The notes below the pieces were generated by a model. It was not told the DNA's origin and searched no databases. It saw only the letters and a program-made list of their open reading frames with translations. A program made the position numbers and the translations under genes. From Fibrobacter sp. UWB16 (GTDB taxonomy: Bacteria > Fibrobacterota > Fibrobacteria > Fibrobacterales > Fibrobacteraceae): a stretch of 64,000 nucleotides of DNA. This document shows positions 1 to 64,000 of the stretch, in pieces. Positions within the stretch are counted from its first letter, which is position 1, and each line of letters begins with the position of its first letter. The DNA is taken from positions 744,001-808,000 of the forward strand of contig NZ_OCMS01000001.1 of the NCBI RefSeq assembly GCF_900215325.1, in the 5' to 3' direction.

Positions 1-233
1 TCGGCAACCGGGCGCATACCCGGCTTGAGCTTGCGGATAAAAAGTTCACCGATGTTCTTGTAATGGCTGAGCGGGTATTCCGATTCAGACATGTCGAGCT
101 TGTAATAGCTAGCAAAGGCGTTGCGAGCGATTTTGCTCAGGAACGGGATGCGTAAACGCGTAAAGGCACCGAAAATGCGGCTTGCGGCATTCTTCGGCAA
201 AAGCTTCATAAAAACGTAGAAAGGAGTGTTCAT
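1..233 (-). CDS. psd: Phosphatidylserine decarboxylase, N-terminal part (cut by window edge)
   Basis: Phosphatidylserine decarboxylase makes phosphatidylethanolamine from phosphatidylserine at the cytoplasmic membrane. Only the first 77 codons are visible; the gene runs off the left edge. The start is the ATG at 231-233. The reading shows LPKNAASRIFG at residues 12-22 and, near the cut, FIRKLKPGMRP, which matches the conserved N-terminal F[FI]xRxLKPGxRP element of the family. The self-cleavage site that makes the pyruvoyl cofactor lies outside the window, so integrity cannot be judged. I see no strong ribosome binding site. A heptad-repeat hairpin region separates it from the lipoprotein gene upstream. 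Confidence 0.8.
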   Translation of the reverse strand, partial: MNTPFYVFMKLLPKNAASRIFGAFTRLRIPFLSKIARNAFASYYKLDMSESEYPLSHYKNIGELFIRKLKPGMRPVA

Positions 234-242
234 AACTTAAAA

Positions 243-343
243 AGTAGTAATTAGTCTTTAGTCAATGGTCTGTAGTTATTTATAATCGCGCCGAAGGCGC
301 CAAAAATTAATCTAATAACTAATGACTAAGAACTAGTAACTAA
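243..343. repeat. Two opposed arrays of 7-base repeats around a GC hairpin
   Basis: Positions 243-280 read as successive 7-base units of the type AGTNNTT (agtaatt, agtcttt, agtcaat, ggtctgt, agttatt). Positions 311-343 contain the same type of unit on the opposite strand (aataact, aatgact, aagaact, agtaact). Between them GCGCC (288-292) pairs with GGCGC (296-300). The whole could fold as one long imperfect hairpin. A second locus of the same kind is at 30234-30325. Function is unknown; it lies between two same-strand genes. Confidence 0.6.
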
Positions 344-344
344 A

Positions 345-1172
345 TTAGTGGTTTTCGAAATGCGCGACGTCAGTGTTGAGCAGTTTCCAGAGTCTAGAGG
401 CAAACGGCGTCGTCCATTCCTTTTCGGGCGCCACGCGAGTTGTCGTTGCAGCGGTGAATTTGGAGTAAGTGAGGGCGACAAGTTCACCGTAGCGGGCATC
501 CCACATGCTCCACACGATTTGCCATGTGAATCCGCCTTTCTTGCCTAAATCCGGATCCATTTCCACATTCAGCACAAGCGGAATCGTCAAGTAGCGCAGT
601 TCATAACGGCTAGCAATGCCATTCAGCAATTCTTTAAGTTTAAACGGCAACTGGCGTGCAATCGTCTGTTCCACGCCATCGCGCTCTTCCCACGGAGTCA
701 CATCATCCAGACGCTTGCCTTCCACGAATTTTTCAGCTAGAATCTTTGCAGACAACGAATCGACGTAAGCGGAATCTGCATCCGGCACGCGCATGCCGAC
801 AATCATCAAGTCTCGCTGCATTTTCGGGAACGCTTTGGCAAACAAGGAATCTTCGACACGTGCAAGGTCAAAGTCGAGAGCGTCAGCACTAAAGCTGTGG
901 CACATTTTGCAATCTTCGGGACGGGTAGCCGTCACCTTAAGCGCAGGGAATACACCCACAACCGCATTGGAATCGATACGACTAAACGCGACCTGGTTCC
1001 ATTCGCGGTAGAATTTTTCGTCCGTGATTTTCAGCACGATATCGCCTTGCGTGCCACATTCCGTGCACGGAGCATCGGCCATGTCGCCGCCTTCGGGAGC
1101 GCTATCGCGCGACCCCGCACAAGCGATGAAAAGCGTTGAGGCGAACAAGAACATAAATTGACAAAACTTCAT
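345..1172 (-). CDS. Predicted lipoprotein with one CxxCH motif, function unknown
   Basis: A 275-residue protein with a lipoprotein signal peptide (MKFCQFMFLFASTLFIAC, lipobox cysteine at residue 18), so probably anchored in an envelope membrane. The start at 1170-1172 is preferred over an in-frame upstream ATG at 1212-1214 because GGAG lies at a normal distance before it and the signal peptide begins there. Just after the signal is a CTECG pair, and further in is a single CKMCH, which fits the c-type heme pattern CxxCH. I see no axial-ligand context or known cytochrome fold, so heme binding is only a possibility. The rest is charged and soluble-looking. I do not recognise the family. Confidence 0.6.
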   Translation of the reverse strand: MKFCQFMFLFASTLFIACAGSRDSAPEGGDMADAPCTECGTQGDIVLKITDEKFYREWNQVAFSRIDSNAVVGVFPALKVTATRPEDCKMCHSFSADALDFDLARVEDSLFAKAFPKMQRDLMIVGMRVPDADSAYVDSLSAKILAEKFVEGKRLDDVTPWEERDGVEQTIARQLPFKLKELLNGIASRYELRYLTIPLVLNVEMDPDLGKKGGFTWQIVWSMWDARYGELVALTYSKFTAATTTRVAPEKEWTTPFASRLWKLLNTDVAHFENH

Positions 1173-1207
1173 AATAAACTCCAAATATTCCACGTATAAT
1201 CTTCTAC

Positions 1208-1238
1208 TTGTCATGCCTGCCTCCGAGCAGGCATCACC
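1208..1238. repeat. Small intergenic palindrome
   Basis: GTCATGCCTGCC and GAGCAGGCATCA form a short stem around a CCTGC/GCAGG core. It belongs to the loose group of intergenic elements that begin or end with GTCAT/ATGAC, seen at many places in this window. Confidence 0.5.
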
Positions 1239-1257
1239 CTTTCAGTTTTACAAGAAG

Positions 1258-1360
1258 GAGATGGGGCTATAGCCCACTCCAATCGGCTCAGCTATGAAAA
1301 TGCAAGCATTTTCGCAGCATTCGCCTTTAAGGAGATTCCCGGTTAAACCGGGAATGACAA
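1258..1360. repeat. Intergenic palindrome pair: CTCGGTTATG-type hairpin plus GGAGATTCCCGG-type hairpin
   Basis: At 1287-1323 a hairpin (AAAATGC, aa, GCATTTT) sits between flanks CTCAGCTATG and CGCAGCATTCG. The same flanks with a different paired core occur at 1915-1955 and 41932-41968. The flank is preceded by GGGGCTATAGCCC, matching GGGGCTACGCCCC before the 41.9 kb copy. Directly after it, 1331-1360 holds GGAGATTCCCGGTTAAACC followed by GGGAATGACA, a second palindrome type that recurs, in variant form, at 22098-22122, 43918-43942 and 42107-42130. Confidence 0.65.
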
Positions 1361-1377
1361 AAGCAATAAGACTCGTG

Positions 1378-1815
1378 CTATTCAAGCATTATAGTAAATG
1401 GGCCGTCGTTGACGAGGCTCACTTGCATATCGGCACCGAATTTTCCGGTTTCGACAACGGCAACTTCTTTTTTGCACTGTTCAATAATATACTCGTAAAG
1501 TTCATTAGCGAGCGTCGGGTTGCCAGCACCATTGAATGTCGGGCGATTGCCCTTATTGCAGTTGGCATACAACGTAAATTGGGAAACAAGCAAAAGTGAA
1601 CCGCCGACATCCTTGATGGAGAGGTTCGTCTTTCCGTTTTCGTCAGCAAAAATGCGGAGCGCAAGCATTTTCTTGATGAAGCGGTCAGCGATTTCGCGGG
1701 TATCGCCCTCGCCTACGCCAATCAACACAAGGAATCCCTTGTTATCAATTTTACCGACGGTTTGACCTTCAATATCAACTTGAGCCTTAGTGACTCGCTG
1801 TATTAAAAATTTCAT
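1378..1815 (-). CDS. dtd: D-aminoacyl-tRNA deacylase
   Basis: DTD hydrolyses D-amino acids (and glycine on tRNA-Ala) from mischarged tRNA in the cytoplasm, keeping D-amino acids out of proteins. The 145-residue length is exactly the family norm. Recognition rests on SQFTLYA at residues 78-84, on NDGPFT at 136-141 carrying the Gly-cisPro motif used for chiral proofreading, and on the typical opening MKFLIQRVTKAQV. The protein is complete, with no missing motif. It stands alone between two intergenic palindrome clusters, so it is probably its own transcription unit. Confidence 0.95.
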   Translation of the reverse strand: MKFLIQRVTKAQVDIEGQTVGKIDNKGFLVLIGVGEGDTREIADRFIKKMLALRIFADENGKTNLSIKDVGGSLLLVSQFTLYANCNKGNRPTFNGAGNPTLANELYEYIIEQCKKEVAVVETGKFGADMQVSLVNDGPFTIMLE

Positions 1816-1857
1816 TTTTAATTACTCTAAAATTAATTGTTTTTGAAACGCAAAAGT

Positions 1858-1955
1858 ACGTCATGCGGGCGGGGCCCCAGCTCGGAGTTGACGCCTACGG
1901 CGTCAGCGGCTTCACTCGGTTATGCCGGTCTGCAAGCAGCCCGTCGCAACACTCG
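1858..1955. repeat. GC-rich composite palindrome with CTCGGTTATG-type hairpin
   Basis: The first 33 bases (1858-1890) are an exact reverse complement of 35901-35933, including GGGGCCCC. Next comes a perfect stem GACGCC/GGCGTC, then flank CTCGGTTATG (1915-1924), a core CGGTCTGC-aa-GCAGCCCG with one mismatch, and flank CGCAACACTCG (1945-1955). It lies 9 bases before the end of the asparaginase gene (on the minus strand, downstream of it) and upstream of dtd. Confidence 0.65.
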
Positions 1956-1964
1956 TTTTGCACG

Positions 1965-3083
1965 CTACTGCGAAGAAAACATCTCCTGAATAGTTGCAGG
2001 GTCATTCGTGATGGTTAACGCAAGACGCAAGAGGACGGCGGCTTTGGCGGGGGGCAAATCATAAGCGGCAATCGTTCCTGGCACAAGAAGCTGTTCCGGG
2101 ACAATGCGACCGCGATTGATTCGCGTGGAAATCACGACGGGAATTTTATTTTTAGAAATAACATCAGCAATTGCATCCGCCCATGCGCGAGAAAATTCTC
2201 CGGCGCCAGCGCCTGCAATAACAAGCCCTGCCGAGCGTTCTGCCGCAAAACGCACCAGTTCTGCATCAGCATCTGCGTTAAAGTAAAGAACGGAGACGCG
2301 CGGGAGGGAATGCAAGGAGGAAACGTCAAATGCAGAACAAGATGGCGACCCCGGAATAAATCCGGGGTGACATGACGCGGGAATTTCAGCAAATGCATCC
2401 AAATCGTTCGCATGAATCTTTTGCACCGAGCGGGCGTTCATCAATTTGCCTGCAAAGGCGACATATACCACACTGGATCCCGTCGCGTAGCTCCAGGATG
2501 ACGTAACATTCTTCGCATTTACGAGAGGGTGATCCCGTCCCGGAACGAGTCCGGGATGACATGGAGTCCGGGATGACATTTCAGGCGGGCATGACAATGC
2601 TGAATTCGGCGATTCTTGCGCACTACGTCCACACAAGTCCACAGCACTTTTCACAGCGAAAAACAAGTTTGCGGGGCCGTCTGGTTCCGCTGCTGTTGCG
2701 GGCCGCATCGAGCCTGTCATAATCACGGGCTTCGCGACATTCCCGGCGGCACTTGGAGCAGAACCATCCAGCGTCAAATTCAAGAAGAAAGCGGTTTCTT
2801 CCATCGTATCGGTCCCGTGCATGATCACGATGCCGTCAACATCTTCGCGCTGCAAGAGTTCCTGAATCCGCTTCGCCAAAGCAATCCAAATTTCAGAAGT
2901 AACATCGTCCGAATTGATATTGCAAAACTGCTCGACGCAGATATTTGCCACATTCTTCAATTCCGGAATCGCATCAATCAGCGTTTGCGCCTTAATTGAG
3001 CCTGACTTGTACCCTATATCCTTACCTTGCTCGCCCGCGCCTGCAATTGTACCGCCCGTCGCGAGAATCACAATATTTTTCAT
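1965..3083 (-). CDS. Asparaginase (type II-like fold) with in-frame repeat-derived insertions
   Basis: Hydrolyses asparagine to aspartate and ammonia. There is no signal peptide, so it should be cytoplasmic. The catalytic pieces are intact: ATGGTIAG at 8-15 (nucleophile Thr12), Tyr25 in IGYKSGS, HGTDT at 89-93, and Lys222 in a stretch that aligns with the catalytic-lysine segment of E. coli AnsB. The ending NDPATIQEMF also matches AnsB. At 372 residues it is about 35-40 longer than usual. The excess is residues 162-203 and about 234-249, whose DNA (2475-2600 and 2338-2385) is made of the intergenic palindromes seen elsewhere; they translate as CHPGLVPG and CHPGFIPG. The start codon overlaps the stop of the upstream gene (ATGA), so the two are cotranscribed. 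Confidence 0.88.
   Translation of the reverse strand: MKNIVILATGGTIAGAGEQGKDIGYKSGSIKAQTLIDAIPELKNVANICVEQFCNINSDDVTSEIWIALAKRIQELLQREDVDGIVIMHGTDTMEETAFFLNLTLDGSAPSAAGNVAKPVIMTGSMRPATAAEPDGPANLFFAVKSAVDLCGRSAQESPNSALSCPPEMSSRTPCHPGLVPGRDHPLVNAKNVTSSWSYATGSSVVYVAFAGKLMNARSVQKIHANDLDAFAEIPASCHPGFIPGSPSCSAFDVSSLHSLPRVSVLYFNADADAELVRFAAERSAGLVIAGAGAGEFSRAWADAIADVISKNKIPVVISTRINRGRIVPEQLLVPGTIAAYDLPPAKAAVLLRLALTITNDPATIQEMFSSQ
2338..2385. repeat. Intergenic-type palindrome inside the asparaginase gene (second site)
   Basis: GATGGCGACCCCGGAATAAA followed by TCCGGGGTGACATGACG is the same palindrome type found between genes at 42.1 kb (AAGTCCGGGGTGAC). Here it encodes residues of about 234-249 of the asparaginase without breaking the frame, just ahead of the conserved FDVSSL segment. 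Confidence 0.75.
2475..2600. repeat. 126-base array of intergenic-type repeats inside the asparaginase gene (first site)
   Basis: The stretch opens with GGATCC and CTCCAGGATGACG, as in the intergenic sequence at 41080-41116, then carries TCCCGGAACGAGTCCGGGAT and two further xxGGGATGACA-type ends. Its approximate length of 126 bases is a multiple of three. It replaces what in E. coli AnsB is a loop of about ten residues. Confidence 0.75.
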
Positions 3084-4093
3084 TTTACAGACTCCAACAA
3101 ATCCTGAGCGGTTGTTTCATAATGTTTTTTCAAGGAGCCATCCATTCCAAGCTCACGAAGATCCTGCAAGCACTTGGCAAACTTGCGGAAGGCATGCGGA
3201 CCACCGCCATCACGCCACAAAAGTTCTTCGACCATCCGTCTCGAGAACCAGTAAAGCATTTTCACCGTTGCCGAATCCTTCTCTTTCACAAAAGGTTTTC
3301 TCAACGATTCAACGCTCGGGTAAGCCCCCAATGGGCGCTCTTCATTGTTATGCGAGCCATCAATCACCTGCGCAATTCCCTCGTTCATCCAGCAGGGCAC
3401 ATTCGCATGCGTCATCGCACGAACAAACGAATGCGTCAGTTCATGAAATAGCACCGGGCGGTAAACTTCGCGATACGCCATCATGTTCACAGGCACACGC
3501 AACTTGCCGTCAAACACAGCCGCTACCCAGTCCGGACGCGGTCCCGTTCCCTGATACTCCTTATCCTCATACAGTACAAGGCTCATCTTGTTTTCGGGCA
3601 AATAGTCGAACAAATTACTAATCGAATCGTAAGCCACTTCCAAAACGGCAAGCGCTTCCATCACGTCCTTTTTCGAAGGGCCGCCGTCAAATTCCAGGCG
3701 GAAATGCATGGACTTTTCAACGCCGAGATTTTTTAATTCCTGTTCCAAAGCATTTGACTTTTTAACAAGGTAATCTAAATCCTGATGTTTGAAACTCAAC
3801 GTTTCAATGTAATTGATGCACTCTTTATAACGTTCCTGTTCAAAGAGAATGCCAGCCATGTGCATCTGCAAATTCGTATCGTTCGGTTCTGACTTTAAAA
3901 GTTCCCGGACATTTTTCTCGGCGCACTTCCAGTCACCAATACGGAGACACTCGTTCGTTTCATGAATCATGTCTTCATATCGAAAGCGTTCTTCGACTTT
4001 TCTTTCGTAAAACTGGTACCCCACGAACATAAAAACATAAATCAGCAAAAGGCAAACAACACGCCCGATCCAATTCTTTTTTTTTCTTTTCAC
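3080..4093 (-). CDS. Membrane-anchored TPR / zinc-metallopeptidase-like protein
   Basis: 337 residues. A lysine-rich N-terminus and one membrane segment (about residues 10-28) suggest a single anchor with the rest outside the cytoplasm. Residues about 38-120 look like two or three TPR helices. The C-terminal half has HELTH at 217-221 and NEG with Glu238, the HExxH plus downstream glutamate arrangement of gluzincin 'peptidase MA-like' proteins. The substrate is unknown. Its stop overlaps the asparaginase start by four bases, so they form an operon with this gene first. The next upstream gene is divergent. Confidence 0.7.
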   Translation of the reverse strand: MKRKKKNWIGRVVCLLLIYVFMFVGYQFYERKVEERFRYEDMIHETNECLRIGDWKCAEKNVRELLKSEPNDTNLQMHMAGILFEQERYKECINYIETLSFKHQDLDYLVKKSNALEQELKNLGVEKSMHFRLEFDGGPSKKDVMEALAVLEVAYDSISNLFDYLPENKMSLVLYEDKEYQGTGPRPDWVAAVFDGKLRVPVNMMAYREVYRPVLFHELTHSFVRAMTHANVPCWMNEGIAQVIDGSHNNEERPLGAYPSVESLRKPFVKEKDSATVKMLYWFSRRMVEELLWRDGGGPHAFRKFAKCLQDLRELGMDGSLKKHYETTAQDLLESVK

Positions 4094-4267
4094 AATACAA
4101 ATTCCATTAAATAAGTCCTCTATAATTCTAGTAATTATACACTCAGAGAGATCCCCTATTAAGTCGGGAACGACATAAAAGGCTTTAAACGGCCAAACAC
4201 CTACTTACGAATTACTCACTATTCACGCTCCAACAATTTTTAAAGTATATTTAGTATAGGTTTGGTT
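4094..4267. promoter_or_regulatory. Divergent intergenic region upstream of the first TIGR02147 gene
   Basis: It contains a decayed palindrome (GAGATCCCCTATTAAGTCGG, then GAACGACA, about 4147-4174) of the intergenic type. Directly before the start codon is TATATTTAGTATAGG (4246-4260). The TTTAGTAT piece resembles the TTTAGTATCAT motif found upstream of the TIGR02147 gene at 49.5 kb, but this match is short and could be chance. Confidence 0.3.
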
Positions 4268-5098
4268 ATGGCAGAAATCTTTGATTACGATGACTACCGG
4301 GATATGATCAAGGATTATTACTTGGAGCATAAGAAACACAACTCCTTGTATTCCTTCAGTACACTCGGCAAAACGCTTGGCTTGGATTCAAGTCATGCGT
4401 ATTATATAGTTCAGAAAAAGCGCAATCTCCCCGTTCATGCAGTCCCCGCCGCAAAAAAGATGCTCGGACTGGACGGTCGTGGAGCCGCATACTTCGACTT
4501 GTTGATAGTCGCATCACGCACGAAGTCCGAAAAGACAAAAGCTGAAATTTTGCAAAAGGCATTCCAGCTGCGCGACGTGAAGCGCCACTTGCTCAAGGAC
4601 AACGAGCTCAAGTATCTCAGCGCTTGGTGGACTATCGTCGTAAGAGCGCTTATCGAAGTGAAACACGGCAACGTGGATATCCCGGAAATCGCAAGTAGCG
4701 TGATTCCGCCCATCACCGAAGAGCAAGCGCAAGAAAGCATTGAGATTTTGAAGTCGCTCGGCTTTATCCAGCCGATCAACAATAACAGCAAAGTCCGCCT
4801 CGCCGACCCGCACATCACGGTCCAAGGCGCCGAGAAGGCCGAAGCCATCCGCAGTTTCCATTCGAAGGTCATGCAGTTTGGCATCCGCTCGCTCAATGAA
4901 ATTCCGCCTGAAAACCGCGACATTTCGACCATCACCATGGCGGTTGATTCCAAGGGCTTCGAAGACCTCAAGAAGATGCTCAAGGAATTCCGCAAAGAAA
5001 TTCAGATCCGTGTCGATAAGTGCATCGTCCCCGATCGCGTCATGCAGTTGAACCTCGCTCTATTCCCCGTCGCACTCAATAAAAAGAAGGAAAAATAA
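4268..5098 (+). CDS. TIGR02147 family protein, probable transcriptional regulator (copy 1)
   Basis: 276 residues from the ATG at 4268; a TTG two codons upstream is possible, but AGG at 4258-4260 fits the ATG. The N-terminus (DYRDMIKDYYLEHKK, then SFSTLGKTLGLDSSHAYYIV) reads like a helix-turn-helix, followed by the long helical DUF4423-type region and the family's ending RVMQLNLALFPV. The family was first noted as a large paralogous set in Fibrobacter succinogenes; its function is not established. Only one base separates its stop from the lipoprotein gene that follows, whose ribosome binding site (AAGGA) lies inside this gene. Two further copies at 46.3 and 48.7 kb are also coupled to lipoprotein genes, but this copy is the most diverged. 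Confidence 0.8.
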   Translation: MAEIFDYDDYRDMIKDYYLEHKKHNSLYSFSTLGKTLGLDSSHAYYIVQKKRNLPVHAVPAAKKMLGLDGRGAAYFDLLIVASRTKSEKTKAEILQKAFQLRDVKRHLLKDNELKYLSAWWTIVVRALIEVKHGNVDIPEIASSVIPPITEEQAQESIEILKSLGFIQPINNNSKVRLADPHITVQGAEKAEAIRSFHSKVMQFGIRSLNEIPPENRDISTITMAVDSKGFEDLKKMLKEFRKEIQIRVDKCIVPDRVMQLNLALFPVALNKKKEK

Positions 5099-5099
5099 A

Positions 5100-6635
5100 A
5101 TGAAAAATTTTAACAAGCTTCTTTATTTAGTTCCCTTTGGACTCCTCGCTGCTTGCGGTACAAACAGCGACACCGCAGGGAATACGACGGAAATCGAAAA
5201 CGCCATCGCTATTCGAGTCTTTGACGACGGAACACCGGCTGCCAAAGTGCGCTACCAGGTGCTCCCCTCTTGGTATGTCGCCGACACCGCCGAAACGGGT
5301 GCAGTAAAATACACCTACGAAGGCGAAACCGATATAAACGGTTGGGTGCATATCGAAGGTCATCAGAACGGTTCTTACACCATCAACTTTACTAAGGGCG
5401 ATTCTTCCATCGTCTTGCAGTACACGCTCAACAACCTGAACCACGAATACACGCTCGACAGCGCATCGCTCGAAGCTGTAGGCACGGTCAAGGGTCTCGT
5501 CGATTTGCCGGACTCAGCCAATTACGCCTGGGTTGCCGTTCAGGGCGTGAGCACGATTGTCAAGACCGACACGCTTGGACAGTTCGTCATCCAGAAGGCT
5601 CCGTGCGGTAACCTTACCGTGAGCGCCTGGGATTCCGAAGACCTCGAAGCCATCGGCCAGACCTCGGCAAGCGTCATCTCGAACGACACGACGGATCTCG
5701 GCCTCATCGAGAACCCGAACAAGGTTGTCCCGGAGAACGCCATCCGCTTTATGCCCTCTGACTTGATTTCGGACTGGATGCGCCCGCTCAGCTTCCCGAC
5801 CGTGCTTGTACTGCGCCTGACCGAAGAAAACTTTGACTTTTCAAAGGCAGAGAAGGACGGAAGTGACATTCGCCTCTACGACGGAAGCAACAACCTCATT
5901 CCGTTTGAAATTGACGGCTGGGATACGACCATCAATAGCGCTACGCTCAACATCCGCGTCGAAAGCGCCGCCGATACAGTCAGGCCGTGGATGCTCATGT
6001 GGGGCGACAAGAAGGCCAAGAAGATTGAAGATGTCAAAGTTTGGGAAGGTCTCAGCGATTCGCTTATCAGCGCTCTCAACAGCGTCGAGGTTTTGAATTT
6101 CGAAGCAGGCACCGACTTAAACGCACTGCCCGCGCCACTTAACTACAACTGGTACGTACAACCGCACGATAGTGCAACGGTCAAGAACAACCTTGACCAG
6201 AAGCCGACCAACGGCATCGAAAAGGCTGACAGCACCATCTTCGGCAAGAACATGCTGCATGTGCAGTACCAGGCGAACAAGCTCGGACGCTACGTTGTCA
6301 TCGGGACGCGCATAGCCGCGCACCAGCACGACTTGAGCAGACTCGACTCCGTGGAAGTTTGGCTCAAGGGCAGCGGGGATTTCGAAGTATTCCTCGAGAC
6401 GATTGTAGAATCCGATACAAACTACAAGACCTCGTATAAAGGAAGTGTCAACGAAGAATGGACTCGTGTCGCCATCAAGCCATCCGATTTCACAAATCCG
6501 GACAAAAAAAGCTACCACGGTTGGGACGTGACACGCAACAAGATTACGCGCTTTACCATCTTTGTGTACAACGGCACGGATATCTGGATTGATAACGTCA
6601 GAATGTACGGGATCAATTTAGACGACTTGCTGTAA
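5100..6635 (+). CDS. Lipoprotein with DUF2341-like and carbohydrate-binding-like domains
   Basis: 511 residues with a lipoprotein signal (GLLAAC, Cys19). After the anchor come a segment of about 35-115 with beta-strand character, a carboxypeptidase-regulatory-like beta domain (about 127-215, GTVKGLVDLPDSANYAWVAV), a DUF2341-like region (about 228-310: FPTVLVLRL, DGSDIRLYDG, PFEIDGWD, PWMLMWG) and a C-terminal beta-sandwich (about 335-508) ending DIWIDNVRMYGI, as in galactose-binding/CBM11-like folds. This suggests a surface protein touching polysaccharide; that is inference. It is cotranscribed with the TIGR02147 gene before it. Confidence 0.7.
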   Translation: MKNFNKLLYLVPFGLLAACGTNSDTAGNTTEIENAIAIRVFDDGTPAAKVRYQVLPSWYVADTAETGAVKYTYEGETDINGWVHIEGHQNGSYTINFTKGDSSIVLQYTLNNLNHEYTLDSASLEAVGTVKGLVDLPDSANYAWVAVQGVSTIVKTDTLGQFVIQKAPCGNLTVSAWDSEDLEAIGQTSASVISNDTTDLGLIENPNKVVPENAIRFMPSDLISDWMRPLSFPTVLVLRLTEENFDFSKAEKDGSDIRLYDGSNNLIPFEIDGWDTTINSATLNIRVESAADTVRPWMLMWGDKKAKKIEDVKVWEGLSDSLISALNSVEVLNFEAGTDLNALPAPLNYNWYVQPHDSATVKNNLDQKPTNGIEKADSTIFGKNMLHVQYQANKLGRYVVIGTRIAAHQHDLSRLDSVEVWLKGSGDFEVFLETIVESDTNYKTSYKGSVNEEWTRVAIKPSDFTNPDKKSYHGWDVTRNKITRFTIFVYNGTDIWIDNVRMYGINLDDLL

Positions 6636-6641
6636 TAGAAA

Positions 6642-6664
6642 ATGCTAGCCTCAAAGGCTAGCAT
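6642..6664 (+). terminator. Hairpin just after the lipoprotein stop
   Basis: ATGCTAGCC, tcaaa, GGCTAGCAT is a perfect 9-base stem seven bases after the stop codon. No uridine tract follows, so it may stabilise or slow rather than terminate the transcript. Confidence 0.45.
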
Positions 6665-6682
6665 AAAATTCTATAAAAAAAG

Positions 6683-6883
6683 GCCGTTTGGGATTGAAAA
6701 CTCTGTTCGGTCAAGGTCACTACGTTTTGTATCATGAAGAATAGTGATCCGAGTCTCCATCCGATACAGAAGCACCAATTCTCCAACACTAATTGATGCC
6801 TTTGAATCCAATCCCAAATCGGCAGTTTTAGGATACCCGTAAATTATCTTTATTTAAGGCCTTTATCTCAAAAGGCCTTTTTT
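6683..6883 (+). ncRNA. Structured RNA candidate, 6S RNA-like, with its own terminator
   Basis: Positions 6683-6696 (GCCGTTTGGGATTG) pair with 6809-6823 (CAATCCCAAATCGGC) over 14 base pairs with one bulge. Inside, TCTGTTCGG (6702-6710) pairs with CCGATACAGA (6761-6770), then GGTCACTA (6715-6722) with TAGTGATCC (6742-6750). A large asymmetric bubble on the 3' side (6771-6808) contains a small CAATT/AATTG hairpin. A closing stem, central bubble and long interrupted apical stem is the layout of 6S RNA, which binds RNA polymerase. A TATAAA at 6672-6677 fits a -10 box for a start near 6683, though no good -35 box is visible. No open frame explains the region. The identity as 6S is a guess; the structure itself is clear. 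Confidence 0.5.
6856..6883 (+). terminator. Rho-independent terminator
   Basis: AAGGCC, an 11-12 base loop, GGCCTTTTTT. It lies 33 bases after the closing stem of the structured RNA candidate and would end that transcript. It is convergent with the MATE gene. Confidence 0.7.
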
Positions 6884-6954
6884 CATCCGTTGACAAAATG
6901 TCAAATAATTGGCAATAGCGCCCGTATGGGCGAATCAGATAATAAACATTTACA

Positions 6955-8304
6955 TTAAAAACGGGTATGTTTTACCCGGTAAATGTATATCCCAGCCAAG
7001 ACCATGATGGTAACAATCCAGCTCACTGGGTAAACCACCATCAGCGAGGTAAAGTTCTGGTACATCGGGAATACAAAAATCACCCAGAGGATTCGGATAC
7101 CGCAAACACCTACCACACAAGTGAGCGCCGGAGCCAAAGATTGCCCCATGCCACGCAACGCGCCAGAGAACACATCCAAGAAGACATTGATGAACAGCAC
7201 GCCGACTACGACATTCATGCGGATAGAACCAGTCGCGATAATTTCGGGATCAGACGTAAACACAGAAAGCAATTGATTGGCAAAGAGACAGCAGAGCAGG
7301 CTCAACGCAAACGTCGAAGTTGTCGCAAGCAAAATGGTCCAACGGACCGCACTACGGCAACGCGCTATGTTTTTCGCACCGTAGTTCTGCCCCACGAACG
7401 TCACGCATGCATGCGAGAAGGAATTGAGCCAGTAATAAACAATGAACTCATAATTGAGTGCAGCCGCAGAAGCCGCAACGGTCGCAGAACCGAGACTGTT
7501 AATGGCCGACTGGAGGCACACATTGCTAAACGAGAACACAACGCCCTGAAGCCCCGCCGGGAGCCCCACGCGCATGATGCGCCCGAGAAATACAGGCGTG
7601 ATTCTCAACTTCCAGAATTCAAGTTTGAACGGTCCGACCTCGTGGAGCATAAAGTAGAACAAAGTACCGGCACTCAACGCATTTGCAATTACAGTTGCAA
7701 TAGCGACACCCGTCACACCCCAGCCAAGGCCCGCAACAAAAAGAACATTCAAGGCAACATTTATAGCACCCGTCGCAAGGAGCACATAAAGCGGGCGTTT
7801 TGTATCGCCTTTACCGCGTAAAATCGCCGCTACAAAATTGTACAGCATGACAAACGGAATCCCCGCAAAATAAACCTGGAGATAGCGCACCGCCATGTCC
7901 AAGATATCCTCAGGTGTTGAAATCGCCGAAAGGATTTGCCTTGCAAAAAAGACACCGATAAACGAAAGCAGAATTCCGCTAAAGAACGAGACCATCACCG
8001 ACGTATGGACACTGCGAGTAACAGCACGGTAACTTTGGGCGCCGATGGAATTGGCGACGACAACATTTGCGCCGACAGAGATGCCAACGAACAAGTTTAT
8101 CAGCAAATTAATCACGAACGTATTTGCACCGACAGCCGCCAGAGCCTTATCACCCGCAAACTGTCCGACCACGGCAATGTCGGCCGCATTGAACAGCTGT
8201 TGCAAAATGCTTGTCGCCGCAAGCGGAACGGCAAACTTCAGAATCTTACGACCGAGAGGCCCGTTCAACATATCCATATTCGTCTTTAACGCATCCGTTG
8301 CCAT
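6955..8304 (-). CDS. MATE-family multidrug/sodium antiporter
   Basis: 449 residues of almost continuous membrane segments, the usual MATE size with 12 expected helices. The N-terminal half shows the family pattern PLAATSILQQLFNAADIAVVGQF and NLFVGISVGANVVVANSIGAQ, and the second half repeats it (FVGQNYGAKN). Such proteins export cationic drugs or metabolites in exchange for Na+ or H+ across the inner membrane; the substrate cannot be read from sequence. It is monocistronic and divergent from ychF, with 140 bases between them. Confidence 0.9.
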   Translation of the reverse strand: MATDALKTNMDMLNGPLGRKILKFAVPLAATSILQQLFNAADIAVVGQFAGDKALAAVGANTFVINLLINLFVGISVGANVVVANSIGAQSYRAVTRSVHTSVMVSFFSGILLSFIGVFFARQILSAISTPEDILDMAVRYLQVYFAGIPFVMLYNFVAAILRGKGDTKRPLYVLLATGAINVALNVLFVAGLGWGVTGVAIATVIANALSAGTLFYFMLHEVGPFKLEFWKLRITPVFLGRIMRVGLPAGLQGVVFSFSNVCLQSAINSLGSATVAASAAALNYEFIVYYWLNSFSHACVTFVGQNYGAKNIARCRSAVRWTILLATTSTFALSLLCCLFANQLLSVFTSDPEIIATGSIRMNVVVGVLFINVFLDVFSGALRGMGQSLAPALTCVVGVCGIRILWVIFVFPMYQNFTSLMVVYPVSWIVTIMVLAGIYIYRVKHTRF

Positions 8305-8444
8305 ACAGCACCTTAAAACCGCGGCAAATTTAGATTTTTACGTTTAAGCTTAAAGGGCAATTTTCTACCTTTACATCGCAAAAACAGGTGACTAGAATCG
8401 CTATAGGATAAAGCGATTACAAGCGCCACAAATCGGAGATTATC

Positions 8445-9542
8445 ATGGGTTTTAAATGCGGCATCGTAGGCCTCCCGAACGTAGGCAAGAGCACAATCTT
8501 CAACGCAATCACTAACGCAGGCGCAGAATCCGCCAACTATCCGTTCTGCACCATCGACCCGAACGTCGGCATGGTCAGCGTCCCGGATGCCCGCCTCGAT
8601 GAACTTGTGAAGGTCTACAACCCGAAATCCATCGTCCCGGCCGTTACAGAATTCGTGGACATTGCAGGTCTTGTAAAAGGCGCTTCCAAGGGCGAAGGTC
8701 TCGGCAACCAGTTCCTCACCCACATCCGCGAATGCGAAGCCATCATGGAAGTGGTGCGCTGCTTTGACGACGAAAACATCATCCACGTGAACGGTTCTGT
8801 GGACCCGATCCGCGACGTCGAAGTGATTGAAACGGAACTCATCCTCAAGGACTTGGACACTGTCGAAAAGCGCCTCGCTACCGAAGCTAAGAGCGCACGT
8901 ACCGGCAACGCCGAAGCCAAGGCTCGCCTCGCCGCTTGCGAACTTTTGAAGACGACGATGGAAGAAGGCCGCGCCGCCCGCACTGTGATGCACGACAGTG
9001 AAGAAATGGAAGGCATCGTCAAGGACCTCGGCCTCCTTACCGCAAAGCCGCTCTTCTACTGCGCAAACGTCAAGGAAGACGACATCCTCACCGGTAACGC
9101 TTATGTGGACCAGCTCAAGGAATACGCCTCCAAGCACGGCCACGACGTGATTGTCATCAGCGGTAAGATCGAAGAAGAACTTTCCGCCATGGAACCGGCT
9201 GACAAGATCGAATTCCTCAAGGAACTCGGCATGAAGGAATCCGGACTCGATTCCGTTGTCCGCAAGGGTTACGAAATCCTCGGTCTCCGCACGTTCTTCA
9301 CCGCAGGCGAAAAGGAATGCCGCGCCTGGACGTTCCACGCAGGTTTCAAGGCACCGCAGTGCGCAGGCGTCATCCACACGGACTTCGAACGTGGCTTTAT
9401 CCGCGCTGAAACTTTGAGCTACGCCGACTTCCTCAAGCACGGCAGCTGGAACGCCGCCAAGGAAGCAGGTCTTGTGCGTACGGAAGGCAAGGAATACCTC
9501 GTACAGGATGGCGACATCATGTACTTCCTGTTCAACGTGTAA
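8445..9542 (+). CDS. ychF: Redox-regulated ATPase/GTPase YchF
   Basis: 365 residues, the usual YchF length. The P-loop GLPNVGKST is at residues 9-17, followed by the switch regions, a helical coiled-coil insertion (about 130-185, rich in Glu/Lys/Ala), a base-recognition segment NVKED in place of NKxD (which is why the family prefers ATP), and a C-terminal TGS-type domain ([21 protein letters not shown], then [18 protein letters not shown]). YchF binds ribosomes and takes part in the stress response in other bacteria. The start is supported by GGAG ahead of the ATG. High use of preferred codons suggests good expression. Confidence 0.95.
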
Positions 9543-9551
9543 AACAGCATT

Positions 9552-9680
9552 GTCATCCTGAGCGGAGAGGCGAAGCCTCGTAGTCGAAGGATCCAGTCAA
9601 GTCTAGCGTATGTAAGAGAAAAGGTCGCGAACACTCGCGACCTTCTTTTTTAAATTTCACTACGTTTCACTCAGGATGAC
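9552..9680. repeat. Element with inverted ends GTCATCCTGAG / CTCAGGATGAC
   Basis: GTCATCCTGAG (9552-9562) and CTCAGGATGAC (9670-9680) are exact inverted repeats about 130 bases apart. The left part continues into GGCGAAGCCTCGTAGTCGAAGGATCC, typical of dispersed bacterial intergenic repeats. The right end overlaps the tail of the next gene and supplies its TGA stop codon at 9671-9673. A terminator sits between the ends. Confidence 0.6.
9621..9651 (+). terminator. Rho-independent terminator of ychF
   Basis: AAGGTCGCGA, loop acac, TCGCGACCTT, then CTTTTTT. The ten-base perfect stem sits 78 bases after the ychF stop. It may work in both directions because CTTTTCTCTT follows on the other strand. 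Confidence 0.85.
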
Positions 9681-10261
9681 GCTTTAGCTTTCTTCCGTTC
9701 GCGGCGGGCAATCACCATCGGCCGCACAAGCGTTGCGATGTTCATCGCCGTTCCAATTAAAATCAGGAAGCTTGCACAGTAAAGCCCAACGCCACCTTCA
9801 ACTTTCAGTAGCGGGATTCCAAGAGTTCCACCGATTTGCGAAAGCTTCATCAACAGCGACCACAACGAGACCATGGACAACAGCCCCATCACCGTTGATG
9901 CAAGCGGAACAATCCAAGCAAACACAGCGGCCAAAACGACAGCAGCAATGATGCCGTACAAATGATGAACAGGTTCCATCTTTGGGAAGTTCGGCATTTG
10001 CGTCTTGAAGTGGTCCAAGACTTTCGGGTTTTCCTTGACCATGCGATTCATCTGTTTCAGCGCAGAAGACTCAATGGCATCATCCAAGTTAACACCCGAT
10101 GCAATCTGATATAACGTCATCTGGGCAATCGGCTTGCTATCGTCTTTCGCCGAGCACGAGACATTAGCCAAAGGCATTAGCAATGCAAGCAAAACCAGCA
10201 AATACGGCAATGCCGTCAGTTTCTTGAAAAGATTCTTTTCCTTATCGGATTTACTACTCAT
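9671..10261 (-). CDS. Membrane protein of unknown function
   Basis: 196 residues with an N-terminal hydrophobic segment (about 15-35), a polar middle domain of about 80 residues, and two or three further membrane segments (about 100-180), ending in a basic tail (ARRERKKAKASS). No family is recognised. The last residues and the TGA stop come from the GTCATCCTGAG repeat, so the native C-terminus may once have been longer. Its ATG overlaps the TAA of the FGE-like gene by one base (TAATG), so it is translated from the same message. Confidence 0.6.
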   Translation of the reverse strand: MSSKSDKEKNLFKKLTALPYLLVLLALLMPLANVSCSAKDDSKPIAQMTLYQIASGVNLDDAIESSALKQMNRMVKENPKVLDHFKTQMPNFPKMEPVHHLYGIIAAVVLAAVFAWIVPLASTVMGLLSMVSLWSLLMKLSQIGGTLGIPLLKVEGGVGLYCASFLILIGTAMNIATLVRPMVIARRERKKAKASS

Positions 10262-12690
10262 TATTTATTATCCTGAATAATTCTATCAAGAGGGAACACG
10301 CAACGGAAACCAATTCCGTCAGACCAGTAACGCGGATCTTCATCATCGCGATACGTCATGTTCAGCTTCTTTACCTTATCCTTCCAGGAACCGCCCTTCA
10401 GCACTTTACTTGTGCCCCAGAAAGATCCCGTCGGGTTAGAGCTTTCGATTGTAAACGTAATGGCAAAGTAATTGTCGCGAGTCCATTCGGCAACATTACC
10501 CGACATGTCGTAAAGGCCCCATGCATTTGGCGATTTAGTTGCCACTTCATGCGGACCATAGGCGGCGTCCTTCTTACCCGTCTTCAGCGAGTTCTCTGCA
10601 AAGACGGCATACTTGCCAACACTCATCACATCGTCCGATGTCCAAAGAACACCTTCGTTGCTCCCTGCGCGGCCGGCAAATTCCCACTGGGCTTCGGTCG
10701 GCAGATCACCACCAAGAACCTTGCAAGCATACTGAGCATGTTCCCAAGTGATATTGTGAACCGGTTTTTTCGGGTTCTTAAATACGGACCTATCCTCATG
10801 GCGTTTTGCAGAATCCAGAAGTCCCATAATCTTATGGTAAAATTCCTGAGTCACTTCAGTCGTCTGGATGGCATACGGCGACATGGAAACAACCTTGCCG
10901 CGATAACGGAACGTTCCAGAATCAATGATAGCGACAGTCCCGCGGGTAGCATGTTCAATAATTTTGGCGCCAGCCACCGTCTTAGCAGGTTCCACAGAAG
11001 AAGAACTTGCAATAACAGAAGAAGAGGATGATGCAGGAACTCGATTCCTAAGCCACTCCACAACTTCCGGTTCGATGGCAATGTGCCTTGGCAAAGTAAA
11101 TTCGCCCTTTCCGAAATAGAGCTTTTCGCCCATACGGAAGCCAAGCTTGTCATAGCGATAATGATAACGCCCAACAAGGGATCCTTCCTTAAAGACCCAC
11201 ACAGGCTTATCGTTCACAAGGAAAAGTGTCGTCACCAAAGAGGAATCCCCCTCAGCCATCTTTTTCACAAGTGTATCCATAGAGACACTATCAACAACGC
11301 CCTTCCAAGACACTTCAATTCGCTGATGATCCGTACCAAAACGGATGTTCAAGGAATCAACCTTGCTCGAATCGGAAGCTTTCATAATCTTTTCAATTGC
11401 AACAGGGCGCACATTAACCTGAGCTGGCAACGACTGCAAGCTATCGAGTTTTGCGTGGAATGCCTTATACATCTCGCTAATGGCACCAAGCTTTTTGTTG
11501 CGCCACAACGTCTGGGCTTCTTTGCGCTTGAGGTTGTAGTGAGAAACGTAGCCACGATAGTCCTTATCCGTTTCGGCAAGTCCAAGAGAATCCGCAGGTT
11601 TGATTGCCGGATAGAAATTCGAGAATTCCGTCGTATCCACACGGTTCACATTCTTATCGACATCTGCAGAGAATGCATCATAAAGGGATTCAGTTTCTTC
11701 GAGCGTCTTAAGAGCCAGCACTTGTTCAAGCGTGACAGACTGTTTTGCCGGAGTCGAAACTTTCGAATCAGAAGAGGCGGCGCTAGAAACCGGAACGGCA
11801 CTTGAGCTAGAAACGCCAGCATCGAAATCAGGGATAACGACTCCCGAGCTAGAGCTAGAGCCCGCAATAGCGACGGCCGAAGCGGCATCACTTGAACTTG
11901 AGCTTGAGGCAACTGCAACCGGAGCGGCTTCGCTAGAACTTGAGCTAGCGACAACAGCAATCGGAGCCGCTTCACTTGAGCTAGATGCAGCCACAACGGA
12001 ATCCGGATTTGGGAAGTTCACATTGAAAACGAGCACATCACCCGGCTTGAGCACTCCAGCATCCACATAAGGCAGCTTGTCCGGAGCACTAAACGAGAAT
12101 ACATAAACGCCGTTATTTACTGGGTAAAGAGCCCTAGTCCCCGGCTTAATCGTCGAATTCAGCGACACAATTTCAAGGTTCTTTTCGTCCGACTGGATTT
12201 GTACCAAGCCCGGATGATTGCTTTCCTTCAAAAATTGCCACTTGCCATTCTTCATGAACAGGAGCTTTGCAACACGGGGAGAATAAACGTATTCGGCATC
12301 AAAATAGATGTCGGCTTCGTCCTGGAAGGCCTTGTACTGACGAGAGGCGTACAGACGCATTCCAAGCACTTCGCGAGCACCTAAGTGATTGTCCTTAAGG
12401 CTAAAGGCATGGAGCTTTTTATATTCTTCCGGCTTGGCTTCGCCCGAGAACCACAAATATTCCTTCGCCGATTTTTTGTGGCGGAGATAGAGGCGGTTGG
12501 GCTGCAACGGGAAAACAGGTTCCTGCGAAATCGCAACAGAGCTATCGAGTACGATAGCAAAATTTACCGCATGCTCCAAAACATTGCCGACTTTAAAATT
12601 ATCCGGATTCAATTTAAAGTTGCGGTCTTCGTCGGCCATGGAAAGTGCCGGAACAAGCAACAAAAGCGGAAGCAGTCGGGAAAATGTCAT
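10261..12690 (-). CDS. Secreted protein with C-terminal formylglycine-generating-enzyme-like (SUMF1) domain
   Basis: 809 residues from the ATG at 12688-12690, chosen because AGGAGA precedes it and a clean signal peptide follows (MTFSRLLPLLLLVPALSMA); the frame stays open further upstream into uvrA but without either. An N-terminal beta region (to about 240) is followed by serine-rich linkers with runs of five or six Ser, then a coiled region. The SUMF1-type fold fills roughly the last 200 residues (TEVTQEFY, PVHNITWEHAQYACKVLGG, LPTEAQWEFAGRAG, WGLYDMSGNVAEWTRD, KGGSW, GIGFRCV). No cysteine lies between GGSW and GFR, so sulfatase-activating catalysis is unlikely; the fold more likely serves binding. 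Confidence 0.8.
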   Translation of the reverse strand: MTFSRLLPLLLLVPALSMADEDRNFKLNPDNFKVGNVLEHAVNFAIVLDSSVAISQEPVFPLQPNRLYLRHKKSAKEYLWFSGEAKPEEYKKLHAFSLKDNHLGAREVLGMRLYASRQYKAFQDEADIYFDAEYVYSPRVAKLLFMKNGKWQFLKESNHPGLVQIQSDEKNLEIVSLNSTIKPGTRALYPVNNGVYVFSFSAPDKLPYVDAGVLKPGDVLVFNVNFPNPDSVVAASSSSEAAPIAVVASSSSSEAAPVAVASSSSSSDAASAVAIAGSSSSSGVVIPDFDAGVSSSSAVPVSSAASSDSKVSTPAKQSVTLEQVLALKTLEETESLYDAFSADVDKNVNRVDTTEFSNFYPAIKPADSLGLAETDKDYRGYVSHYNLKRKEAQTLWRNKKLGAISEMYKAFHAKLDSLQSLPAQVNVRPVAIEKIMKASDSSKVDSLNIRFGTDHQRIEVSWKGVVDSVSMDTLVKKMAEGDSSLVTTLFLVNDKPVWVFKEGSLVGRYHYRYDKLGFRMGEKLYFGKGEFTLPRHIAIEPEVVEWLRNRVPASSSSSVIASSSSVEPAKTVAGAKIIEHATRGTVAIIDSGTFRYRGKVVSMSPYAIQTTEVTQEFYHKIMGLLDSAKRHEDRSVFKNPKKPVHNITWEHAQYACKVLGGDLPTEAQWEFAGRAGSNEGVLWTSDDVMSVGKYAVFAENSLKTGKKDAAYGPHEVATKSPNAWGLYDMSGNVAEWTRDNYFAITFTIESSNPTGSFWGTSKVLKGGSWKDKVKKLNMTYRDDEDPRYWSDGIGFRCVFPLDRIIQDNK

Positions 12691-12757
12691 AAGCTCTCCT
12701 GTCTTTAAAGAACCTTCTTTTCTAGAAAAATAATTTCTTCCATGAAAAGTAGTTCTA

Positions 12758-15700
12758 TTATTTTGACGAATTTGCCCCCATTTCGAGCAAATAACCGCCA
12801 TTTGCACCGCCCACAGGACCCAATTCCACCTTCCAGTCGGCCAATCGGATAATATCGGGATGGTGTTCGATGACAATGACCGTATCGCCACGTGCCGAAA
12901 GCCTGCGCAAGAGGTTCCAAAGGATCTGGATATCCTTGAGGTGAAGGCCCGTAGTCGGTTCGTCGAGCAGGTAAACCATTTCCGTTGCCGGGCGGCGGCA
13001 AAGTTCCGCAGCAAGCTTTAAGCGCTGGGATTCACCGCCCGAAAGTGTCGTCACAGGTTGACCGAGTTTCACATACGGGAGGCCCACATCACGGAGGCAT
13101 TCAAGCTTCGGCAAAATTTTCGGTTGGTCCTTGAAAAACTCGCAAGCTTCGACAATGCGCATGTCGAGCACGTCAGCAATATTCTTGCCCTTGAACGTGA
13201 CCGTGAGCGTTTCCTGATTGTAACGCTTGCCACCGCAGACTTCGCAAGTTTCCCAAATATCCGAAAGGAAGTGCATCTCGACAGCGACGGCGCCACGGCC
13301 TTCGCAAGCGGGGCAACGGCCTCGCGCAAGGTTATAGCTAAAGCGACCGTAATCGAAGCCCTTCATCTTGGACTGTTCGAGTTTGGCAAACAGCTTGCGG
13401 ATATCATCAAAGACGCCTGTAAAGCTCGCCGGCGTACTGCGTGGCGTTCCCGAAATCGGGCTCTGGTCCACCAACAAGACTTCGCCGCTCTGCTTTTTGC
13501 GGCCACGGGCCTGGAACTGCTTTTTGAGCGCCGGGAAAATCTCATCGACAACGAGAGAACTCTTGCCCGATCCCGAAACGCCACAGACAACGCTGACCGC
13601 CTTTTTCGGGAATTTCACAGACAAGTTCTTCAAGTTATTTGCCTTGAGGTTCTTGAATTCGTAAAACTCCGTATCGTCCGTGATGCGTACCGGTTCCAGC
13701 TGGTTTGCCACCGGAGTGGAATACGTGAGGAACTTGACCGTTTCGCTACGCGGGAACTGTTGCAACGCATACGGTTTTGCAAGTTCTGCCGGGCTTCCTT
13801 CGGCAACGACTTCGCCACCAAAGTCGCCCGCCCCCGGACCCATATCGATAATGTGGTCTGCGGCCTGCATCATCTTGATGTCATGTTCCACGACCACAAG
13901 CGTATTGCCAAGGTCACGCAAACGGTAAAGCGTATCCAAAAGTTTTGCAGTATCACTTTCGTGAAGGCCGACGGTCGGTTCATCAAGCACGTACAAGACG
14001 CCTTCGAGACCGCTACCAATCTGACTTGCCAAGCGGATGCGCTGGGATTCACCGCCCGAGAGCGTATCGCCCGCACGGTCAAGGCCAATGTAGCCAAGTC
14101 CCACACTAATCAAGAAGTCCAAGCGGCCAATGATTTCACGGAGGAGCGGCGCGGCAATTATCGTCTTGCTTTGGATGGATGCAGAAGTTGCATTTTCTTC
14201 GTTTGCGAAATCGACTTTCGCAAACCAGTCGCGGGCTTCGGCAATGCTCATGTGATGCACATCCATGATGTTCTTGCCCAAGATGCGCACCGCAAGATAT
14301 TCAGGCTTCAAGCGTTCGCCATGGCAATCGGGGCATTCTTCGCCATCCTTGAAGTGTCCAAGGCCAAGGCATGTTTCGCAGGCGCCCCAATGCGTATTGA
14401 AACTGAAATGTTTCGGGTTGAGCGCCGAATCCATGTACCAGCCACATTCCGGGCAACCCGGCTTTTCACTAGCAGAAAGGCGTTCTTCGCCATCGCAATC
14501 CACGTAAAGGATTCCGTTACCATCGCGGTAGCCGCGTTCAAACGCTTCGACGAGACGAGCACGATTTTCTTCCTTGACGACCACGGAATCGACCACGGCA
14601 AGCAATTTCTTTTCGCGTGTCGGAACTTTGGGCAGCGGGAGTTCTACGAGCTTTTTGCCGAGATATGCCTTGCGGTAACCCTTTTCCGTGAGAATCTTGG
14701 AGAGCTTAATTTCGTCCTTGATTTCGAACGGAGCAAGAACCGTCACCATCTTGTTGAGGTCACGGTCAAATGCAAATTGCATCAAGTCGCCCGTTGCATA
14801 TGAGCTGATGGGCTTCCCGCAATGGAGGCAGTGGGCAGTTCCCACGCGGGCCCACAAAATGCGGAAGTAGTCGTAAATTTCAGTAAGTGTTGCCACCGTA
14901 CTGCGAGGGCTCTTGCTTGCGCTCTTTTGGTCAATTGCAATCGCAGGCGCCAAGCCCGAAATAGAATCAATGCTACCGCGATCGGGGCGACCCAAGAAGC
15001 GGCGAGCATACGTGCTGAGCGTTTCGACAAAGCGGCGCTGGCCTTCGCTAAAGAGCGTATGGAATGCAAGACTCGACTTGCCCGAGCCCGAAACACCCGT
15101 AATCACGGTGAGCTTGTGGCGCGGAATCGTCACATCGATGTTCTTGAGGTTGTGCTTGCGAGCACCGTGAACTTCGATATCGAGCGAATAATCTTCGCCC
15201 TTTTCATCCGTACGTTCAAAATGCTTGTTTTCGCCATGCTTTTTCGCCAAGACCGGAGCCAAGTAACGCCCCGTCTCCGACTTTTTGCACTTGGCAATTT
15301 GTTCGGGAGTTCCCGTCGCAATAATGCGGCCGCCGTTCACGCCCGCATCCGGGCCAAGGTCAATAATCCAGTCCGCACACTTGATTACGTCGAGGTTGTG
15401 TTCAATCACCACGACGCTGTTGCCGAGACTACGCAAGCGGTTCAAACATTCGAGCAATCGGCGGATATCTTCAAAGTGCAAACCGGTTGTCGGTTCATCA
15501 AGCAAGTAAAGCGTCTTACCCGTCCCCGGGCGACGCAATTCCGATGCAATCTTCACGCGCTGCGCTTCGCCACCGCTCAAAGTCGTCGAAGGCTGACCGA
15601 GCGTCAAATAGCCAAGGCCCACTTCGCAAAGGAGTTTGAGCGGTTCTGCAATTTTCGGAATGTCCTTGAAAAATTCAGCGGCTTCGGCAATGCTCATGTC

Positions 15701-18049
15701 AAGAACTTCAGAAATGTTCTTGCCCTTGAAATAAACTTCTCTAGTCGCTTCGTTAAAGCGCTTGCCGTCGCACACATCGCAAGTGACTTGCACGCTCGGC
15801 AAAATATGCATGTCGATGACCTTCACGCCCGCGCCTTCGCAAGCATCGCAACGGCCCCCCTTCACGTTAAAGCTAAAGCGGCTCTTCGTGTACCCGCGCA
15901 CCTTGCTTTCTTCCATACCGGCAAACAAGTCGCGGATATCGTCCCAAATTTTCGTATAAGTTGCAGGGTTGCTGCGCGGGGTGCGTCCAATCGGCGTTTG
16001 GTCAATTTCAATGACCTTGTCGATGTTTTCAAGACCTTCCAAATGGTCGAACTTTCCGACCGGTTCTTCGGAATTGTAGAACACGCGAGCGAGTTCACGG
16101 CGCAAAATTTGGTTCACAAGCGTACTCTTGCCCGAGCCAGAAACGCCCGTGACCACGGTAAACGCGCCACCCAGCGGGATTTCCACGTCGATGTTCTTGA
16201 GGTTATTTTCGCAGGCGCCGCATATTTTGAGTTTCGGCGTCTTTGCATCAATCTTCAAGCGCTGCGCTGGAATTTCAATTGCCTTGCGACCGCTCAAGTA
16301 CGCCCCCGTGAGCGAAGACTTGTTCTTTTCCAGCTCTTCGACCGTGCCAGCCGCCAAAATGCGACCGCCCTCGACACCCGCGCCAGGGCCCACGTCAATC
16401 ACGCAGTCTGCATGACGCATCGTATCCTCATCGTGTTCCACGATGAGAAGGCTGTTGCCTTGGGCTCGCAAGCGCTCGAGCATCTCGAGCAACTTATCGT
16501 TGTCGCGTGGGTGCAGCCCAATACTCGGTTCATCAAGCACATAAAGCACGCCCTGGAGCCCCGCCCCCACGGCACTTGCGAGCCTGATACGCTGCGCCTC
16601 ACCGCCCGAAAGCGTCGAAGCCTTGCGGCTAATGTCCAAATAGCCAAGGCCCACCGCCTTCAAGAATCCAAGGCGCCCGCGAATTTCCTTCAGCACTTCG
16701 CGACCGATGCGCTGTTCCTTGGGGCTCAACTTGAGCTTGTCAAAAAACTCGACGGACTTTTCGACGGACCATTCCGTCATCTCGCAAATGTTATGACCGT
16801 GGAAATCGACGGCCGCCGCAATGCGGTTGATTCGCGTTCCGTGACATTCCGGACAAACACCAATCTGCATGTACTTTCGGAAGTGATAAATATGCCACAT
16901 GTCCCAAAGTTCCTGCATAATCGTCACCACGCCGCGTTCGCTCCCGCTTGGAGTCCCATACAGCACGGCGTCCTGTTGCGCCTTCTTGAGCTTGTTCCAC
17001 GGCGTATCGAGCGAAAAGTGCATTTCGTTTGCAATCGTGCGCAAATTGCGCCAGCCAAAATCGCTAAAGATGATGCAGCCGTCATCCTTCTTTTGCGGGG
17101 CAAGGCAGCCCTCTTTCAGTGACAAATTCGGATTTGGCACAATCAAGTTAACGTCAAATTCACAACTTTCGCCAAGACCCTTGCAGGCGGGGCATTGACC
17201 CTTCGGGTCATTAAAGCTAAAGAATCGCGGTTCAAGTTCCGGGATAGAAATTCCGCACTTTGGGCAAGCAAGCTGCGTACCCTGCAAGCGGTATTCTTCC
17301 TTCGCAGCACCATCCGAGTCCACCTCCGAAGCAGTCAACAAGAACGACACGAGCTTTCCGTCTGTGAGCTTGAGCGCACCTTCAATCGCCTCGCGCAGGC
17401 GGCTCATGTTCTTACGTTCCAGCGTCAAGCGGTCAATCACCACTTCAATCGTGTGCTTCTCGTAACGCACCAACAGCGGCACGTCTTCGAGTCTGTAAAT
17501 CGTTCCGTCCACACGCACGCGGACAAATCCATTTTCCTTGAGCTCCGCGAGTTCCTTGCGGTATTCGCCCTTGCGCTCCTGCACAATCGGCGCCATCACC
17601 AAAATCTTTTTGTTCTCGTCGCTAGCGTACAAATTATCGACAACCTGATCCACCGACTGCGCCTGAATTACCTTGCCGCACTTGGGGCAATGCGGAACGC
17701 CGAGGCGAGCAAACATCAAGCGGTAATGGTCCAAAATCTCGACCACCGTACCCACCGTGCTGCGAGGGTTACGGTTCACCGTTTTCTGGTCTATCGAAAT
17801 CGTCGGAGAAATCCCGCGAACGCTTTCCACATCCGGATGCTTCATGCGCCCAATAAACTGGCGTGCGTACGCCGAAAGCGACTCCACAAAGCGACGCTGC
17901 CCTTCCTGGAACACCGTATCAAACGCCAAACTCGACTTGCCCGAGCCCGAAACGCCAGTCACCACGACAATCGAGTCGCGGGGAATCGTCAAATCGACAT
18001 GGCGGAGGTTGTGTTCATGAGCATCGCGGATTTCAATAGATTTCGTCAT
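12758..18049 (-). CDS. uvrA: Excinuclease ABC subunit A, double-length (tandem UvrA)
   Basis: UvrA recognises bulky DNA lesions and loads UvrB in nucleotide excision repair. This chain has 1763 residues instead of about 940: it is two UvrA units fused head to tail, with the join near residue 950. Four Walker A motifs GVSGSGKS[ST] and four ABC signatures are visible ([56 protein letters not shown]), with zinc-binding CxxC clusters in both halves (CPKCGK, CPACKG, CDACEG, CDVCDG; CLHCGK, CETCLG, CPACEG, CEVCGG). Chlamydiae also have a UvrA of about this length. It probably replaces the dimer by an intramolecular pair. The FGE-like gene follows after 67 bases, perhaps in the same operon. Confidence 0.95.
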
Positions 18050-18158
18050 GACCGCAAATATAGGAAAAGACCGCCAAATTGTCTAAAAAATAGTGAACAT
18101 TTGGATAGAAAACATTCCCATTTTAAAAAGAAATTTCACTTTTTTTTGCAAAAAGGAC

Positions 18159-18187
18159 TTGACTGAATCAAAACAAGTTTTTAAATA
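18159..18187 (+). promoter_or_regulatory. Promoter of tRNA-Asp
   Basis: TTGACT (18159-18164), 17 bases, TAAATA (18182-18187). Transcription would start about 28 bases before the tRNA. Confidence 0.65.
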
Positions 18188-18221
18188 TGGTTCACCGATT
18201 GAGAAATCAATCGAACCACTT

Positions 18222-18297
18222 GGGGTGGTAGCTCAATTTTGGTTAGAGCACCGGCCTGTCACGCCGGAGGTTGCGAGTTCAAGCCTCGTCTATCCCG
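18222..18297 (+). tRNA. tRNA-Asp (GTC)
   Basis: The acceptor stem GGGGTGG pairs with CTATCCC (with G-T pairs), the D-arm is GCTC/GAGC, the anticodon loop is CTGTCAC within a CCGGC/GCCGG stem giving anticodon GTC, and the T-arm is GCGAG-TTCAAGC-CTCGT. The discriminator base is G, as expected for Asp. CCA is not encoded. Strong promoter and terminator flank it. Confidence 0.95.
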
Positions 18298-18301
18298 CGA
18301 T

Positions 18302-18338
18302 AAAGCACTTCTCTCTGAGAAGTGCTTTTCTTTTTTTC
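18302..18338 (+). terminator. Terminator of tRNA-Asp
   Basis: AAAGCACTTCTC, loop tct, GAGAAGTGCTTT, then TTCTTTTTTT. A twelve-base stem with a uridine tract. Confidence 0.85.
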
Positions 18339-18456
18339 GCGTTTTTGCCGTTTTCGCCCACCTAAAGCCATCTTAAATCATAGTCGCAATTGGAAGATGG
18401 CATTTCAACTCCTTCCACAAAAAATGTTTATATTAAAAATCAAGAAGGAGTTTTTT

Positions 18457-20181
18457 ATGAAGAACATTCATAAATACATACTTATCGTTTTAATCTGCGG
18501 GCTTATTTTCTTTATTCTCGGCTACCCCTGTCGAGAACTTTTCAAGATTTCCGACACGACCGAAGTCCGCATTGTGGCGGCCCTCCCCCTACTTTTCGGC
18601 ATTTCCTTTGGATTTGCAGGCGTCCTCGGCTGTGCCATCGCGAACCTCGTTGCAGATATCATGTCGGGTTATGACGCGATTATTTTCATTCCAGGATTTT
18701 TCGTCCAGATTATTTACGGTTACGTGCCCGCAGTTATTTGGAACAAGCTCCGCAAAAACGACAAGAACAAGTTCAAGCTCGACAAGATTTACAAGAACGT
18801 GCAGTACATGCTCATCGTCATCCTAGATTCGCTTGCGGCAGCGTTCATGGTCGTAAGCGTCATCAAACTAAAATTTGACGAACACTATTTTTCGATGCTC
18901 TCGGCAAACATTTTCTTCAATCAATTTATCACGATGGTGATTATAGGGTTTCCGTATCTAATCTGCGCCTCGCTCATTTGCCAGCGAAAAATGCGCAAAA
19001 AGCAAAAAAAATCCACAAAGTTCATCTTTTCTTTTTCGCTCAACGAAAAATTCATTTTGTTTTTCCTCGCCACAAGCATCATCATTTCAGTAGCATTTGG
19101 AATTACAAGCTACCCAAGCATTGCGCTTAAATACGGCGAGAACAATCTTTACCTCTGGAATTACGTTTACTTTTACATCGGCACATTGCTGAACATCGGT
19201 ATCTGGGTTTCACTCGGGTTCCTCTACTACATGGAACGCACCGTCACAAAGCCCATCGAAAGCATGAGTGAAATCGCAAAGACTTTTGGGCAGAACAAGG
19301 ATATTTACGAAAGAATCCACAATACGCTGCAAAAATGCCAAAAATACGTCTACTTTACCTCCGAAGTCGGCAAGCTCGCCCGCTCGTACCAGGAAATGGC
19401 AACGGAACTGGACGATTACGTGAAGCACTTGACCGAAGCAACAGCCAAGCAACAGAAAGTCCATACGGAGCTTTCCATTGCAACGACAATCCAGCGCGCA
19501 TCGCTATCAAAACCCGTTAATGTTGAAGGTTTTGACAATTACGCCATGATGCGCCCCGCGCTTGAAGTCGGCGGAGACTTTTACGATAACCTCATGATTG
19601 ACGACGACCATTTGGCACTCGTGATTGCAGACGTCTCGGGCAAGGGCGTCCCTGCAGCACTCTTTATGATGGTTTCCAAGATCGTGTTGAGGCACAACTT
19701 GCAACACGGCCTCTCGCCAGCCGAAGCGTTAAGCCGCGCAAACGATGAACTCGCCGAGCACAACGTTCACGACATGTTCGTCACATGCCTTTGCGGTGTG
19801 TTGAATATCAAGACCGGCCACCTAGTCTACGCCAACGCCGGCCACGAAAAGCCGTTCATTAAGCATGCTAACGGGGATTTCGAAGTCGCCACCCTCAAAA
19901 GCGGTTTTGTCCTCGCCGGCATGGAAGGCTACAAGTACCAGGAATTCGAAGTACAGCTTCAGCCAGGCGATACGATTTTCACCTACACCGATGGAGTTCC
20001 CGAAGCAACAAACGAAAAGGACGAAGAATTCGGCATGGAACGTTTGCAAAAAGTCCTGAACGAATCCAAGGACGATTCTATCCGCCTCCTGTGCCGTAAA
20101 GTCCGCATGGCGGTCAAGGAATTTAGCGGGAACGCCCCGCAATTCGACGACATCACGATGCTTGCGTTCAAGATGAAGTAA
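18457..20181 (+). CDS. Membrane-bound SpoIIE/RsbU-type PP2C protein phosphatase
   Basis: 574 residues from the ATG at 18457 (AAGGAG before it). Residues 1-180 form about five membrane segments, some resembling small-molecule uptake proteins (GCAIANLVADIMSGYDAIIF). A further membrane pair at about 198-260 is followed by a HAMP-like linker and coiled coil (262-340). The C-terminal phosphatase domain (about 345-574) has GGDFYD at 372-377, DVSGKG at 392-397, NAGHEKP, and FDDITML at the end, all the metal-binding aspartates of the family. Such enzymes dephosphorylate anti-anti-sigma proteins in partner-switch systems; no partner gene is visible here. The external input is unknown. Confidence 0.88.
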   Translation: MKNIHKYILIVLICGLIFFILGYPCRELFKISDTTEVRIVAALPLLFGISFGFAGVLGCAIANLVADIMSGYDAIIFIPGFFVQIIYGYVPAVIWNKLRKNDKNKFKLDKIYKNVQYMLIVILDSLAAAFMVVSVIKLKFDEHYFSMLSANIFFNQFITMVIIGFPYLICASLICQRKMRKKQKKSTKFIFSFSLNEKFILFFLATSIIISVAFGITSYPSIALKYGENNLYLWNYVYFYIGTLLNIGIWVSLGFLYYMERTVTKPIESMSEIAKTFGQNKDIYERIHNTLQKCQKYVYFTSEVGKLARSYQEMATELDDYVKHLTEATAKQQKVHTELSIATTIQRASLSKPVNVEGFDNYAMMRPALEVGGDFYDNLMIDDDHLALVIADVSGKGVPAALFMMVSKIVLRHNLQHGLSPAEALSRANDELAEHNVHDMFVTCLCGVLNIKTGHLVYANAGHEKPFIKHANGDFEVATLKSGFVLAGMEGYKYQEFEVQLQPGDTIFTYTDGVPEATNEKDEEFGMERLQKVLNESKDDSIRLLCRKVRMAVKEFSGNAPQFDDITMLAFKMK

Positions 20182-20202
20182 AAGGATAAGTTTTAGGCCC
20201 TC

Positions 20203-20249
20203 TTGACAGGCTAACATCTATTAGCTATTTTAGCTAACAGATATTAGCC
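20203..20249 (+). promoter_or_regulatory. Promoter overlapped by a palindromic operator for the TetR operon
   Basis: TTGACA (20203-20208), 17 bases, TATTTT (20226-20231) is a near-consensus promoter. From 20209 to 20249 lies an inverted repeat: GGCTAACATCTATTAGCTA, three bases, TAGCTAACAGATATTAGCC, matching at 17 of 19 positions. It covers the spacer and the -10 box, so a bound TetR dimer would block transcription. Autoregulation by the next gene is the natural reading. Confidence 0.75.
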
Positions 20250-20296
20250 GCTGTAAAATATCGCAAAAGTCGCGAACTCCAAAAACAAGAGGTGCC

Positions 20297-20890
20297 ATGT
20301 CCACTAAAGAAAAAATTCTCGAAACCGCCCTAACGCTATTTGCTCAAAACGGATACGATGGCACGAGCGTGGAGCAAATCGCCCAGGATGTCGGCATCAA
20401 GGCGCCGTCGCTTTACAAGCATTTCAAGGGCAAAGAAGACATTCTGAATTCGCTAATCGACATCGCCGAAGCGCGTTACGAAGAATCGTTCGGCTCCGCG
20501 AAAAAAGTCGGCACAATCCCCGAAAACATCGACGGATTCATCCACGAAATGATGAAAAGAATCCGCTTTACAATGAGCGACCCGATTATCAAGAAGATGC
20601 GCATTTTCTTGGTGCAGGAACAGTTCCGCAGCGAGCGCCTTGCCGAAATCACGACAAGGCATCAGGTGGACGGGCTTCTGCAAATGTACAAGAAGATTCT
20701 CGAAACTCTGATGGATGCAGGCGTGATTGTGAAGAATGACCCGGAAATGCTTGCGACAGAGATTACTGCGCCCGTCGCACTCTGGATTTCTAAAGTCGAT
20801 CGCCAGCCGAAATGCGAAAAAGAAGCGCTCAAATTCATCGAGAAGCACTTACAACATTTTTTCAAGACATACGCAAATGGAAACCGATAG
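20297..20890 (+). CDS. TetR/AcrR-family transcriptional regulator
   Basis: 197 residues. The N-terminal helix-turn-helix is typical: KILETALTLFAQNGYDGTS, VEQIAQDVGIKAPSLYKHF, KGKEDILNSLI. The C-terminal ligand domain is not assignable to a known effector. It heads a tight operon with a GNAT acetyltransferase, a CAT-like protein and a flavoprotein, and a strong palindrome overlaps its promoter, so it likely represses itself and these genes until an inducer binds. A role in detoxifying a small molecule fits the neighbours but is inference. Confidence 0.92.
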   Translation: MSTKEKILETALTLFAQNGYDGTSVEQIAQDVGIKAPSLYKHFKGKEDILNSLIDIAEARYEESFGSAKKVGTIPENIDGFIHEMMKRIRFTMSDPIIKKMRIFLVQEQFRSERLAEITTRHQVDGLLQMYKKILETLMDAGVIVKNDPEMLATEITAPVALWISKVDRQPKCEKEALKFIEKHLQHFFKTYANGNR

Positions 20891-21398
20891 ATTTTTACTG
20901 CGCCCGTGGCGCGAATGTGATGCCGAAGCTTTGTTCAAATATGCAAGTGACCCAGATGTCGGACCGCGCGCCGGTTGGGAACCGCACAAGAGCGTAGAAG
21001 AAAGCTTGCAAATCATCCGCACAATTTTTGGCGGTGACCACATGTGGGCCATTGAGCTGAAAGAGACAGGAGAACCCATCGGTTGCATCGGCTACCTGCT
21101 CAAAGGCGAAAGCAACATCGACATTGGCGAAAACGAAGCTGAAGCCGGTTATTGGATTGCAAAGCCTTACTGGAACAAAGGTATTTGTACAGAAGCTTTA
21201 AAACTGATGATAAACTATTGCTTCAACGAAAAACACATTGATGTTCTCTGGAGCGACTTTTTCATCGACAACCCCGCCTCTGGACGCGTGATGGAAAAAT
21301 GCGGGTTCCGCGAAACTGGCGAAATGCGCTACTGCGAAAATCTTTATGGCGGCAGCAAGCGCCCCGTGAAAGTGATGAAACTCTGTCGAAACGGATAA
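20877..21398 (+). CDS. GNAT-family N-acetyltransferase
   Basis: 173 residues starting at the ATG at 20877, which overlaps the last 14 bases of the TetR gene and begins with the RimJ-like opening METDRFLLRPWRECDAE. Family features are WAIELKETGEPIGCIGY, EAGYWIAKPYWNKGICTEAL with the acetyl-CoA loop, and NPASGRVMEKCGF. It belongs to the group that acetylates ribosomal-protein N-termini or small amines; the substrate is unknown. Overlap with tetR means cotranscription. Confidence 0.88.
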   Translation: METDRFLLRPWRECDAEALFKYASDPDVGPRAGWEPHKSVEESLQIIRTIFGGDHMWAIELKETGEPIGCIGYLLKGESNIDIGENEAEAGYWIAKPYWNKGICTEALKLMINYCFNEKHIDVLWSDFFIDNPASGRVMEKCGFRETGEMRYCENLYGGSKRPVKVMKLCRNG

Positions 21399-21429
21399 AG
21401 TCATCGGCGAACATATTTAAAGGTAAAAA

Positions 21430-22053
21430 ATGGCAAAAGAAATCAATCCGAAAAGCTCAACGAGAGCAAAAGCGTTTGAGTTTTGGATGCAAGCTCCGAA
21501 TCCGATGGTGACATTTTTCAAAACGCTGAACGTCACAAGACTCGTGAAGGTGAGCAAAAAGCGCGGTTTGAAATTCAATATGCTTATGGATTACTGCATC
21601 GGCAAGGCAGCGGCAAGCATTAAGGAGTTCTACATGCTCCCGGTAAACGGCAAGCTTATGCAATACGATTCGATTGCGGTGAATACAATCGTGAAGAACG
21701 ACGAAGGCGAAGTCAACTCTTGCGACATTCCGTTTTCCGAAGACTTGGCGACATTCAACCGCGACTACCTCAAGTACACAAAAATCGTTGCGGAAAGTTG
21801 CCAGGATTGGGACTTGTCCGAGAACAGCATGGTCATTGGCACTTCGGCTATTATCGATACAGAAATCGACGGAGCAGTCGGCATGAATTCCGGCATTTTC
21901 AACAACCCCTTTATGATTTGGGGACGTTACAGGAAACGTCTTTTCCGCTATGAATTGCCGGTTTCGTTCCAGTTCCACCACACGCAAATGGACGGGGCTC
22001 ACGCCGGGAAATTCCTCGCGAATTTGCAAAACGCCATTGATGAACTACGATAA
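21430..22053 (+). CDS. Chloramphenicol acetyltransferase-like protein (CatA fold)
   Basis: 207 residues, close to the 210-220 of type A CAT enzymes. The catalytic motif HHTQMDG is present near residue 184 followed by AHAGKFL, and FNPFMIWGRY-like segments (NNPFMIWGRYRK) match the fold. The general pattern (RAKAFEFWMQAPNPMVTFFKTLNVT) is that of the CAT-related proteins common in anaerobes, many of which are not resistance enzymes. It would transfer an acetyl group from acetyl-CoA to a hydroxyl or amine. Start supported by AAAGG ahead of the ATG. It lies third in the TetR operon. Confidence 0.8.
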   Translation: MAKEINPKSSTRAKAFEFWMQAPNPMVTFFKTLNVTRLVKVSKKRGLKFNMLMDYCIGKAAASIKEFYMLPVNGKLMQYDSIAVNTIVKNDEGEVNSCDIPFSEDLATFNRDYLKYTKIVAESCQDWDLSENSMVIGTSAIIDTEIDGAVGMNSGIFNNPFMIWGRYRKRLFRYELPVSFQFHHTQMDGAHAGKFLANLQNAIDELR

Positions 22054-22097
22054 AATTTAGTGACACTTTTAAAGACCTTAGGTGTTACAGATAAAAA

Positions 22098-22122
22098 GGA
22101 GATTCTTGCAGCTGCGAGAATG
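22098..22122 (+). repeat. GGAGATTC-type palindrome in the leader of the flavoprotein gene
   Basis: GGAG (22098-22101), then ATTCTTGCAG/CTGCGAGAAT (22102-22121), then GACA. It matches the pattern of the intergenic palindrome at 1331-1360 (GGAG, ATTCCC stem, GGGAAT, GACA). Here it places a Shine-Dalgarno-like GGAG, a hairpin and an ATG in series. Confidence 0.55.
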
Positions 22123-23343
22123 ACAATAAAAATGACTTTAGTTTTGAACACATTGGAATCGGGCGATTGCTCGGAACAGATTAAAGCACTTTTTGCGGGC
22201 AAGAAAGAAGAAATAGAAATCATCAACACCGCAGATTTGAAAATTATGCATTGCATGGGCTGCAACAACTGCTGGCTGAAAACTCCGGGTGTTTGTGCCA
22301 TCAAGGACGACTACGAAATCATTCTCAAAAAACTTGTCAATGCCGAGAACTTCTGGGTTGTGGCAGACACGAAATTTGGCTTTATCGACTACCGTGGCAA
22401 GCGAGTCTTGGACCGAGTCGTCCCGATGCTAAATATGTACATCGAATTCCGCGACGGATGGGAACGCCACCAGTTGCGATATCACCCGCTGAATTTCGGT
22501 TTCATTTACAAGGGCAACGGCAACCGAGAACTGCTCGAAGAGTGGTGCATGAGAGTCGCCAGAAATATGGCAGGGCATTCGCTCGGGGTAATTAGTTTAG
22601 ACCAGAATGAGAAGGAAATGCCGCCCGAGACCGCCGCGACTCCGATCGAAAACGTCGCTTTGGAAACCGCCGCGACTCCCGAACACATCATTATCATCAA
22701 CGGAAGCCCGCGCGTCAAAAAGAACAGCAACACGAATAAGATTATCCAAGCTTTTGCCGAAGGACTCGCAAAAGCGGGAATCACGCACAAGCTTTATTCA
22801 CTCTCGAACCATGCCGAATGGGACGAAGCCCGCGAAGCGTTCATGACGAACGACAACATCATCATTGCTGTGCCACTCTTTGTAGAATGTCTGCCGAGTT
22901 TGTCGCTTGAATTCTTAAGTACACTCCCCACGGAACGCAAGCAACCAGCAAAACTCTCGTTCATTCTCCACGGCGGTTTTGACGAAGGACATCAGCTGCG
23001 CTTGGGCGAAAAGTTTTTGCAGTCGCTCCCAGCGCAACTCGGCTGCACATGCGGCGGCGTACTCGTGAAAGGCGGCAGCTTCTTGCTCCGCAACCGCGAA
23101 AACAGCTACATCAAAAAGATGACCGACAAAATGCTCGCCTCTTACACAGCCATGGGACGCTCATTTGCCCGCAACGGAAGCTTCTCAAGTTCAGAAGCAA
23201 AGAAATTTACAGGCTTCGAAAAAAATCCAAAAATAGGAATCCTGCTCTTCAACCTCATTTTCAAGCGCATCGTCAAAAAGAATTTTGAGCGAATGGCACA
23301 GGAATGGGGCTGCACGGAACAGCTAGACCGCAAGCCATATTAA
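22120..23343 (+). CDS. Flavodoxin-like double-domain NAD(P)H/FMN reductase
   Basis: About 407 residues. Two flavodoxin-like FMN domains are joined by a linker with a duplicated ETAATP. Domain 1 (about 1-175) has CMGCNNCW, a following cysteine (PGVCAIKDDYE), the cysteine pattern of iron-sulfur-flavoprotein-like FMN reductases. Domain 2 starts with IIIINGSPRVKKNSNT, the phosphate-binding loop of the FMN_red fold. The start is unsure: ATG 22120 has GGAG 18 bases ahead across a hairpin, ATG 22132 begins the first beta strand (TLVLNTLE), and a GTG at 22060 is open but adds a repeat-derived extension. Last gene of the TetR operon; likely a redox enzyme acting on quinones or nitro-compounds. Confidence 0.78.
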   Translation: MTIKMTLVLNTLESGDCSEQIKALFAGKKEEIEIINTADLKIMHCMGCNNCWLKTPGVCAIKDDYEIILKKLVNAENFWVVADTKFGFIDYRGKRVLDRVVPMLNMYIEFRDGWERHQLRYHPLNFGFIYKGNGNRELLEEWCMRVARNMAGHSLGVISLDQNEKEMPPETAATPIENVALETAATPEHIIIINGSPRVKKNSNTNKIIQAFAEGLAKAGITHKLYSLSNHAEWDEAREAFMTNDNIIIAVPLFVECLPSLSLEFLSTLPTERKQPAKLSFILHGGFDEGHQLRLGEKFLQSLPAQLGCTCGGVLVKGGSFLLRNRENSYIKKMTDKMLASYTAMGRSFARNGSFSSSEAKKFTGFEKNPKIGILLFNLIFKRIVKKNFERMAQEWGCTEQLDRKPY

Positions 23344-23447
23344 AACAATGAAAAGAACTAAAGAGCTTTCAGAAATGGACGGCAGAAGCACGAAAGGAAT
23401 ATGGAGATCGATACTAACAAATTCTGAAAAAAAAGAGCGAATAGGAC

Positions 23448-23476
23448 TTGACGAGAATTACTAAATAGTATACATT
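23448..23476 (+). promoter_or_regulatory. Promoter of the GyrI-like gene
   Basis: TTGACG (23448-23453), 17 bases, TACATT (23471-23476). The -10 region lies within a loose palindrome (GTATACATTTGTACAC). Confidence 0.55.
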
Positions 23477-23504
23477 TGTACACGTGTTGTAAGAAGGAAA
23501 TTTC

Positions 23505-24137
23505 ATGCCTTTTGACTTTAAAAAAGAATATAAAGAATTTTACATGCCGAAAGGCAAACCCGAAATCGTCACTGTTCCGAAGATAAACTACATCGCGGTG
23601 CGGGGCAAGGGCAACCCGAATGAAGAAGAGGGCGAATACAAAAAATCCATCGAACTTCTGTACGGCATAGCCTACACCATCAAGATGAGCAAGAAAGGCG
23701 ACCATAAAATTGAAGGTTACTTTGATTACGTGGTTCCGCCGCTTGAAGGATTCTGGTGGCAAGAAAATGTTGACGGAATCGATTACAGCCACAAGGAAAA
23801 CTTCCAGTGGATTTCCGTCATTAGACTCCCTGACTTCGTCACCAAAGCCGATTTCGAATGGGCAACTGAAGAAGCGACCCGCAAAAAGAAAATGGACTTT
23901 TCGAAAGTGGAATTTTTAACACTTGAAGAAGGGCTTTGCGTGCAATGCATGCATTCCGGCTCATATGACGATGAACCCGCAACTGTTGCCGCAATGGATA
24001 AGTTTATTGCCGACAATGGCTACGAAAACGACATCTCGGACACAAGGCGCCACCACGAGATTTACCTTTCTGACGCACGCAAAGTCGCCCCAGAAAAGTT
24101 AAAGACAGTCATCCGCCACCCAATTAAAAAGATCTAA
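23505..24137 (+). CDS. GyrI-like small-molecule-binding protein
   Basis: 210 residues, start supported by AGAAGGAAA ahead of the ATG. The pattern PEIVTVPKINYIAVRGKGNPNE, ELLYGIAYTIKMSKK, FDYVVPPLEGFWW, FQWISVIRLPDFVTK and RRHHEIYLSDARK is that of GyrI-like-domain proteins (the SbmC/BmrR effector-binding fold). Members bind or hydrolyse small hydrophobic compounds. No DNA-binding domain is attached. It follows the TetR detoxification-type operon but has its own promoter. Confidence 0.82.
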   Translation: MPFDFKKEYKEFYMPKGKPEIVTVPKINYIAVRGKGNPNEEEGEYKKSIELLYGIAYTIKMSKKGDHKIEGYFDYVVPPLEGFWWQENVDGIDYSHKENFQWISVIRLPDFVTKADFEWATEEATRKKKMDFSKVEFLTLEEGLCVQCMHSGSYDDEPATVAAMDKFIADNGYENDISDTRRHHEIYLSDARKVAPEKLKTVIRHPIKKI

Positions 24138-24187
24138 TACAAATTCGATATCCGTCCAACGGGCATAACAATCTAAAAGGAGAAATC

Positions 24188-24775
24188 ATGGAATTAAAAT
24201 TTTGTCAGAGCTGCGGAATGCCGCTCACACCAGAAATCCTCGGCACAAACGCCGACGGCAGCAAGAACGATGAATACTGCATTTACTGCTACAAAGATGG
24301 AGCGTTCACCGGCGACTTCAACATGGAACAGATGGTAGAATTCTGCTCGCAGTTCGTCGATGAATTCAACAAGAACACCGGCAAGAGCCTCTCCCGCGAA
24401 GAATATAAGGCGGAGCTTCGCAAGTATTTCCCGACACTCAAGCGCTGGCGCCTCCCGGCAGATCAACTGCCGCATGCCACATCGCCCATGAAGCAGAAGT
24501 TCATTGAAGAAGTCAACGCGCTCGGTATCAAGGATATGCCGACCATCGACAATCTCTTAGTTCTGCAGGGCTCGTTCATCAATCAGGAATACAAGATCAA
24601 CGGCAATAGCGTCAAGCTTTTAGACGACAACGCAAGCTACTGGGGCAACCAGGTCGAAAAGCAAAACGCCGAAGGCCGTTGCTACGGAATCGCTTGCGAC
24701 GAACATTACATTCTCGTGAGCGAATACGGCAAGAACGGAGCCGATGCCGAAATCGTCGTATTCAAGAAGAGGTAA
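24188..24775 (+). CDS. Zinc-ribbon domain protein
   Basis: 195 residues with AAAAGGAG ahead of the ATG. The N-terminus carries two zinc-binding pairs, CQSC at residues 6-9 and CIYC at 31-34, spaced as in the 'putative zinc ribbon' family whose members start (K)FCQSCGMPL and continue with a short helical region ending near residue 80. The remainder (SYWGNQVEKQNAEGRCYGIA, HYILVSEYGKNG) is not assigned. Function unknown; it may be cotranscribed with the GyrI-like gene 50 bases upstream. Confidence 0.75.
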   Translation: MELKFCQSCGMPLTPEILGTNADGSKNDEYCIYCYKDGAFTGDFNMEQMVEFCSQFVDEFNKNTGKSLSREEYKAELRKYFPTLKRWRLPADQLPHATSPMKQKFIEEVNALGIKDMPTIDNLLVLQGSFINQEYKINGNSVKLLDDNASYWGNQVEKQNAEGRCYGIACDEHYILVSEYGKNGADAEIVVFKKR

Positions 24776-24821
24776 AGGCCATCCACCTCCAGTAGAAGTC
24801 CGCCCATCCTAGCCCATTCAC

Positions 24822-24850
24822 TTGCCAAATAGTCTTACTTTAGCTATATT
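24822..24850 (+). promoter_or_regulatory. Promoter of tRNA-Ala
   Basis: TTGCCA (24822-24827), 17 bases, TATATT (24845-24850), with a start expected about 13 bases before the tRNA. Confidence 0.65.
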
Positions 24851-24869
24851 CAGCCCACCATCCAATTAT

Positions 24870-24942
24870 GGGGATATAGCTCAGTTGGTAGAGCGACAGG
24901 TTCGCAATCTGTAGGTCATGGGTTCGACTCCCACTATCTCCA
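24870..24942 (+). tRNA. tRNA-Ala (CGC)
   Basis: Acceptor GGGGATA pairs with TATCTCC and contains the G3-U70 pair that marks alanine tRNAs. The D-arm is GCTC/GAGC, the anticodon stem ACAGG/TCTGT encloses TTCGCAA giving anticodon CGC, and the T-arm is ATGGG-TTCGACT-CCCAC. The discriminator is A and CCA is not encoded. Confidence 0.93.
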
Positions 24943-24946
24943 CGTA

Positions 24947-24979
24947 AAAGAGGCAAGCTTTCGCTTGCCTCTTTTTTTT
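24947..24979 (+). terminator. Terminator of tRNA-Ala
   Basis: AGAGGCAAGC, loop tttc, GCTTGCCTCT, then seven T. A ten-base perfect stem directly after the tRNA. Confidence 0.9.
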
Positions 24980-25017
24980 AACTCCATATTACCAAATTCA
25001 ATGAACGGCAAAGCCGC

Positions 25018-26265
25018 CTAAATATCCCATTTTACACCAAGCTTAAGCTGCGTGAGCACAGTGCTTTCGCGGTACAATCCCTTGTAGAAATTGGGCAAAT
25101 CCATGTGTTTGTAGTTGCGTTCGAGCCCTAAATAAAAAGTCATCATCTTGTATTTCCACGAAGCTGAGCCGCCCCAAGTGCCATTGAACTTCTTGATTTT
25201 TTTGAAATCCTCGTCCGGTCCGCCAACAGCGAATCCATAGAACAAATTCATTTTCGCTTCAACGGAAAAGCGGTTCTTAAACTTATACGAAATTCTAGAA
25301 CGGAAAACCGGACCAAACCAATTGCCCATCGTCTGGCGGTAGACAATACTTTCTACAGAAGGTTCCGCAGGAGAATTCGCCTCATACATTTCATATTCAT
25401 CATCGGTCATTTCGGCGCTATGGTCACTCAAATACCGCCAGTATTCATTATAAGCACTAACAGATTGTTTGTAGGTCGCATAAGATTTCATAAACGATTT
25501 GTAGTCAAAAGCGGAATCCGCTTCAAATTTTGCCCCGACATAAACCGTTCCATTCAAACCTTCCGAAACAGTCCTGTGCCACGACGCATAAGCTGCAAGA
25601 GACATCGGACCTGACGTTTGGTAATATGCCCAAGCCACCGCACCGACACGTTGCTTTTCAAAGCGGAACAAATCCTTTTCGAACCAGAGGTAAAAATCCG
25701 AAGAAAGTTCCTTGCCCTCGATATTGAAATCGTAACCCGCATCCAGGAGCATCCCATGCCCCATCAGCGTGTATTCCAAACCAAGTACAAGGTTCCAGTC
25801 GTTCGTATCAAGAACCGACATTTCATCGTTATTCAAGAAATAATCGCCCTGCACCGAAGCGGCAAACGTATGCGACCAGGTCGCCGTTGTATAATCAAAG
25901 TACGGGTTCACATTCAAGAAGAGGTCACCGCCTTTTTCAGCTTCCTCCAAACCCGTTTCCTTGTAGTGCATGCCGTAAAGACCAAGCTCGCCAGCCAAAT
26001 GGAATTCCCACGGACTTGCCTCACTTGCAGCACTAGAATTTTCGCTATCCGCTAAGCCAAGTGCCGATTTGTAATCGCGAATAATTCCCTGAATTTCATC
26101 CGTGTACTCGCCTGGCAACGCAACCGCCTCTTCAAAAGCCTTGAGAGCCGATGTAATATCGCCAGCCTCCTCAAGCTTCATCGCTCGGTAATACGCTTCC
26201 TCCTGCGTCTCAGCATAGAGCGCAGTTGCAAGCACAAACATTATCAAACCAAACCAACGGATCAT
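25018..26265 (-). CDS. Outer-membrane beta-barrel protein with N-terminal TPR-like part
   Basis: 415 residues with a signal peptide (MIRWFGLIMFVLATALYAET). Residues about 20-75 are TPR-like helices (AYYRAMKLEEAGDITSALKAFEEAV). From about 85 onward alternating hydrophobic and aromatic strands suggest a beta-barrel (WEFHLAGELGLYGMHY, NWFGPVFRSRISYKF, QLKLGVKWDI at the end). No named family is recognised. Its ATG directly follows the TAG of the Pro-rich gene. It is the last gene of the kinase/sigma-54 operon, so it may be part of that system's output. Confidence 0.6.
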   Translation of the reverse strand: MIRWFGLIMFVLATALYAETQEEAYYRAMKLEEAGDITSALKAFEEAVALPGEYTDEIQGIIRDYKSALGLADSENSSAASEASPWEFHLAGELGLYGMHYKETGLEEAEKGGDLFLNVNPYFDYTTATWSHTFAASVQGDYFLNNDEMSVLDTNDWNLVLGLEYTLMGHGMLLDAGYDFNIEGKELSSDFYLWFEKDLFRFEKQRVGAVAWAYYQTSGPMSLAAYASWHRTVSEGLNGTVYVGAKFEADSAFDYKSFMKSYATYKQSVSAYNEYWRYLSDHSAEMTDDEYEMYEANSPAEPSVESIVYRQTMGNWFGPVFRSRISYKFKNRFSVEAKMNLFYGFAVGGPDEDFKKIKKFNGTWGGSASWKYKMMTFYLGLERNYKHMDLPNFYKGLYRESTVLTQLKLGVKWDI

Positions 26266-26781
26266 CTACTTTTTCGGGAAAGGTCCCTTCTCCCATTCAT
26301 GCGGGTTCTGCTTTTCCCAGGGATTTCGTTCAATCGGACGAGGACCGAACGGGCGCATCGGTTCCATGCGACCTGGGCCAAACGGATTCATACCACCCTG
26401 CGGTCCCTTATGCTGTTCCTTTTCGTCCAATTTCTTTTCGCGGACAAGCTCGTCCTTGGGCTTTACGACATCCTTTTCTTGTTGCTTTTCGGCAACAGGC
26501 GGTATTCCTACAACCGCAGGCTTTGCAACAGCTTCGCGCAGTTCCTTCTTTTCTGCAGCCGAATTATTCCTCAAGTCCTTGAGAATCTGCTCGCGGGCAA
26601 AGCGGCGTTCTTCACGCATTTTCTGCCAGTCCATATTTTCCTTTTCAGACATTTTCGGAGCTTTATCCAAAGTTTCACGAGCCTCGACTGGCGTCGGGAC
26701 GCTTGCTTCCGGGCGAGAATCAATTTCGCCTGCCATGGCCGTTGCCGCCATCACAGCGGATGCCATTACAATCTTCTTCAT
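26266..26781 (-). CDS. Small secreted Pro/Lys-rich protein
   Basis: 171 residues from the ATG at 26779-26781, where AAGGAG precedes and a signal peptide follows (MKKIVMASAVMAATAMAG). The mature part is charged and helical (KMREERRFAREQILKDLR) and then low-complexity, ending in a Pro/Gly/Arg-rich tail (MNPFGPGRMEPMRPFGPRP). No catalytic motif is visible. It lies between the sigma-54 activator and the outer-membrane protein in one operon, so it may be a periplasmic structural partner. Confidence 0.6.
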   Translation of the reverse strand: MKKIVMASAVMAATAMAGEIDSRPEASVPTPVEARETLDKAPKMSEKENMDWQKMREERRFAREQILKDLRNNSAAEKKELREAVAKPAVVGIPPVAEKQQEKDVVKPKDELVREKKLDEKEQHKGPQGGMNPFGPGRMEPMRPFGPRPIERNPWEKQNPHEWEKGPFPKK

Positions 26782-26825
26782 GGTGAGTCTCCTTAAATTG
26801 AGCTTCAGCATTTTACAAATCATCC

Positions 26826-28280
26826 CTATACCTTAAAGTCTTCTTTTTTCAAGCCCAGGCGTTCCATGATTTCACGGAGCACCTTGCGGTCAATACCAAG
26901 AATCGTAGAAGCGAGCGTGAGGTTTGCATTCGTGTCCTTGAGTGCGCGAGAGATGACTTCGCGTTCGACCGCTTCGCGGGCTTCCTTGAGCGTGCGCGGC
27001 GATTCCTTCGCCTGCCCCTGCATGTCATCAAGTCCTAAATCTTTAGGCTGGATTACGCCATGCACGGCCTGCACCAAACCTTTCTGCACGCGGTTTTCGA
27101 GTTCTCGCACATTGCCCGGCCAGTGGTAACCGAGCAGCGCCTTTTCGGCGTTACGGCTGAGGTGGAATTTTCCACGGCCATATTCTGCACCATAGCGCTG
27201 GATAAAATTCTCCGCCAAGAGCACCACGTCCTGACCGCGATCGCGCAGTGGCGGGAGTTCAAGAGGCAACACCTGAATGCGGAAATACAAGTCTTCGCGG
27301 AAACGCTTTTCGCGTACAGCCTCTTCCAAGTCCACATGAGTTGCACTAATCACGCGCACGTTCACAGGAATTTCACGGTTGTCGCCCACACGCGTGATGT
27401 GCTTTTCTTGCAACACGCGCAAAAGCTTCACCTGCATGTTGAGCGGGAGCTCGCCGATTTCATCGAGGAAAATCGTACCGCCATCGGCTTCTTCAAAAAA
27501 GCCCTTCTTGTTTTCAATCGCACCCGTGAACGAACCCTTGGCATGCCCGAACATGAGCGATTCCATCAAGTGTTCCGGAATAGCGCCGCAGTTCACCGCA
27601 ATGAACGGCTTTTCGGCACGCGGGCTATGCTTGTGGATGTAACGCGCCATCACTTCCTTGCCTGTACCCGTCTCGCCACGGATAATCACCGGGAGCGGGA
27701 GCGGAGAAAGCTTGTCGGCCATCGCAATCACATCGACCATCGCCTTCGAAGAATAGACAATCCCATCCTTGCGGACAACATTCTTAAGCGTATCGAGCGA
27801 TTCCTTGTCGCGCAAACGGTCGTAAGCGGCAAACGCAAACTTTTCACAGACCGCCACAAACGAATCGAACAGCGCGCTGTCTTCTTCCGTGAACGGTTCC
27901 TTGCGGGCGGCACGCTGCAAATAGAGATAACCAGCCTCGGATTCCGGCGTTCTAAATGGCGACACCATAATGCTCGTGAGCTGGTTTTGCACAATCGACT
28001 TGGACAAATCCGCCGACTCGTCATCGAGCTGGTTCCAAACCACAGCACGCTTTTCGTTTTTCGCAAGTCGAACCGCCGAAATCGAAATCGAGACCTTTTC
28101 CGGATTCGAGAAATGGAGCGGTTCTTCGCCACCAATATCCAACACAGCGGCATCGGCATGCAAAACGCCTTTAGCCACTTCGAGAATTTTCGGGAAAAGA
28201 GCCTCCGGCTGTTCCTCATCTAAAAGAGTCTTGACCACATCAAGCATCTTTTCTGTAGCGAGCATGGATTCCGATTTCAT
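26826..28280 (-). CDS. Sigma-54-dependent transcriptional activator with N-terminal GAF domain
   Basis: 484 residues. A GAF-like sensor (about 15-160) precedes the AAA+ domain (about 175-405) with Walker A GETGTGKE at 202-209, the sigma-54 contact loop as GSFTGA at 249-254 (usual GAFTGA), and Walker B FLDEIGE at 271-277. A Fis-type helix-turn-helix is at the end (NLTLASTILGIDRKVLREIM). It uses ATP hydrolysis to open sigma-54 promoters. There is no receiver domain, so control may come through the GAF domain or the neighbouring kinase. The Ala-to-Ser change in the loop is tolerated in some members. Confidence 0.92.
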   Translation of the reverse strand: MKSESMLATEKMLDVVKTLLDEEQPEALFPKILEVAKGVLHADAAVLDIGGEEPLHFSNPEKVSISISAVRLAKNEKRAVVWNQLDDESADLSKSIVQNQLTSIMVSPFRTPESEAGYLYLQRAARKEPFTEEDSALFDSFVAVCEKFAFAAYDRLRDKESLDTLKNVVRKDGIVYSSKAMVDVIAMADKLSPLPLPVIIRGETGTGKEVMARYIHKHSPRAEKPFIAVNCGAIPEHLMESLMFGHAKGSFTGAIENKKGFFEEADGGTIFLDEIGELPLNMQVKLLRVLQEKHITRVGDNREIPVNVRVISATHVDLEEAVREKRFREDLYFRIQVLPLELPPLRDRGQDVVLLAENFIQRYGAEYGRGKFHLSRNAEKALLGYHWPGNVRELENRVQKGLVQAVHGVIQPKDLGLDDMQGQAKESPRTLKEAREAVEREVISRALKDTNANLTLASTILGIDRKVLREIMERLGLKKEDFKV

Positions 28281-28306
28281 AACAAAGCCCTTTTGCGGTT
28301 TTGCTG

Positions 28307-29491
28307 CTATTCGGCTGAGGGCACCGGGAGCTCCATGAGCAAGCTATCCACCTTCAAATTCGGGGCTTTCTCGCTTTCTACAGACGGCTCAATGTTCCTC
28401 GACCGCTTTAACAGCCGGTCCCCTGTCGCATCGATACCGAAACTCATTGTTCCACTCGTAAGCAACAGCACTATCAAGAGTAATATAAGTCCCGAAACGC
28501 CCAAAACAGTCCATTTTAGCCAATTATTTTTCTTACAGATGACAAACGGAAGGCCCTTTTCGAGGGTCTCTGGAACTTTTCGCCCCACATTCAGGTTGCA
28601 TTCCGAGACTTTTAGGGTTTGGATATATTGGGTAACGCAACCCGCGAGCGCAATTTCCCCATGCGACACTTTATCAAGTGCAATTTCCAAGATTTCATCA
28701 AGCTCGTCAAAGTCTTCGACGCGGTCCGAGATGTCCGCACAGAGAAGCCCTGACCAAAGCGGCTCCAGCGCCGAAAGCTGTTGCGCACCTTCGGGCGAAT
28801 CAAAGGCGCCCGTCGCATAAAGCTTTTCCAAGATATTCAAATCCTGCACATTCGCCATCTGCTCGGCAAACTGCTCATAGCCATCAGCAGTAATCAGGTC
28901 CTCGCCCGCAATCCAGCGGTATAGCAAAAGCCCAAGGCTGAACAAGTCGCTCTTTTCATCGGCAGGCTTGCCCTGAAAGCGCTCCGGAGCCGCATAAGCA
29001 AGCGCACCCGGCCCTACAATGCCGCAATCAATCAACACAGTGTGCAGTCCCAAATCTGTGTTTCCGTGACCCTCGCCACCCACTGCAAAGATCACGTTAG
29101 CAGGGCTCAAGTCGCCATGCGACACGCCCTGTTTGTGCAACGCCGCAAGCGTCCGCGCCACTTGCCTCAGCGCCACAAGCGCCACCGGCACCATCATCCG
29201 TCCAAGCGTTTCCGAAGATTCGCCATCTATATAATCATAAATCAGGTAGGGAGTTCCATCACGATTACCCCATTCTTCAATGCGGTAGAGCCCCGGCTCA
29301 CGCACCTTGCAGGCACGTTCCACAACGCTTTCGTCAAACGAGAATCCGTCATTATACCACTTGAGCACATACGGAGCGCCGCCCACGTTCAACAGGTAAA
29401 TCGAGGCTTCGCCACCACGATGCAGCAAGGCGGCTCCCTTCACGGAGTCCAGTAACGATGTTCCAGATTTTTTCATGGCACGCCCGCTCAC
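28307..29491 (-). CDS. Membrane-anchored serine/threonine protein kinase
   Basis: 394 residues from the GTG at 29489-29491, whose GTGA overlaps the stop of the TPR gene; an ATG five codons on (29476) is also possible. Kinase features are the Gly-rich loop LLHRGGEASIYL, Lys44 in YVLKWY, catalytic loop HGDLSPAN at 125-132, metal motif DCG at 155-157 in place of DFG, and APE at 168-170, so key catalytic residues are present. One membrane helix (about 326-346) follows the kinase domain, leaving a short external tail. The adjacent sigma-54 activator is a plausible phosphorylation target; that is inference. Confidence 0.85.
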   Translation of the reverse strand: MSGRAMKKSGTSLLDSVKGAALLHRGGEASIYLLNVGGAPYVLKWYNDGFSFDESVVERACKVREPGLYRIEEWGNRDGTPYLIYDYIDGESSETLGRMMVPVALVALRQVARTLAALHKQGVSHGDLSPANVIFAVGGEGHGNTDLGLHTVLIDCGIVGPGALAYAAPERFQGKPADEKSDLFSLGLLLYRWIAGEDLITADGYEQFAEQMANVQDLNILEKLYATGAFDSPEGAQQLSALEPLWSGLLCADISDRVEDFDELDEILEIALDKVSHGEIALAGCVTQYIQTLKVSECNLNVGRKVPETLEKGLPFVICKKNNWLKWTVLGVSGLILLLIVLLLTSGTMSFGIDATGDRLLKRSRNIEPSVESEKAPNLKVDSLLMELPVPSAE

Positions 29492-30210
29492 AGTTTACCT
29501 GAATAAACCATCGCCTTGAGCGAGTCTTCGGCTATGCGCGTCCACTTGGCAAGTACCGCATCTTGAGGCAATGCCTCATGCCCCATCGACCAGATATCCC
29601 ATGCGGATTCGTAGTCATGAGCGTTCCAGTAGAGGTTTCCGAGGTTCACATACGCCGATGCAAATTTCGGTTCCTTCGTCACGATGTACGCATAAATTTT
29701 CTTGGCACCATCGGTATCGCCATGCCCAGCCATGATTAGAGCCTTCAGATTATAGCTAAAGTAATTTTCCGGATCCAGCTGAATAGACTGGTCCAAAAGC
29801 GCCATCACCTTCGCCTGGGCATTCTCGGCAAGCATCGCGCGGGCAAGGTAAAATAGCGCTGTCGAATACATAGGCTTCGACTTTTCGCTCAAATCCACCA
29901 CAGACAAAATTTTGAATTCGCGAACAGTGCGTTCCCAGAGCGCAAGCGTACTTTCTTTTAGGCGTTCCTTGTCTTCGGCAACGGCATAGTAGGCAATAGC
30001 AAGGCCATAGCGAGCATCGCGATTTGCAGGTTCAGCATCAAGTACTTTCGAGAAGTTCGCTACAGCACGGTCGTAATCGCCAATGCGGAGAGCTTCGTCA
30101 CCACGTTTCAGGTCATTCCCGTTGCAAGCACAAAGAACCGCCGCAACAAAAATTGCGAACAAGGCTCCAATAGCGCTACACAAACGATTATGGACAACCC
30201 GACATTGCAT
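29488..30210 (-). CDS. TPR lipoprotein
   Basis: 240 residues with a lipoprotein signal (AAVLCAC, lipidated Cys29). TPR helices follow: RGDEALRIGDYDRAVANFSKVLDAEP, RDARYGLAIAYYAV, AKVMALLDQSIQLDPENYFSYNLKAL, KFASAYVNLGNLYWNAHDYESAWDIW. Such proteins scaffold envelope complexes. It is the first gene of a five-gene minus-strand operon with a kinase, a sigma-54 activator, a secreted protein and a barrel protein. Confidence 0.8.
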   Translation of the reverse strand: MQCRVVHNRLCSAIGALFAIFVAAVLCACNGNDLKRGDEALRIGDYDRAVANFSKVLDAEPANRDARYGLAIAYYAVAEDKERLKESTLALWERTVREFKILSVVDLSEKSKPMYSTALFYLARAMLAENAQAKVMALLDQSIQLDPENYFSYNLKALIMAGHGDTDGAKKIYAYIVTKEPKFASAYVNLGNLYWNAHDYESAWDIWSMGHEALPQDAVLAKWTRIAEDSLKAMVYSGKL

Positions 30211-30233
30211 GCTAGAAGTATATATAAAATTTT

Positions 30234-30325
30234 AGTTATTAGTTACTAGTTATTAGTGAGTAGCATTGTTTATTTGTCAGCAGCTTACCGTTGACTATTG
30301 ACCTATGACCTTTGACTAATGACCA
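30234..30325. repeat. Second locus of opposed 7-base repeat arrays
   Basis: 30234-30261 reads agttatt, agttact, agttatt, agtgagt. 30291-30325 reads ttgacta, ttgacct, atgacct, ttgacta, atgacca, the same heptad type (RGTYANT) on the opposite strand. The arrangement mirrors 243-343. It lies between two minus-strand transcription units. Confidence 0.6.
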
Positions 30326-30360
30326 AACAAAAAACGCCCTCCGGGATTTCCAGAGAGCGT
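30326..30360 (-). terminator. Terminator of the DUF3332 gene
   Basis: On the minus strand ACGCTCTCTGG, aaat, CCCGGAGGGCGT, then TTTTTTG. The stem is imperfect but long and lies 25 bases after the stop. Confidence 0.75.
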
Positions 30361-30384
30361 CCAAAGACTAGATCGATAAATTGA

Positions 30385-30822
30385 TTACTTTTCGATTTCG
30401 TACTGAGCAACGAGGTTGCCTTCAGCATCGAGAGCACGGACGACGTTTTCATCGCGCTGGAGAGTGAGATTCGTGGTTTCACCCTTGGATGTCGTGTACT
30501 GCACAGAGAGGGAGCCGTCTTCGTTCTTCACAGCGGCAACGGAGTTACCCTGTTCGTCCTTCTGGTAGTAGGAGTCGTCTGCAGCAAGCGGATTGGAACC
30601 GGTCCAGAATTCAACCGTGTTGAGGACGAGGAAGTCCACAAGACCGATACTGACTTCATAAACCGGAACAACCCAGAGCAAGAAGTGGACGCAGGAATTG
30701 AGCCACTTGTTACCCAAAGTGCCGTTCCAGCGAAGAAGCTTCTTGGTAAGGCCATAGCTACCATGGCAGCCAGAAAGGACGAGAATACCTGCGCAAAGAA
30801 GGGCGAGGATTGCTTTTTTCAT
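30385..30822 (-). CDS. DUF3332-family lipoprotein
   Basis: 145 residues from the ATG at 30820-30822, with AAGGAG before it. The lipobox is LVLSGC (Cys19). The pattern CHGSYGLTKKLLRWNGTLGN, then NSCVHFLLWVVPVYEVSIG and DFLVLNTVEFWTGSNP is characteristic of DUF3332 proteins, which have a short membrane-associated helical section followed by a beta domain (SVQYTTSKGETTNLTLQRDE). Function is unknown. It has its own terminator. Two direct GTATCAT copies lie about 80 bases upstream (30902-30917). Confidence 0.82.
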   Translation of the reverse strand: MKKAILALLCAGILVLSGCHGSYGLTKKLLRWNGTLGNKWLNSCVHFLLWVVPVYEVSIGLVDFLVLNTVEFWTGSNPLAADDSYYQKDEQGNSVAAVKNEDGSLSVQYTTSKGETTNLTLQRDENVVRALDAEGNLVAQYEIEK

Positions 30823-30922
30823 GTTTACAAACTCCTTATATTTAAGTGTTTTTGTTTTTGCCAAAAATATAAGAAAGAACCATAATATTTGCTAGAGGAA
30901 CGTATCATTGTGTATCATAAAT

Positions 30923-31300
30923 TTACAATGCGCCATTTAACCCCGTGAGGAGAGTCACATGCGGTTCAAGAGTCCGGAACCGCTTCAGGTCGCGAACTTT
31001 AACCCACCGGAAATCATCGTACCCGTATATATGGACAAAATCTTTATAAAGCTCCACCCCGTAGGCCAACATGCGGCCACCCTCGCCCAAAGTAAAATCA
31101 ACAGCCCCAAGAGGGGTTAAAGTCTTTGGAACAACCGTCAAACGTTCAAAAAACACCCTTTCCAGAGCATTTTCAGCGGGTTCATCATCCTCCAGCGTCT
31201 CCGTCGGCAGTTCCCACCGTCCCGGGAACGGCACACTTGATGATCGACGACACATTAAAACCCGCCCTTTACGCCGTACAATCCCACAAACAGCCAGCAT
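30923..31300 (-). CDS. Nudix-like protein with degenerate Nudix box
   Basis: 125 residues, start ATG with GGGGG ahead. The fold pattern is Nudix (MLAVCGIVRRKGRVLMCRR, PGRWELPTETLEDDEPAENALERVFFERLTV). The usual GX5EX7REUXEEXGU is degraded: the first Gly is Thr, and the REXXEE core reads ERVFFE, losing metal-binding glutamates. MutT-type hydrolysis of oxidised nucleotides is therefore doubtful; it may be inactive, a binding protein, or misaligned by a small shift. It lies divergent from the solute-binding-protein gene. Confidence 0.6.
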   Translation of the reverse strand: MLAVCGIVRRKGRVLMCRRSSSVPFPGRWELPTETLEDDEPAENALERVFFERLTVVPKTLTPLGAVDFTLGEGGRMLAYGVELYKDFVHIYGYDDFRWVKVRDLKRFRTLEPHVTLLTGLNGAL

Positions 31301-31422
31301 TTAGCCCCCTCCTGCGATATCAATCACAACTTTTCTCTTGATTTTCTTTTATTTTTTTAATAAATCTACAAATATCATACATACTTGATACATTTTGAAG
31401 TTTTGGAATAAGGAGGTGTACC

Positions 31423-32976
31423 ATGAATGCGATATCTAAAGTGACCAGCATTATTACAGCTATTGCAGTTTCATCCATTTTTGCAGCAAAGGCACCCGTC
31501 GCAAAGCCCGCCGTCAAACAACAAGAAGCACTGACCGTCTGGATCATGCCAAACGGCGCATCGCCTCAAGAAAAGCTCGAACAGAGGCTCAACCTTTTCA
31601 CCAAGAAAACAGGCATCAAGACCAGAGTCGCCGTCTTGGACTGGGGTGAAGCCTGGAACCGCATCACGACGGCACTTGCCACCGGCGTTGACGCTCCGGA
31701 CGTATTGCAGCTCGGCACCACTTGGATCCCATACTTTGCTTCCCGTGGTGAAATCAAGGCTTTGAACGAATGGCTTCCGCAAATTGACTCCTCCCGATTT
31801 GTCCCTGTCAGCTGGAACACGACCCGTATCGATTCCGACACAACCATTTATTCCGTGCCGTGGTTTATTGATATCCGCCCGATTCTCGCCAACAAGCGTG
31901 TTCTCAAAAAACACAATATCCAACCTGAAGACGTCGCAACATTTGAAGGTTTCGTCAAAGCAGTCCGCAAGGTCAACAACGCCCACGAAGTACTCGATGA
32001 CGGCACCAAGGTCCGCGCATTTGCATTCCCGGGAAAGAACGACTGGAATATCCCGCACAACTTCGCCCCGTGGATCTGGAGCAATGGCGGCAATTTCATC
32101 GAAAAAGACGCTAATGGCAAATGGAAAGCGAGTATCCTCACCCCAAAGACCATTTACGGTATCGCAAAGTACTTGAGCTTTGTGCTTGATACGCTTGTAA
32201 GTACAGATGCTTTGCAGATGAATACGGCCCAGATTGTGCAACACTTTAATGCAGGTGAACTAGCCTTTATCGTGAACACATCCGAAGTCATCATGCAGAC
32301 ACGTTTCGATGGTGCGAAGGGAGGCCTCATCAATACAAAGATTGGCAAGGACGGCGTGACGGCACTCCCCATCCCGACAGGCACGGAAGGTTCTGTCAGC
32401 TTTATCGGCGGAAGTAACCTCGCCATCCCGACAGGCAACAAAAAGCAAGAATCTTTGGATCTTTTACTTTATCTCACCAACGATGAAAACTTGGATGCAT
32501 ATACAAAGCAAATAGGCATGCTCCCCGCATCGAAGAAGGTTCTTGCCAACTGGTCCAAGGACGACGACTACAAGACGCTTGTTCCTATGCTCGGCACAGG
32601 GCGTGCCTACACAGCCATTCCAGAATGGGGCGATATTGAACAGATTCTCGGATCCATGTTCAGTGCCATTTGGGACCATCTCGAAATCCCGGCGCTTTAC
32701 TCCGAAGAAAAGATTTATGAAATCCTCACGACCTACTCCAAGGAAATCAATAAGCGCCTGAACCACTCCAATTCTGGTGACCTCACATTCGCAGAATTCC
32801 GCGAAACCTGGCATAAGGCATTGGGCATCAAGGACGGTGGTCCGAACAGACATATCACTGAACAACCGAAACCGACCGAAGAAATCGACACTGGTTTCAG
32901 CCGCACCCCGTGGATTTTTGCCATCGCCGTGCTCCTCGGGTTCGTTTTTGCGTTCACTCGCAGAAAGAAACGCTAA
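31423..32976 (+). CDS. Family 1 extracellular solute-binding protein with C-terminal membrane anchor
   Basis: 517 residues with a Sec signal peptide (MNAISKVTSIITAIAVSSIFAA) and TAAGGAGG before the ATG. The body matches sugar-type family 1 binding proteins (LTVWIMPNGASPQEKLEQ, VLDWGEAWNRITTALATG, PDVLQLGTTWIPYFAS, AFPGKNDWNIPHNFAPWIW, GGSNLAIPTGNKKQESLDLL). Unusually it ends with a membrane helix (about 495-511) and the basic stop-transfer tail TRRKKR, so it would be fixed to the inner membrane facing the periplasm. No ABC permease or ATPase is adjacent; the next gene is a membrane diguanylate cyclase. This suggests a sensing rather than a transport role. Confidence 0.8.
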   Translation: MNAISKVTSIITAIAVSSIFAAKAPVAKPAVKQQEALTVWIMPNGASPQEKLEQRLNLFTKKTGIKTRVAVLDWGEAWNRITTALATGVDAPDVLQLGTTWIPYFASRGEIKALNEWLPQIDSSRFVPVSWNTTRIDSDTTIYSVPWFIDIRPILANKRVLKKHNIQPEDVATFEGFVKAVRKVNNAHEVLDDGTKVRAFAFPGKNDWNIPHNFAPWIWSNGGNFIEKDANGKWKASILTPKTIYGIAKYLSFVLDTLVSTDALQMNTAQIVQHFNAGELAFIVNTSEVIMQTRFDGAKGGLINTKIGKDGVTALPIPTGTEGSVSFIGGSNLAIPTGNKKQESLDLLLYLTNDENLDAYTKQIGMLPASKKVLANWSKDDDYKTLVPMLGTGRAYTAIPEWGDIEQILGSMFSAIWDHLEIPALYSEEKIYEILTTYSKEINKRLNHSNSGDLTFAEFRETWHKALGIKDGGPNRHITEQPKPTEEIDTGFSRTPWIFAIAVLLGFVFAFTRRKKR

Positions 32977-33019
32977 CCAATTATCAATCCGTTAGTTATA
33001 TTTCTAATAAAAGTCCGTC

Positions 33020-34711
33020 ATGAGTTTAAAAATTTCTAGCATCACGAATAGCATCATCATCAAGAGCTTGTTGCTCTTGATTGTTTCGATGCTTGTCATT
33101 GTGATGATAGGAACCTACGTCTTTACCCAAAAACAGATGAAGACGACACTCAAGCTGAGTTACGATACCAACGAAACCCAGCTACAGCAGCTCGCTAACA
33201 CCGCCAACAATGAAATGGAGCAATTCGCCAGTCGCCTCTCGCTTTTGGCGAAGACTTCCGAAATCCAAAGCATGGATAAGCTCACGGCGGCAGGATACCT
33301 CAAAAGCTTCAACATATCGTCGCTATTCATTTCGGGCGAATCCATATCGCTCTTTGACAGAAAGTACAACCTCATTTGCAACAACTCTATGTTGGGGTCA
33401 ACAAAGATAACCTACCCCATCGAATTCAATAGGATTTCGCCGCACAGACCGACAATTTCCCCATGGTACCGCGACACAGACGGAACCCCCAAGCGAGCCT
33501 TTGGCGTTGTCGTTTCGGACCGAGCTATGGGCGATGGTCGACTCGTTTCGAATTTTTCGATTCGCCGTCTCTGGAAGTACTTCTCAGAATACAAAGTAGG
33601 GCAGAACGGCATCCTCATTGCCTGCAATGGTCAAGGCGAAATCCTTTACCACCCGGATATGAGAACGTGGCTTGACGGAGTCCACAAGATTTCTGAACTC
33701 GGCCTTGGCGACATGAACATCAAGCAGGACGAAGACAGCACCATCAAATTTTTGACGCTTGACAACGGAAAGTCCTACCTCATCAACAGGACTTTCAACC
33801 CGACTTACGACCTTGGTCTTATCGCCTTACAGCCAAAGACAGAAATTGATGCAATGGTTTCGTCGGTTCACCATGTCAGCCAAATCATTTTGTTCAGTTC
33901 GATTATCGCCATCTTGCTCGTGTCTCTTTGGCAGATTCTGATTGTCTGTAGACCGCTCAACAACTTGATTGACCACATTTCCCAGATTACCGAAGGGAAC
34001 CTCAACATTGGTGAATTCAAGGCCAAAAGCAGCCAGGATGAAATCGGAAGACTTGCACAGGTCTTCAACCAAATGCATTCGACGATCAAGCGACAGATTC
34101 AAGAGCTGAACGCGCACAGGGAATTGCTCGAAAAAGAAGTCAAAGAACGCACCTACGAGCTCGAACAAGCTAACAAGAAGCTGGATTTGATTTCGAGAAC
34201 GGATGAACTGACGCAGTTGCCGAACCGCCGCGATATGCACAGGACGATTGAAAAGGAAGTCGACCGTGCAAACCGCTTCAGAAAGTCATTCAGCATCATC
34301 TTTATCGACATCGACCATTTCAAGGATGTGAACGATACATACGGACACGCCGCAGGCGATGCCGTGCTCAAGTCCGTTGCTAGCACCATCCGCAGTCTGT
34401 TGCGCAAGTACGATGTGCTCGCCCGCTATGGCGGCGAAGAATTCTTGACGCTTTTGCCAGAAACAGAATTAAAAGATGCTGCACACGTCGCTGAACGTTT
34501 CCGCAAGCAGATCGAAAACCAGACGATTTTCTTTGGCGGCCAGGAAATCAAGGTCACCATTACGCTTGGCGTAGCCCAGTTCGATAGCAGCCAGGGCGCA
34601 GAAAAGTGCATCCAGCTTGCCGACAAGGCTCTTTACGAAGGCAAGGAACACGGCAGAAACAAGGTCATCCTTTGGACAGACGACAAGCCCGTGGAAAACG
34701 CGCAAACGTAA
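33020..34711 (+). CDS. Diguanylate cyclase with periplasmic Cache-like sensor and HAMP
   Basis: 563 residues. A membrane helix (about 15-33) starts a periplasmic Cache-like sensor (about 40-285: IMRTWL-type FSIRRLWKYFSEY, GQNGILIACNGQGEILYHPD), a second helix (about 290-312), HAMP (about 315-365), coiled coil, then GGDEF (about 395-555). The active site is GGEEF at 471-475 and the product-inhibition site RKYD at 462-465 has the canonical five-residue spacing, so synthesis of c-di-GMP with feedback control is expected. It begins 43 bases after the solute-binding protein gene, probably the same operon, which makes a binding-protein-to-cyclase relay likely. Confidence 0.9.
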   Translation: MSLKISSITNSIIIKSLLLLIVSMLVIVMIGTYVFTQKQMKTTLKLSYDTNETQLQQLANTANNEMEQFASRLSLLAKTSEIQSMDKLTAAGYLKSFNISSLFISGESISLFDRKYNLICNNSMLGSTKITYPIEFNRISPHRPTISPWYRDTDGTPKRAFGVVVSDRAMGDGRLVSNFSIRRLWKYFSEYKVGQNGILIACNGQGEILYHPDMRTWLDGVHKISELGLGDMNIKQDEDSTIKFLTLDNGKSYLINRTFNPTYDLGLIALQPKTEIDAMVSSVHHVSQIILFSSIIAILLVSLWQILIVCRPLNNLIDHISQITEGNLNIGEFKAKSSQDEIGRLAQVFNQMHSTIKRQIQELNAHRELLEKEVKERTYELEQANKKLDLISRTDELTQLPNRRDMHRTIEKEVDRANRFRKSFSIIFIDIDHFKDVNDTYGHAAGDAVLKSVASTIRSLLRKYDVLARYGGEEFLTLLPETELKDAAHVAERFRKQIENQTIFFGGQEIKVTITLGVAQFDSSQGAEKCIQLADKALYEGKEHGRNKVILWTDDKPVENAQT

Positions 34712-34741
34712 CACTTCCGCAAAATTTCTATTTTTGCGTTT

Positions 34742-35776
34742 ATGAACATCGACTTCAACCGTAGACTATCCATAGCTCCGATGCTTGACTGCACGGACCG
34801 CCACGAACGTTATTTTTTGCGTTTGCTCTCTAAGCATATTTTGCTGTACAGCGAGATGGTCGTATCTACGGGGCTTCTGCATTGCGAGAACAAGGACTTG
34901 TTCCTCGGGCACGAACCGTTCGAGCACCCGGCTGTGCTACAGCTCGGCGGCAGCAATCCAGCAGATCTTGCCGCCGCATCGAAACTTGTGGAAGCTGCAG
35001 GCTTTAGCGAAGTCAACTTGAATTGCGGTTGCCCATCGGACCGTGTGCAGAACGGAAACTTCGGCGCATGCCTCATGAAAGAGAAGAACGTCGTTGCCGA
35101 TTGCTTCAAGGCGATGCAGGACGCTGTTTCGATTCCAGTTTCGATCAAGTGCCGCATTGGCGTCGATGACCTGGACAGCTGGGAATTTTTCACAGACTTT
35201 ATCCAGACCGTGCGTGATGCAGGCTGCAAAATTTTCATCGTACATGCGCGCAAAGCTTGGCTCAAGGGACTCTCGCCTAAGGAGAACCGCGAAGTGCCGC
35301 CGCTCCATTACGAGTTCGTCCACCGCCTCAAGGCGGAAATGCCGGAGCTGAACTTGAGCATCAACGGTGGCATCAAGACGCTCGAACAGATTGAAGAACA
35401 GCTGAAAGATTTGGACGGCGTGATGGTCGGTCGCGAAGCATACGAGAATCCGTGGTTTTTGCACGATGCCGATGCAAGAATTTTCGGGGATGTCCGCCCT
35501 GAAAGCAACGATCCGGCAGAAATCATCGCCGGGAATGCACGCCCCGCCACGCGAAAAGCGCTCCTCGAAGCCTACCTCCCCTACGTCGAGAAGCAGACTG
35601 CCGAAGGTTGCCCCGCGACGATTCTCGTGAAGCACCTCTACGGTCTTTTTGCAGGACTCCCGGGCGCCCGCAAATTCCGCGCCACGCTCAGCAACGAGAG
35701 CCCCCGCGCCCACCTTTACGGAGGCGCCGCCGCCCTCATCCGAAAAGCAATGGAACTCGTTTCAGAAGAGTCGTAA
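34742..35776 (+). CDS. dusA: tRNA-dihydrouridine synthase A
   Basis: FMN enzyme that reduces specific uridines in the tRNA D-loop. 344 residues, the DusA size. Diagnostic segments are LSIAPMLDCTDRHERYFLRL, EVNLNCGCPSDRVQNGNFGA with the catalytic cysteine, HARKAWLKGLSPKENREVPP, SINGGIKT and DGVMVGREAYENPW. These match DusA rather than DusB or DusC. It follows the diguanylate cyclase by 30 bases and may be read through, but shares no functional link with it. Confidence 0.94.
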   Translation: MNIDFNRRLSIAPMLDCTDRHERYFLRLLSKHILLYSEMVVSTGLLHCENKDLFLGHEPFEHPAVLQLGGSNPADLAAASKLVEAAGFSEVNLNCGCPSDRVQNGNFGACLMKEKNVVADCFKAMQDAVSIPVSIKCRIGVDDLDSWEFFTDFIQTVRDAGCKIFIVHARKAWLKGLSPKENREVPPLHYEFVHRLKAEMPELNLSINGGIKTLEQIEEQLKDLDGVMVGREAYENPWFLHDADARIFGDVRPESNDPAEIIAGNARPATRKALLEAYLPYVEKQTAEGCPATILVKHLYGLFAGLPGARKFRATLSNESPRAHLYGGAAALIRKAMELVSEES

Positions 35777-36000
35777 TAATTACCGTTATTACCGCTAATA
35801 GCGAGACTATCAACTAATTTTAGTCTTATAAAAAACGTTGAGAGAATAAAGCGTCGGCCAAGGATGGGGAGGGTGCAGGGAGGGGCCCGTGCGGCCTTCG
35901 CAACTCCGAGCTGGGGCCCCGCCCGCATGACGTACATTATTACATTTTCAATGCTTTTTAAAGCCTTAAGTTTAGTGTTAAAACTTAAGACTCACCCCTT
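35777..36000. repeat. Intergenic region with GC-rich palindrome shared with 1858-1890
   Basis: 35901-35933 is the exact reverse complement of 1858-1890 and contains GGGGCCCC. The sequence before it (GGGTGCAGGGAGGGGCCCGTG) is GC-rich and not shared. No gene is seen. The dusA transcript may end here, though no T tract follows. Confidence 0.6.
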
Positions 36001-36027
36001 GACAAGCGGATAAAATTTTTCTCTATT
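35999..36027 (+). promoter_or_regulatory. Promoter of the small ribosomal-type protein gene
   Basis: TTGACA (35999-36004), 17 bases, TCTATT (36022-36027). A strong -35 box suits a highly expressed small protein. Confidence 0.55.
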
Positions 36028-36069
36028 TGGTGGCGTATTTTTAAGTTTAACCTTTAACGGAGATACAAC

Positions 36070-36165
36070 ATGCCTTGCGGAAAGAAAAGAAAGCGCAGGA
36101 AGATTGCGACTCACAAGCGTAAGAAGCGCCGTCGTCGTGACCGTCACAAAAAGAAACTTCGCTAA
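36070..36165 (+). CDS. 31-residue basic protein, AURKAIP1/COX24 (mS38/bS22-like) domain
   Basis: ATG at 36070 with CGGAGA seven bases before it, TAA at 36163-36165. The product starts MPCGKKRKRRKIATHKRKKR and is almost entirely Lys, Arg and His. This is the pattern of the very small 'AURKAIP1/COX24 domain-containing' proteins found in Bacteroidota and relatives, related to mitochondrial ribosomal protein mS38 and proposed to sit on the small ribosomal subunit. It is flanked by its own promoter and a terminator (36202-36226), so it is a single-gene unit. The size makes it easy for gene finders to miss. Confidence 0.85.
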   Translation: MPCGKKRKRRKIATHKRKKRRRRDRHKKKLR

Positions 36166-36201
36166 TATCCGTTAGCATTTTCTTGTGATTTCCTGTAAAA
36201 G

Positions 36202-36226
36202 ACGGAGTGTAAAAGCTCCGTTTTTT
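36202..36226 (+). terminator. Terminator of the 31-residue protein gene
   Basis: ACGGAG, loop tgtaaaag, CTCCGTTTTTT. Confidence 0.8.
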
Positions 36227-36324
36227 CGTTTTTCATTTAGAAAAGTGACCAATTTTAGCGACAAAAAGACATCTGTTGATTCACAAATCAAACGATAAAT
36301 AGGGATACCCCCAAAGGAAACCAA

Positions 36325-37281
36325 ATGATAGATCGCAACAAACACTTCCTCCGCCTCATGGACTGGAGTGAAGAAAAAGTTCTCGAAACCATCGAGATTG
36401 CCTCGCGTCTCAAGGCTGAAGTTCACGCTGGTAAGGTCTCTGACCGACTCCACGGCCAGAACATCGCCATGTTCTTCGAAAAACCGTCGCTGCGAACTAT
36501 TACGACTTTCCAGGTGGGCATGAACCAGCTCGGCGGCCACGCCGTGCTCCTCTCCCCAGATTCTATCGGTCTTGGCAAGCGCGAAAGCGTCAAGGATGTC
36601 GCCCGCTGCCTCAGCCGCTGGGTGAACGCCATCGTGGTCCGTTGCTTCAAGCAGCAGCTCGTCGAAGAACTCGCTGAATACGGTTCCATCCCGGTTGTGA
36701 ACGCATTGACTGACGATTACCATCCGTGCCAAGCTATCGCATTTGCGCAGATGATCAAGGAAAATCTCGGCGGATTCAAGAACGGCAACAAGCCGAAAAC
36801 GGTCGCTTTCATCGGTGACGGCAACAACGTTGCGAACTCCTTCCTCGCCCTTTGCTCTAAAGTCGGTATGAACTTCACGCTCGCCTGCCCGAAGGGCTTT
36901 GAACAGCCCGCCAAGGTTGTCGAAGAAGCGGAGGCCGGCTTGAAGAAGCACGGTTGCCAGTATCGCGTATTCCACGATCCGAAGGAAGCCGTCAAGGACG
37001 CCGACATTCTCTATAGCGACGTTTGGGTTTCTATGGGTCAGGAAGGCGAAAAGGCAACCAAGCAAAGCCACTTCTTGCCGTTCCAGATCAACGACGAACT
37101 CTTGAAGCTCGCTCCTTCTCATTGCAAGGTCAGCCACTGCTTGCCGGCTCACCGCGGCGAAGAAATCACAGACTCTGTGATGGACAATCTCGACGTGAAC
37201 ATGAGCTTCGAAGAAGCAGAAAATCGCCTGCACGCTCACAAGGCTGTGCTCTGGCAGGTGATGACGCCGTTCAACAAGTAA
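36325..37281 (+). CDS. argF: Ornithine carbamoyltransferase
   Basis: Joins ornithine and carbamoyl phosphate to citrulline in arginine synthesis. 318 residues. Conserved pieces are FEKPSLRT for carbamoyl phosphate, DDYHPCQA (the HPxQ motif), FIGDGNNVANS, DVWVSMGQE and HCLPAHRGEE with the catalytic cysteine. In the STRTR segment the sequence is SLRTITTF, so the last Arg is Ile, which is unusual; ornithine specificity is taken from HCLPAHRG and the SMG loop. It stands apart from argG (52-53 kb). Its terminator is at 37304-37330. Confidence 0.9.
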   Translation: MIDRNKHFLRLMDWSEEKVLETIEIASRLKAEVHAGKVSDRLHGQNIAMFFEKPSLRTITTFQVGMNQLGGHAVLLSPDSIGLGKRESVKDVARCLSRWVNAIVVRCFKQQLVEELAEYGSIPVVNALTDDYHPCQAIAFAQMIKENLGGFKNGNKPKTVAFIGDGNNVANSFLALCSKVGMNFTLACPKGFEQPAKVVEEAEAGLKKHGCQYRVFHDPKEAVKDADILYSDVWVSMGQEGEKATKQSHFLPFQINDELLKLAPSHCKVSHCLPAHRGEEITDSVMDNLDVNMSFEEAENRLHAHKAVLWQVMTPFNK

Positions 37282-37303
37282 GCGTCAAGTCTTGATGAAA
37301 TTC

Positions 37304-37330
37304 GCCCGGCATCACCGCCGGGCTTTTCAT
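37304..37330 (+). terminator. Terminator of argF
   Basis: GCCCGGC, loop atcacc, GCCGGGC, then TTTTCATTT. Confidence 0.8.
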
Positions 37331-37357
37331 TTATGCGCAAAAAAATTTCAATTAATT

Positions 37358-38239
37358 CTAATACGTTCCCGTTTCGACAACTTTGTTACAGAACGATTCA
37401 AATTGCGGAGTTAACTCTTCAAGAGGATTTACAGAAGATTTTTTAGTTTCAACAGTCACTATATGGCGGTCTTTACAAGTCGTCTGACGCGTTTCACCAT
37501 TGGTAGAATATTCTATCGAATTAACCTTGGCTTGATCACAAAAATCCTGCACATCACTTTTCGAAACATTCTGCGCAAAAGTGACTTCAGAAGTCGTCGT
37601 AAAAACGCCGTCTTTGTACTGCGCATCATACACGAGATTCATTGAATCCGGAACCGAAATTTCCATTTTCAAAGCCGTTTCAGTTGAACGCAACGTGCAA
37701 TTCGCCCGGTCCGGCGTTGCGTCAGAATTTGCAAATTTACCATTAAATTTTTCGCATTCACTCTTTGCGTTTTGTTCAAGGAATTCAATCGAGACCGAAG
37801 GAACTGTTTCCTTAATCGTCATTGTACGTTCATCACACGTCACCGTCGCATTTCTATGTTCGGCCGCTGCAGTTTCCTTATTCTCTTCACACACGGATTG
37901 AATGTAGGCCGAAGAAACCGTATCCACATAGGTGCTATAATATTCTATTTCTTGCACGGCGCCCTTGATTGTGACAGTCACTTTCGTTGTCACGCCAACT
38001 TGCTTGAGAACACTGACAATGGAAGTATCAGAAAGAACATCATACGTACACGCCACATTATTACCCGTCGAGTTTTTCGTGCTATCTTTTTTGTCGTTAG
38101 CGTTATTTTTCAACGAATCTGGATCAGATTGATTTGATTTAGGCTGATTTTCAAGCACTGGCGATGTCGTATTTTCAGAGCCGCACCCCCAAAACATAAG
38201 TGCAGTCACAGTCGACAATAGAAGAACTTTTTTGAGCAT
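37358..38239 (-). CDS. Lipoprotein of unknown function
   Basis: 293 residues from the ATG at 38237-38239 with GGGGGCGG before it. Lipobox MFWGC (Cys19). A Ser/Asn/Lys-rich linker follows, then a cysteine-containing beta region in which the motif 'short strand + C-x-[DE]' recurs (QSVCEENKE, ATVTCDERTM, KSECEKFNGK, QDFCDQAKV, FESFCNKVVE), suggesting an internally repeated unit with disulfides. No known family is recognised. It is a single gene convergent with argF. Confidence 0.6.
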   Translation of the reverse strand: MLKKVLLLSTVTALMFWGCGSENTTSPVLENQPKSNQSDPDSLKNNANDKKDSTKNSTGNNVACTYDVLSDTSIVSVLKQVGVTTKVTVTIKGAVQEIEYYSTYVDTVSSAYIQSVCEENKETAAAEHRNATVTCDERTMTIKETVPSVSIEFLEQNAKSECEKFNGKFANSDATPDRANCTLRSTETALKMEISVPDSMNLVYDAQYKDGVFTTTSEVTFAQNVSKSDVQDFCDQAKVNSIEYSTNGETRQTTCKDRHIVTVETKKSSVNPLEELTPQFESFCNKVVETGTY

Positions 38240-38329
38240 ACCGCCCCCTTTTTTGTTTATAAAACAATAACGAAAATATAACATATCTTTTTCTATATTT
38301 GCCTAAAATTTGAAATGAGGAGACATCAA

Positions 38330-39301
38330 ATGTCCTTTGTTCAAGACCTTAAAGAAAAAGTTTTAGGTGGTTACGAAATTACTCGCGAGGACGCCATCAA
38401 GCTTTTAAGCGAAGACCTCGACGAACTCACGAAAGCCGCTGACGAAATCCGCGAAAAATTCCACGGCGACGACTTTGATTTTTGTTCCATCGTGAACGCC
38501 CGCAGCGGCCGCTGCTCTGAAAACTGCAAGTACTGCGCCCAGAGCAGCTACTACCACACCGGCGCTCCTGAATACAAGTTGCTCAGTGCCGATGAGATTG
38601 TCGCCGACGCCAAGAAGAAAGAAGCGGCAGGTATCCCGCGTTACTCCATCGTGACTTCGGGCCGTACGCTTTCGAACCGCGACGTGGAACAGATTAGCGA
38701 AGCGCTCCGTCGCCTGAAAAAAGAGACGAAGCTTTCGATTTGCCTTTCGGCAGGCCTCTTGAACAGGGATCAGTTCGACAAGCTCAAGGAAGCAGGCCTC
38801 ACCCGCTTCCACAACAACCTGGAAACATACCGCCGTCACTTCGCGGACGTTTGCACGACGCACACTTACGACGATAAGATTGGCGCACTCCAGAACGCTC
38901 TTGCGGCTGGCCTCGAAATTTGCAGTGGCGGCATCATGGGCCTTGGCGAAACGATGGAAGACCGCATCGACATGTGCCTGGATTTGCGCAAGCTCGGCGT
39001 GAAGTCCACTCCGGTGAACGTGCTGAACGCGATTCCTGGAACGCCGTACGAAAAACTCCCAAAGCTCACGAACGACGAATTCTGCCGCATCGTGGCGATT
39101 TACCGATTCATCAACCCGAAGGCGTTCATCCGTCTTGCGGGCGGTCGCGGCGTTCTCGGCGACGACGGCAAGCGCGCATTCAAGAGTGGCGCAAATGCTG
39201 CCATCACGGACGACATGCTCACCACCGCCGGCGTAAACAGCTGCAAGGACTTCGAGCTTGTGAAAGGCCTCGGATTCAAGCCACACGGATTTATTGAGTA
39301 A
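38330..39301 (+). CDS. bioB: Biotin synthase
   Basis: Radical SAM enzyme that inserts sulfur into dethiobiotin. 323 residues starting at the ATG at 38330 (GAGGAG ahead). The SAM cluster motif CxxxCxxC is C62, C66 and C69 in RCSENCKYCAQ. The second [2Fe-2S] ligands are represented by SICLSAG and the RLAGGRG segment near the C-terminus. GIPRYSIVTSGR and HNNLET also match. No other biotin gene is adjacent. Confidence 0.95.
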   Translation: MSFVQDLKEKVLGGYEITREDAIKLLSEDLDELTKAADEIREKFHGDDFDFCSIVNARSGRCSENCKYCAQSSYYHTGAPEYKLLSADEIVADAKKKEAAGIPRYSIVTSGRTLSNRDVEQISEALRRLKKETKLSICLSAGLLNRDQFDKLKEAGLTRFHNNLETYRRHFADVCTTHTYDDKIGALQNALAAGLEICSGGIMGLGETMEDRIDMCLDLRKLGVKSTPVNVLNAIPGTPYEKLPKLTNDEFCRIVAIYRFINPKAFIRLAGGRGVLGDDGKRAFKSGANAAITDDMLTTAGVNSCKDFELVKGLGFKPHGFIE

Positions 39302-39350
39302 GCTCACAGGAAATTTTTCTTGAGAGCCGTAATTATTTAAATTTAATTTG

Positions 39351-40127
39351 ATGGCTTTCAAAAGTCGTATTTTTACGGGAATTCTAGTTGTATGCAGTTT
39401 GGTGTTACTCGCCAACTGCGCTTTTCCCGTACGCCCCGGATACGACAGAAAGAGCGGTACCTACAAGCGATACAGAGTGGCCACCACGACTCCAGAACCC
39501 GTCGACACCACCGCAGTAGACGCGCAAGAAGAACTGGTTATTGAGGAAAAACTCGCCGTTGAGAAAAAGCCTGACACAACGGTCGTTCAGATAGACTCCA
39601 TCGCAAAAGTAGACACGACGAAAAAGGATTCTGTCAAAAAAGAGCCTGCAAAAAAAGTCGAAATCGCATCCAAAACGGTGGCTGACACCACAAAAAAACA
39701 AACCTCCGCAAAAACTGAAGCCGCTTCAAAAACCAAGAAACAGGCAAAGCCTGCATCAAAGCCCACGAACCTTGAAAAGTATGCCAAGGAATGGCTTGGC
39801 GCGAAGTACGTTTACGGCGCCGCTAGCAAAAAGAAGACGGACTGTTCCGGCTACGTGATGCAAGTCTACAAGGGCTTTTATAACATTGCACTAGACCATA
39901 ACGCACAACGTATTTACGACGATGGGCGCGGCTATTCCATCAGGCGTACAAAGTTGCAAGAAGGTGATCTCGTGTTTTTCGGGAACTTCTGGAAAATCAG
40001 CCACGTCGGCATTTACTTAAAGGGAAACCGTTTCATTCACGCCAGTACGAGTAAGGGCGTGGTGATTACCTCCATGGACGATAACTATTGGTCGTCAAAA
40101 TACAAAGGCGCAAGACGATTTAAGTAA
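39351..40127 (+). CDS. NlpC/P60-family cell-wall peptidase, lipoprotein
   Basis: 258 residues from ATG 39351. A signal peptide ends in LLANC (Cys23), an acceptable lipobox with an uncommon Asn. A Lys/Thr-rich, probably flexible linker (about 40-140) leads to the NlpC/P60 domain with catalytic Cys165 in TDCSGYV, His218 in SHVGIYL and His230 in FIHAST. The enzyme should cut peptidoglycan stem peptides (gamma-D-Glu-diamino acid bond) at the outer membrane or periplasm. It precedes pheA by 17 bases, so the two may be cotranscribed. Confidence 0.9.
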   Translation: MAFKSRIFTGILVVCSLVLLANCAFPVRPGYDRKSGTYKRYRVATTTPEPVDTTAVDAQEELVIEEKLAVEKKPDTTVVQIDSIAKVDTTKKDSVKKEPAKKVEIASKTVADTTKKQTSAKTEAASKTKKQAKPASKPTNLEKYAKEWLGAKYVYGAASKKKTDCSGYVMQVYKGFYNIALDHNAQRIYDDGRGYSIRRTKLQEGDLVFFGNFWKISHVGIYLKGNRFIHASTSKGVVITSMDDNYWSSKYKGARRFK

Positions 40128-40144
40128 TTACTATCTTTTTTCCT

Positions 40145-41017
40145 ATGAAAAAGATAGCATTCCAGGGCCGTCGCGGGGCCTATAGCGAAAGTGCCGCCTA
40201 CCACCTGTTCGGAAACGATATCGAAGTCGTGCCGATGGACACGTTCGAACAAATTTTCCAGGGCATTGAAACAGGTGTCGTTGACGGAGGCGCCATCCCT
40301 ATAGAGAACTCGACAGCGGGTTCCATTTACGACAACTACGACTTGCTTTACAAGTGGCGCCATCCAATTGTCGCCGAAGTCAAGTTGCAGATTGAACATA
40401 CGCTCTGCGCATTGCCGGGCACAAAGCTCGAAGACCTTACCGAAGTCCTGAGCCACCCGCAGGGACTCGCCCAGTGCAGCCGCTTTTTCGGACAGCACCC
40501 GAACATCAAGAGCACCGCTTTTTACGATACCGCAGGCAGCGCTGAAGAAATCGCGAAGCGCGGCGACAAGCACATCGGTGCAATTGCAAGCGCATACGCA
40601 GCCAAGTTCTACGGTCTTGACATTTTAAAGCAAGGGCTCGAAAATTTGCCGGGCGTAAACTTCACGCGCTTTTACGCGATTCAGAAAACCGCAATTGAAT
40701 TGCCGGACTTCAAGGCTAACGAAACAGGCAAGCCGCCTATCAAGACGACGCTCCTTTTGATGTTGAGCGATTCTAGCAAGTCTGGCGCTTTGTACGAAGC
40801 GCTCGGTTGCTTTGCCAAGCGCAAGCTGAACCTCACACGCATCGAGAGCCGTCCGCATCCGGACCGCCCGTGGGAATACATTTTCCACCTTTCATTCGAA
40901 GGCAATCCGAAGGACCCGAACGTCGTTGAAGCGCTCAAGGAATTGCAGCAGTACACCGACTTCATTTATCGACTCGGAAGCTTCCGCGAAGGAACAACGG
41001 AGAAACTGAGCTATTAA
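40145..41017 (+). CDS. pheA: Prephenate dehydratase
   Basis: Converts prephenate to phenylpyruvate in phenylalanine synthesis. 290 residues, a stand-alone dehydratase without a chorismate mutase domain. The catalytic domain shows FQGRRGAYSESAA, AIPIENSTAGSI, SHPQGLAQC and the TRF motif (NFTRFYAI). The C-terminal ACT domain has ESRPHPDRPWEYIF, the Phe-binding ESRP motif, so feedback inhibition is expected. Confidence 0.95.
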   Translation: MKKIAFQGRRGAYSESAAYHLFGNDIEVVPMDTFEQIFQGIETGVVDGGAIPIENSTAGSIYDNYDLLYKWRHPIVAEVKLQIEHTLCALPGTKLEDLTEVLSHPQGLAQCSRFFGQHPNIKSTAFYDTAGSAEEIAKRGDKHIGAIASAYAAKFYGLDILKQGLENLPGVNFTRFYAIQKTAIELPDFKANETGKPPIKTTLLLMLSDSSKSGALYEALGCFAKRKLNLTRIESRPHPDRPWEYIFHLSFEGNPKDPNVVEALKELQQYTDFIYRLGSFREGTTEKLSY

Positions 41018-41030
41018 GCACAATTGTCAC

Positions 41031-41116
41031 CCCGGCCGCTGTGCCGGGGTCACCACATGCGAAAAACGTGATTACAAAAATTAATTGATCCTATCGCCTT
41101 CGGCTCCAGGATGACA
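41031..41116. repeat. Intergenic palindromes after pheA
   Basis: CCCCGGC, loop, GCCGGGG (41032-41051) is one stem. GATCCTATCGCCTTCGGCTC followed by CAGGATGACA (about 41086-41116) is another with ends GATCCT/AGGAT; the same type forms part of the insertion in the asparaginase gene. Confidence 0.6.
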
Positions 41117-41159
41117 AGATCAGAATGATGAGGCCGGGGAGACAACGCAAGGAGATTAT

Positions 41160-41885
41160 ATGGCATACGAACGTACTGATAGAAAACCTGAAGAATTTCG
41201 CAACCTCAAGATGACCACGGGCTTTATCTCTAGCGCCGATGGTTCCGTTCTCATTGAAATGGGACGCACACGCGTCATCTGCAACGCAACGCTCCTCCCG
41301 AAAGTTCCGGACTGGCTTGCCGGTCGCGGCACAGGCTGGATCACGGCTGAATACAGCCTGCTCCCGCAAAGCACGGGCAAGCGCGTGGAACGCGAGCGCA
41401 AAGGCGCGAGCGGCCGCACGCAGGAAATCCAGCGCTTGGTGGGCCGTTCGCTGCGCGGCGCAGCCGATCTCGCCGCACTCGGCGAGAACGCCATCGTCGT
41501 GGACTGCGATGTGATTGAAGCTGATGGCGGCACGCGAACAGCCAGCATTATCGGTGGCTTTGTCGCACTCGCCATTGCCGTCAAAAAAATCAAGGAACGC
41601 CTCGGCATCACGCAACAAATCTTGAAGCATGGCATTACAGCAATCTCTGTGGGCGTCGTGAGCGGCAAGCCGCTTTGTGACCTCTGCTATGTCGAAGATT
41701 CTGCCGCCGACGTCGATATGAACGTCGTGATGCAAGACGCAAAGAATTTCATCGAAGTGCAGGGTACGGGCGAACACGCCAGCTTTGACCGCGCCATGCT
41801 CAATACTCTCCTCGACCTCGGCGAGAACGCCTGCAAGGAAATTTACAAGAAGCAGATGGAACTCATCGGCGGCGAACTGCCGTAG
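41160..41885 (+). CDS. rph: Ribonuclease PH
   Basis: Phosphate-dependent 3' exonuclease that trims tRNA precursors. 241 residues, the normal length. Signature segments are SVLIEMGRTRVICNATL, GWITAEYSLLPQSTGKRVER, GRTQEIQRLVGRSLRG and DVIEADGGTRTASI, including the phosphate-binding GRTQEIQRLVGRSLR and the metal-binding DxxxADGGT. AAGGAG precedes the ATG. The hexamer-forming residues look intact. Confidence 0.95.
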   Translation: MAYERTDRKPEEFRNLKMTTGFISSADGSVLIEMGRTRVICNATLLPKVPDWLAGRGTGWITAEYSLLPQSTGKRVERERKGASGRTQEIQRLVGRSLRGAADLAALGENAIVVDCDVIEADGGTRTASIIGGFVALAIAVKKIKERLGITQQILKHGITAISVGVVSGKPLCDLCYVEDSAADVDMNVVMQDAKNFIEVQGTGEHASFDRAMLNTLLDLGENACKEIYKKQMELIGGELP

Positions 41886-42207
41886 TTATCGACAAGACTT
41901 AACTGGATGGGGCTACGCCCCAACTCTTGGGCTCGGTTATGACCATGCAAGCATGGTCGCAACACTCGCCTTCTGAGTTGTTTTCGCTTCGCTCAAGATG
42001 ACGAAGAAGGGATTCCGCCCCGTCCCCATTCGCGGATCATGACCACATAAGAGCTGAAGCTCTAAGTGGTCAAAGAGAACAAGTCCGGGGTGACAAAAAG
42101 GCGATCCCGGCACAAGGCCGGGATGACAAATGAGGAAGACAAGTCCGGGGTGACAAAGTAAGACAAATGTCCAGTGAACACCCGCCGCGATTGCGACGGG
42201 CTTCATA
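41886..42207. repeat. 322-base intergenic region packed with palindromes, no gene
   Basis: In order: GGGGCTACGCCCC, then the CTCGGTTATG-type hairpin (41932-41968, core ACCATGC-aa-GCATGGT); a hairpin GACCACATAAGAGCT/AGCTCTAAGTGGTC (42041-42071); AAGTCCGGGGTGACAAA; GATCCCGGCACAAGGCCGGGATGACA (split stem GATCCCGGC/GCCGGGAT, about 42112-42133); another AAGTCCGGGGTGACA; and CCCGCCGC/GCGACGGG just before the lipoprotein stop. A short open frame here translates only repeat sequence. Confidence 0.7.
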
Positions 42208-43857
42208 TTATTTGATAACTAGGCCCTTTTTCCCAGAGACGAACGGGTCTTCGTCCGTCGAACAAAAATTCGTTTTTTCGGAATACTTGCCAAGCCCTCT
42301 TATATTAATTCGGCTCTTAGCATTCGCTTCACCTTGGACCGCAAAGAGAATCGAAGCCACAAGATCTGGAGCGCCATTCTTGCCTTCTACAGACTCAAAT
42401 CGATTCCATTTCACGCATTGCGTTTTTACTTCAACTGACTTTGGCAACGTAACCTTCGAAAGTTGAGAAATAGAAGCGTAATTTCCATCCTCAATGTCGC
42501 TTACCACAACATCCAAATCAGATTCCGAGGCGTATGTTACGCATAAGCCTCCCCAACTTGAGATATTAGCCTTAGCCGCTGGTGAATTACCATCAAGAGG
42601 TTCTACAACGCCCGCGACATGGAAGCCAACGCCCAAATAACCATCTTTTGCAAATTCAAGTTCGCCACAAACGCCTTTGCAATAACCAAAAATATCTTCT
42701 TCTAGTGTATACTCGTGTCCAAGAGGCCCTGGCCAATTAACTGAACCCACACCGTCCATATCATTACCAAAGCTGAACCAATACCCCGAAGTTTCAGTAC
42801 CATTGTCAGCACCTGTAATTACACGTGCATCCCAGCTAGCATCACTGCCATCCCACATTTCGCTAACACTTTTCGGATCAGCACAATCCCCGCTAACGCT
42901 ACTCGAAGACAACACCAGTGACGAAACGGACGAGGAGCTAGGATTCGAGTTCACCAATCCAACATTGCAAGCACCACTAGCAACATACTTGCCAACAGAA
43001 GCGATAGTGAAATGGCCAGACATGGATTCGCCGCTATTCTTACCAAACTTTATATTCTTGATTTTTTTCGCGGCTTCGGCAGCAGGCATTGGATTTTCGC
43101 CTTCACCGTCCTTATCAAAATCTGCCCAGGTAAAGCATTTTTCTACAAGCTTTTCAGATTTTACTAATTCGGCAATTACGTCAGTATCCGTACCTACGCC
43201 CAATCTCACATACAAATTTAAATCCGACGAATAGGTAACGCAAATTCCGCCCCAGTCACTGATATCGGCAGACAACGGATGTGCAACATCCACGGTAGGA
43301 TCTTCAAAACCGGCAACATTAAACGCGACTCCGACAACAGCTTCAGGAGCATTACCTTTATCCCAATACATCTTCCCGCAAATGCTGCCGCACTCATCTA
43401 CGAGATGTTGCATGCAATCCGTACCATCATTAAGGCACTCGGCATCCCATTCTACGTGAGACATACCGCCATCATCGTTATCGCTATAAGAATACCAATA
43501 ACCAGCACCATGCTTATCATCGGGATCAAATCCCGTTTTCACGATATATTCACCTTTTTTAGCATTCCATAGGCAAGCCGTCGAGTCAACAAGAACTCCT
43601 ACGCTACTTGAGGAAACTGTAGGCGCAATTTGGCTACTTGATGATACCAAAATTTCTTGGCTACTGCTCACTGCTTTTTCGCCAGCGTCGCTACTACTCA
43701 CGCCAGCAACAGACGAACTGCTTTCACCAATAACAGACGAACAGCTTTCGCCATATACAGGCGAAGCCGTAAACGAATCCGAAGAAGTATCATCGGAGCA
43801 GGCGACAATGCCTAACAACAAGGTCGGGATTATCCCCCAAAGAATTCTCCTGAACAT
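42208..43857 (-). CDS. Repeat-domain lipoprotein with two beta-domains (paralog 1, no own regulator)
   Basis: 549 residues, lipobox GIVAC (Cys20), then serine-rich linkers to about residue 95. Two copies of a domain of about 200 residues follow (about 96-310 and 335-535). Each copy has GYW[YF]S[YF], then C-x-x-[IV]CG, [IL]S[DS]WGG[IL]CVTY, KCFTW or QCVKW, and ends in a G[VL]GKY-type strand. The same domain occurs in the next two lipoproteins. The layout resembles CBM11/CIA30-like beta-sandwiches, so carbohydrate binding on the surface is a reasonable guess. It lies 161 bases after the three-domain lipoprotein and may be read from the same message. Confidence 0.75.
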   Translation of the reverse strand: MFRRILWGIIPTLLLGIVACSDDTSSDSFTASPVYGESCSSVIGESSSSVAGVSSSDAGEKAVSSSQEILVSSSSQIAPTVSSSSVGVLVDSTACLWNAKKGEYIVKTGFDPDDKHGAGYWYSYSDNDDGGMSHVEWDAECLNDGTDCMQHLVDECGSICGKMYWDKGNAPEAVVGVAFNVAGFEDPTVDVAHPLSADISDWGGICVTYSSDLNLYVRLGVGTDTDVIAELVKSEKLVEKCFTWADFDKDGEGENPMPAAEAAKKIKNIKFGKNSGESMSGHFTIASVGKYVASGACNVGLVNSNPSSSSVSSLVLSSSSVSGDCADPKSVSEMWDGSDASWDARVITGADNGTETSGYWFSFGNDMDGVGSVNWPGPLGHEYTLEEDIFGYCKGVCGELEFAKDGYLGVGFHVAGVVEPLDGNSPAAKANISSWGGLCVTYASESDLDVVVSDIEDGNYASISQLSKVTLPKSVEVKTQCVKWNRFESVEGKNGAPDLVASILFAVQGEANAKSRINIRGLGKYSEKTNFCSTDEDPFVSGKKGLVIK

Positions 43858-43907
43858 ACAACACTCCCTTATATTTTATTATAAACTATAATATATATTA
43901 TTTATTT

Positions 43908-44000
43908 AAAAAAGGTGATTCCGGCTCGGAGGCCGGAATGACAGATTACCCCGGAATAAGTTGGGCATGACAAAAAGGCCGGAATGACAGATTAAAAAGG
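43908..44000 (-). repeat. Palindromes after the three-domain lipoprotein, one terminator-like
   Basis: On the minus strand ATTCCGGC, ctccga, GCCGGAAT, CACCTTTTTT (43908-43939) forms a terminator-like hairpin from an intergenic palindrome. GATTC, gg, GAATC followed by CCCCTTTTT lies nearer the stop. Two more xxCCGGAATGACAGATTA ends are present between them. Confidence 0.6.
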
Positions 44001-44018
44001 GGATTCCCGAATCACTAT

Positions 44019-46325
44019 TTAAAGAACAGCTGGTTCTTGGCATTTTAAATAGGATGTGCCATCCAGTTCTTGATACGGGGCAATTCCCAAAATATTGAAC
44101 GAACTGCCGGCATTATTCTTGGCATAATCATAGAACAAAATCGACGATATCTTGGAAGGATCGATAGGCACCCTTGTTTCGCTGTCAACAAATTCATTCC
44201 AGGATTTACATTCAATTTTGGCATAACCATCCGTCTGTGGCAACGTCACGCCCGGCAATTTAGATACGTTTGCAAAATCATTTTGTTCAGCATCATTTAT
44301 TGCAATATGTAAATCATTCTCTGAAGCATAAACAATGCACATGCCTCCCCAATATTTGAGATCTTTCGCCTGCAACTTGCCATTTTCATCTTTATCAGCA
44401 ATGTTAAATCCGAAGCCAGCATTTCCTGCACCTTTATGCGTTACACAAAGTCCCTGACAGCGGTTTAGAACAGGTTGCAACGAATCCTGACCTAACTCGC
44501 TATTCACTTGTACAGGATAAGTCTCATTGACTTCATCGTTATCCTTGAATGCATACCAATGGCCACCATCACTTGTCACCGTCGAATACCCCGTTTTCAC
44601 ACTCAAATAACCATCCGGACCATACCAGACTGGACTAAGATTTTTGAAAGAGCACTCATCCTTATACACCTTGCTACTGCTAGAACTGCGCGGGGTTCGG
44701 CTCGAAGAACTTATCGGCGTGTAAGAGGTTTTGGGGATGGAGCAAGCCCCATTAGCAGAATATTTTCCAATACCCGCTATATTAAACTGGTTCCTATCGC
44801 CGTTTTCATAGCTCTTTACAACAAACAGCACCGTACTCACTGCCGTTCCCAGATTCGGGACACTCGGTTGAAAATCATCCCAGGCAACACACTTTTCGAT
44901 AAGCCCTCCCGATGCAGGGAGAGAGGCTTTCGGAGAATTTTCGTACGGGACATCTTTTACAACAACATTTAAGTAAGCATCCTTTTCGGAATAGTAAGTG
45001 ATGCAAATACCACCCCAATCCTTGATATCGGCAAATTTAGCTTCTCCATAGCAAGTATTACCTTCACAAGAAGTCAATGTATCTTCAGCAATATTGAAGG
45101 CTACAGCAGATGCGGCATAATCCGCTTTTTCCAAAGTAAACTCCATCGTTCCACAAAAGCCTTTACATTCAACGATAATCGGCTCATACATATAGGGTTC
45201 ATACTCCATTTCCCTATACGCAGGGAATTCTATTCTTGTATACGCCCCCTCGGGAGAAACATCGAAATCATACAACATTCCAGCGTATTCATCTAAATCA
45301 TTATAGCCCGTATTTACAATGCCAGACCTATTCAAGCCCTTCCACAGGCAAGTCAAGGAATCGTCGTTTGTAGTAACCAGGCCTAAATCCGGTTCATTCG
45401 TACCGTCATCGCGATTCCACTGCGGAAGATTTTCATCGTAAGTACTGATACCAAAGATATTGAATTCTCCCGAGCCATCGGAATTACTCATAAATACAAA
45501 GTTGATTGCCTTGACTTCTTTAGCAGCCTCTTCGCCTGAATAGATCTTGCTCAATTTTGCCTTATTGTATTCCGCCCAGCTAGACACCTTAAAGTCGCTC
45601 CATTTGGCACAACGCGTAATGGCTTCATCAGAACCAAGCATATTCATAAGCGTTGGAGTATTCGTTAAAGTTTTCGGAAGCGTAATGCCCGGATAAGCTA
45701 TACCCGGATACACATAATCAATCGTATCTAAACCACCAACATTCACATTGAGATAGACACTCACCGGGTATTCAGAGGCATACGTCACACAGATACCGCC
45801 CCACGCAGAGATATCCACCGTCGAATTTTCTTCGGCAAGCGTAAAACCAAGAGCCACCCAAGGCTTTGATCCCAAGCTTTGTAACTCAGCGCTTCCGCAT
45901 ACGCCTTCACAATAGTCAATAACAGGATCAAAAACATCTTCAGAATAATCATTGCCCATCGGGACTGGCCAAGTTATACGAGAATAATCATCGCTAAAGC
46001 TGAACCAATATCCCGTATTTTCATTACCGGTATTGATTTTGTAGTCCGTTTTGCCATTCCACACGTCAAACTTAGGAACAGCCACTACACTGCTAGAGGA
46101 CTGGACTGCAGAAGAACTTTCGACAGCAGAGGAGCCTCCCACAACAGACGAACTGCTTTCAACAGCAGAAGAACCGTTCACGACAGACGAACTGCTTTCA
46201 CCATGAGCAATCGGATTACCATCTTCCGTGACACCCGCCGTATTATCGTCCGAGCACGCCACAAAGCCGAACGCAAACGCACATGCAGAAACGCATGCCG
46301 ATATGTTAAGAAAATTCTTAAGCAT
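44019..46325 (-). CDS. Repeat-domain lipoprotein with three beta-domains (paralog 2)
   Basis: 768 residues, lipobox FVAC (Cys24), then GVTEDGNPIAHG and serine-rich linkers to about residue 85. Three copies of the same domain as in the neighbouring lipoproteins follow (about 88-305, 330-540, 565-760), each with GYWFSF or HWYAF, CxGxCG (CEGVCG, CKGFCG, CQGLCV), WGG[IM]C[VI][TV]Y, a KC.W or RCAKW element and a G[IV]xxY end. The conserved cysteines may pair. The start ATG lies inside the TIGR02147 gene upstream (8-base overlap ATGCTTAA), with GGAGGG in that gene as its ribosome binding site, so the pair is translationally coupled. Confidence 0.78.
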   Translation of the reverse strand: MLKNFLNISACVSACAFAFGFVACSDDNTAGVTEDGNPIAHGESSSSVVNGSSAVESSSSVVGGSSAVESSSAVQSSSSVVAVPKFDVWNGKTDYKINTGNENTGYWFSFSDDYSRITWPVPMGNDYSEDVFDPVIDYCEGVCGSAELQSLGSKPWVALGFTLAEENSTVDISAWGGICVTYASEYPVSVYLNVNVGGLDTIDYVYPGIAYPGITLPKTLTNTPTLMNMLGSDEAITRCAKWSDFKVSSWAEYNKAKLSKIYSGEEAAKEVKAINFVFMSNSDGSGEFNIFGISTYDENLPQWNRDDGTNEPDLGLVTTNDDSLTCLWKGLNRSGIVNTGYNDLDEYAGMLYDFDVSPEGAYTRIEFPAYREMEYEPYMYEPIIVECKGFCGTMEFTLEKADYAASAVAFNIAEDTLTSCEGNTCYGEAKFADIKDWGGICITYYSEKDAYLNVVVKDVPYENSPKASLPASGGLIEKCVAWDDFQPSVPNLGTAVSTVLFVVKSYENGDRNQFNIAGIGKYSANGACSIPKTSYTPISSSSRTPRSSSSSKVYKDECSFKNLSPVWYGPDGYLSVKTGYSTVTSDGGHWYAFKDNDEVNETYPVQVNSELGQDSLQPVLNRCQGLCVTHKGAGNAGFGFNIADKDENGKLQAKDLKYWGGMCIVYASENDLHIAINDAEQNDFANVSKLPGVTLPQTDGYAKIECKSWNEFVDSETRVPIDPSKISSILFYDYAKNNAGSSFNILGIAPYQELDGTSYLKCQEPAVL

Positions 46326-47145
46326 GATTTTTTCCCTCCTCCCACGTCAGCGGGAACAACTGTAAATTCAATCTGTAGACACGACCGACGCCACGGCCCT
46401 TCAACGCAATTTGAGCGATGCGCTTGCGGCAAGCATCAATTTCTTGCACAATTTGCTCGTAATCTTCGTCCGAAATTCCCATGGTAAGCCCAGAATAATT
46501 GCGTTCCGTCGATGAAAATTTTTCTAGCGCTTCATCTGCAAAATGGATCATCTCATGATGCAAAGAACGCATCGCCACCGACATAATTTCAGGAGACCCC
46601 GTCAGATGCCTATCGACCTGTTCGTAGGCATCGCCATTTTTCTTTAGGAGTCCCGCATCTACCATAAAATCGAGCGACTCGCGGACCTGCCCAGCAGAGG
46701 CTTCCAAACAACAACGCCTTGCAATTTCACCCGGAGTCGCCCCTGGCATCACCGGCGCAAGCTCCCTTACCACCGGATGGATCCAAGTTTCAAAATACCT
46801 GTAAGCATCGCCATCGACAACCTTCACGGCATTGTCTTTTGCTATCTTCAGCATGGACTCAAAAATGGCCTTGCGTTCATCATCCGTTTTGGCATGGCAG
46901 CATTCTACCATGAGCTTAAAATAGTCCAGCTCATAACCTACCAAACGCATTGCGGCACCGACCTTTTCGGCCCCAACAGACGAAAGGCGCGTTTTCTTTT
47001 CACAAACAAGTTTCAAGTACGTCGGCGATGTAAATCCTGCAGAACGGGCAAATTCACGCCACGAAAACGATGATACACGTTTCCGCTCATCGTAATAGTC
47101 CTGCATGTAGCAGCGATAATCCTGATACTCCGTAATCGGCTTCAT
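46318..47145 (-). CDS. TIGR02147 family protein, probable transcriptional regulator (copy 2)
   Basis: 275 residues. The opening ITEYQDYRCYMQDYYDERKR is followed by SFSWREFARSAGFTSPTYLKL, which looks like a helix-turn-helix, and by the long helical DUF4423-type part (HPVVRELAPVMPGATPGEIA, LDFMVDAGLLKKNG, YSGLTMGISDEDYEQI) and the ending RVYRLNLQLFPLTW. It is highly similar to the copy at 48.7 kb across the whole length. DNA binding is inferred. Its stop overlaps the three-domain lipoprotein start by eight bases. Two direct motifs (ATTTCATGATACTA and TTCATGATAC) lie 40-125 bases upstream. Confidence 0.82.
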   Translation of the reverse strand: MKPITEYQDYRCYMQDYYDERKRVSSFSWREFARSAGFTSPTYLKLVCEKKTRLSSVGAEKVGAAMRLVGYELDYFKLMVECCHAKTDDERKAIFESMLKIAKDNAVKVVDGDAYRYFETWIHPVVRELAPVMPGATPGEIARRCCLEASAGQVRESLDFMVDAGLLKKNGDAYEQVDRHLTGSPEIMSVAMRSLHHEMIHFADEALEKFSSTERNYSGLTMGISDEDYEQIVQEIDACRKRIAQIALKGRGVGRVYRLNLQLFPLTWEEGKNHA

Positions 47146-47182
47146 AATAACAAATATACACTATCCTTTTCAAAAAGTCAAT

Positions 47183-47267
47183 ATTTCATGATACTATTTA
47201 TCTAAATTTTATCAATTTAAAGCATTTTTATAAAAAATTCTAAAAATACATTTTATATTCATGATAC
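47183..47267 (-). promoter_or_regulatory. Direct-repeat motif pair upstream of TIGR02147 copy 2
   Basis: ATTTCATGATACTA at 47183-47196 and ATTCATGATAC at 47257-47267, same orientation, 73 bases apart (about seven helical turns). The first is identical over 14 bases to 49533-49546, upstream of copy 3. The surrounding DNA is very AT-rich. Confidence 0.55.
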
Positions 47268-47275
47268 GGAAGCGT

Positions 47276-47303
47276 AAAAAAGTGACCCACTCGGACGAGC
47301 GGG
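47276..47303 (-). terminator. Terminator of the two-domain lipoprotein at 47.3 kb
   Basis: On the minus strand CCCGCTCG, tc, CGAGTGGG, TCACTTTTTT. Confidence 0.75.
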
Positions 47304-47331
47304 CTCAAGAAAAATCAATTCCAGGCGATAA

Positions 47332-48675
47332 TTAGAATGAAGACAATTTCGAGGTGTTTACGGTACAGGAGCCATCAACCAAGTATTTGCCAACAGCGAT
47401 AATATTGATTTTTATCTGGTTGTACAAATTCTCGTCCGAGCTCACTTCGAACTTGACGTCTGTGGCGTTCTTTTCCAATCCAGAATCAGAGAAGTCGTTC
47501 CAAGTAAAGCATTTTTCAGTAGGAACCGTAGCAGCCTCCAAAACATTTTCAGCTTCGAGAGAATCTGCCGCCAGTACGATGCGCATATTCCTTTCGGCCA
47601 TGTAGTACACGCAAAGACCACCCCAGTCGCTAATATCTGCAGTAACCAAGGTCGTATCGCCGACATCATCCTTAACGGTCATTTTGAAGCCAATGCCTGC
47701 ATATGCACGTGTAGAGTTGCCCTTATCCAAAGTGACGCTTGCCGAAAGTCCGCCTTCAAACAAATCTTTATCCGTCAACCATTCGATAACGTTTTTGTAA
47801 CTCGGAGCCTCTGCAGACCAGTACAACAACGAGTTACCGTTCTCTCCACGGTCATTATAGGAATACCACAATCCGCCTTTTATTCCCGACGTATCTTCCC
47901 AGGCAAAATTGCTCGGCACGCTGGAGGTTCCATTCCAAAGGCATGCTTCATCCTTCGCAGGTTCAACAGCTTCAACAGAATCCAGATTGGCAACGCCGTG
48001 CTTATAAGAGCTCACGCCTTTAATATTGAAATAGCCCTTTTGTTTAGCTTCACCAACAAACTTAAAAATAATCGACTTTGCATTTTTCGACGCTTCAATA
48101 CCTGTGTTAGAATCAGAGAACGTCCGCTTGAAATCGGCCCACTTAGCACAGCGAGCAGCCACGGCTCCCTTTTCCGTCTTGTCAAAATTGACTGAAGGCA
48201 TTTCGTTCGAGGATCCAGCTGATTCCTTATAGCCAATCACACCTTCCATCGAGAGTTCCGATTCGTAAGAAACGCAAATGCCGTCCCATTTTGAAATATC
48301 GACGGTCGTATCCTTTTCGGTCAGGGCAATGCCCACGCCCGCACTCGGGACCGCTTCATCACCAAGTTCCACGGTACCGCAAAGGCCGCCACAATGAGAG
48401 ACCAGAGATTCAATGTTGTCCGAAGTAAGGCTATCGCCCTCAATAGTCGGGAACTTGATCAACGACGTGCTCTCTTCATCTTCGTCGTTCACACTGAACC
48501 AATAACCGGAATTACCGTTAATATTGACACGGGCCATGCCGCTTTCGCCATTCCACAGGTCATAGGCCACAGAATTGCCCTCTTCTGTAATTCCCGTAAA
48601 ATTTGAATCCTTGGAGCATGCGACTGCACCAATCAGAACGGCAAATATAGATAAGTTAAGAATTCTACCGAGCAT
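47332..48675 (-). CDS. Repeat-domain lipoprotein with two beta-domains (paralog 3)
   Basis: 447 residues, lipobox GAVAC (Cys20), then GITEEGNSVAYDLWNG, close to the GVTEDGNPIAHG of the three-domain paralog. Two copies of the domain follow without a serine linker (about 40-228 and 245-440): GYWFSV, CGGLCG, ISKWDGICVSY, RCAKWADF; then GLWYSY, ISDWGGLCVYY, KCFTWNDF, AVGKY. Its ATG overlaps the end of the TIGR02147 gene by 11 bases, so the pair is cotranscribed and coupled. A terminator follows. Confidence 0.78.
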   Translation of the reverse strand: MLGRILNLSIFAVLIGAVACSKDSNFTGITEEGNSVAYDLWNGESGMARVNINGNSGYWFSVNDEDEESTSLIKFPTIEGDSLTSDNIESLVSHCGGLCGTVELGDEAVPSAGVGIALTEKDTTVDISKWDGICVSYESELSMEGVIGYKESAGSSNEMPSVNFDKTEKGAVAARCAKWADFKRTFSDSNTGIEASKNAKSIIFKFVGEAKQKGYFNIKGVSSYKHGVANLDSVEAVEPAKDEACLWNGTSSVPSNFAWEDTSGIKGGLWYSYNDRGENGNSLLYWSAEAPSYKNVIEWLTDKDLFEGGLSASVTLDKGNSTRAYAGIGFKMTVKDDVGDTTLVTADISDWGGLCVYYMAERNMRIVLAADSLEAENVLEAATVPTEKCFTWNDFSDSGLEKNATDVKFEVSSDENLYNQIKINIIAVGKYLVDGSCTVNTSKLSSF

Positions 48676-49495
48676 CGGACTTATCCTCTTTCCATGTCAA
48701 CGGAAACAACTGTAAATTCAACCTATAAACTCTTTCTGTACCACGACTATTCAAAGCAATTTGTGCCACTTTCTTTCGGCAAACATCAAGTTCCTGCAAA
48801 ATCTTCTTATAGTCTTCGGCAGAAATCCCCATGGTAAGCCCAGTAAAGTTTCTTTCCGAGGGCGCAAATCGATTGATGGATTCTTCTGCAAAATGGGCCA
48901 TTTCGCGATGCATATAGCGCAAAGCAAGCGACACCGCCGATGACTGGCCTTTTAGATGCTTGTCCGCCTGTTCATAGGTATCGCCGTTCTTTTTCAACAG
49001 CCCCACTCGCACCATAAAATCGAGCGAATCGCGAACTTCACCGGCAGAAACGCCTTCGCAGCAGCGCCTTGCGATATCACCCGGAGTAGCCCCCGGCATT
49101 ACCGGAGCAAGCTCTCTAACAACGGGGTGTACCCAAGACTGAAAATATTTAAACGCATCGCCATCGATAATTTTGACCTTGTTGTTTGCGGCCAATTCCA
49201 GCATAGCTTCATAAGCGATTTTGCGTTCCTGGTCATTTTTGGAATGGCAATACGTCACCATCGACTTGAAGTACTCAAGTTCAAACCCGGCCAGTTCCAT
49301 TGCATTGCCGACCTTTTCGGCCCCTTGAGGCGAAAGGCGGGTCTTGCCTTCACACACTAATTTTAAGTAAGTTGGGGACGTAAAGCCCGAAGCACGAGCA
49401 AATTCACGCCACGAAAACGACGAGAGTCTCTTCTTCTCGTTGTAGTAATCCTGCATATAAATGCGGTAGTCTTCATATTCCGTGACGGACTTCAT
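48665..49495 (-). CDS. TIGR02147 family protein, probable transcriptional regulator (copy 3)
   Basis: 276 residues from the ATG at 49493-49495 (a TTG two codons earlier is possible). Nearly the same sequence as copy 2: VTEYEDYRIYMQDYYNEKKR, SFSWREFARASGFTSPTYLKL, HPVVRELAPVMPGATPGDIA, FTGLTMGISAEDYKKI, RVYRLNLQLFPLTW. The N-terminal region looks like a helix-turn-helix. Its stop overlaps the two-domain lipoprotein start by 11 bases. Copies 2 and 3 with their lipoproteins look like a tandem duplication of a regulator-lipoprotein unit. Confidence 0.82.
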   Translation of the reverse strand: MKSVTEYEDYRIYMQDYYNEKKRLSSFSWREFARASGFTSPTYLKLVCEGKTRLSPQGAEKVGNAMELAGFELEYFKSMVTYCHSKNDQERKIAYEAMLELAANNKVKIIDGDAFKYFQSWVHPVVRELAPVMPGATPGDIARRCCEGVSAGEVRDSLDFMVRVGLLKKNGDTYEQADKHLKGQSSAVSLALRYMHREMAHFAEESINRFAPSERNFTGLTMGISAEDYKKILQELDVCRKKVAQIALNSRGTERVYRLNLQLFPLTWKEDKSDAR

Positions 49496-49532
49496 AATCA
49501 AAAATATACATTATTTCATCATTCCAAGCAAC

Positions 49533-49618
49533 ATTTCATGATACTAGCTTTTGTTTTTCGAACAAAATTAAGTAATTTTTAGCAAATTTTTACAAAAACC
49601 AAATCCTATGATACTAAA
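49533..49618 (-). promoter_or_regulatory. Direct-repeat motif pair upstream of TIGR02147 copy 3
   Basis: ATTTCATGATACTA at 49533-49546 and CCTATGATACTAAA at 49605-49618, same orientation, 70 bases apart. The second contains TGATACTAAA, which is also the left arm of an inverted repeat at 61237-61246. A weaker ATTTCATCAT lies at 49513. Confidence 0.55.
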
Positions 49619-49630
49619 GTAAATAAACAC

Positions 49631-49653
49631 AAAAAAGCGGGCATAAAGCCCGC
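49631..49653 (-). terminator. Terminator of hisH
   Basis: On the minus strand GCGGGC, tttat, GCCCGC, TTTTTT, 29 bases after the stop. Confidence 0.9.
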
Positions 49654-49681
49654 ACCTTCATAGCCTATTTTCTAAAGCCTA

Positions 49682-50296
49682 CTAAATATTCCAGTCGCAG
49701 AAGTTCTTGAGCATGGCGAGGCCAACTTCGCCACTTTTCTCCTGATGGAACTGGCTTGCAATTAAGTTATCCTTGCCCAAAAGCCCTGTAAAGGTCTGCG
49801 AACCATAAGTCGTTTCGGCAAAGGAATATTCCGCCGGGACCTGCGGGTAGTAGGAATGCACGTAGTAAAAATCGCAACCGCTGCGAATGCCCTTCATGAT
49901 CGGGTGTTCGCGCGTGAAGTTCACCTGATTCCAGCCCATGTGCGGGATCTTGAGGCCAGGTTCATCCTTAAAGCGCACCGCGCGGCCAGGAATGAGTCCA
50001 AGCGTCTTGACGCCACCGTCTTCTTCGCTTTCTTCAAGAATGATCTGGCAGCCGATGCAAATGCCAAGCACTGGGTTACCTGCTTTTACAACAGTCTTGA
50101 TGGCTTCGCCGATTCCTGTTTTAGTCAAAGTTTCCATGGCCGAAGCAGCAGCGCCCACGCCCGGGAAAATCAAGCGCGTAGCTTTTGCAATTTCATCGGG
50201 ATCACGACTCACCTTGGCGTCTGCACCAATGAACTTAAGCGCATTCATCACCGATGTCAAGTTGCCAGCATTGTAATCCACAACAGTAATAGCCAT
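49682..50296 (-). CDS. hisH: Imidazole glycerol phosphate synthase, glutaminase subunit HisH
   Basis: Supplies ammonia from glutamine to HisF in histidine synthesis. 204 residues. The opening VVDYNAGNLTSVMNAL is typical, the nucleophile is Cys80 in GICIGCQ, and the catalytic His184 and Glu186 lie in SQFHQEKSGEVG (most homologs have FHPEKS, so Pro is Gln here). MGWN and YYVHSY support HisH over other class I amidotransferases. No other his gene is adjacent. Confidence 0.94.
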   Translation of the reverse strand: MAITVVDYNAGNLTSVMNALKFIGADAKVSRDPDEIAKATRLIFPGVGAAASAMETLTKTGIGEAIKTVVKAGNPVLGICIGCQIILEESEEDGGVKTLGLIPGRAVRFKDEPGLKIPHMGWNQVNFTREHPIMKGIRSGCDFYYVHSYYPQVPAEYSFAETTYGSQTFTGLLGKDNLIASQFHQEKSGEVGLAMLKNFCDWNI

Positions 50297-50332
50297 AAAA
50301 ACCTCATTAACTTTTACACGTACAAAGATAGA

Positions 50333-50356
50333 AAAAAGAACCGCCGAAGCGGTTCC
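50333..50356 (-). terminator. Terminator of the DUF3078-like gene
   Basis: On the minus strand GAACCGC, ttcg, GCGGTTC, TTTTTT. A UUCG tetraloop hairpin with a T tract. Confidence 0.88.
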
Positions 50357-50382
50357 CTTAAATAGTTTGATTTGATTCTAGA

Positions 50383-51255
50383 TTAGAACCAGCGCCAGGT
50401 CACACCGACGAGAATCACGTTCTTGTGCTGAGAATCCTTGTCCAGGTCCTTATCGTAAGCGATGTCATAGCTGACCTGGAATTCAAGTAGCGGAGAAAGC
50501 GTAATTGCAAGGAGGTTTTCCCACCTGCCGTCGATTTCATCAACACCCTTGAAGTTCACAAATGCCCACAGACGGCTCTTGAACGTCACGAGATCAGAGA
50601 ATGCATACTTGTATTCCGTGATGCTTTCGAGACCCGGTTCATCCTTGAACTTTTCAATCTTCTTCGTATCGGGATCGTCTGCAAAGGCATAGTCCGTCGA
50701 AATGGTCATGCGGTTTGCAAAAGCAAGGCGCGTAGAGAAGTTTTCGGTCGGGAAAAAGCCGACACCAGCCATCTGCGTGACATAACCCGGAGCCATAAAG
50801 TGAGAAACGGTCGTTCTGATTTCGTCGCCGTTTTCATCTTCGCTATAAGCGTAACCCCTAATAAACTGAGATTCAAAGCGGGCGCCAAGGTACGGCTTAA
50901 TCTTTTCAGAGGCGTTAAAGTCGGCCATGGTTTCGTAGAAGATCTTGTCAGCAGACTTGCGCTTGCCGAGACCATCCGTCCAAGTGTAACCAAGGGCGAG
51001 GTTCAGCTTGTTGCGCCAGTCAACGACTTCCCAGTGATTCTTAAGGTCGGCATCATAGCTGAAAAGCCATGTGTAAGAAGATGTACCGTCTTCGAACTTC
51101 CAGTTGTTAAACTGCATGCGAGTGAACTTAACGGCAGCGACCACGTCGGCAGTCATATTTTCAGGGAGATAGCCTTCAAACATGCCCCCCTCAGCGAATG
51201 CCGTCGATGCAGAAATGAGAGCTGCACAACCGAGTGCGAATAATGATTTTTTCAT
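50383..51255 (-). CDS. DUF3078-like outer-membrane protein
   Basis: 290 residues from the ATG at 51253-51255, where GGAAGGAA precedes and a signal peptide follows (MKKSLFALGCAALISASTAFAEG). The mature part is a series of amphipathic strands (WRNKLNLALGYTWTDGLG, YETMADFNASEKIKPYLGAR, SRLWAFVNFKG, VILVGVTWRWF). The terminal aromatic residue fits the barrel-assembly signal. The early AVKFTRMQFNNWKFEDG part and overall size resemble DUF3078 proteins. Function unknown. Confidence 0.65.
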   Translation of the reverse strand: MKKSLFALGCAALISASTAFAEGGMFEGYLPENMTADVVAAVKFTRMQFNNWKFEDGTSSYTWLFSYDADLKNHWEVVDWRNKLNLALGYTWTDGLGKRKSADKIFYETMADFNASEKIKPYLGARFESQFIRGYAYSEDENGDEIRTTVSHFMAPGYVTQMAGVGFFPTENFSTRLAFANRMTISTDYAFADDPDTKKIEKFKDEPGLESITEYKYAFSDLVTFKSRLWAFVNFKGVDEIDGRWENLLAITLSPLLEFQVSYDIAYDKDLDKDSQHKNVILVGVTWRWF

Positions 51256-51372
51256 ATTCCTTCCTTGTTTATGGTCCTTCTTTCCCATAGACCTTTTTGT
51301 TTGACTTAAAGATAACATTTTTTTAAGAGAAAAACAGATTCAATGCATTTTTCGATTACTATTATTACAAAC

Positions 51373-51891
51373 ATGTTACTCAAGCGCCTAGTCATAGTTT
51401 TATTCCTGATTTTTTGCACCGAAAACGTTCTCGCAAAGGACGTTTCCAAGAAATCGCCATGGACTTTTGAAGCCGGCATTTCAGCTGGGCGCCCCACCCC
51501 GATTATGGTCAATGCGGGGGTCGGCTACAATAACATCTTTTTCAGGGCCATGGGCGGCGGAATGTACTTCGGCACCGATGATTTCTGGGTCGGATACCGC
51601 GGCGGATTCGCCTGGGAATTTTTCCGTGAATTACCGTTTACGCTAGACCTCGGCATTGGGGGCGGATACGCTTTTGCAAAGGCTCCCAACGGATACCTCA
51701 AGGCTTTAAACAAGGCCAACGACGAGAGGATGGTCCGTTCGTACAACTACAAGGAATCACTTGATATTTCTGTCGAAGTGCGTGCAAGCATCTACGGGGC
51801 GTTTACGCAAATTGGGATTCCTGTCCATTACTTTATGAAACATGACGAACCGACGGTGCTCTGGCAAGTCGGGTATGCGTACAAGTTCTAA
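51373..51891 (+). CDS. Small secreted outer-membrane-like protein
   Basis: 172 residues from the ATG at 51373 with a signal peptide (MLLKRLVIVLFLIFCTENVLA). The mature part is glycine-rich beta structure (FEAGISAGRPTPIMVNAGVG, GGMYFGTDDFWVGYRGGFAW, LGIGGGYAFAK) ending in an aromatic (VGYAYKF). An eight-stranded barrel is plausible. No family is recognised. It is divergent from the DUF3078-like gene and convergent with argG. Confidence 0.6.
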   Translation: MLLKRLVIVLFLIFCTENVLAKDVSKKSPWTFEAGISAGRPTPIMVNAGVGYNNIFFRAMGGGMYFGTDDFWVGYRGGFAWEFFRELPFTLDLGIGGGYAFAKAPNGYLKALNKANDERMVRSYNYKESLDISVEVRASIYGAFTQIGIPVHYFMKHDEPTVLWQVGYAYKF

Positions 51892-51980
51892 ATAAAAAAT
51901 CCCGGCTCGGATGAGTCGGAATTTTTGAATGCTTTGAGAAGCGCTATTCAAGAGTGCGCCCGAAGGGCGCGACTTTTAAA

Positions 51981-53249
51981 TTACTTCTTGAGGCTCGGAA
52001 CGCCACCGAAGTCGACGTTCGTCTTCTTGCCGAGCAAGAGAGCGCGAGTCTTGAGCGGGAGGCCGTAGCAGCGGATGAAGCCAGTAGCGTCCTTCTGGTC
52101 GTACATGTCAACGTCCGTGAAGCCACCGAGGCCCATGTCGTACAAGCTGTACGGGCTCTTGATGCCGGCCGGGATGATGTTGCCCTTGTAAAGCTTGAGG
52201 GTAACGTCACCAGTCACAACCTTGTTCACTTCATTGAAGAAGGCGTCCATAGCCTGGCGGAGCGGAGTGAACCACTGGCCATTGTAGACAAGGTTTGCGT
52301 ATGTCATAGACATCTTCTGGGCTTCGAACAAAGTTTCCTTGTCGAGCACGAGCTGCTGCAAGCATTCGTGAGCCTTGTAAAGGAGCGTGCCACCCGGAGT
52401 TTCATAAACACCGCGGCTCTTGAGGCCGACGAGGCGGTTTTCAACGATGTCCAAAAGACCGCAAGCGTTCTTGCCACCGATTTCGTTCAAGAATTCGAGA
52501 AGTTCAACAGCGCCCATCTTCTTGCCGTTGATAGCAACCGGATTGCCCTTTTCGAAGGAGATCGTCACGTGATCAGCCTTGTTCGGAGCCTTTTCATACG
52601 TGTTGGTGTGCTTGAGGAATTCGTACTTGTGTTCCTGTTCCGGGAATTCCAAGACGCCACCTTCGTGAGAAAGGTGCCAGAGGTTGCCGTCTTCGGAGTA
52701 GATCTTCTTCTTGCTGATGCCGTTGAGCGGAATCTTGTGTGCAGCGGCGTAGTCGATAGCGTCTTCGCGGCTGTGGAATGTCCAACGCGGGTCCTTCCAC
52801 GGAGCGATGACTTCGAGCTTCGGGTTCAAGGCAGCGTAGGTGAGTTCGAAACGGACCTGGTCGTTACCCTTACCGGTAGCACCGTGAGCAACAGCGTAAG
52901 CGCCTTCCTTTTCGGCGATCTTGACCTGGTACTTAGCGATGAGCGGACGAGCAAAGGACGTACCGAGGAGGTAAGTGCCTTCGTACTTTGCACCGGCGCG
53001 AACGGTCGGCCAAACGTATTCTTCAAGGAATTCCTTCTTGAGGTCGAGAACGTAGCACTTGGAAGCACCGGTCTTGAGAGCCTTTTCTTCGAGAGCCTTT
53101 GCGTTCGGGAAGTCATTCTGGCCGAGGTCGGCTGCGAATGCAATCACTTCGACGTCGTAGGTTTCCTTGAGCCAAGGAATGATGATGGAGGTGTCAAGTC
53201 CACCGCTGTAAGCGAGGACGACTTTCTTCTTGGATTCTGTTTTAGCCAT
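51981..53249 (-). CDS. argG: Argininosuccinate synthase
   Basis: Joins citrulline and aspartate with ATP in arginine synthesis. 422 residues from the ATG at 53247-53249 (AAGGAC ahead). The N-type pyrophosphatase P-loop AYSGGLDTS is at the start, followed by LLGTSFARPLIAK, AHGATGKGNDQVRFE, PNKADHVTISFEKG and SRGVYETPGGTLL. These are diagnostic. ArgF is 15 kb away, so arginine genes are scattered. Confidence 0.96.
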   Translation of the reverse strand: MAKTESKKKVVLAYSGGLDTSIIIPWLKETYDVEVIAFAADLGQNDFPNAKALEEKALKTGASKCYVLDLKKEFLEEYVWPTVRAGAKYEGTYLLGTSFARPLIAKYQVKIAEKEGAYAVAHGATGKGNDQVRFELTYAALNPKLEVIAPWKDPRWTFHSREDAIDYAAAHKIPLNGISKKKIYSEDGNLWHLSHEGGVLEFPEQEHKYEFLKHTNTYEKAPNKADHVTISFEKGNPVAINGKKMGAVELLEFLNEIGGKNACGLLDIVENRLVGLKSRGVYETPGGTLLYKAHECLQQLVLDKETLFEAQKMSMTYANLVYNGQWFTPLRQAMDAFFNEVNKVVTGDVTLKLYKGNIIPAGIKSPYSLYDMGLGGFTDVDMYDQKDATGFIRCYGLPLKTRALLLGKKTNVDFGGVPSLKK

Positions 53250-53414
53250 TTTGAATGTCCTTATGGAAAATTTTAGACGTTGTAAATATAGAATAGACAC
53301 GAGACGAGAGAACAGAGGGACGAAAAATTTTTATTAAAAAAAGCATCCCTATTTTACTTACAACAACAGCAGCTTTCCCAAAGCATTGAGCTCTATTTTT
53401 CTATTTTCAAAAAC

Positions 53415-54431
53415 ATGAAACTTTCGGACAGAGCGCTCGGTTACATTTCTTTCATTGTATTTGCCTGCATTTTCGGCGGTATCTCATTTGGCATGTGGGC
53501 TGCCCACCAGAACGTGCGCCAAACGGCGATTGTCGATTTTAATGAACTCGGTTCTTTGCAACCCGAAGACCCCGTAGTGTTACGCGGCTACCGCGTCGGC
53601 ACCATCGGAAGCGTCACCTGGCTCAAGGATCGTTCCCGAGTCGTCATCCACTTTACCGAACCGATCAAGATCCGCGAAGGGACGCAATTCAACAACGTGA
53701 ACTATGCGCTCATGGGGCAACGCCGTCTCGAAATCATTCCGTCAAAGACAGGCGAACTCATGCCGGAAAACCACGTGTTCCAAGGACATTTTGAACCGGG
53801 CATTGCAGAAACGCTGCGCCTCATCGAGAACGTAAACGAGCAACTTGAAGCCGTGCAAAAGACAATTCTATTGCTCGCCCAGGGAGATTCCTCACACAAG
53901 TCCGCTCCGGAAATCTACGAAGAAGCCATGCATTCCATCGAGGACATTTTCGCCCACACCGAAAAGACGGTCGGAACGCTCGGTCCCAAGATGAACAAGC
54001 TCTTCAAGCAAATGAATTCTTCGAGCAAGGCGCTGACCAAGACGGCCCTCCAGGCAGATACCGCCATCAAGACCGCCACGGCGACTGTGAACGAAAAGCT
54101 CTCGCTTGTAGACTCCGTTGTCATCTCGCTGACACAAAACGCAAAGAAGACAAACGACGTCATCACAAGCATTGAAAAAGGAATTGATTCCGAAACGCTT
54201 TTGCAGTCCAAGGAACTCATCGAGAATATCAACAACATCATAGACGGACTCAACAAAGCCGTCGCTGCAATTGATACAAAGAATCTTGGGTTCAAGGATA
54301 AAGACGGCAAGCCGATCAAGCTGATTACATGGAAAAACATGAACATCATCGGCGACAACGCTCGCGATAAGGCGCGCAAGCGAATGGAAGAAGCCAAAGC
54401 TCAGCAAGAACAAAACAAAGCGGGCAAGTAA
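53415..54431 (+). CDS. MCE/MlaD-family protein
   Basis: 338 residues. One N-terminal membrane helix (about 10-28) anchors a periplasmic MCE domain (about 35-120: VVLRGYRVGTIGSVTW, FNNVNYALMGQRRLEIIP). A long coiled coil (about 135-320) follows, with many Lys/Thr/Asn/Glu. MCE proteins form ring or tube channels that carry lipids between membranes. No MlaE or MlaF gene is adjacent. RecG begins directly after its stop codon. Confidence 0.85.
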   Translation: MKLSDRALGYISFIVFACIFGGISFGMWAAHQNVRQTAIVDFNELGSLQPEDPVVLRGYRVGTIGSVTWLKDRSRVVIHFTEPIKIREGTQFNNVNYALMGQRRLEIIPSKTGELMPENHVFQGHFEPGIAETLRLIENVNEQLEAVQKTILLLAQGDSSHKSAPEIYEEAMHSIEDIFAHTEKTVGTLGPKMNKLFKQMNSSSKALTKTALQADTAIKTATATVNEKLSLVDSVVISLTQNAKKTNDVITSIEKGIDSETLLQSKELIENINNIIDGLNKAVAAIDTKNLGFKDKDGKPIKLITWKNMNIIGDNARDKARKRMEEAKAQQEQNKAGK

Positions 54432-56555
54432 ATGGATTTATCGAACCTGCCCGGACTTGGCCCCAAGAGGCTCGAAAAACTGAACAAGTCCGGATTAAGC
54501 ACCATTGCCGATCTTTTATACAACATTCCGCGTACCTATCTTGACCAGACAAAGGTTACAAAGATTGCGGACTTGCACGATGGCGAACGCGCTGTCGTGA
54601 TTGGGATTATCACGCGCGCAGGGATTGTCAAAGGACGCATGTCGCGCTTTATGGCAGTCCTCACCGATGGCACCGCCGAGATTTCGCTTTTATTTTTCCG
54701 AGGCACGCGATTCATTGCAAACCGTGTAAAACCAGGGACGCGTTGGCTTGTTTCGGGGACAGTCGGTTCGTACCGCGGGCTGCAACTGGTGCATCCGGAT
54801 ATGCAGCCGTTCGACGAAGGCGAAGCATTTAACGGACAAATCCTCCCCGTCTACCCGATAAGCGAAATATGCCGCGAAGCCAAGATGGAACAGCGGTTCT
54901 TCCGCAATTTGTACAAAACGATTTTCAACTTTCCGGGACTCACACTCCCGAACGCTTGTCCGCGCGAGCTCACGGACTATTTGCATTTTGCCCCCGTGAT
55001 GGACAATCTCCGTGCGCTCCACATGCCCAAAGACTTTGATTCCATTTACAAGGCGAAGCGCGAGCTCAAGATTTTGGAACTTTTGCCGTTTTGCCTGCGC
55101 ATGGTGAAGCGCCGCGAAAATCAAAAGATTCGCGGACATGAACGCCAGATTGATTTGGGGAACGTGATGGCCGCGAAAGCGCGCCTCCCGTTCCAACTGA
55201 CCACAGGTCAGGACGCGGCGCTGAATACAATCATTGACGGTCTCAATGGCAAAAAGCAGTTCCACGCACTGTTGCAAGGCGACGTGGGCTGCGGAAAGAC
55301 CGTCGTCGCCATGCTCGCCATTATGGCCGTCTGTGGAGCAGGCGAACAGTGCGCGTTGATGGTCCCGACTGACATTCTCGCACGCCAGCATTTCAAATCG
55401 CTCAAGCCGTTCTTTGATGCGGCTGGCATCCGCGTGCATTTGCTTGTCGGGGCAACTCCCGCCGCCGAAAAGAAAGTGATTCTCGGTGAACTCCAGATGG
55501 GGCTTTGCAACGTTGTCATTGGAACGCACGCGCTCTTTAGCAAGGACGTTTTCTTTGCAAAGCTTGGGCTCGTGATTATCGATGAACAGCACCGTTTCGG
55601 CGTGAGCCAGCGCGAAGCGCTGCTCGCCAAAGGCGACTACCCCGACATGCTCGTCATGAGCGCCACGCCGATTCCGCGAAGCCTCGCAATGACGCTATAT
55701 GGCGATTTGAAAGTCATCAGCATCAAGGAAAAGCCGGCAGGCCGTAAGCCCATCAAGACTCGTCTCGTGAATGCAGCAAAGCGCGAATCGATGAAGCAGT
55801 TTATTTGCAAGGAAGCCGCCGGCGGAAATCTATGCTACTGGATTGCAAGCCGAGTGAACGCCGACGCTTCGGCTAGCTCAGCGACCTTATCGTCAGCAGA
55901 TTCAGCAGCAAGCGATTCAAGCGCCCGCAGTGTCGATGACATCGTGAACGAAATGCGAGCCTTTATCGCCGCCTTCGGCCACACCGATGAGAACATCGCC
56001 AAGCTCAAAGTCGCAGGCGTCCACGGTCAAATGGACGATACGCAGAGAGACGAAATCATCAAGCAGTTTGCCGCAGGCGAAATCCAGATTCTCGTAGCCA
56101 CAACCGTTATCGAAGTCGGCGTGAACGTCCCCGCCGCAAATCTCATGGTCATCGACCAGCCAGACCGATTTGGTCTGGCGCAGCTTCACCAGCTGCGCGG
56201 CCGCGTAGGCCGCGGCAATCAAGAAGCCTGGTGCTTCTTGATGACGCCCGAAGGCGAAGCCGCCGAAACAAGCATGGAACGCCTCTCGCAATTCGCCGCC
56301 ACCGAAGACGGCTTTGAAATCGCAGAGCTAGACTTGAAAACACGCGGCGCCGGAAACCTCGAAGGAAACGAACAAAGCGGCGCCTGGGTATTCCGCTGGT
56401 TCGACTGGATTCACGACCAGGAGCTCATTTCGCAAACGCTCGAACGTGCGGAGCACATATTAAAAGACGGTTCCGCATTCAACGAAACCGCCAAAGAAAA
56501 AATCCAGACCTGGTACAACGAGAAGCCCTCGGCAAACGAGGACGGCGTCCATTAA
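54432..56555 (+). CDS. recG: ATP-dependent DNA helicase RecG
   Basis: Remodels stalled replication forks and recombination junctions. 707 residues, near the family norm. The N-terminal wedge/OB domain (LPGLGPKRLEKLNKSGLSTI, then VVIGIITRAG) is followed by Walker A GDVGCGKTVVAM, the DEQH box (IIDEQHRFGVSQREAL), SATPIPRSLAMTLYG, TTVIEVGVNVPAA and QLHQLRGRVGRG. An Ala/Ser-rich insertion (about 475-500, DASASSATLSSADSAASDSS) before the second helicase domain is unusual and low-complexity. The ATG abuts the stop of the MCE gene. Confidence 0.95.
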   Translation: MDLSNLPGLGPKRLEKLNKSGLSTIADLLYNIPRTYLDQTKVTKIADLHDGERAVVIGIITRAGIVKGRMSRFMAVLTDGTAEISLLFFRGTRFIANRVKPGTRWLVSGTVGSYRGLQLVHPDMQPFDEGEAFNGQILPVYPISEICREAKMEQRFFRNLYKTIFNFPGLTLPNACPRELTDYLHFAPVMDNLRALHMPKDFDSIYKAKRELKILELLPFCLRMVKRRENQKIRGHERQIDLGNVMAAKARLPFQLTTGQDAALNTIIDGLNGKKQFHALLQGDVGCGKTVVAMLAIMAVCGAGEQCALMVPTDILARQHFKSLKPFFDAAGIRVHLLVGATPAAEKKVILGELQMGLCNVVIGTHALFSKDVFFAKLGLVIIDEQHRFGVSQREALLAKGDYPDMLVMSATPIPRSLAMTLYGDLKVISIKEKPAGRKPIKTRLVNAAKRESMKQFICKEAAGGNLCYWIASRVNADASASSATLSSADSAASDSSARSVDDIVNEMRAFIAAFGHTDENIAKLKVAGVHGQMDDTQRDEIIKQFAAGEIQILVATTVIEVGVNVPAANLMVIDQPDRFGLAQLHQLRGRVGRGNQEAWCFLMTPEGEAAETSMERLSQFAATEDGFEIAELDLKTRGAGNLEGNEQSGAWVFRWFDWIHDQELISQTLERAEHILKDGSAFNETAKEKIQTWYNEKPSANEDGVH

Positions 56556-56558
56556 AAA

Positions 56559-56915
56559 TTAGAGCAAGCGCGTCATCGTGCCCAAGACAAGGGCTATCAA
56601 GACCACGTTCAAGAAGAACATGGCTCGGCGCACAATCAAAAAGAAAATAGACTGCCAATGGAAAATGTGGTCGGTCGGATTGATGAGTTCCTTCGCCGCC
56701 AAAAACACATTGATACCGCCCGTCATCACAAGCATCAAGGCTCCCGGGAAATAGCCTTCGCTCCACACGAGAACGGTAAGCCATGCACCCGCAATCATGG
56801 CGATAATGCCGATGATAATTTCGACACGCATAAAAATGCGCTTGACTTCACGGGCTTTTTTTCGACGATTCTCGCGAGCAGTCTCGTCTTGTTGTTTTTC
56901 TTCGTCCATCGCCAT
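56559..56915 (-). CDS. Small membrane protein of unknown function
   Basis: 118 residues from the ATG at 56913-56915 with AAAGG ahead (two upstream TTG codons and a second ATG at 56909 are alternatives). The charged N-terminus (EEKQQDETARENRRKKAREV) is followed by three or four membrane segments. No family is recognised. It ends three bases from the recG stop, convergent with it, and begins 33 bases after the BamA-like gene on the same strand. Confidence 0.55.
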   Translation of the reverse strand: MAMDEEKQQDETARENRRKKAREVKRIFMRVEIIIGIIAMIAGAWLTVLVWSEGYFPGALMLVMTGGINVFLAAKELINPTDHIFHWQSIFFLIVRRAMFFLNVVLIALVLGTMTRLL

Positions 56916-56948
56916 GTTCAACAACCTTTAGAAAGTTCATCTACAAAA

Positions 56949-58673
56949 TTACAATGTATACGATGTCGTCACAGAGTAATGCGCATCGCCCTTGCGTTTA
57001 CCATTCAGCGGGAAGCTCACATCAATCTTGTTGATCAAGCGACTAATAGACTTTGTCTGTGCCAAACGGATTCCAAAGCCAGCCACATAAATCAAATCCT
57101 TGCGATTGATATCCATCACGCGTGCCGCCGTTTCGCCAACGCTTCCAAAAGCAACAATGACAGGAGCAAGTGTCAAAATTTCAAAATCCGGGAACCAGCG
57201 CTGTTCCAAATTTCCGTAAACGCGAGCTTGTCCAGAATAGTACCCCGTCGGGAACCCGACAAAGCCATCAGAGCCACCTAAGGTCAACTGGTAGCCGAGC
57301 TTGGCATCATCATACATATCCAGCTGGCCCGACAAAGCCGTCGAGAATCGAGTACTCGGATGGAAAATATATTCACCATTCACACGGCCATAAAAGTCAT
57401 GGCGCTTGCCATGATCCAAATAAAACTTCATATAGGACTTAAGCGTCAAATGATGATTATCACGACCAAGATAAAGGTCCGTCCAAAAATCTAAACGGAT
57501 ATCATTATTATCGGAACCAAGTTGTTCGTAATTTTTTGAAATTTGAGCCTTTACAGAAAAGCCTTTATCTACATCTTCAGTCCATCTCACGTTGTGGAAA
57601 TTCTTGAGCTTTTCATAACGCAAATTAGAGTACATGACATAAAAGCCAAGGCGCGAATCCTTGCGCTCCGGCACCCAGTCTTCTGCCGTGACCGCAGAAT
57701 CAATGGCGTAGGCCTTCTCACCATCGGCAAACTGATAACGCCATACACGGCCTTCATCAGCAGTTTCACGCAAGTAATCATACGTTGCACCCAAGTAAAG
57801 CTTACGTTGCGTCCCGCCAAAAGAACGGCTCAAGCGAAAGCTCAATGAATCAGTAATGAAATCTTCAAGTTGAATCAACTTAACAGACTTTTTCCCATTG
57901 AACTGCTGCAACGAATCCAGACTCTTTTTCGGTTTGACTTCAACCGCGCCATGCGGTAAATCGCCATTTCCATAAATGTACGCGATTCGTTTGTTTTTCA
58001 AGCCTTCAAGTGTGTACGCCCATTGGTTCACGCTACGGCTGAGGAACGGCACATACATTTTCCAGCTTGCAAGGTATCCATCCGTGTTGTAGCTATACAA
58101 GAAATCCAAGTGGTTGTAGCGGAAAAGGAAATGCGGGTCGCCATATTCCACCTGCAACATGTTGCGGAACTCGTCATGGCCATAGTAAAATCCGAGCTTT
58201 TGCCCAAGCCCAAGGAAATTGCTTTCCTGAACGCCGAGTCCCCAGACCAAGTTGTCATAAGACCATTCGCTTCCCGAAAAGCCAAACGTCACAGGAATGG
58301 TAAGCGTCCAGTTATCGCTCGTCTGGACCGTAACGATATTCTTGCCGTCCTCCCCCGTTGCAGAAATATTTGCATCCGAAAGGAATTTCTGGTCACGCAA
58401 AAAACGTTCCGATTCAAGGAGCAAGTTCAAGTTGACCAAGTCCCCTTTATCAAAGAGCAAAAGTTTTCGAACCGTGGCTTCGCGAGTTTCAATATGAACC
58501 CAGTTCAAAATGTCATACGCCCACCGGTCGTACTTCGTATGCGCTTTGGAATCGTCAAAGGCATCGCCAATTTTATAGCGAATTTCATCGACACGAAAAA
58601 CGGCACTAGAATCAACCGCATCGGCAAAGGATGCAGCGATAAAACTCAACAAACAAAATATCAATTTTTTCAC
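56949..58673 (-). CDS. BamA/Omp85-like outer-membrane protein
   Basis: About 574 residues if started at the GTG at 58671-58673, which begins a signal peptide (MKKLIFCLLSFIAASFADA); a TTG five codons upstream is the alternative. One POTRA-like domain (about 40-115: RKLLLFDKGDLVNLNLLLES, ERFLRDQKFLSDANIS) precedes a long beta region to the end, with TLGGSDGFVGFPTGYYSGQA recalling the Omp85 GGxxxxRGY-type loop and RVYGNLEQRW typical of the barrel. It may insert or export an envelope component. The family call is from pattern, not from a close match. Confidence 0.65.
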   Translation of the reverse strand: MKKLIFCLLSFIAASFADAVDSSAVFRVDEIRYKIGDAFDDSKAHTKYDRWAYDILNWVHIETREATVRKLLLFDKGDLVNLNLLLESERFLRDQKFLSDANISATGEDGKNIVTVQTSDNWTLTIPVTFGFSGSEWSYDNLVWGLGVQESNFLGLGQKLGFYYGHDEFRNMLQVEYGDPHFLFRYNHLDFLYSYNTDGYLASWKMYVPFLSRSVNQWAYTLEGLKNKRIAYIYGNGDLPHGAVEVKPKKSLDSLQQFNGKKSVKLIQLEDFITDSLSFRLSRSFGGTQRKLYLGATYDYLRETADEGRVWRYQFADGEKAYAIDSAVTAEDWVPERKDSRLGFYVMYSNLRYEKLKNFHNVRWTEDVDKGFSVKAQISKNYEQLGSDNNDIRLDFWTDLYLGRDNHHLTLKSYMKFYLDHGKRHDFYGRVNGEYIFHPSTRFSTALSGQLDMYDDAKLGYQLTLGGSDGFVGFPTGYYSGQARVYGNLEQRWFPDFEILTLAPVIVAFGSVGETAARVMDINRKDLIYVAGFGIRLAQTKSISRLINKIDVSFPLNGKRKGDAHYSVTTSYTL

Positions 58674-58741
58674 GGGAAGAATATACAATTTTAGACGCTA
58701 GATGGGAGACGAGAGACGAGAGATTTCGCCGAATTCTATAC

Positions 58742-58770
58742 TTGCACTTTCCCGTTGCTTTTTCTACATT
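58742..58770 (+). promoter_or_regulatory. Promoter of rnpB
   Basis: TTGCAC (58742-58747), 17 bases, TACATT (58765-58770), six bases ahead of the RNA 5' end. Confidence 0.65.
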
Positions 58771-58775
58771 TCACA

Positions 58776-59144
58776 ACGAGTGGCGGATGGCCGCCGGCTG
58801 CGAGCAATCAAGGCTGGAGGAAAGTCCGGGCACCGCAGGGCAAGATGCTGGATAACGTCCAGGCGCGGTAACGCGACAGAAAGTGCAGCAGAGAATAGAC
58901 CGCCCGCAGCAATGCGAGTAAGGGTGAAACGGCGAGGTAAGAGCTCACCGCACGACTGGTGACAGGAGTGGCATGGTAAACCTCATCCGGTGCAAGACCA
59001 AGCAGGATTCCGTTCGAAAGGACCTGGTGCGGCCCGTGCCAGCTGGATATCCGGGTAGGTCGCTTGAGGCGGTCGGTAACGATTCGTCCAGAGAGATGGT
59101 CATCGCTTCGCAAGAAGTACAGAACCCGGCTTATAACTACTCGA
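58776..59144 (+). ncRNA. rnpB: RNase P RNA (bacterial type A)
   Basis: The catalytic RNA that matures tRNA 5' ends. Conserved parts in order: GGAGGAAAGTCCGGGC (near 58814), AGGGTGAAACGGCGAGGTAA with GAGCTCACCGC (near 58920-58952), AGAGAGATGG with the L15-type segment, and ACAGAACCCGGCTTATA at the 3' end (59119-59135). The terminal stem P1 pairs CGAGT (58777-58781) with ACTCG (59139-59143). The length of about 369 nt is normal. The ends are approximate. Confidence 0.95.
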
Positions 59145-59148
59145 CTTT

Positions 59149-59177
59149 GAAGGCTTCCGTGACAAACGGAAGCCTTC
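59149..59177 (+). terminator. Hairpin after rnpB
   Basis: GAAGGCTTCCGT, gacaa, ACGGAAGCCTTC, a perfect 12-base stem, followed by TCCTTAT. The T tract is weak but the stem is strong. Confidence 0.75.
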
Positions 59178-59187
59178 TCCTTATAAA

Positions 59188-59742
59188 TTATCTCGAAGTC
59201 CTTCTTTTGATGACTTCATCATAATCTCCATCTTTCCATTTTCGTTTGTAATCCTCGCAGTCCTCTTCGTATTCTACAATTGCCGAATTAAGCGATCCCA
59301 AACTCATGTTTTGGAAACTAATAACAAAGTAGGAAACTCCGTTTTTGCAATAGGTTTCTGTATAATTTCTCTTATGAGAACTTTCTTTTATTCCATCTTC
59401 GAATTCCAAGCACATGGCCGCCTTTTCATGAGGCGTTATATAAAAATGGGAATCTTCATAGTACTGCGTTCCGGTACCGTTTTCGTCAAACGTAAACTTT
59501 TCCACATGTCCCTTGTATTTCGGAATATTCACCTTAATCTGTTTCCAATACGAACCATCTTCATTTGTACCATCCGTAACGACACAATAGAAACCTTCAT
59601 CCCCATTCGGCGGGAAACTTCCCTTTACTTCGCTCGTTGAATTTGAGCCAGAACCATTACTGTCACCGCTCGATGCGGAATCATCGCAAGCGGTAAATGC
59701 AAACATTGTAAGTATTCCAAGTGCAAGCAAACGCTTTTTCAT
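59188..59742 (-). CDS. Lipoprotein of unknown function
   Basis: 184 residues, lipobox AFTAC (Cys19), then a Ser/Gly/Asn-rich linker. The mature domain is beta-rich with three further cysteines (GFYCVVTDG, AAMCLEFEDG, ETYCKNGVSYFVIS) and a charged end with EEDCEDYKRKWKDGDYDEV. No family is recognised. It is convergent with rnpB. Confidence 0.6.
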   Translation of the reverse strand: MKKRLLALGILTMFAFTACDDSASSGDSNGSGSNSTSEVKGSFPPNGDEGFYCVVTDGTNEDGSYWKQIKVNIPKYKGHVEKFTFDENGTGTQYYEDSHFYITPHEKAAMCLEFEDGIKESSHKRNYTETYCKNGVSYFVISFQNMSLGSLNSAIVEYEEDCEDYKRKWKDGDYDEVIKRRTSR

Positions 59743-59774
59743 TTTTTCTCCTTTCTTATAATTCTCTTACACAT

Positions 59775-60314
59775 TTACAAATTTTTCTCAAATTCAGCCA
59801 ACAATTTTCGGCCTTCGTCCCACGCGCCGAGATTAGAAAGCGCGTTAATGTGACCGCAGCATCCTACGTCAAAAAGCTTCGAGCCCCAGGACTTCGCAAA
59901 TAAATTTGCGCGTTCAAAAGTCACATATTCATCGTTTCGGCTTGCCACAACGCATGTTGGAACCGGTAATTTTTGCAATGGCATCGGAGCAAAGTCATCC
60001 ACAATGTCAATTGCGTCAATATCGGCAGGAGCCACAAGGAAAGCGCCCTTTACATGCGCAGGCAACCTTCCCTCTGCAACGTTTTTCAACAAGCAAAATA
60101 CAGTCGTCGCAACACCAAGGCTATGCGCAACAAGAATCGTATCGGACTTGAGGGAGGCTACCGTCTTGTCGAGAGCATCGACCCATTCCGCCTTGGTAGG
60201 ATGTTCCCAATTGCGTTGCTGAACGCGAGTTGCATTAGGGAGGCTATGCTCCCAATAAGTCTGCCAATGTTCAGGACCAGAATTGCTATAACCAGGGACA
60301 ATTAAATAATGCAT
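59775..60314 (-). CDS. RBBP9/YdeN-type serine hydrolase
   Basis: 179 residues, the family's usual size. The opening YLIVPGYSNSGPEHWQTYW is characteristic, the nucleophile is Ser65 in VAHSLG, and the catalytic His near residue 154 is in GCCGHINALSNLG with the expected GW-type downstream. An alpha/beta hydrolase of the cytoplasm; the substrate is unknown. It ends 32 bases from the lipoprotein gene start and follows the ABC permease by 17 bases, so these could form one message. Confidence 0.88.
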   Translation of the reverse strand: MHYLIVPGYSNSGPEHWQTYWEHSLPNATRVQQRNWEHPTKAEWVDALDKTVASLKSDTILVAHSLGVATTVFCLLKNVAEGRLPAHVKGAFLVAPADIDAIDIVDDFAPMPLQKLPVPTCVVASRNDEYVTFERANLFAKSWGSKLFDVGCCGHINALSNLGAWDEGRKLLAEFEKNL

Positions 60315-60331
60315 CAGAACATCCTTGAAGA

Positions 60332-60976
60332 CTACAAACTAACAAATTTCTTCATACCCGCAAAAGTGACCGTCAAGCTTACGAGAACCGACACGACTAA
60401 CGTCACCAGAGGCACAAACAAATTACTCAAAAAAACTTCGTGGCCAAGCTGTACAAGCAACAGAAGCGGGATAATGAAAAAGAGTGTCATGTGGGTCGCT
60501 GCACGGACAGTCTTTACACGAAGCGACACCATCAACGAAAACGCAGTCGTCAACAACACCGCCGAAAGCGCCCCAAGCATCGAGGCCACCGCCGCCGTCA
60601 CCGTAATTTCGGAATGCGAGAACCAGTAGCCCAGTTGAGCCAAAAGCGCAAACACTAACGGGAATGGGAGAATTGCAAACAACTTGCCCCAAAAGAGTTT
60701 CGCAGGCGCAATCGGAGAAAGCTGCAAAAGTTCCAGCGAATTGCGTTCGCGCTCGCCTGCAAAACTGTCGCCCGCTAAAGGAGCGCCCATCGGAGCCATC
60801 AGGCAACCGAGCAAAAGCATCATGTAGCTTCCCATGCCCTGCATAATCTCGCCACCGTAACGCGACACGGCAATCGCCTGACTCGCCGCGAGAATCACCG
60901 GCGGGATGATGAACGGAATCCAAAAACGCGGATCCCTAAAGATCAAACGAAGTTCGTGTCTAAAAACGTGGAGCAT
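60332..60976 (-). CDS. ABC-2-type transporter permease
   Basis: 214 residues with six membrane segments. The N-terminal coupling helix RHELRLIFRDPRFWIPFIIPP and the central SFAGERERNSLELLQLSPI, often seen as GERExGTLExLLxxP, are typical of NatB-like ABC-2 permeases. Such permeases export ions or peptides with an ATPase partner, but no ATPase gene is next to it within the window: upstream is a 400-base regulatory region. The partner is elsewhere or the permease is orphaned. Confidence 0.82.
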   Translation of the reverse strand: MLHVFRHELRLIFRDPRFWIPFIIPPVILAASQAIAVSRYGGEIMQGMGSYMMLLLGCLMAPMGAPLAGDSFAGERERNSLELLQLSPIAPAKLFWGKLFAILPFPLVFALLAQLGYWFSHSEITVTAAVASMLGALSAVLLTTAFSLMVSLRVKTVRAATHMTLFFIIPLLLLVQLGHEVFLSNLFVPLVTLVVSVLVSLTVTFAGMKKFVSL

Positions 60977-61056
60977 ATATCTAACCTAGAACTTAGAAAA
61001 AAGAGCGACAGCAAGGGCGATTTAAAAGCACGCGAAGTACGATTTTGGCCATTTTA

Positions 61057-61272
61057 TGCTACTAATTTTGAATTTCTGCCGTTTTTGTAGCATAAAGTTT
61101 CTTTTGTCTGCAAATATTTTCGAATAAAAAGCGTTTTCTCATGCTACTAAATTTGCATTTTGACGAGTTTAGTAGCACAAGCCCAACAAGCAAATACGAA
61201 ATCGGTCCGAATTTCGTTTAATTTATCTAGACTTTTTGATACTAAATCGAGATTTTTTCACTTTTAGTAGCA
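61057..61272. promoter_or_regulatory. Three identical-geometry inverted repeats between divergent genes
   Basis: Each unit is a 10-base arm, 16 bases, and the 10-base inverse arm: 61057-61092 (TGCTACTAAT / TTTTGTAGCA), 61142-61177 (TGCTACTAAA / TTTAGTAGCA) and 61237-61272 (TGATACTAAA / TTTAGTAGCA). Every unit spans exactly 36 bases, with centres 85 and 95 bases apart. The region has no gene. It lies between the minus-strand ABC permease (start 60976) and the plus-strand lipoprotein (start 61381), so it could control both. The 16-base loops could also form RNA hairpins. Confidence 0.6.
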
Positions 61273-61380
61273 TATTTTTGCATTTCGTCAGCAATTTCCA
61301 TGTCAAATCGATTGAGACACCTCAAAAAATGTATATTACACAAAGTAAAAAAATCATTCTTTACGAGAAGAGAGAAACAC

Positions 61381-62319
61381 ATGCATTTACGCCATCTTTT
61401 TTTCATCACCAGTACCTTTTTATTTTTCGCCTGTGGAGAGAGCGAAACACCGACTAATGCAGAAAAGAAAAACGCAGAAGTTGCAGGAACATGCACCGAC
61501 CCATCCATAAATATTACGATCGACGATGTTCAAAGCACCATGACAGCGCACCTATTGAACACGCGAAATGAATGCTCCGTCGATGGAGATGTTTTCACAT
61601 TCACTGGTGAAAAAAGGGAACGCGACCTAGTTTTCGATTACCAGTTCGTCGGAGACACCTTGATTCTCGCAGCACGTGGCGAAGGCTATCAAGAAATCGT
61701 ACTGGTCGGTGGCAAGAACGGAAACCTTTCAGCTCGATGGAAAGTTCTCCCAGGATACAGGTTTATCAATGGATCCATAGTCAAAGAAGAAGTAAGCTCA
61801 GACACACCCAATGACTATTATGACATTTCCGAAAGTTGCCTATTTATTAAAGACAACAGCCTTAGCAATTGGGATTATACGGAATCAAGACTGACCGCCT
61901 GGATTTACGACAATCTTTTCTCGCGCTACAAGTTCATTCATTCAAGCAATGCCTATGGTGACGAGCTGTTTACACGCGGAGGCGACCTAGTCGCTTCTGT
62001 CAAGGAAGAGTACGGGATAACAGTTCTTGAAAAAACACGTACGTCAGAAACAATCACGGCTTTCGGCCAAACAGTTTCAATCCGTTATGATAACATTCAA
62101 AGCGATACCCGATACTACATTTTCAGATCTTACGACGCCACAGTAGAAGCAAACGGCAATTCCTGCAATTACACTTATTTGTACATGAGTGAAGTACCAG
62201 AAGAAGCATGCAAGGCTGAATACAAAGATTACATCGAAGTTAAAGACAACAAAGCCGTAAGAGTCAATAGAGACAATACGGAATCATTCGCCCAATGCCT
62301 TCTCGGTCTGCTCGAGTAA
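61381..62319 (+). CDS. Lipoprotein of unknown function downstream of the triple inverted repeat
   Basis: 312 residues from the ATG at 61381 (GAGAG ahead). Lipobox FFAC (Cys18), then a short polar linker. The mature part is beta-rich with paired cysteines (GTCTDPSINITIDD, RNECSVDGDVFTF, ESCLFIKDN, GNSCNYTYLYMS, EEACKAEYKDYIE). An in-frame upstream ATG at 61300 adds a basic stretch without a ribosome site and is rejected. No family is recognised. The next gene starts seven bases after its stop. Confidence 0.6.
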   Translation: MHLRHLFFITSTFLFFACGESETPTNAEKKNAEVAGTCTDPSINITIDDVQSTMTAHLLNTRNECSVDGDVFTFTGEKRERDLVFDYQFVGDTLILAARGEGYQEIVLVGGKNGNLSARWKVLPGYRFINGSIVKEEVSSDTPNDYYDISESCLFIKDNSLSNWDYTESRLTAWIYDNLFSRYKFIHSSNAYGDELFTRGGDLVASVKEEYGITVLEKTRTSETITAFGQTVSIRYDNIQSDTRYYIFRSYDATVEANGNSCNYTYLYMSEVPEEACKAEYKDYIEVKDNKAVRVNRDNTESFAQCLLGLLE

Positions 62320-62326
62320 AGCAAAC

Positions 62327-62689
62327 ATGAGCGATAATTTGAAAAACAAACTCTCCGTGTGGGCGGTTTATAGTGCCGGCGGGCTTATATTTGGGGCTTT
62401 TCTAGCTCCTCTTTTCGGCTTTAAAAAAGCGCTCTACATATTCCTTGCATATTCGCTTTTTTCTGCAATAAGTATTTTCGTTTTTGGGAAATTTCCCGGA
62501 CGAAGGAACATATTCAAGAAAACCGATAATATGTACATCGACGATTATTTTTCAGAAGAAGACAACCACGGCAACGAAACCGACAAATTCGACGAAATTA
62601 TGGGCTTAAGGGAAAGAAAAAAATCCTTTGACGAACTCATCGCCGAAAGGAAGAAAATAAACGAACCCAACGAGAACAAAAAAGTATAG
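62327..62689 (+). CDS. Small membrane protein of unknown function
   Basis: 120 residues. Two membrane segments (about 12-32 and 36-55) are followed by a charged cytoplasmic tail with acidic and then basic helices (YFSEEDNHGNETDKFDEI, LRERKKSFDELIAERKK). No family is recognised. It is closely coupled to the lipoprotein gene before it and precedes the FISUMP lipoprotein by 34 bases. Confidence 0.55.
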   Translation: MSDNLKNKLSVWAVYSAGGLIFGAFLAPLFGFKKALYIFLAYSLFSAISIFVFGKFPGRRNIFKKTDNMYIDDYFSEEDNHGNETDKFDEIMGLRERKKSFDELIAERKKINEPNENKKV

Positions 62690-62723
62690 ATTGTAAAGAT
62701 GAACGATCCATCAGGAGTGTCAA

Positions 62724-64000
62724 ATGCGTTGGAACAAGCACTTATTTTCTAAAAAATACGCCTCCCTAATGGCAAGCGCCCTCTTGGCGTTTTTCACAGC
62801 TTGCAGCAACGCAGTCAATTCGGACGAAGGCGAAGAATCGTCGTCTTCGATTTGCAAGGATTGCACAGATAAAAAATCTTCATCTAGTAGCAAAAAAACG
62901 TCGTCCTCCAGCAAAAAGAAATCCGCGTCTTCCTCTTCCAAAAAGGATTCGTCATCATCCAAAACTTCATCGAGTTCTTCGGAAAAATCCAGTTCGAGCC
63001 GTATGGGACTGCCACCTTGCAGAACCGCCGACGGTTCGAAAGATGATTGCGAATATGGAGAGTTTACCGACGTGCGTGACGGTCAAGTATACAAGACCGT
63101 GAAAATCGGTTCCCAGACCTGGATGGCAGAAAACTTGAGGTACAATACGGGAGCCGACTGCGCTATATTCGATGATTACAAATGCTGCAATGAAAAAGGA
63201 CTTGAATATTGTAAGGAAAAATTCTATTCGAGCATAGCAGCTAGCACAGCTTGCCCACCCGGTTGGCATTTGCCGTCTCAAGCCGAATTCGACACCCTGA
63301 TCAATGCCGTCGGAGGCCCGTCAGAAGCGGCAAATTCCCTTAAGTCAACATCAGGTTGGTTTCCTGAGTGGAACGGATTAAAGTGGAACGGTTCGGACGG
63401 CTATGGTTTTAACGCAGAACCTGTTGGCGTAGATGAACTTTGTGAAGGGGATTGTACAACAGTGGATTTCGGTCCCGGTACAGAAACATGTTTCATGAAT
63501 ACATCGGGATGCCTAAAGCTAAACAACTCAAACAATGAGATACGCAATGGATCTTCTATCTGGGGTGGTTCAGTCCGTTGCCTTTTGGGCGATACAGGCC
63601 CGTTCTTTTCGCGTATTCCTCCATGCCGGACAGACAGTAGCGACAATTGCGAATATGGAACGCTTACGGATACTCGCGACAACCAAACATACAAGACTGT
63701 GAAAATTGGCGAACAAATCTGGATGGCACAAAACCTCAACTATGAAACTGACAGCAGTTTCTGCAACAGCAACAAGGAGAGCAACTGTACAAAGTTTGGA
63801 AGGCTCTACCTATGGAATGAAGCCGTCGAAAAGGACATCTGCCCCGAAGGCTGGCATGTACCTTCAAGCGAAGAATTCAGAACCCTTACTTCTGCAGTCG
63901 GAGGGGAAAATCTAGCCGGTTTATATCTCAAGGCCACAACAGATTGGGACTCTTATGTTTTGAACGAAGGCATTGGCAAAGATTCCTATGGTTTTGCGGC
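62724..64000 (+). CDS. FISUMP-domain (Fibrobacter major paralogous, TIGR02145) lipoprotein, cut by window edge
   Basis: At least 425 residues; the frame is open to the right edge without a stop. CAGGAG lies before the ATG at 62724. Lipobox FFTAC (Cys27), then a long Ser/Lys linker (SSSSSKKTSSSSKKK and the like, about 40-90). Two FISUMP domains follow (about 100-285 and 305 to the edge), each with [DG]xRDxQxYKTVKIGxQxWMAxNLxY, CPxGWHxPSxxEF and DSYGFNA or DSYGFAA. The family is typical of Fibrobacter and some Bacteroidota; these domains are thought to be extracellular, but the role is unknown. Confidence 0.9.
   Translation, partial: MRWNKHLFSKKYASLMASALLAFFTACSNAVNSDEGEESSSSICKDCTDKKSSSSSKKTSSSSKKKSASSSSKKDSSSSKTSSSSSEKSSSSRMGLPPCRTADGSKDDCEYGEFTDVRDGQVYKTVKIGSQTWMAENLRYNTGADCAIFDDYKCCNEKGLEYCKEKFYSSIAASTACPPGWHLPSQAEFDTLINAVGGPSEAANSLKSTSGWFPEWNGLKWNGSDGYGFNAEPVGVDELCEGDCTTVDFGPGTETCFMNTSGCLKLNNSNNEIRNGSSIWGGSVRCLLGDTGPFFSRIPPCRTDSSDNCEYGTLTDTRDNQTYKTVKIGEQIWMAQNLNYETDSSFCNSNKESNCTKFGRLYLWNEAVEKDICPEGWHVPSSEEFRTLTSAVGGENLAGLYLKATTDWDSYVLNEGIGKDSYGFA

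Follow-up and report, generated by a model that had tools for sequence, protein, structure and literature searches.

Helix-phased palindrome arrays in curved intergenic DNA of Fibrobacter, a probable docking site for a chromosome-folding protein

Introduction

What function could be served by three inverted repeats of identical geometry located between two divergent genes? The question is raised by a region of Fibrobacter sp. UWB16 that was analysed within a stretch of 64,000 nucleotides, referred to below as the window. At window positions 61057-61272 there are three palindromes, each 36 bases long and composed of two 10-base arms around a 16-base spacer. An earlier note on this DNA had described the units and read them as an array of either protein-binding sites or RNA hairpins, possibly sharing a regulator with a TIGR02147 gene elsewhere in the window.

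Results

The array in the window

The coordinates and 10-16-10 geometry of the three units were confirmed, and no units were found at matching stringency in 100 dinucleotide shuffles of the window. The features of the region are the following.

60332-60976, minus strand: flanking ABC-2 type permease gene, with about 80 bp between its start codon and the array
61012-61317, no strand: approximate extent of AA/TT phasing, covering the array and about 45 bp either side; family-wide phasing likewise fades outward
61057-61092, plus strand: palindromic unit 1, 10-16-10, family A arms TGCTACTAAA/TTTAGTAGCA with 2 arm mismatches; aligned with 14 other arrays
61098-61113, plus strand: degenerate box 1 (TTTCTTTTGTCTGCAA) after unit 1, from the array alignment; the window copy falls below the exact box pattern
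61142-61177, plus strand: palindromic unit 2, exact arms (0 mismatches), 85 bp (8 turns) from unit 1
61218-61226, plus strand: constant box 2, TTAATTTAT (consensus TTANTTTRT), centre 32.5 bp before the unit 3 centre
61237-61272, plus strand: palindromic unit 3, 1 arm mismatch, 95 bp (9 turns) from unit 2
61381-62319, plus strand: flanking lipoprotein-like ORF (start at about 61381), no Pfam match; the neighbour here differs between species

The permease and the lipoprotein-like ORF are divergent, and permease orthologues mark the same slot in other species. The earlier statement that the spacers differ and the loops are not kept applies to most of the spacer but not to its centre, where an A/T run (AWTTT) is conserved. 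Even when this array is taken alone, its AA/TT phasing stands out from random places in the window (p=0.0002). Simple AGTAGG/TTAGGT-like repeats occur upstream of the permease in some species (60977-61056 and its orthologues at L074, L037 and L075); together with the species-dependent downstream neighbour, they mark the slot as a point of gene turnover.

Copies and arm families in the genus

A genome-wide search for 10-16-10 units with these arms, which the note had proposed, was run and revealed seven three-unit arrays in the host assembly (3.56 Mb, 9 contigs), in either orientation and always with spacings of 84/85 and then 95 bp. From one locus to another the sequence between units differs, conservation being limited to blocks that follow unit 1 and that lie on either side of unit 3. 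The host assembly also contains a mixed array: one A unit flanked on both sides by units of a second family. A B-A-B array of this kind at L034:4946-5188, with a TGCTACAAAA unit flanked by two TTTACGTGAA units, is conserved in genome G001 (L043).

Arrays were located by arm patterns and by scans of chosen stretches. In two relatives, the orthologue of the window slot carries family B arms (TTTACGTSAA), i.e., the same slot holds different arms; this family, with 42 bp per unit, is common in several Fibrobacter species. Family C (arms GTACCTATAAA), with 3-5 units per array, is abundant in other species of the genus, and TGYTACCAAA arm variants were found in two F. succinogenes metagenome-assembled genomes (MAGs). 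When a detector blind to arm sequence was applied to 400 kb from two species that lack A, B and C, one array was recovered; its arms, TTTACGGACTAAA, were new and its units lay 74 and 95 bp apart. The species that yielded it contributed 200 kb of the scanned DNA. A related TTTACGGAAAC family, with units 179 bp apart, is present in another species. Several arm families coexist within one genome in species-specific mixes, with about 20-40 matched units per family and about 7-20 arrays per genome. An array consists of 2-5 units of 36-44 bp, with loops of 16-22 nt, and spans 170-330 bp. We conclude that the element is a repeated, intergenic chromosomal architecture in many Fibrobacter species and that the window array is one copy of it.

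Spacing, curvature and a constant box

The distance between outer units was determined at 27 independent family B loci, and takes the values 168, 178, 187-189, 198-200 and 209-210 bp. These values are best fitted by a period of 10.5 bp (R=0.93, Rayleigh p ~7e-11), a fit reached by none of 20000 jittered controls. Adjacent spacings in family C (n=55) fall at 63, 74, 85, 95 and 106 bp (R=0.925, Rayleigh p ~3.5e-21). At one orthologous slot the distance is 209 bp in three species and 199 bp in a fourth, the 10-bp difference, one turn, lying in inter-unit DNA.

The DNA itself is phased in the same way. In families A, B and C, AA/TT steps show maxima at distances of 0, 10, 21, 31, 42 and 52 bp from the unit centre, and the in-phase signal is retained when inter-unit DNA alone is compared with shuffles (z = 8.1, 19.7 and 8.9, respectively). 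The phasing spans the array and about 40 bp beyond, and has faded by about 64-106 bp from the outermost unit. All three families share a box, TTANTTTRT, at an offset of -32.5 or +28.5 bp (in some cases about 42 bp) relative to the centre of a unit; it was also seen once in family F. Its density is 2.9-6.6 per kb in arrays (6.6 per kb in family A) versus 0.1 or less in flanks. Assignment of this internal box as a DnaA box was considered and rejected: one copy only (G069, L076) fits TTATCCACA well, and the shared consensus is TTANTTTRT.

Placement in the genome

Only one of 46 array loci overlaps a predicted gene. Arrays occupy 18 convergent, 13 co-directional and 9 divergent gaps, while the other gaps in the same loci number 13, 37 and 21, respectively. 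Convergent gaps are thus enriched (18/40 versus 13/71, p=0.004), and divergent gaps are not favoured. The neighbours are unrelated, largely housekeeping genes, and no gene recurring beside arrays was seen across A and B loci. The note had named orthologous loci and promoters as the places where its reading could be tested, and the outcome is mixed: arrays persist at their slots in close relatives, but the same slot is empty in others, so that arrays have been gained or lost, and most arrays lie off promoters. Of the eight A arrays in genome G069, seven occupy slots that are also used in G000.

Clustering near the origin was not seen in G069, where the arrays of contig C1 lie at 140, 393, 738, 1366 and 1544 kb and dnaA, used as the origin marker, at 952 kb. 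A second DnaA-like ORF of 488 aa, below the TIGR00362 cut-off, is located at G000:C1:64492-65901 and is also found in G069 and G073; in both G000 and G069 some 11 kb separate it from an A array, the same one in the two genomes.

The proposed link to the TIGR02147 gene did not hold. The TGATACTAAA match upstream of that gene lies at 49609-49618 (not at 49608) and has no partner arm 26 bp away. Though put forward as rare, it is at chance level, since 2.5 one-mismatch arm matches are expected by chance in the window. Every one of the 61 Fibrobacter genomes searched, with or without arrays, has TIGR02147 (DUF4423) genes: scored matches number 6 to 35 per genome, and first-look candidates up to 55. 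Few arrays adjoin such a gene. A shared operator near 49609 was therefore rejected, and a shared promoter regulator also fits poorly with the enrichment of arrays at convergent gaps.

Constraint and concerted change of the arms

Between species, orthologous arrays differ at 2.3% of arm positions, a value biased downwards as most orthologous pairs were found via exact arm matches. The spacers (8.0%) and inter-unit DNA (8.5%), whose figures are less affected, also lie below the 4-fold sites of neighbouring genes (22.8%). The difference between arms and spacers is significant (p ~1.5e-7). The window slot of G069 was found via the flanking gene rather than the arms, and gives the same order: 12% in arms, 34% in spacers and 36% in inter-unit DNA. 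In this pair the 4-fold rate, 18%, is exceeded by both spacers and inter-unit DNA, so the degree of constraint outside the arms varies from locus to locus. Judged from these comparisons, orthologous arrays are constrained, and the arms are the most constrained part.

Arms also change together. At the slot between miaB and MQSFE the geometry is kept in another MAG, while the arms TGCTAC(T/A)AAA have become TGYTACCAAA; at a second slot, four of six arms are changed alike in another genome. Because dispersed sites change in concert, these comparisons point to a trans-acting reader with altered specificity. Left and right arms, for their part, do not covary. At position 7 of the family A arm, the sole freely varying one, left and right are complementary in 29 of 53 units, as expected of independent positions (permutation p=0.56), and the other deviations in family A arms are one-sided. 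An RNA hairpin is therefore unlikely. The whole-turn spacing, the lack of left/right covariation and the arms changing together across loci strongly support the protein-binding half of the earlier reading, and count against its RNA-hairpin half.

Discussion

What was observed directly is palindromes in helical phase, phased A-tracts, a constant box, constraint and concerted arm change; the locus is probably a docking site where a putative protein folds the chromosome. In the explanation that we propose, at roughly even confidence, the three units together make up a single copy of an intergenic element for nucleoprotein assembly, dispersed in Fibrobacter; curved DNA would be looped or wrapped there, with a probable role as a chromosome anchor and a putative protein as its reader. 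Each unit would provide two half-sites read by a putative DNA-binding protein, most simply a dimer. With units whole turns apart on A-tract DNA whose bends are in phase, the bound proteins would share one face of the helix and could meet, and contact between them may close the 170-330 bp into a loop or wrap, as the phasing suggests. The constant TTANTTTRT, at its fixed offsets, probably binds an accessory factor. The number of arrays per genome and their location mostly at operon ends suggest that the likeliest role is chromosome anchoring or structuring, akin to that of a looped repressosome, and not the control of a single promoter. The specificity of the protein would shift between species, with the dispersed sites following.

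Two other explanations appear unlikely to us, though each accounts for part of the data. Arrays could be remnants of non-autonomous mobile elements, MITE- or REP/BIME-like, with units 1 and 3 as transposase-binding ends, the phasing left by a transposition complex and the families as successive invasions. Presence or absence at an orthologous slot and the species-specific mixes of several families per genome would follow from this, REP families co-evolve with RAYT transposases (PMC2817692), and local array duplication does occur: at L119:3731-5226 in G004, two near-identical B arrays lie 1.25 kb apart beside trpS. (A similar array pair is present in G061, L139.) Against it, orthologous arrays are well below 4-fold divergence and most constrained in their arms, seven slots are common to G000 and G069, arms have switched in situ with the geometry retained, and no autonomous copy was seen. 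The RAYT (Y1) transposase of REP systems is moreover absent from array-bearing G000, G073, G079 and G029, and present in G069 and G060.

We give a similarly low probability to the arrays being operators at which one or several transcription regulators form DNA loops and so repress adjacent genes. Helically phased palindromes are a hallmark of loop-forming operators, and the units of families B and C do lie whole turns apart; the window array is between divergent genes, and two B slots are 148-230 bp upstream of TIGR02147 genes. This reading is opposed by the unrelated housekeeping neighbours, by the preference for convergent over divergent gaps, and by a TIGR02147 copy number that does not track the arrays. 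An RNA gene, or an array of RNA hairpins transcribed across the region, is far less probable still: the inverted repeats are able to fold and the entire array is conserved, but spacing is quantised in turns of B-DNA, arm pairs of family A lack compensatory changes, and the sole Rfam match is far below the gathering score.

Comparison with known systems places the arrays near several and within none. By appearance the nearest element class is REP/BIME. There too, palindromic units of about 35-40 bp are dispersed between genes and combined into composite arrays, with species-specific families and co-evolution with a cognate protein (PMC2817692, PMC3733652), but the defining features tested are lacking here. 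REP copy number usually exceeds 100 per genome (PMC2817692), well above the unit counts given here, and stems kept by compensatory changes were not seen in family A. The Fibrobacter arrays further differ in spacing locked to helical turns, in loops of 16-22 nt and in their small number per genome. As a working model, the nearest would be the GalR-HU repressosome of E. coli and GalR-mediated chromosome restructuring (PMC5110547), in which palindromic operators at phased distances act with an accessory bending protein and sites off obvious targets are proposed to shape the chromosome. Unlike that system, Fibrobacter arrays comprise 2-5 units (36-44 bp each), have A-tracts in phase along their whole length and carry a second, constant box; their arm families differ by species, and they favour convergent gaps rather than the controlled promoter at which a GalR/LacI-like operator is located. 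Phased A-tract regions linked to nucleoid proteins (PMC3940949) share the AA/TT period of about 10.5 bp and a proposed cooperation with bridging proteins, but in Fibrobacter the curvature is restricted to discrete elements, where it is in register with particular palindromes.

Sites of the parS/matS type number from a few to dozens per chromosome, are palindromic, and are bound by a structuring protein. The Fibrobacter units resemble them in this, with a structuring protein that is putative, but are longer, are grouped in arrays of 2-5, show no visible clustering near dnaA and vary in arm sequence within the genus.

No description of such elements was found in the literature, as covered by open-access full text. 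We tentatively suggest, with somewhat less than even confidence, that they constitute a class of bacterial chromosomal element not described before and resembling insulators or anchors, in which a putative protein would build a wrapped loop on palindromes set in helical phase on already curved DNA. The arm code would turn over fast between species, with the dispersed sites following it genome-wide, beside a constant accessory site. Any claim to be categorically new concerns the element class; looping in itself is a mechanism of a known type. Bacterial counterparts of insulators and loop anchors are poorly known, and the arrays supply exact DNA coordinates and are strongly marked by their geometry, namely whole turns, phased A-tracts and the constant box. 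With natural arm swaps between close species and exact sites at hand, the reader protein should be findable by DNA affinity capture, and the evolution of its specificity directly testable.

Searches beyond the genus returned one isolated unit, a single match, among viral sequences, and, in genome contigs from outside Fibrobacter, single units mostly without the A/T centre, except for one local tandem array in L047, from a Parasporobacterium MAG. At L047:2034-2320, seven tandem 36-bp palindromes, TGATACGAAA-16-TTTCGTAGCA with an A/T centre, are repeated at a period of 41-42 bp, or four helical turns, next to an operon for an oligopeptide transporter; the unit geometry is similar, the organism unrelated.
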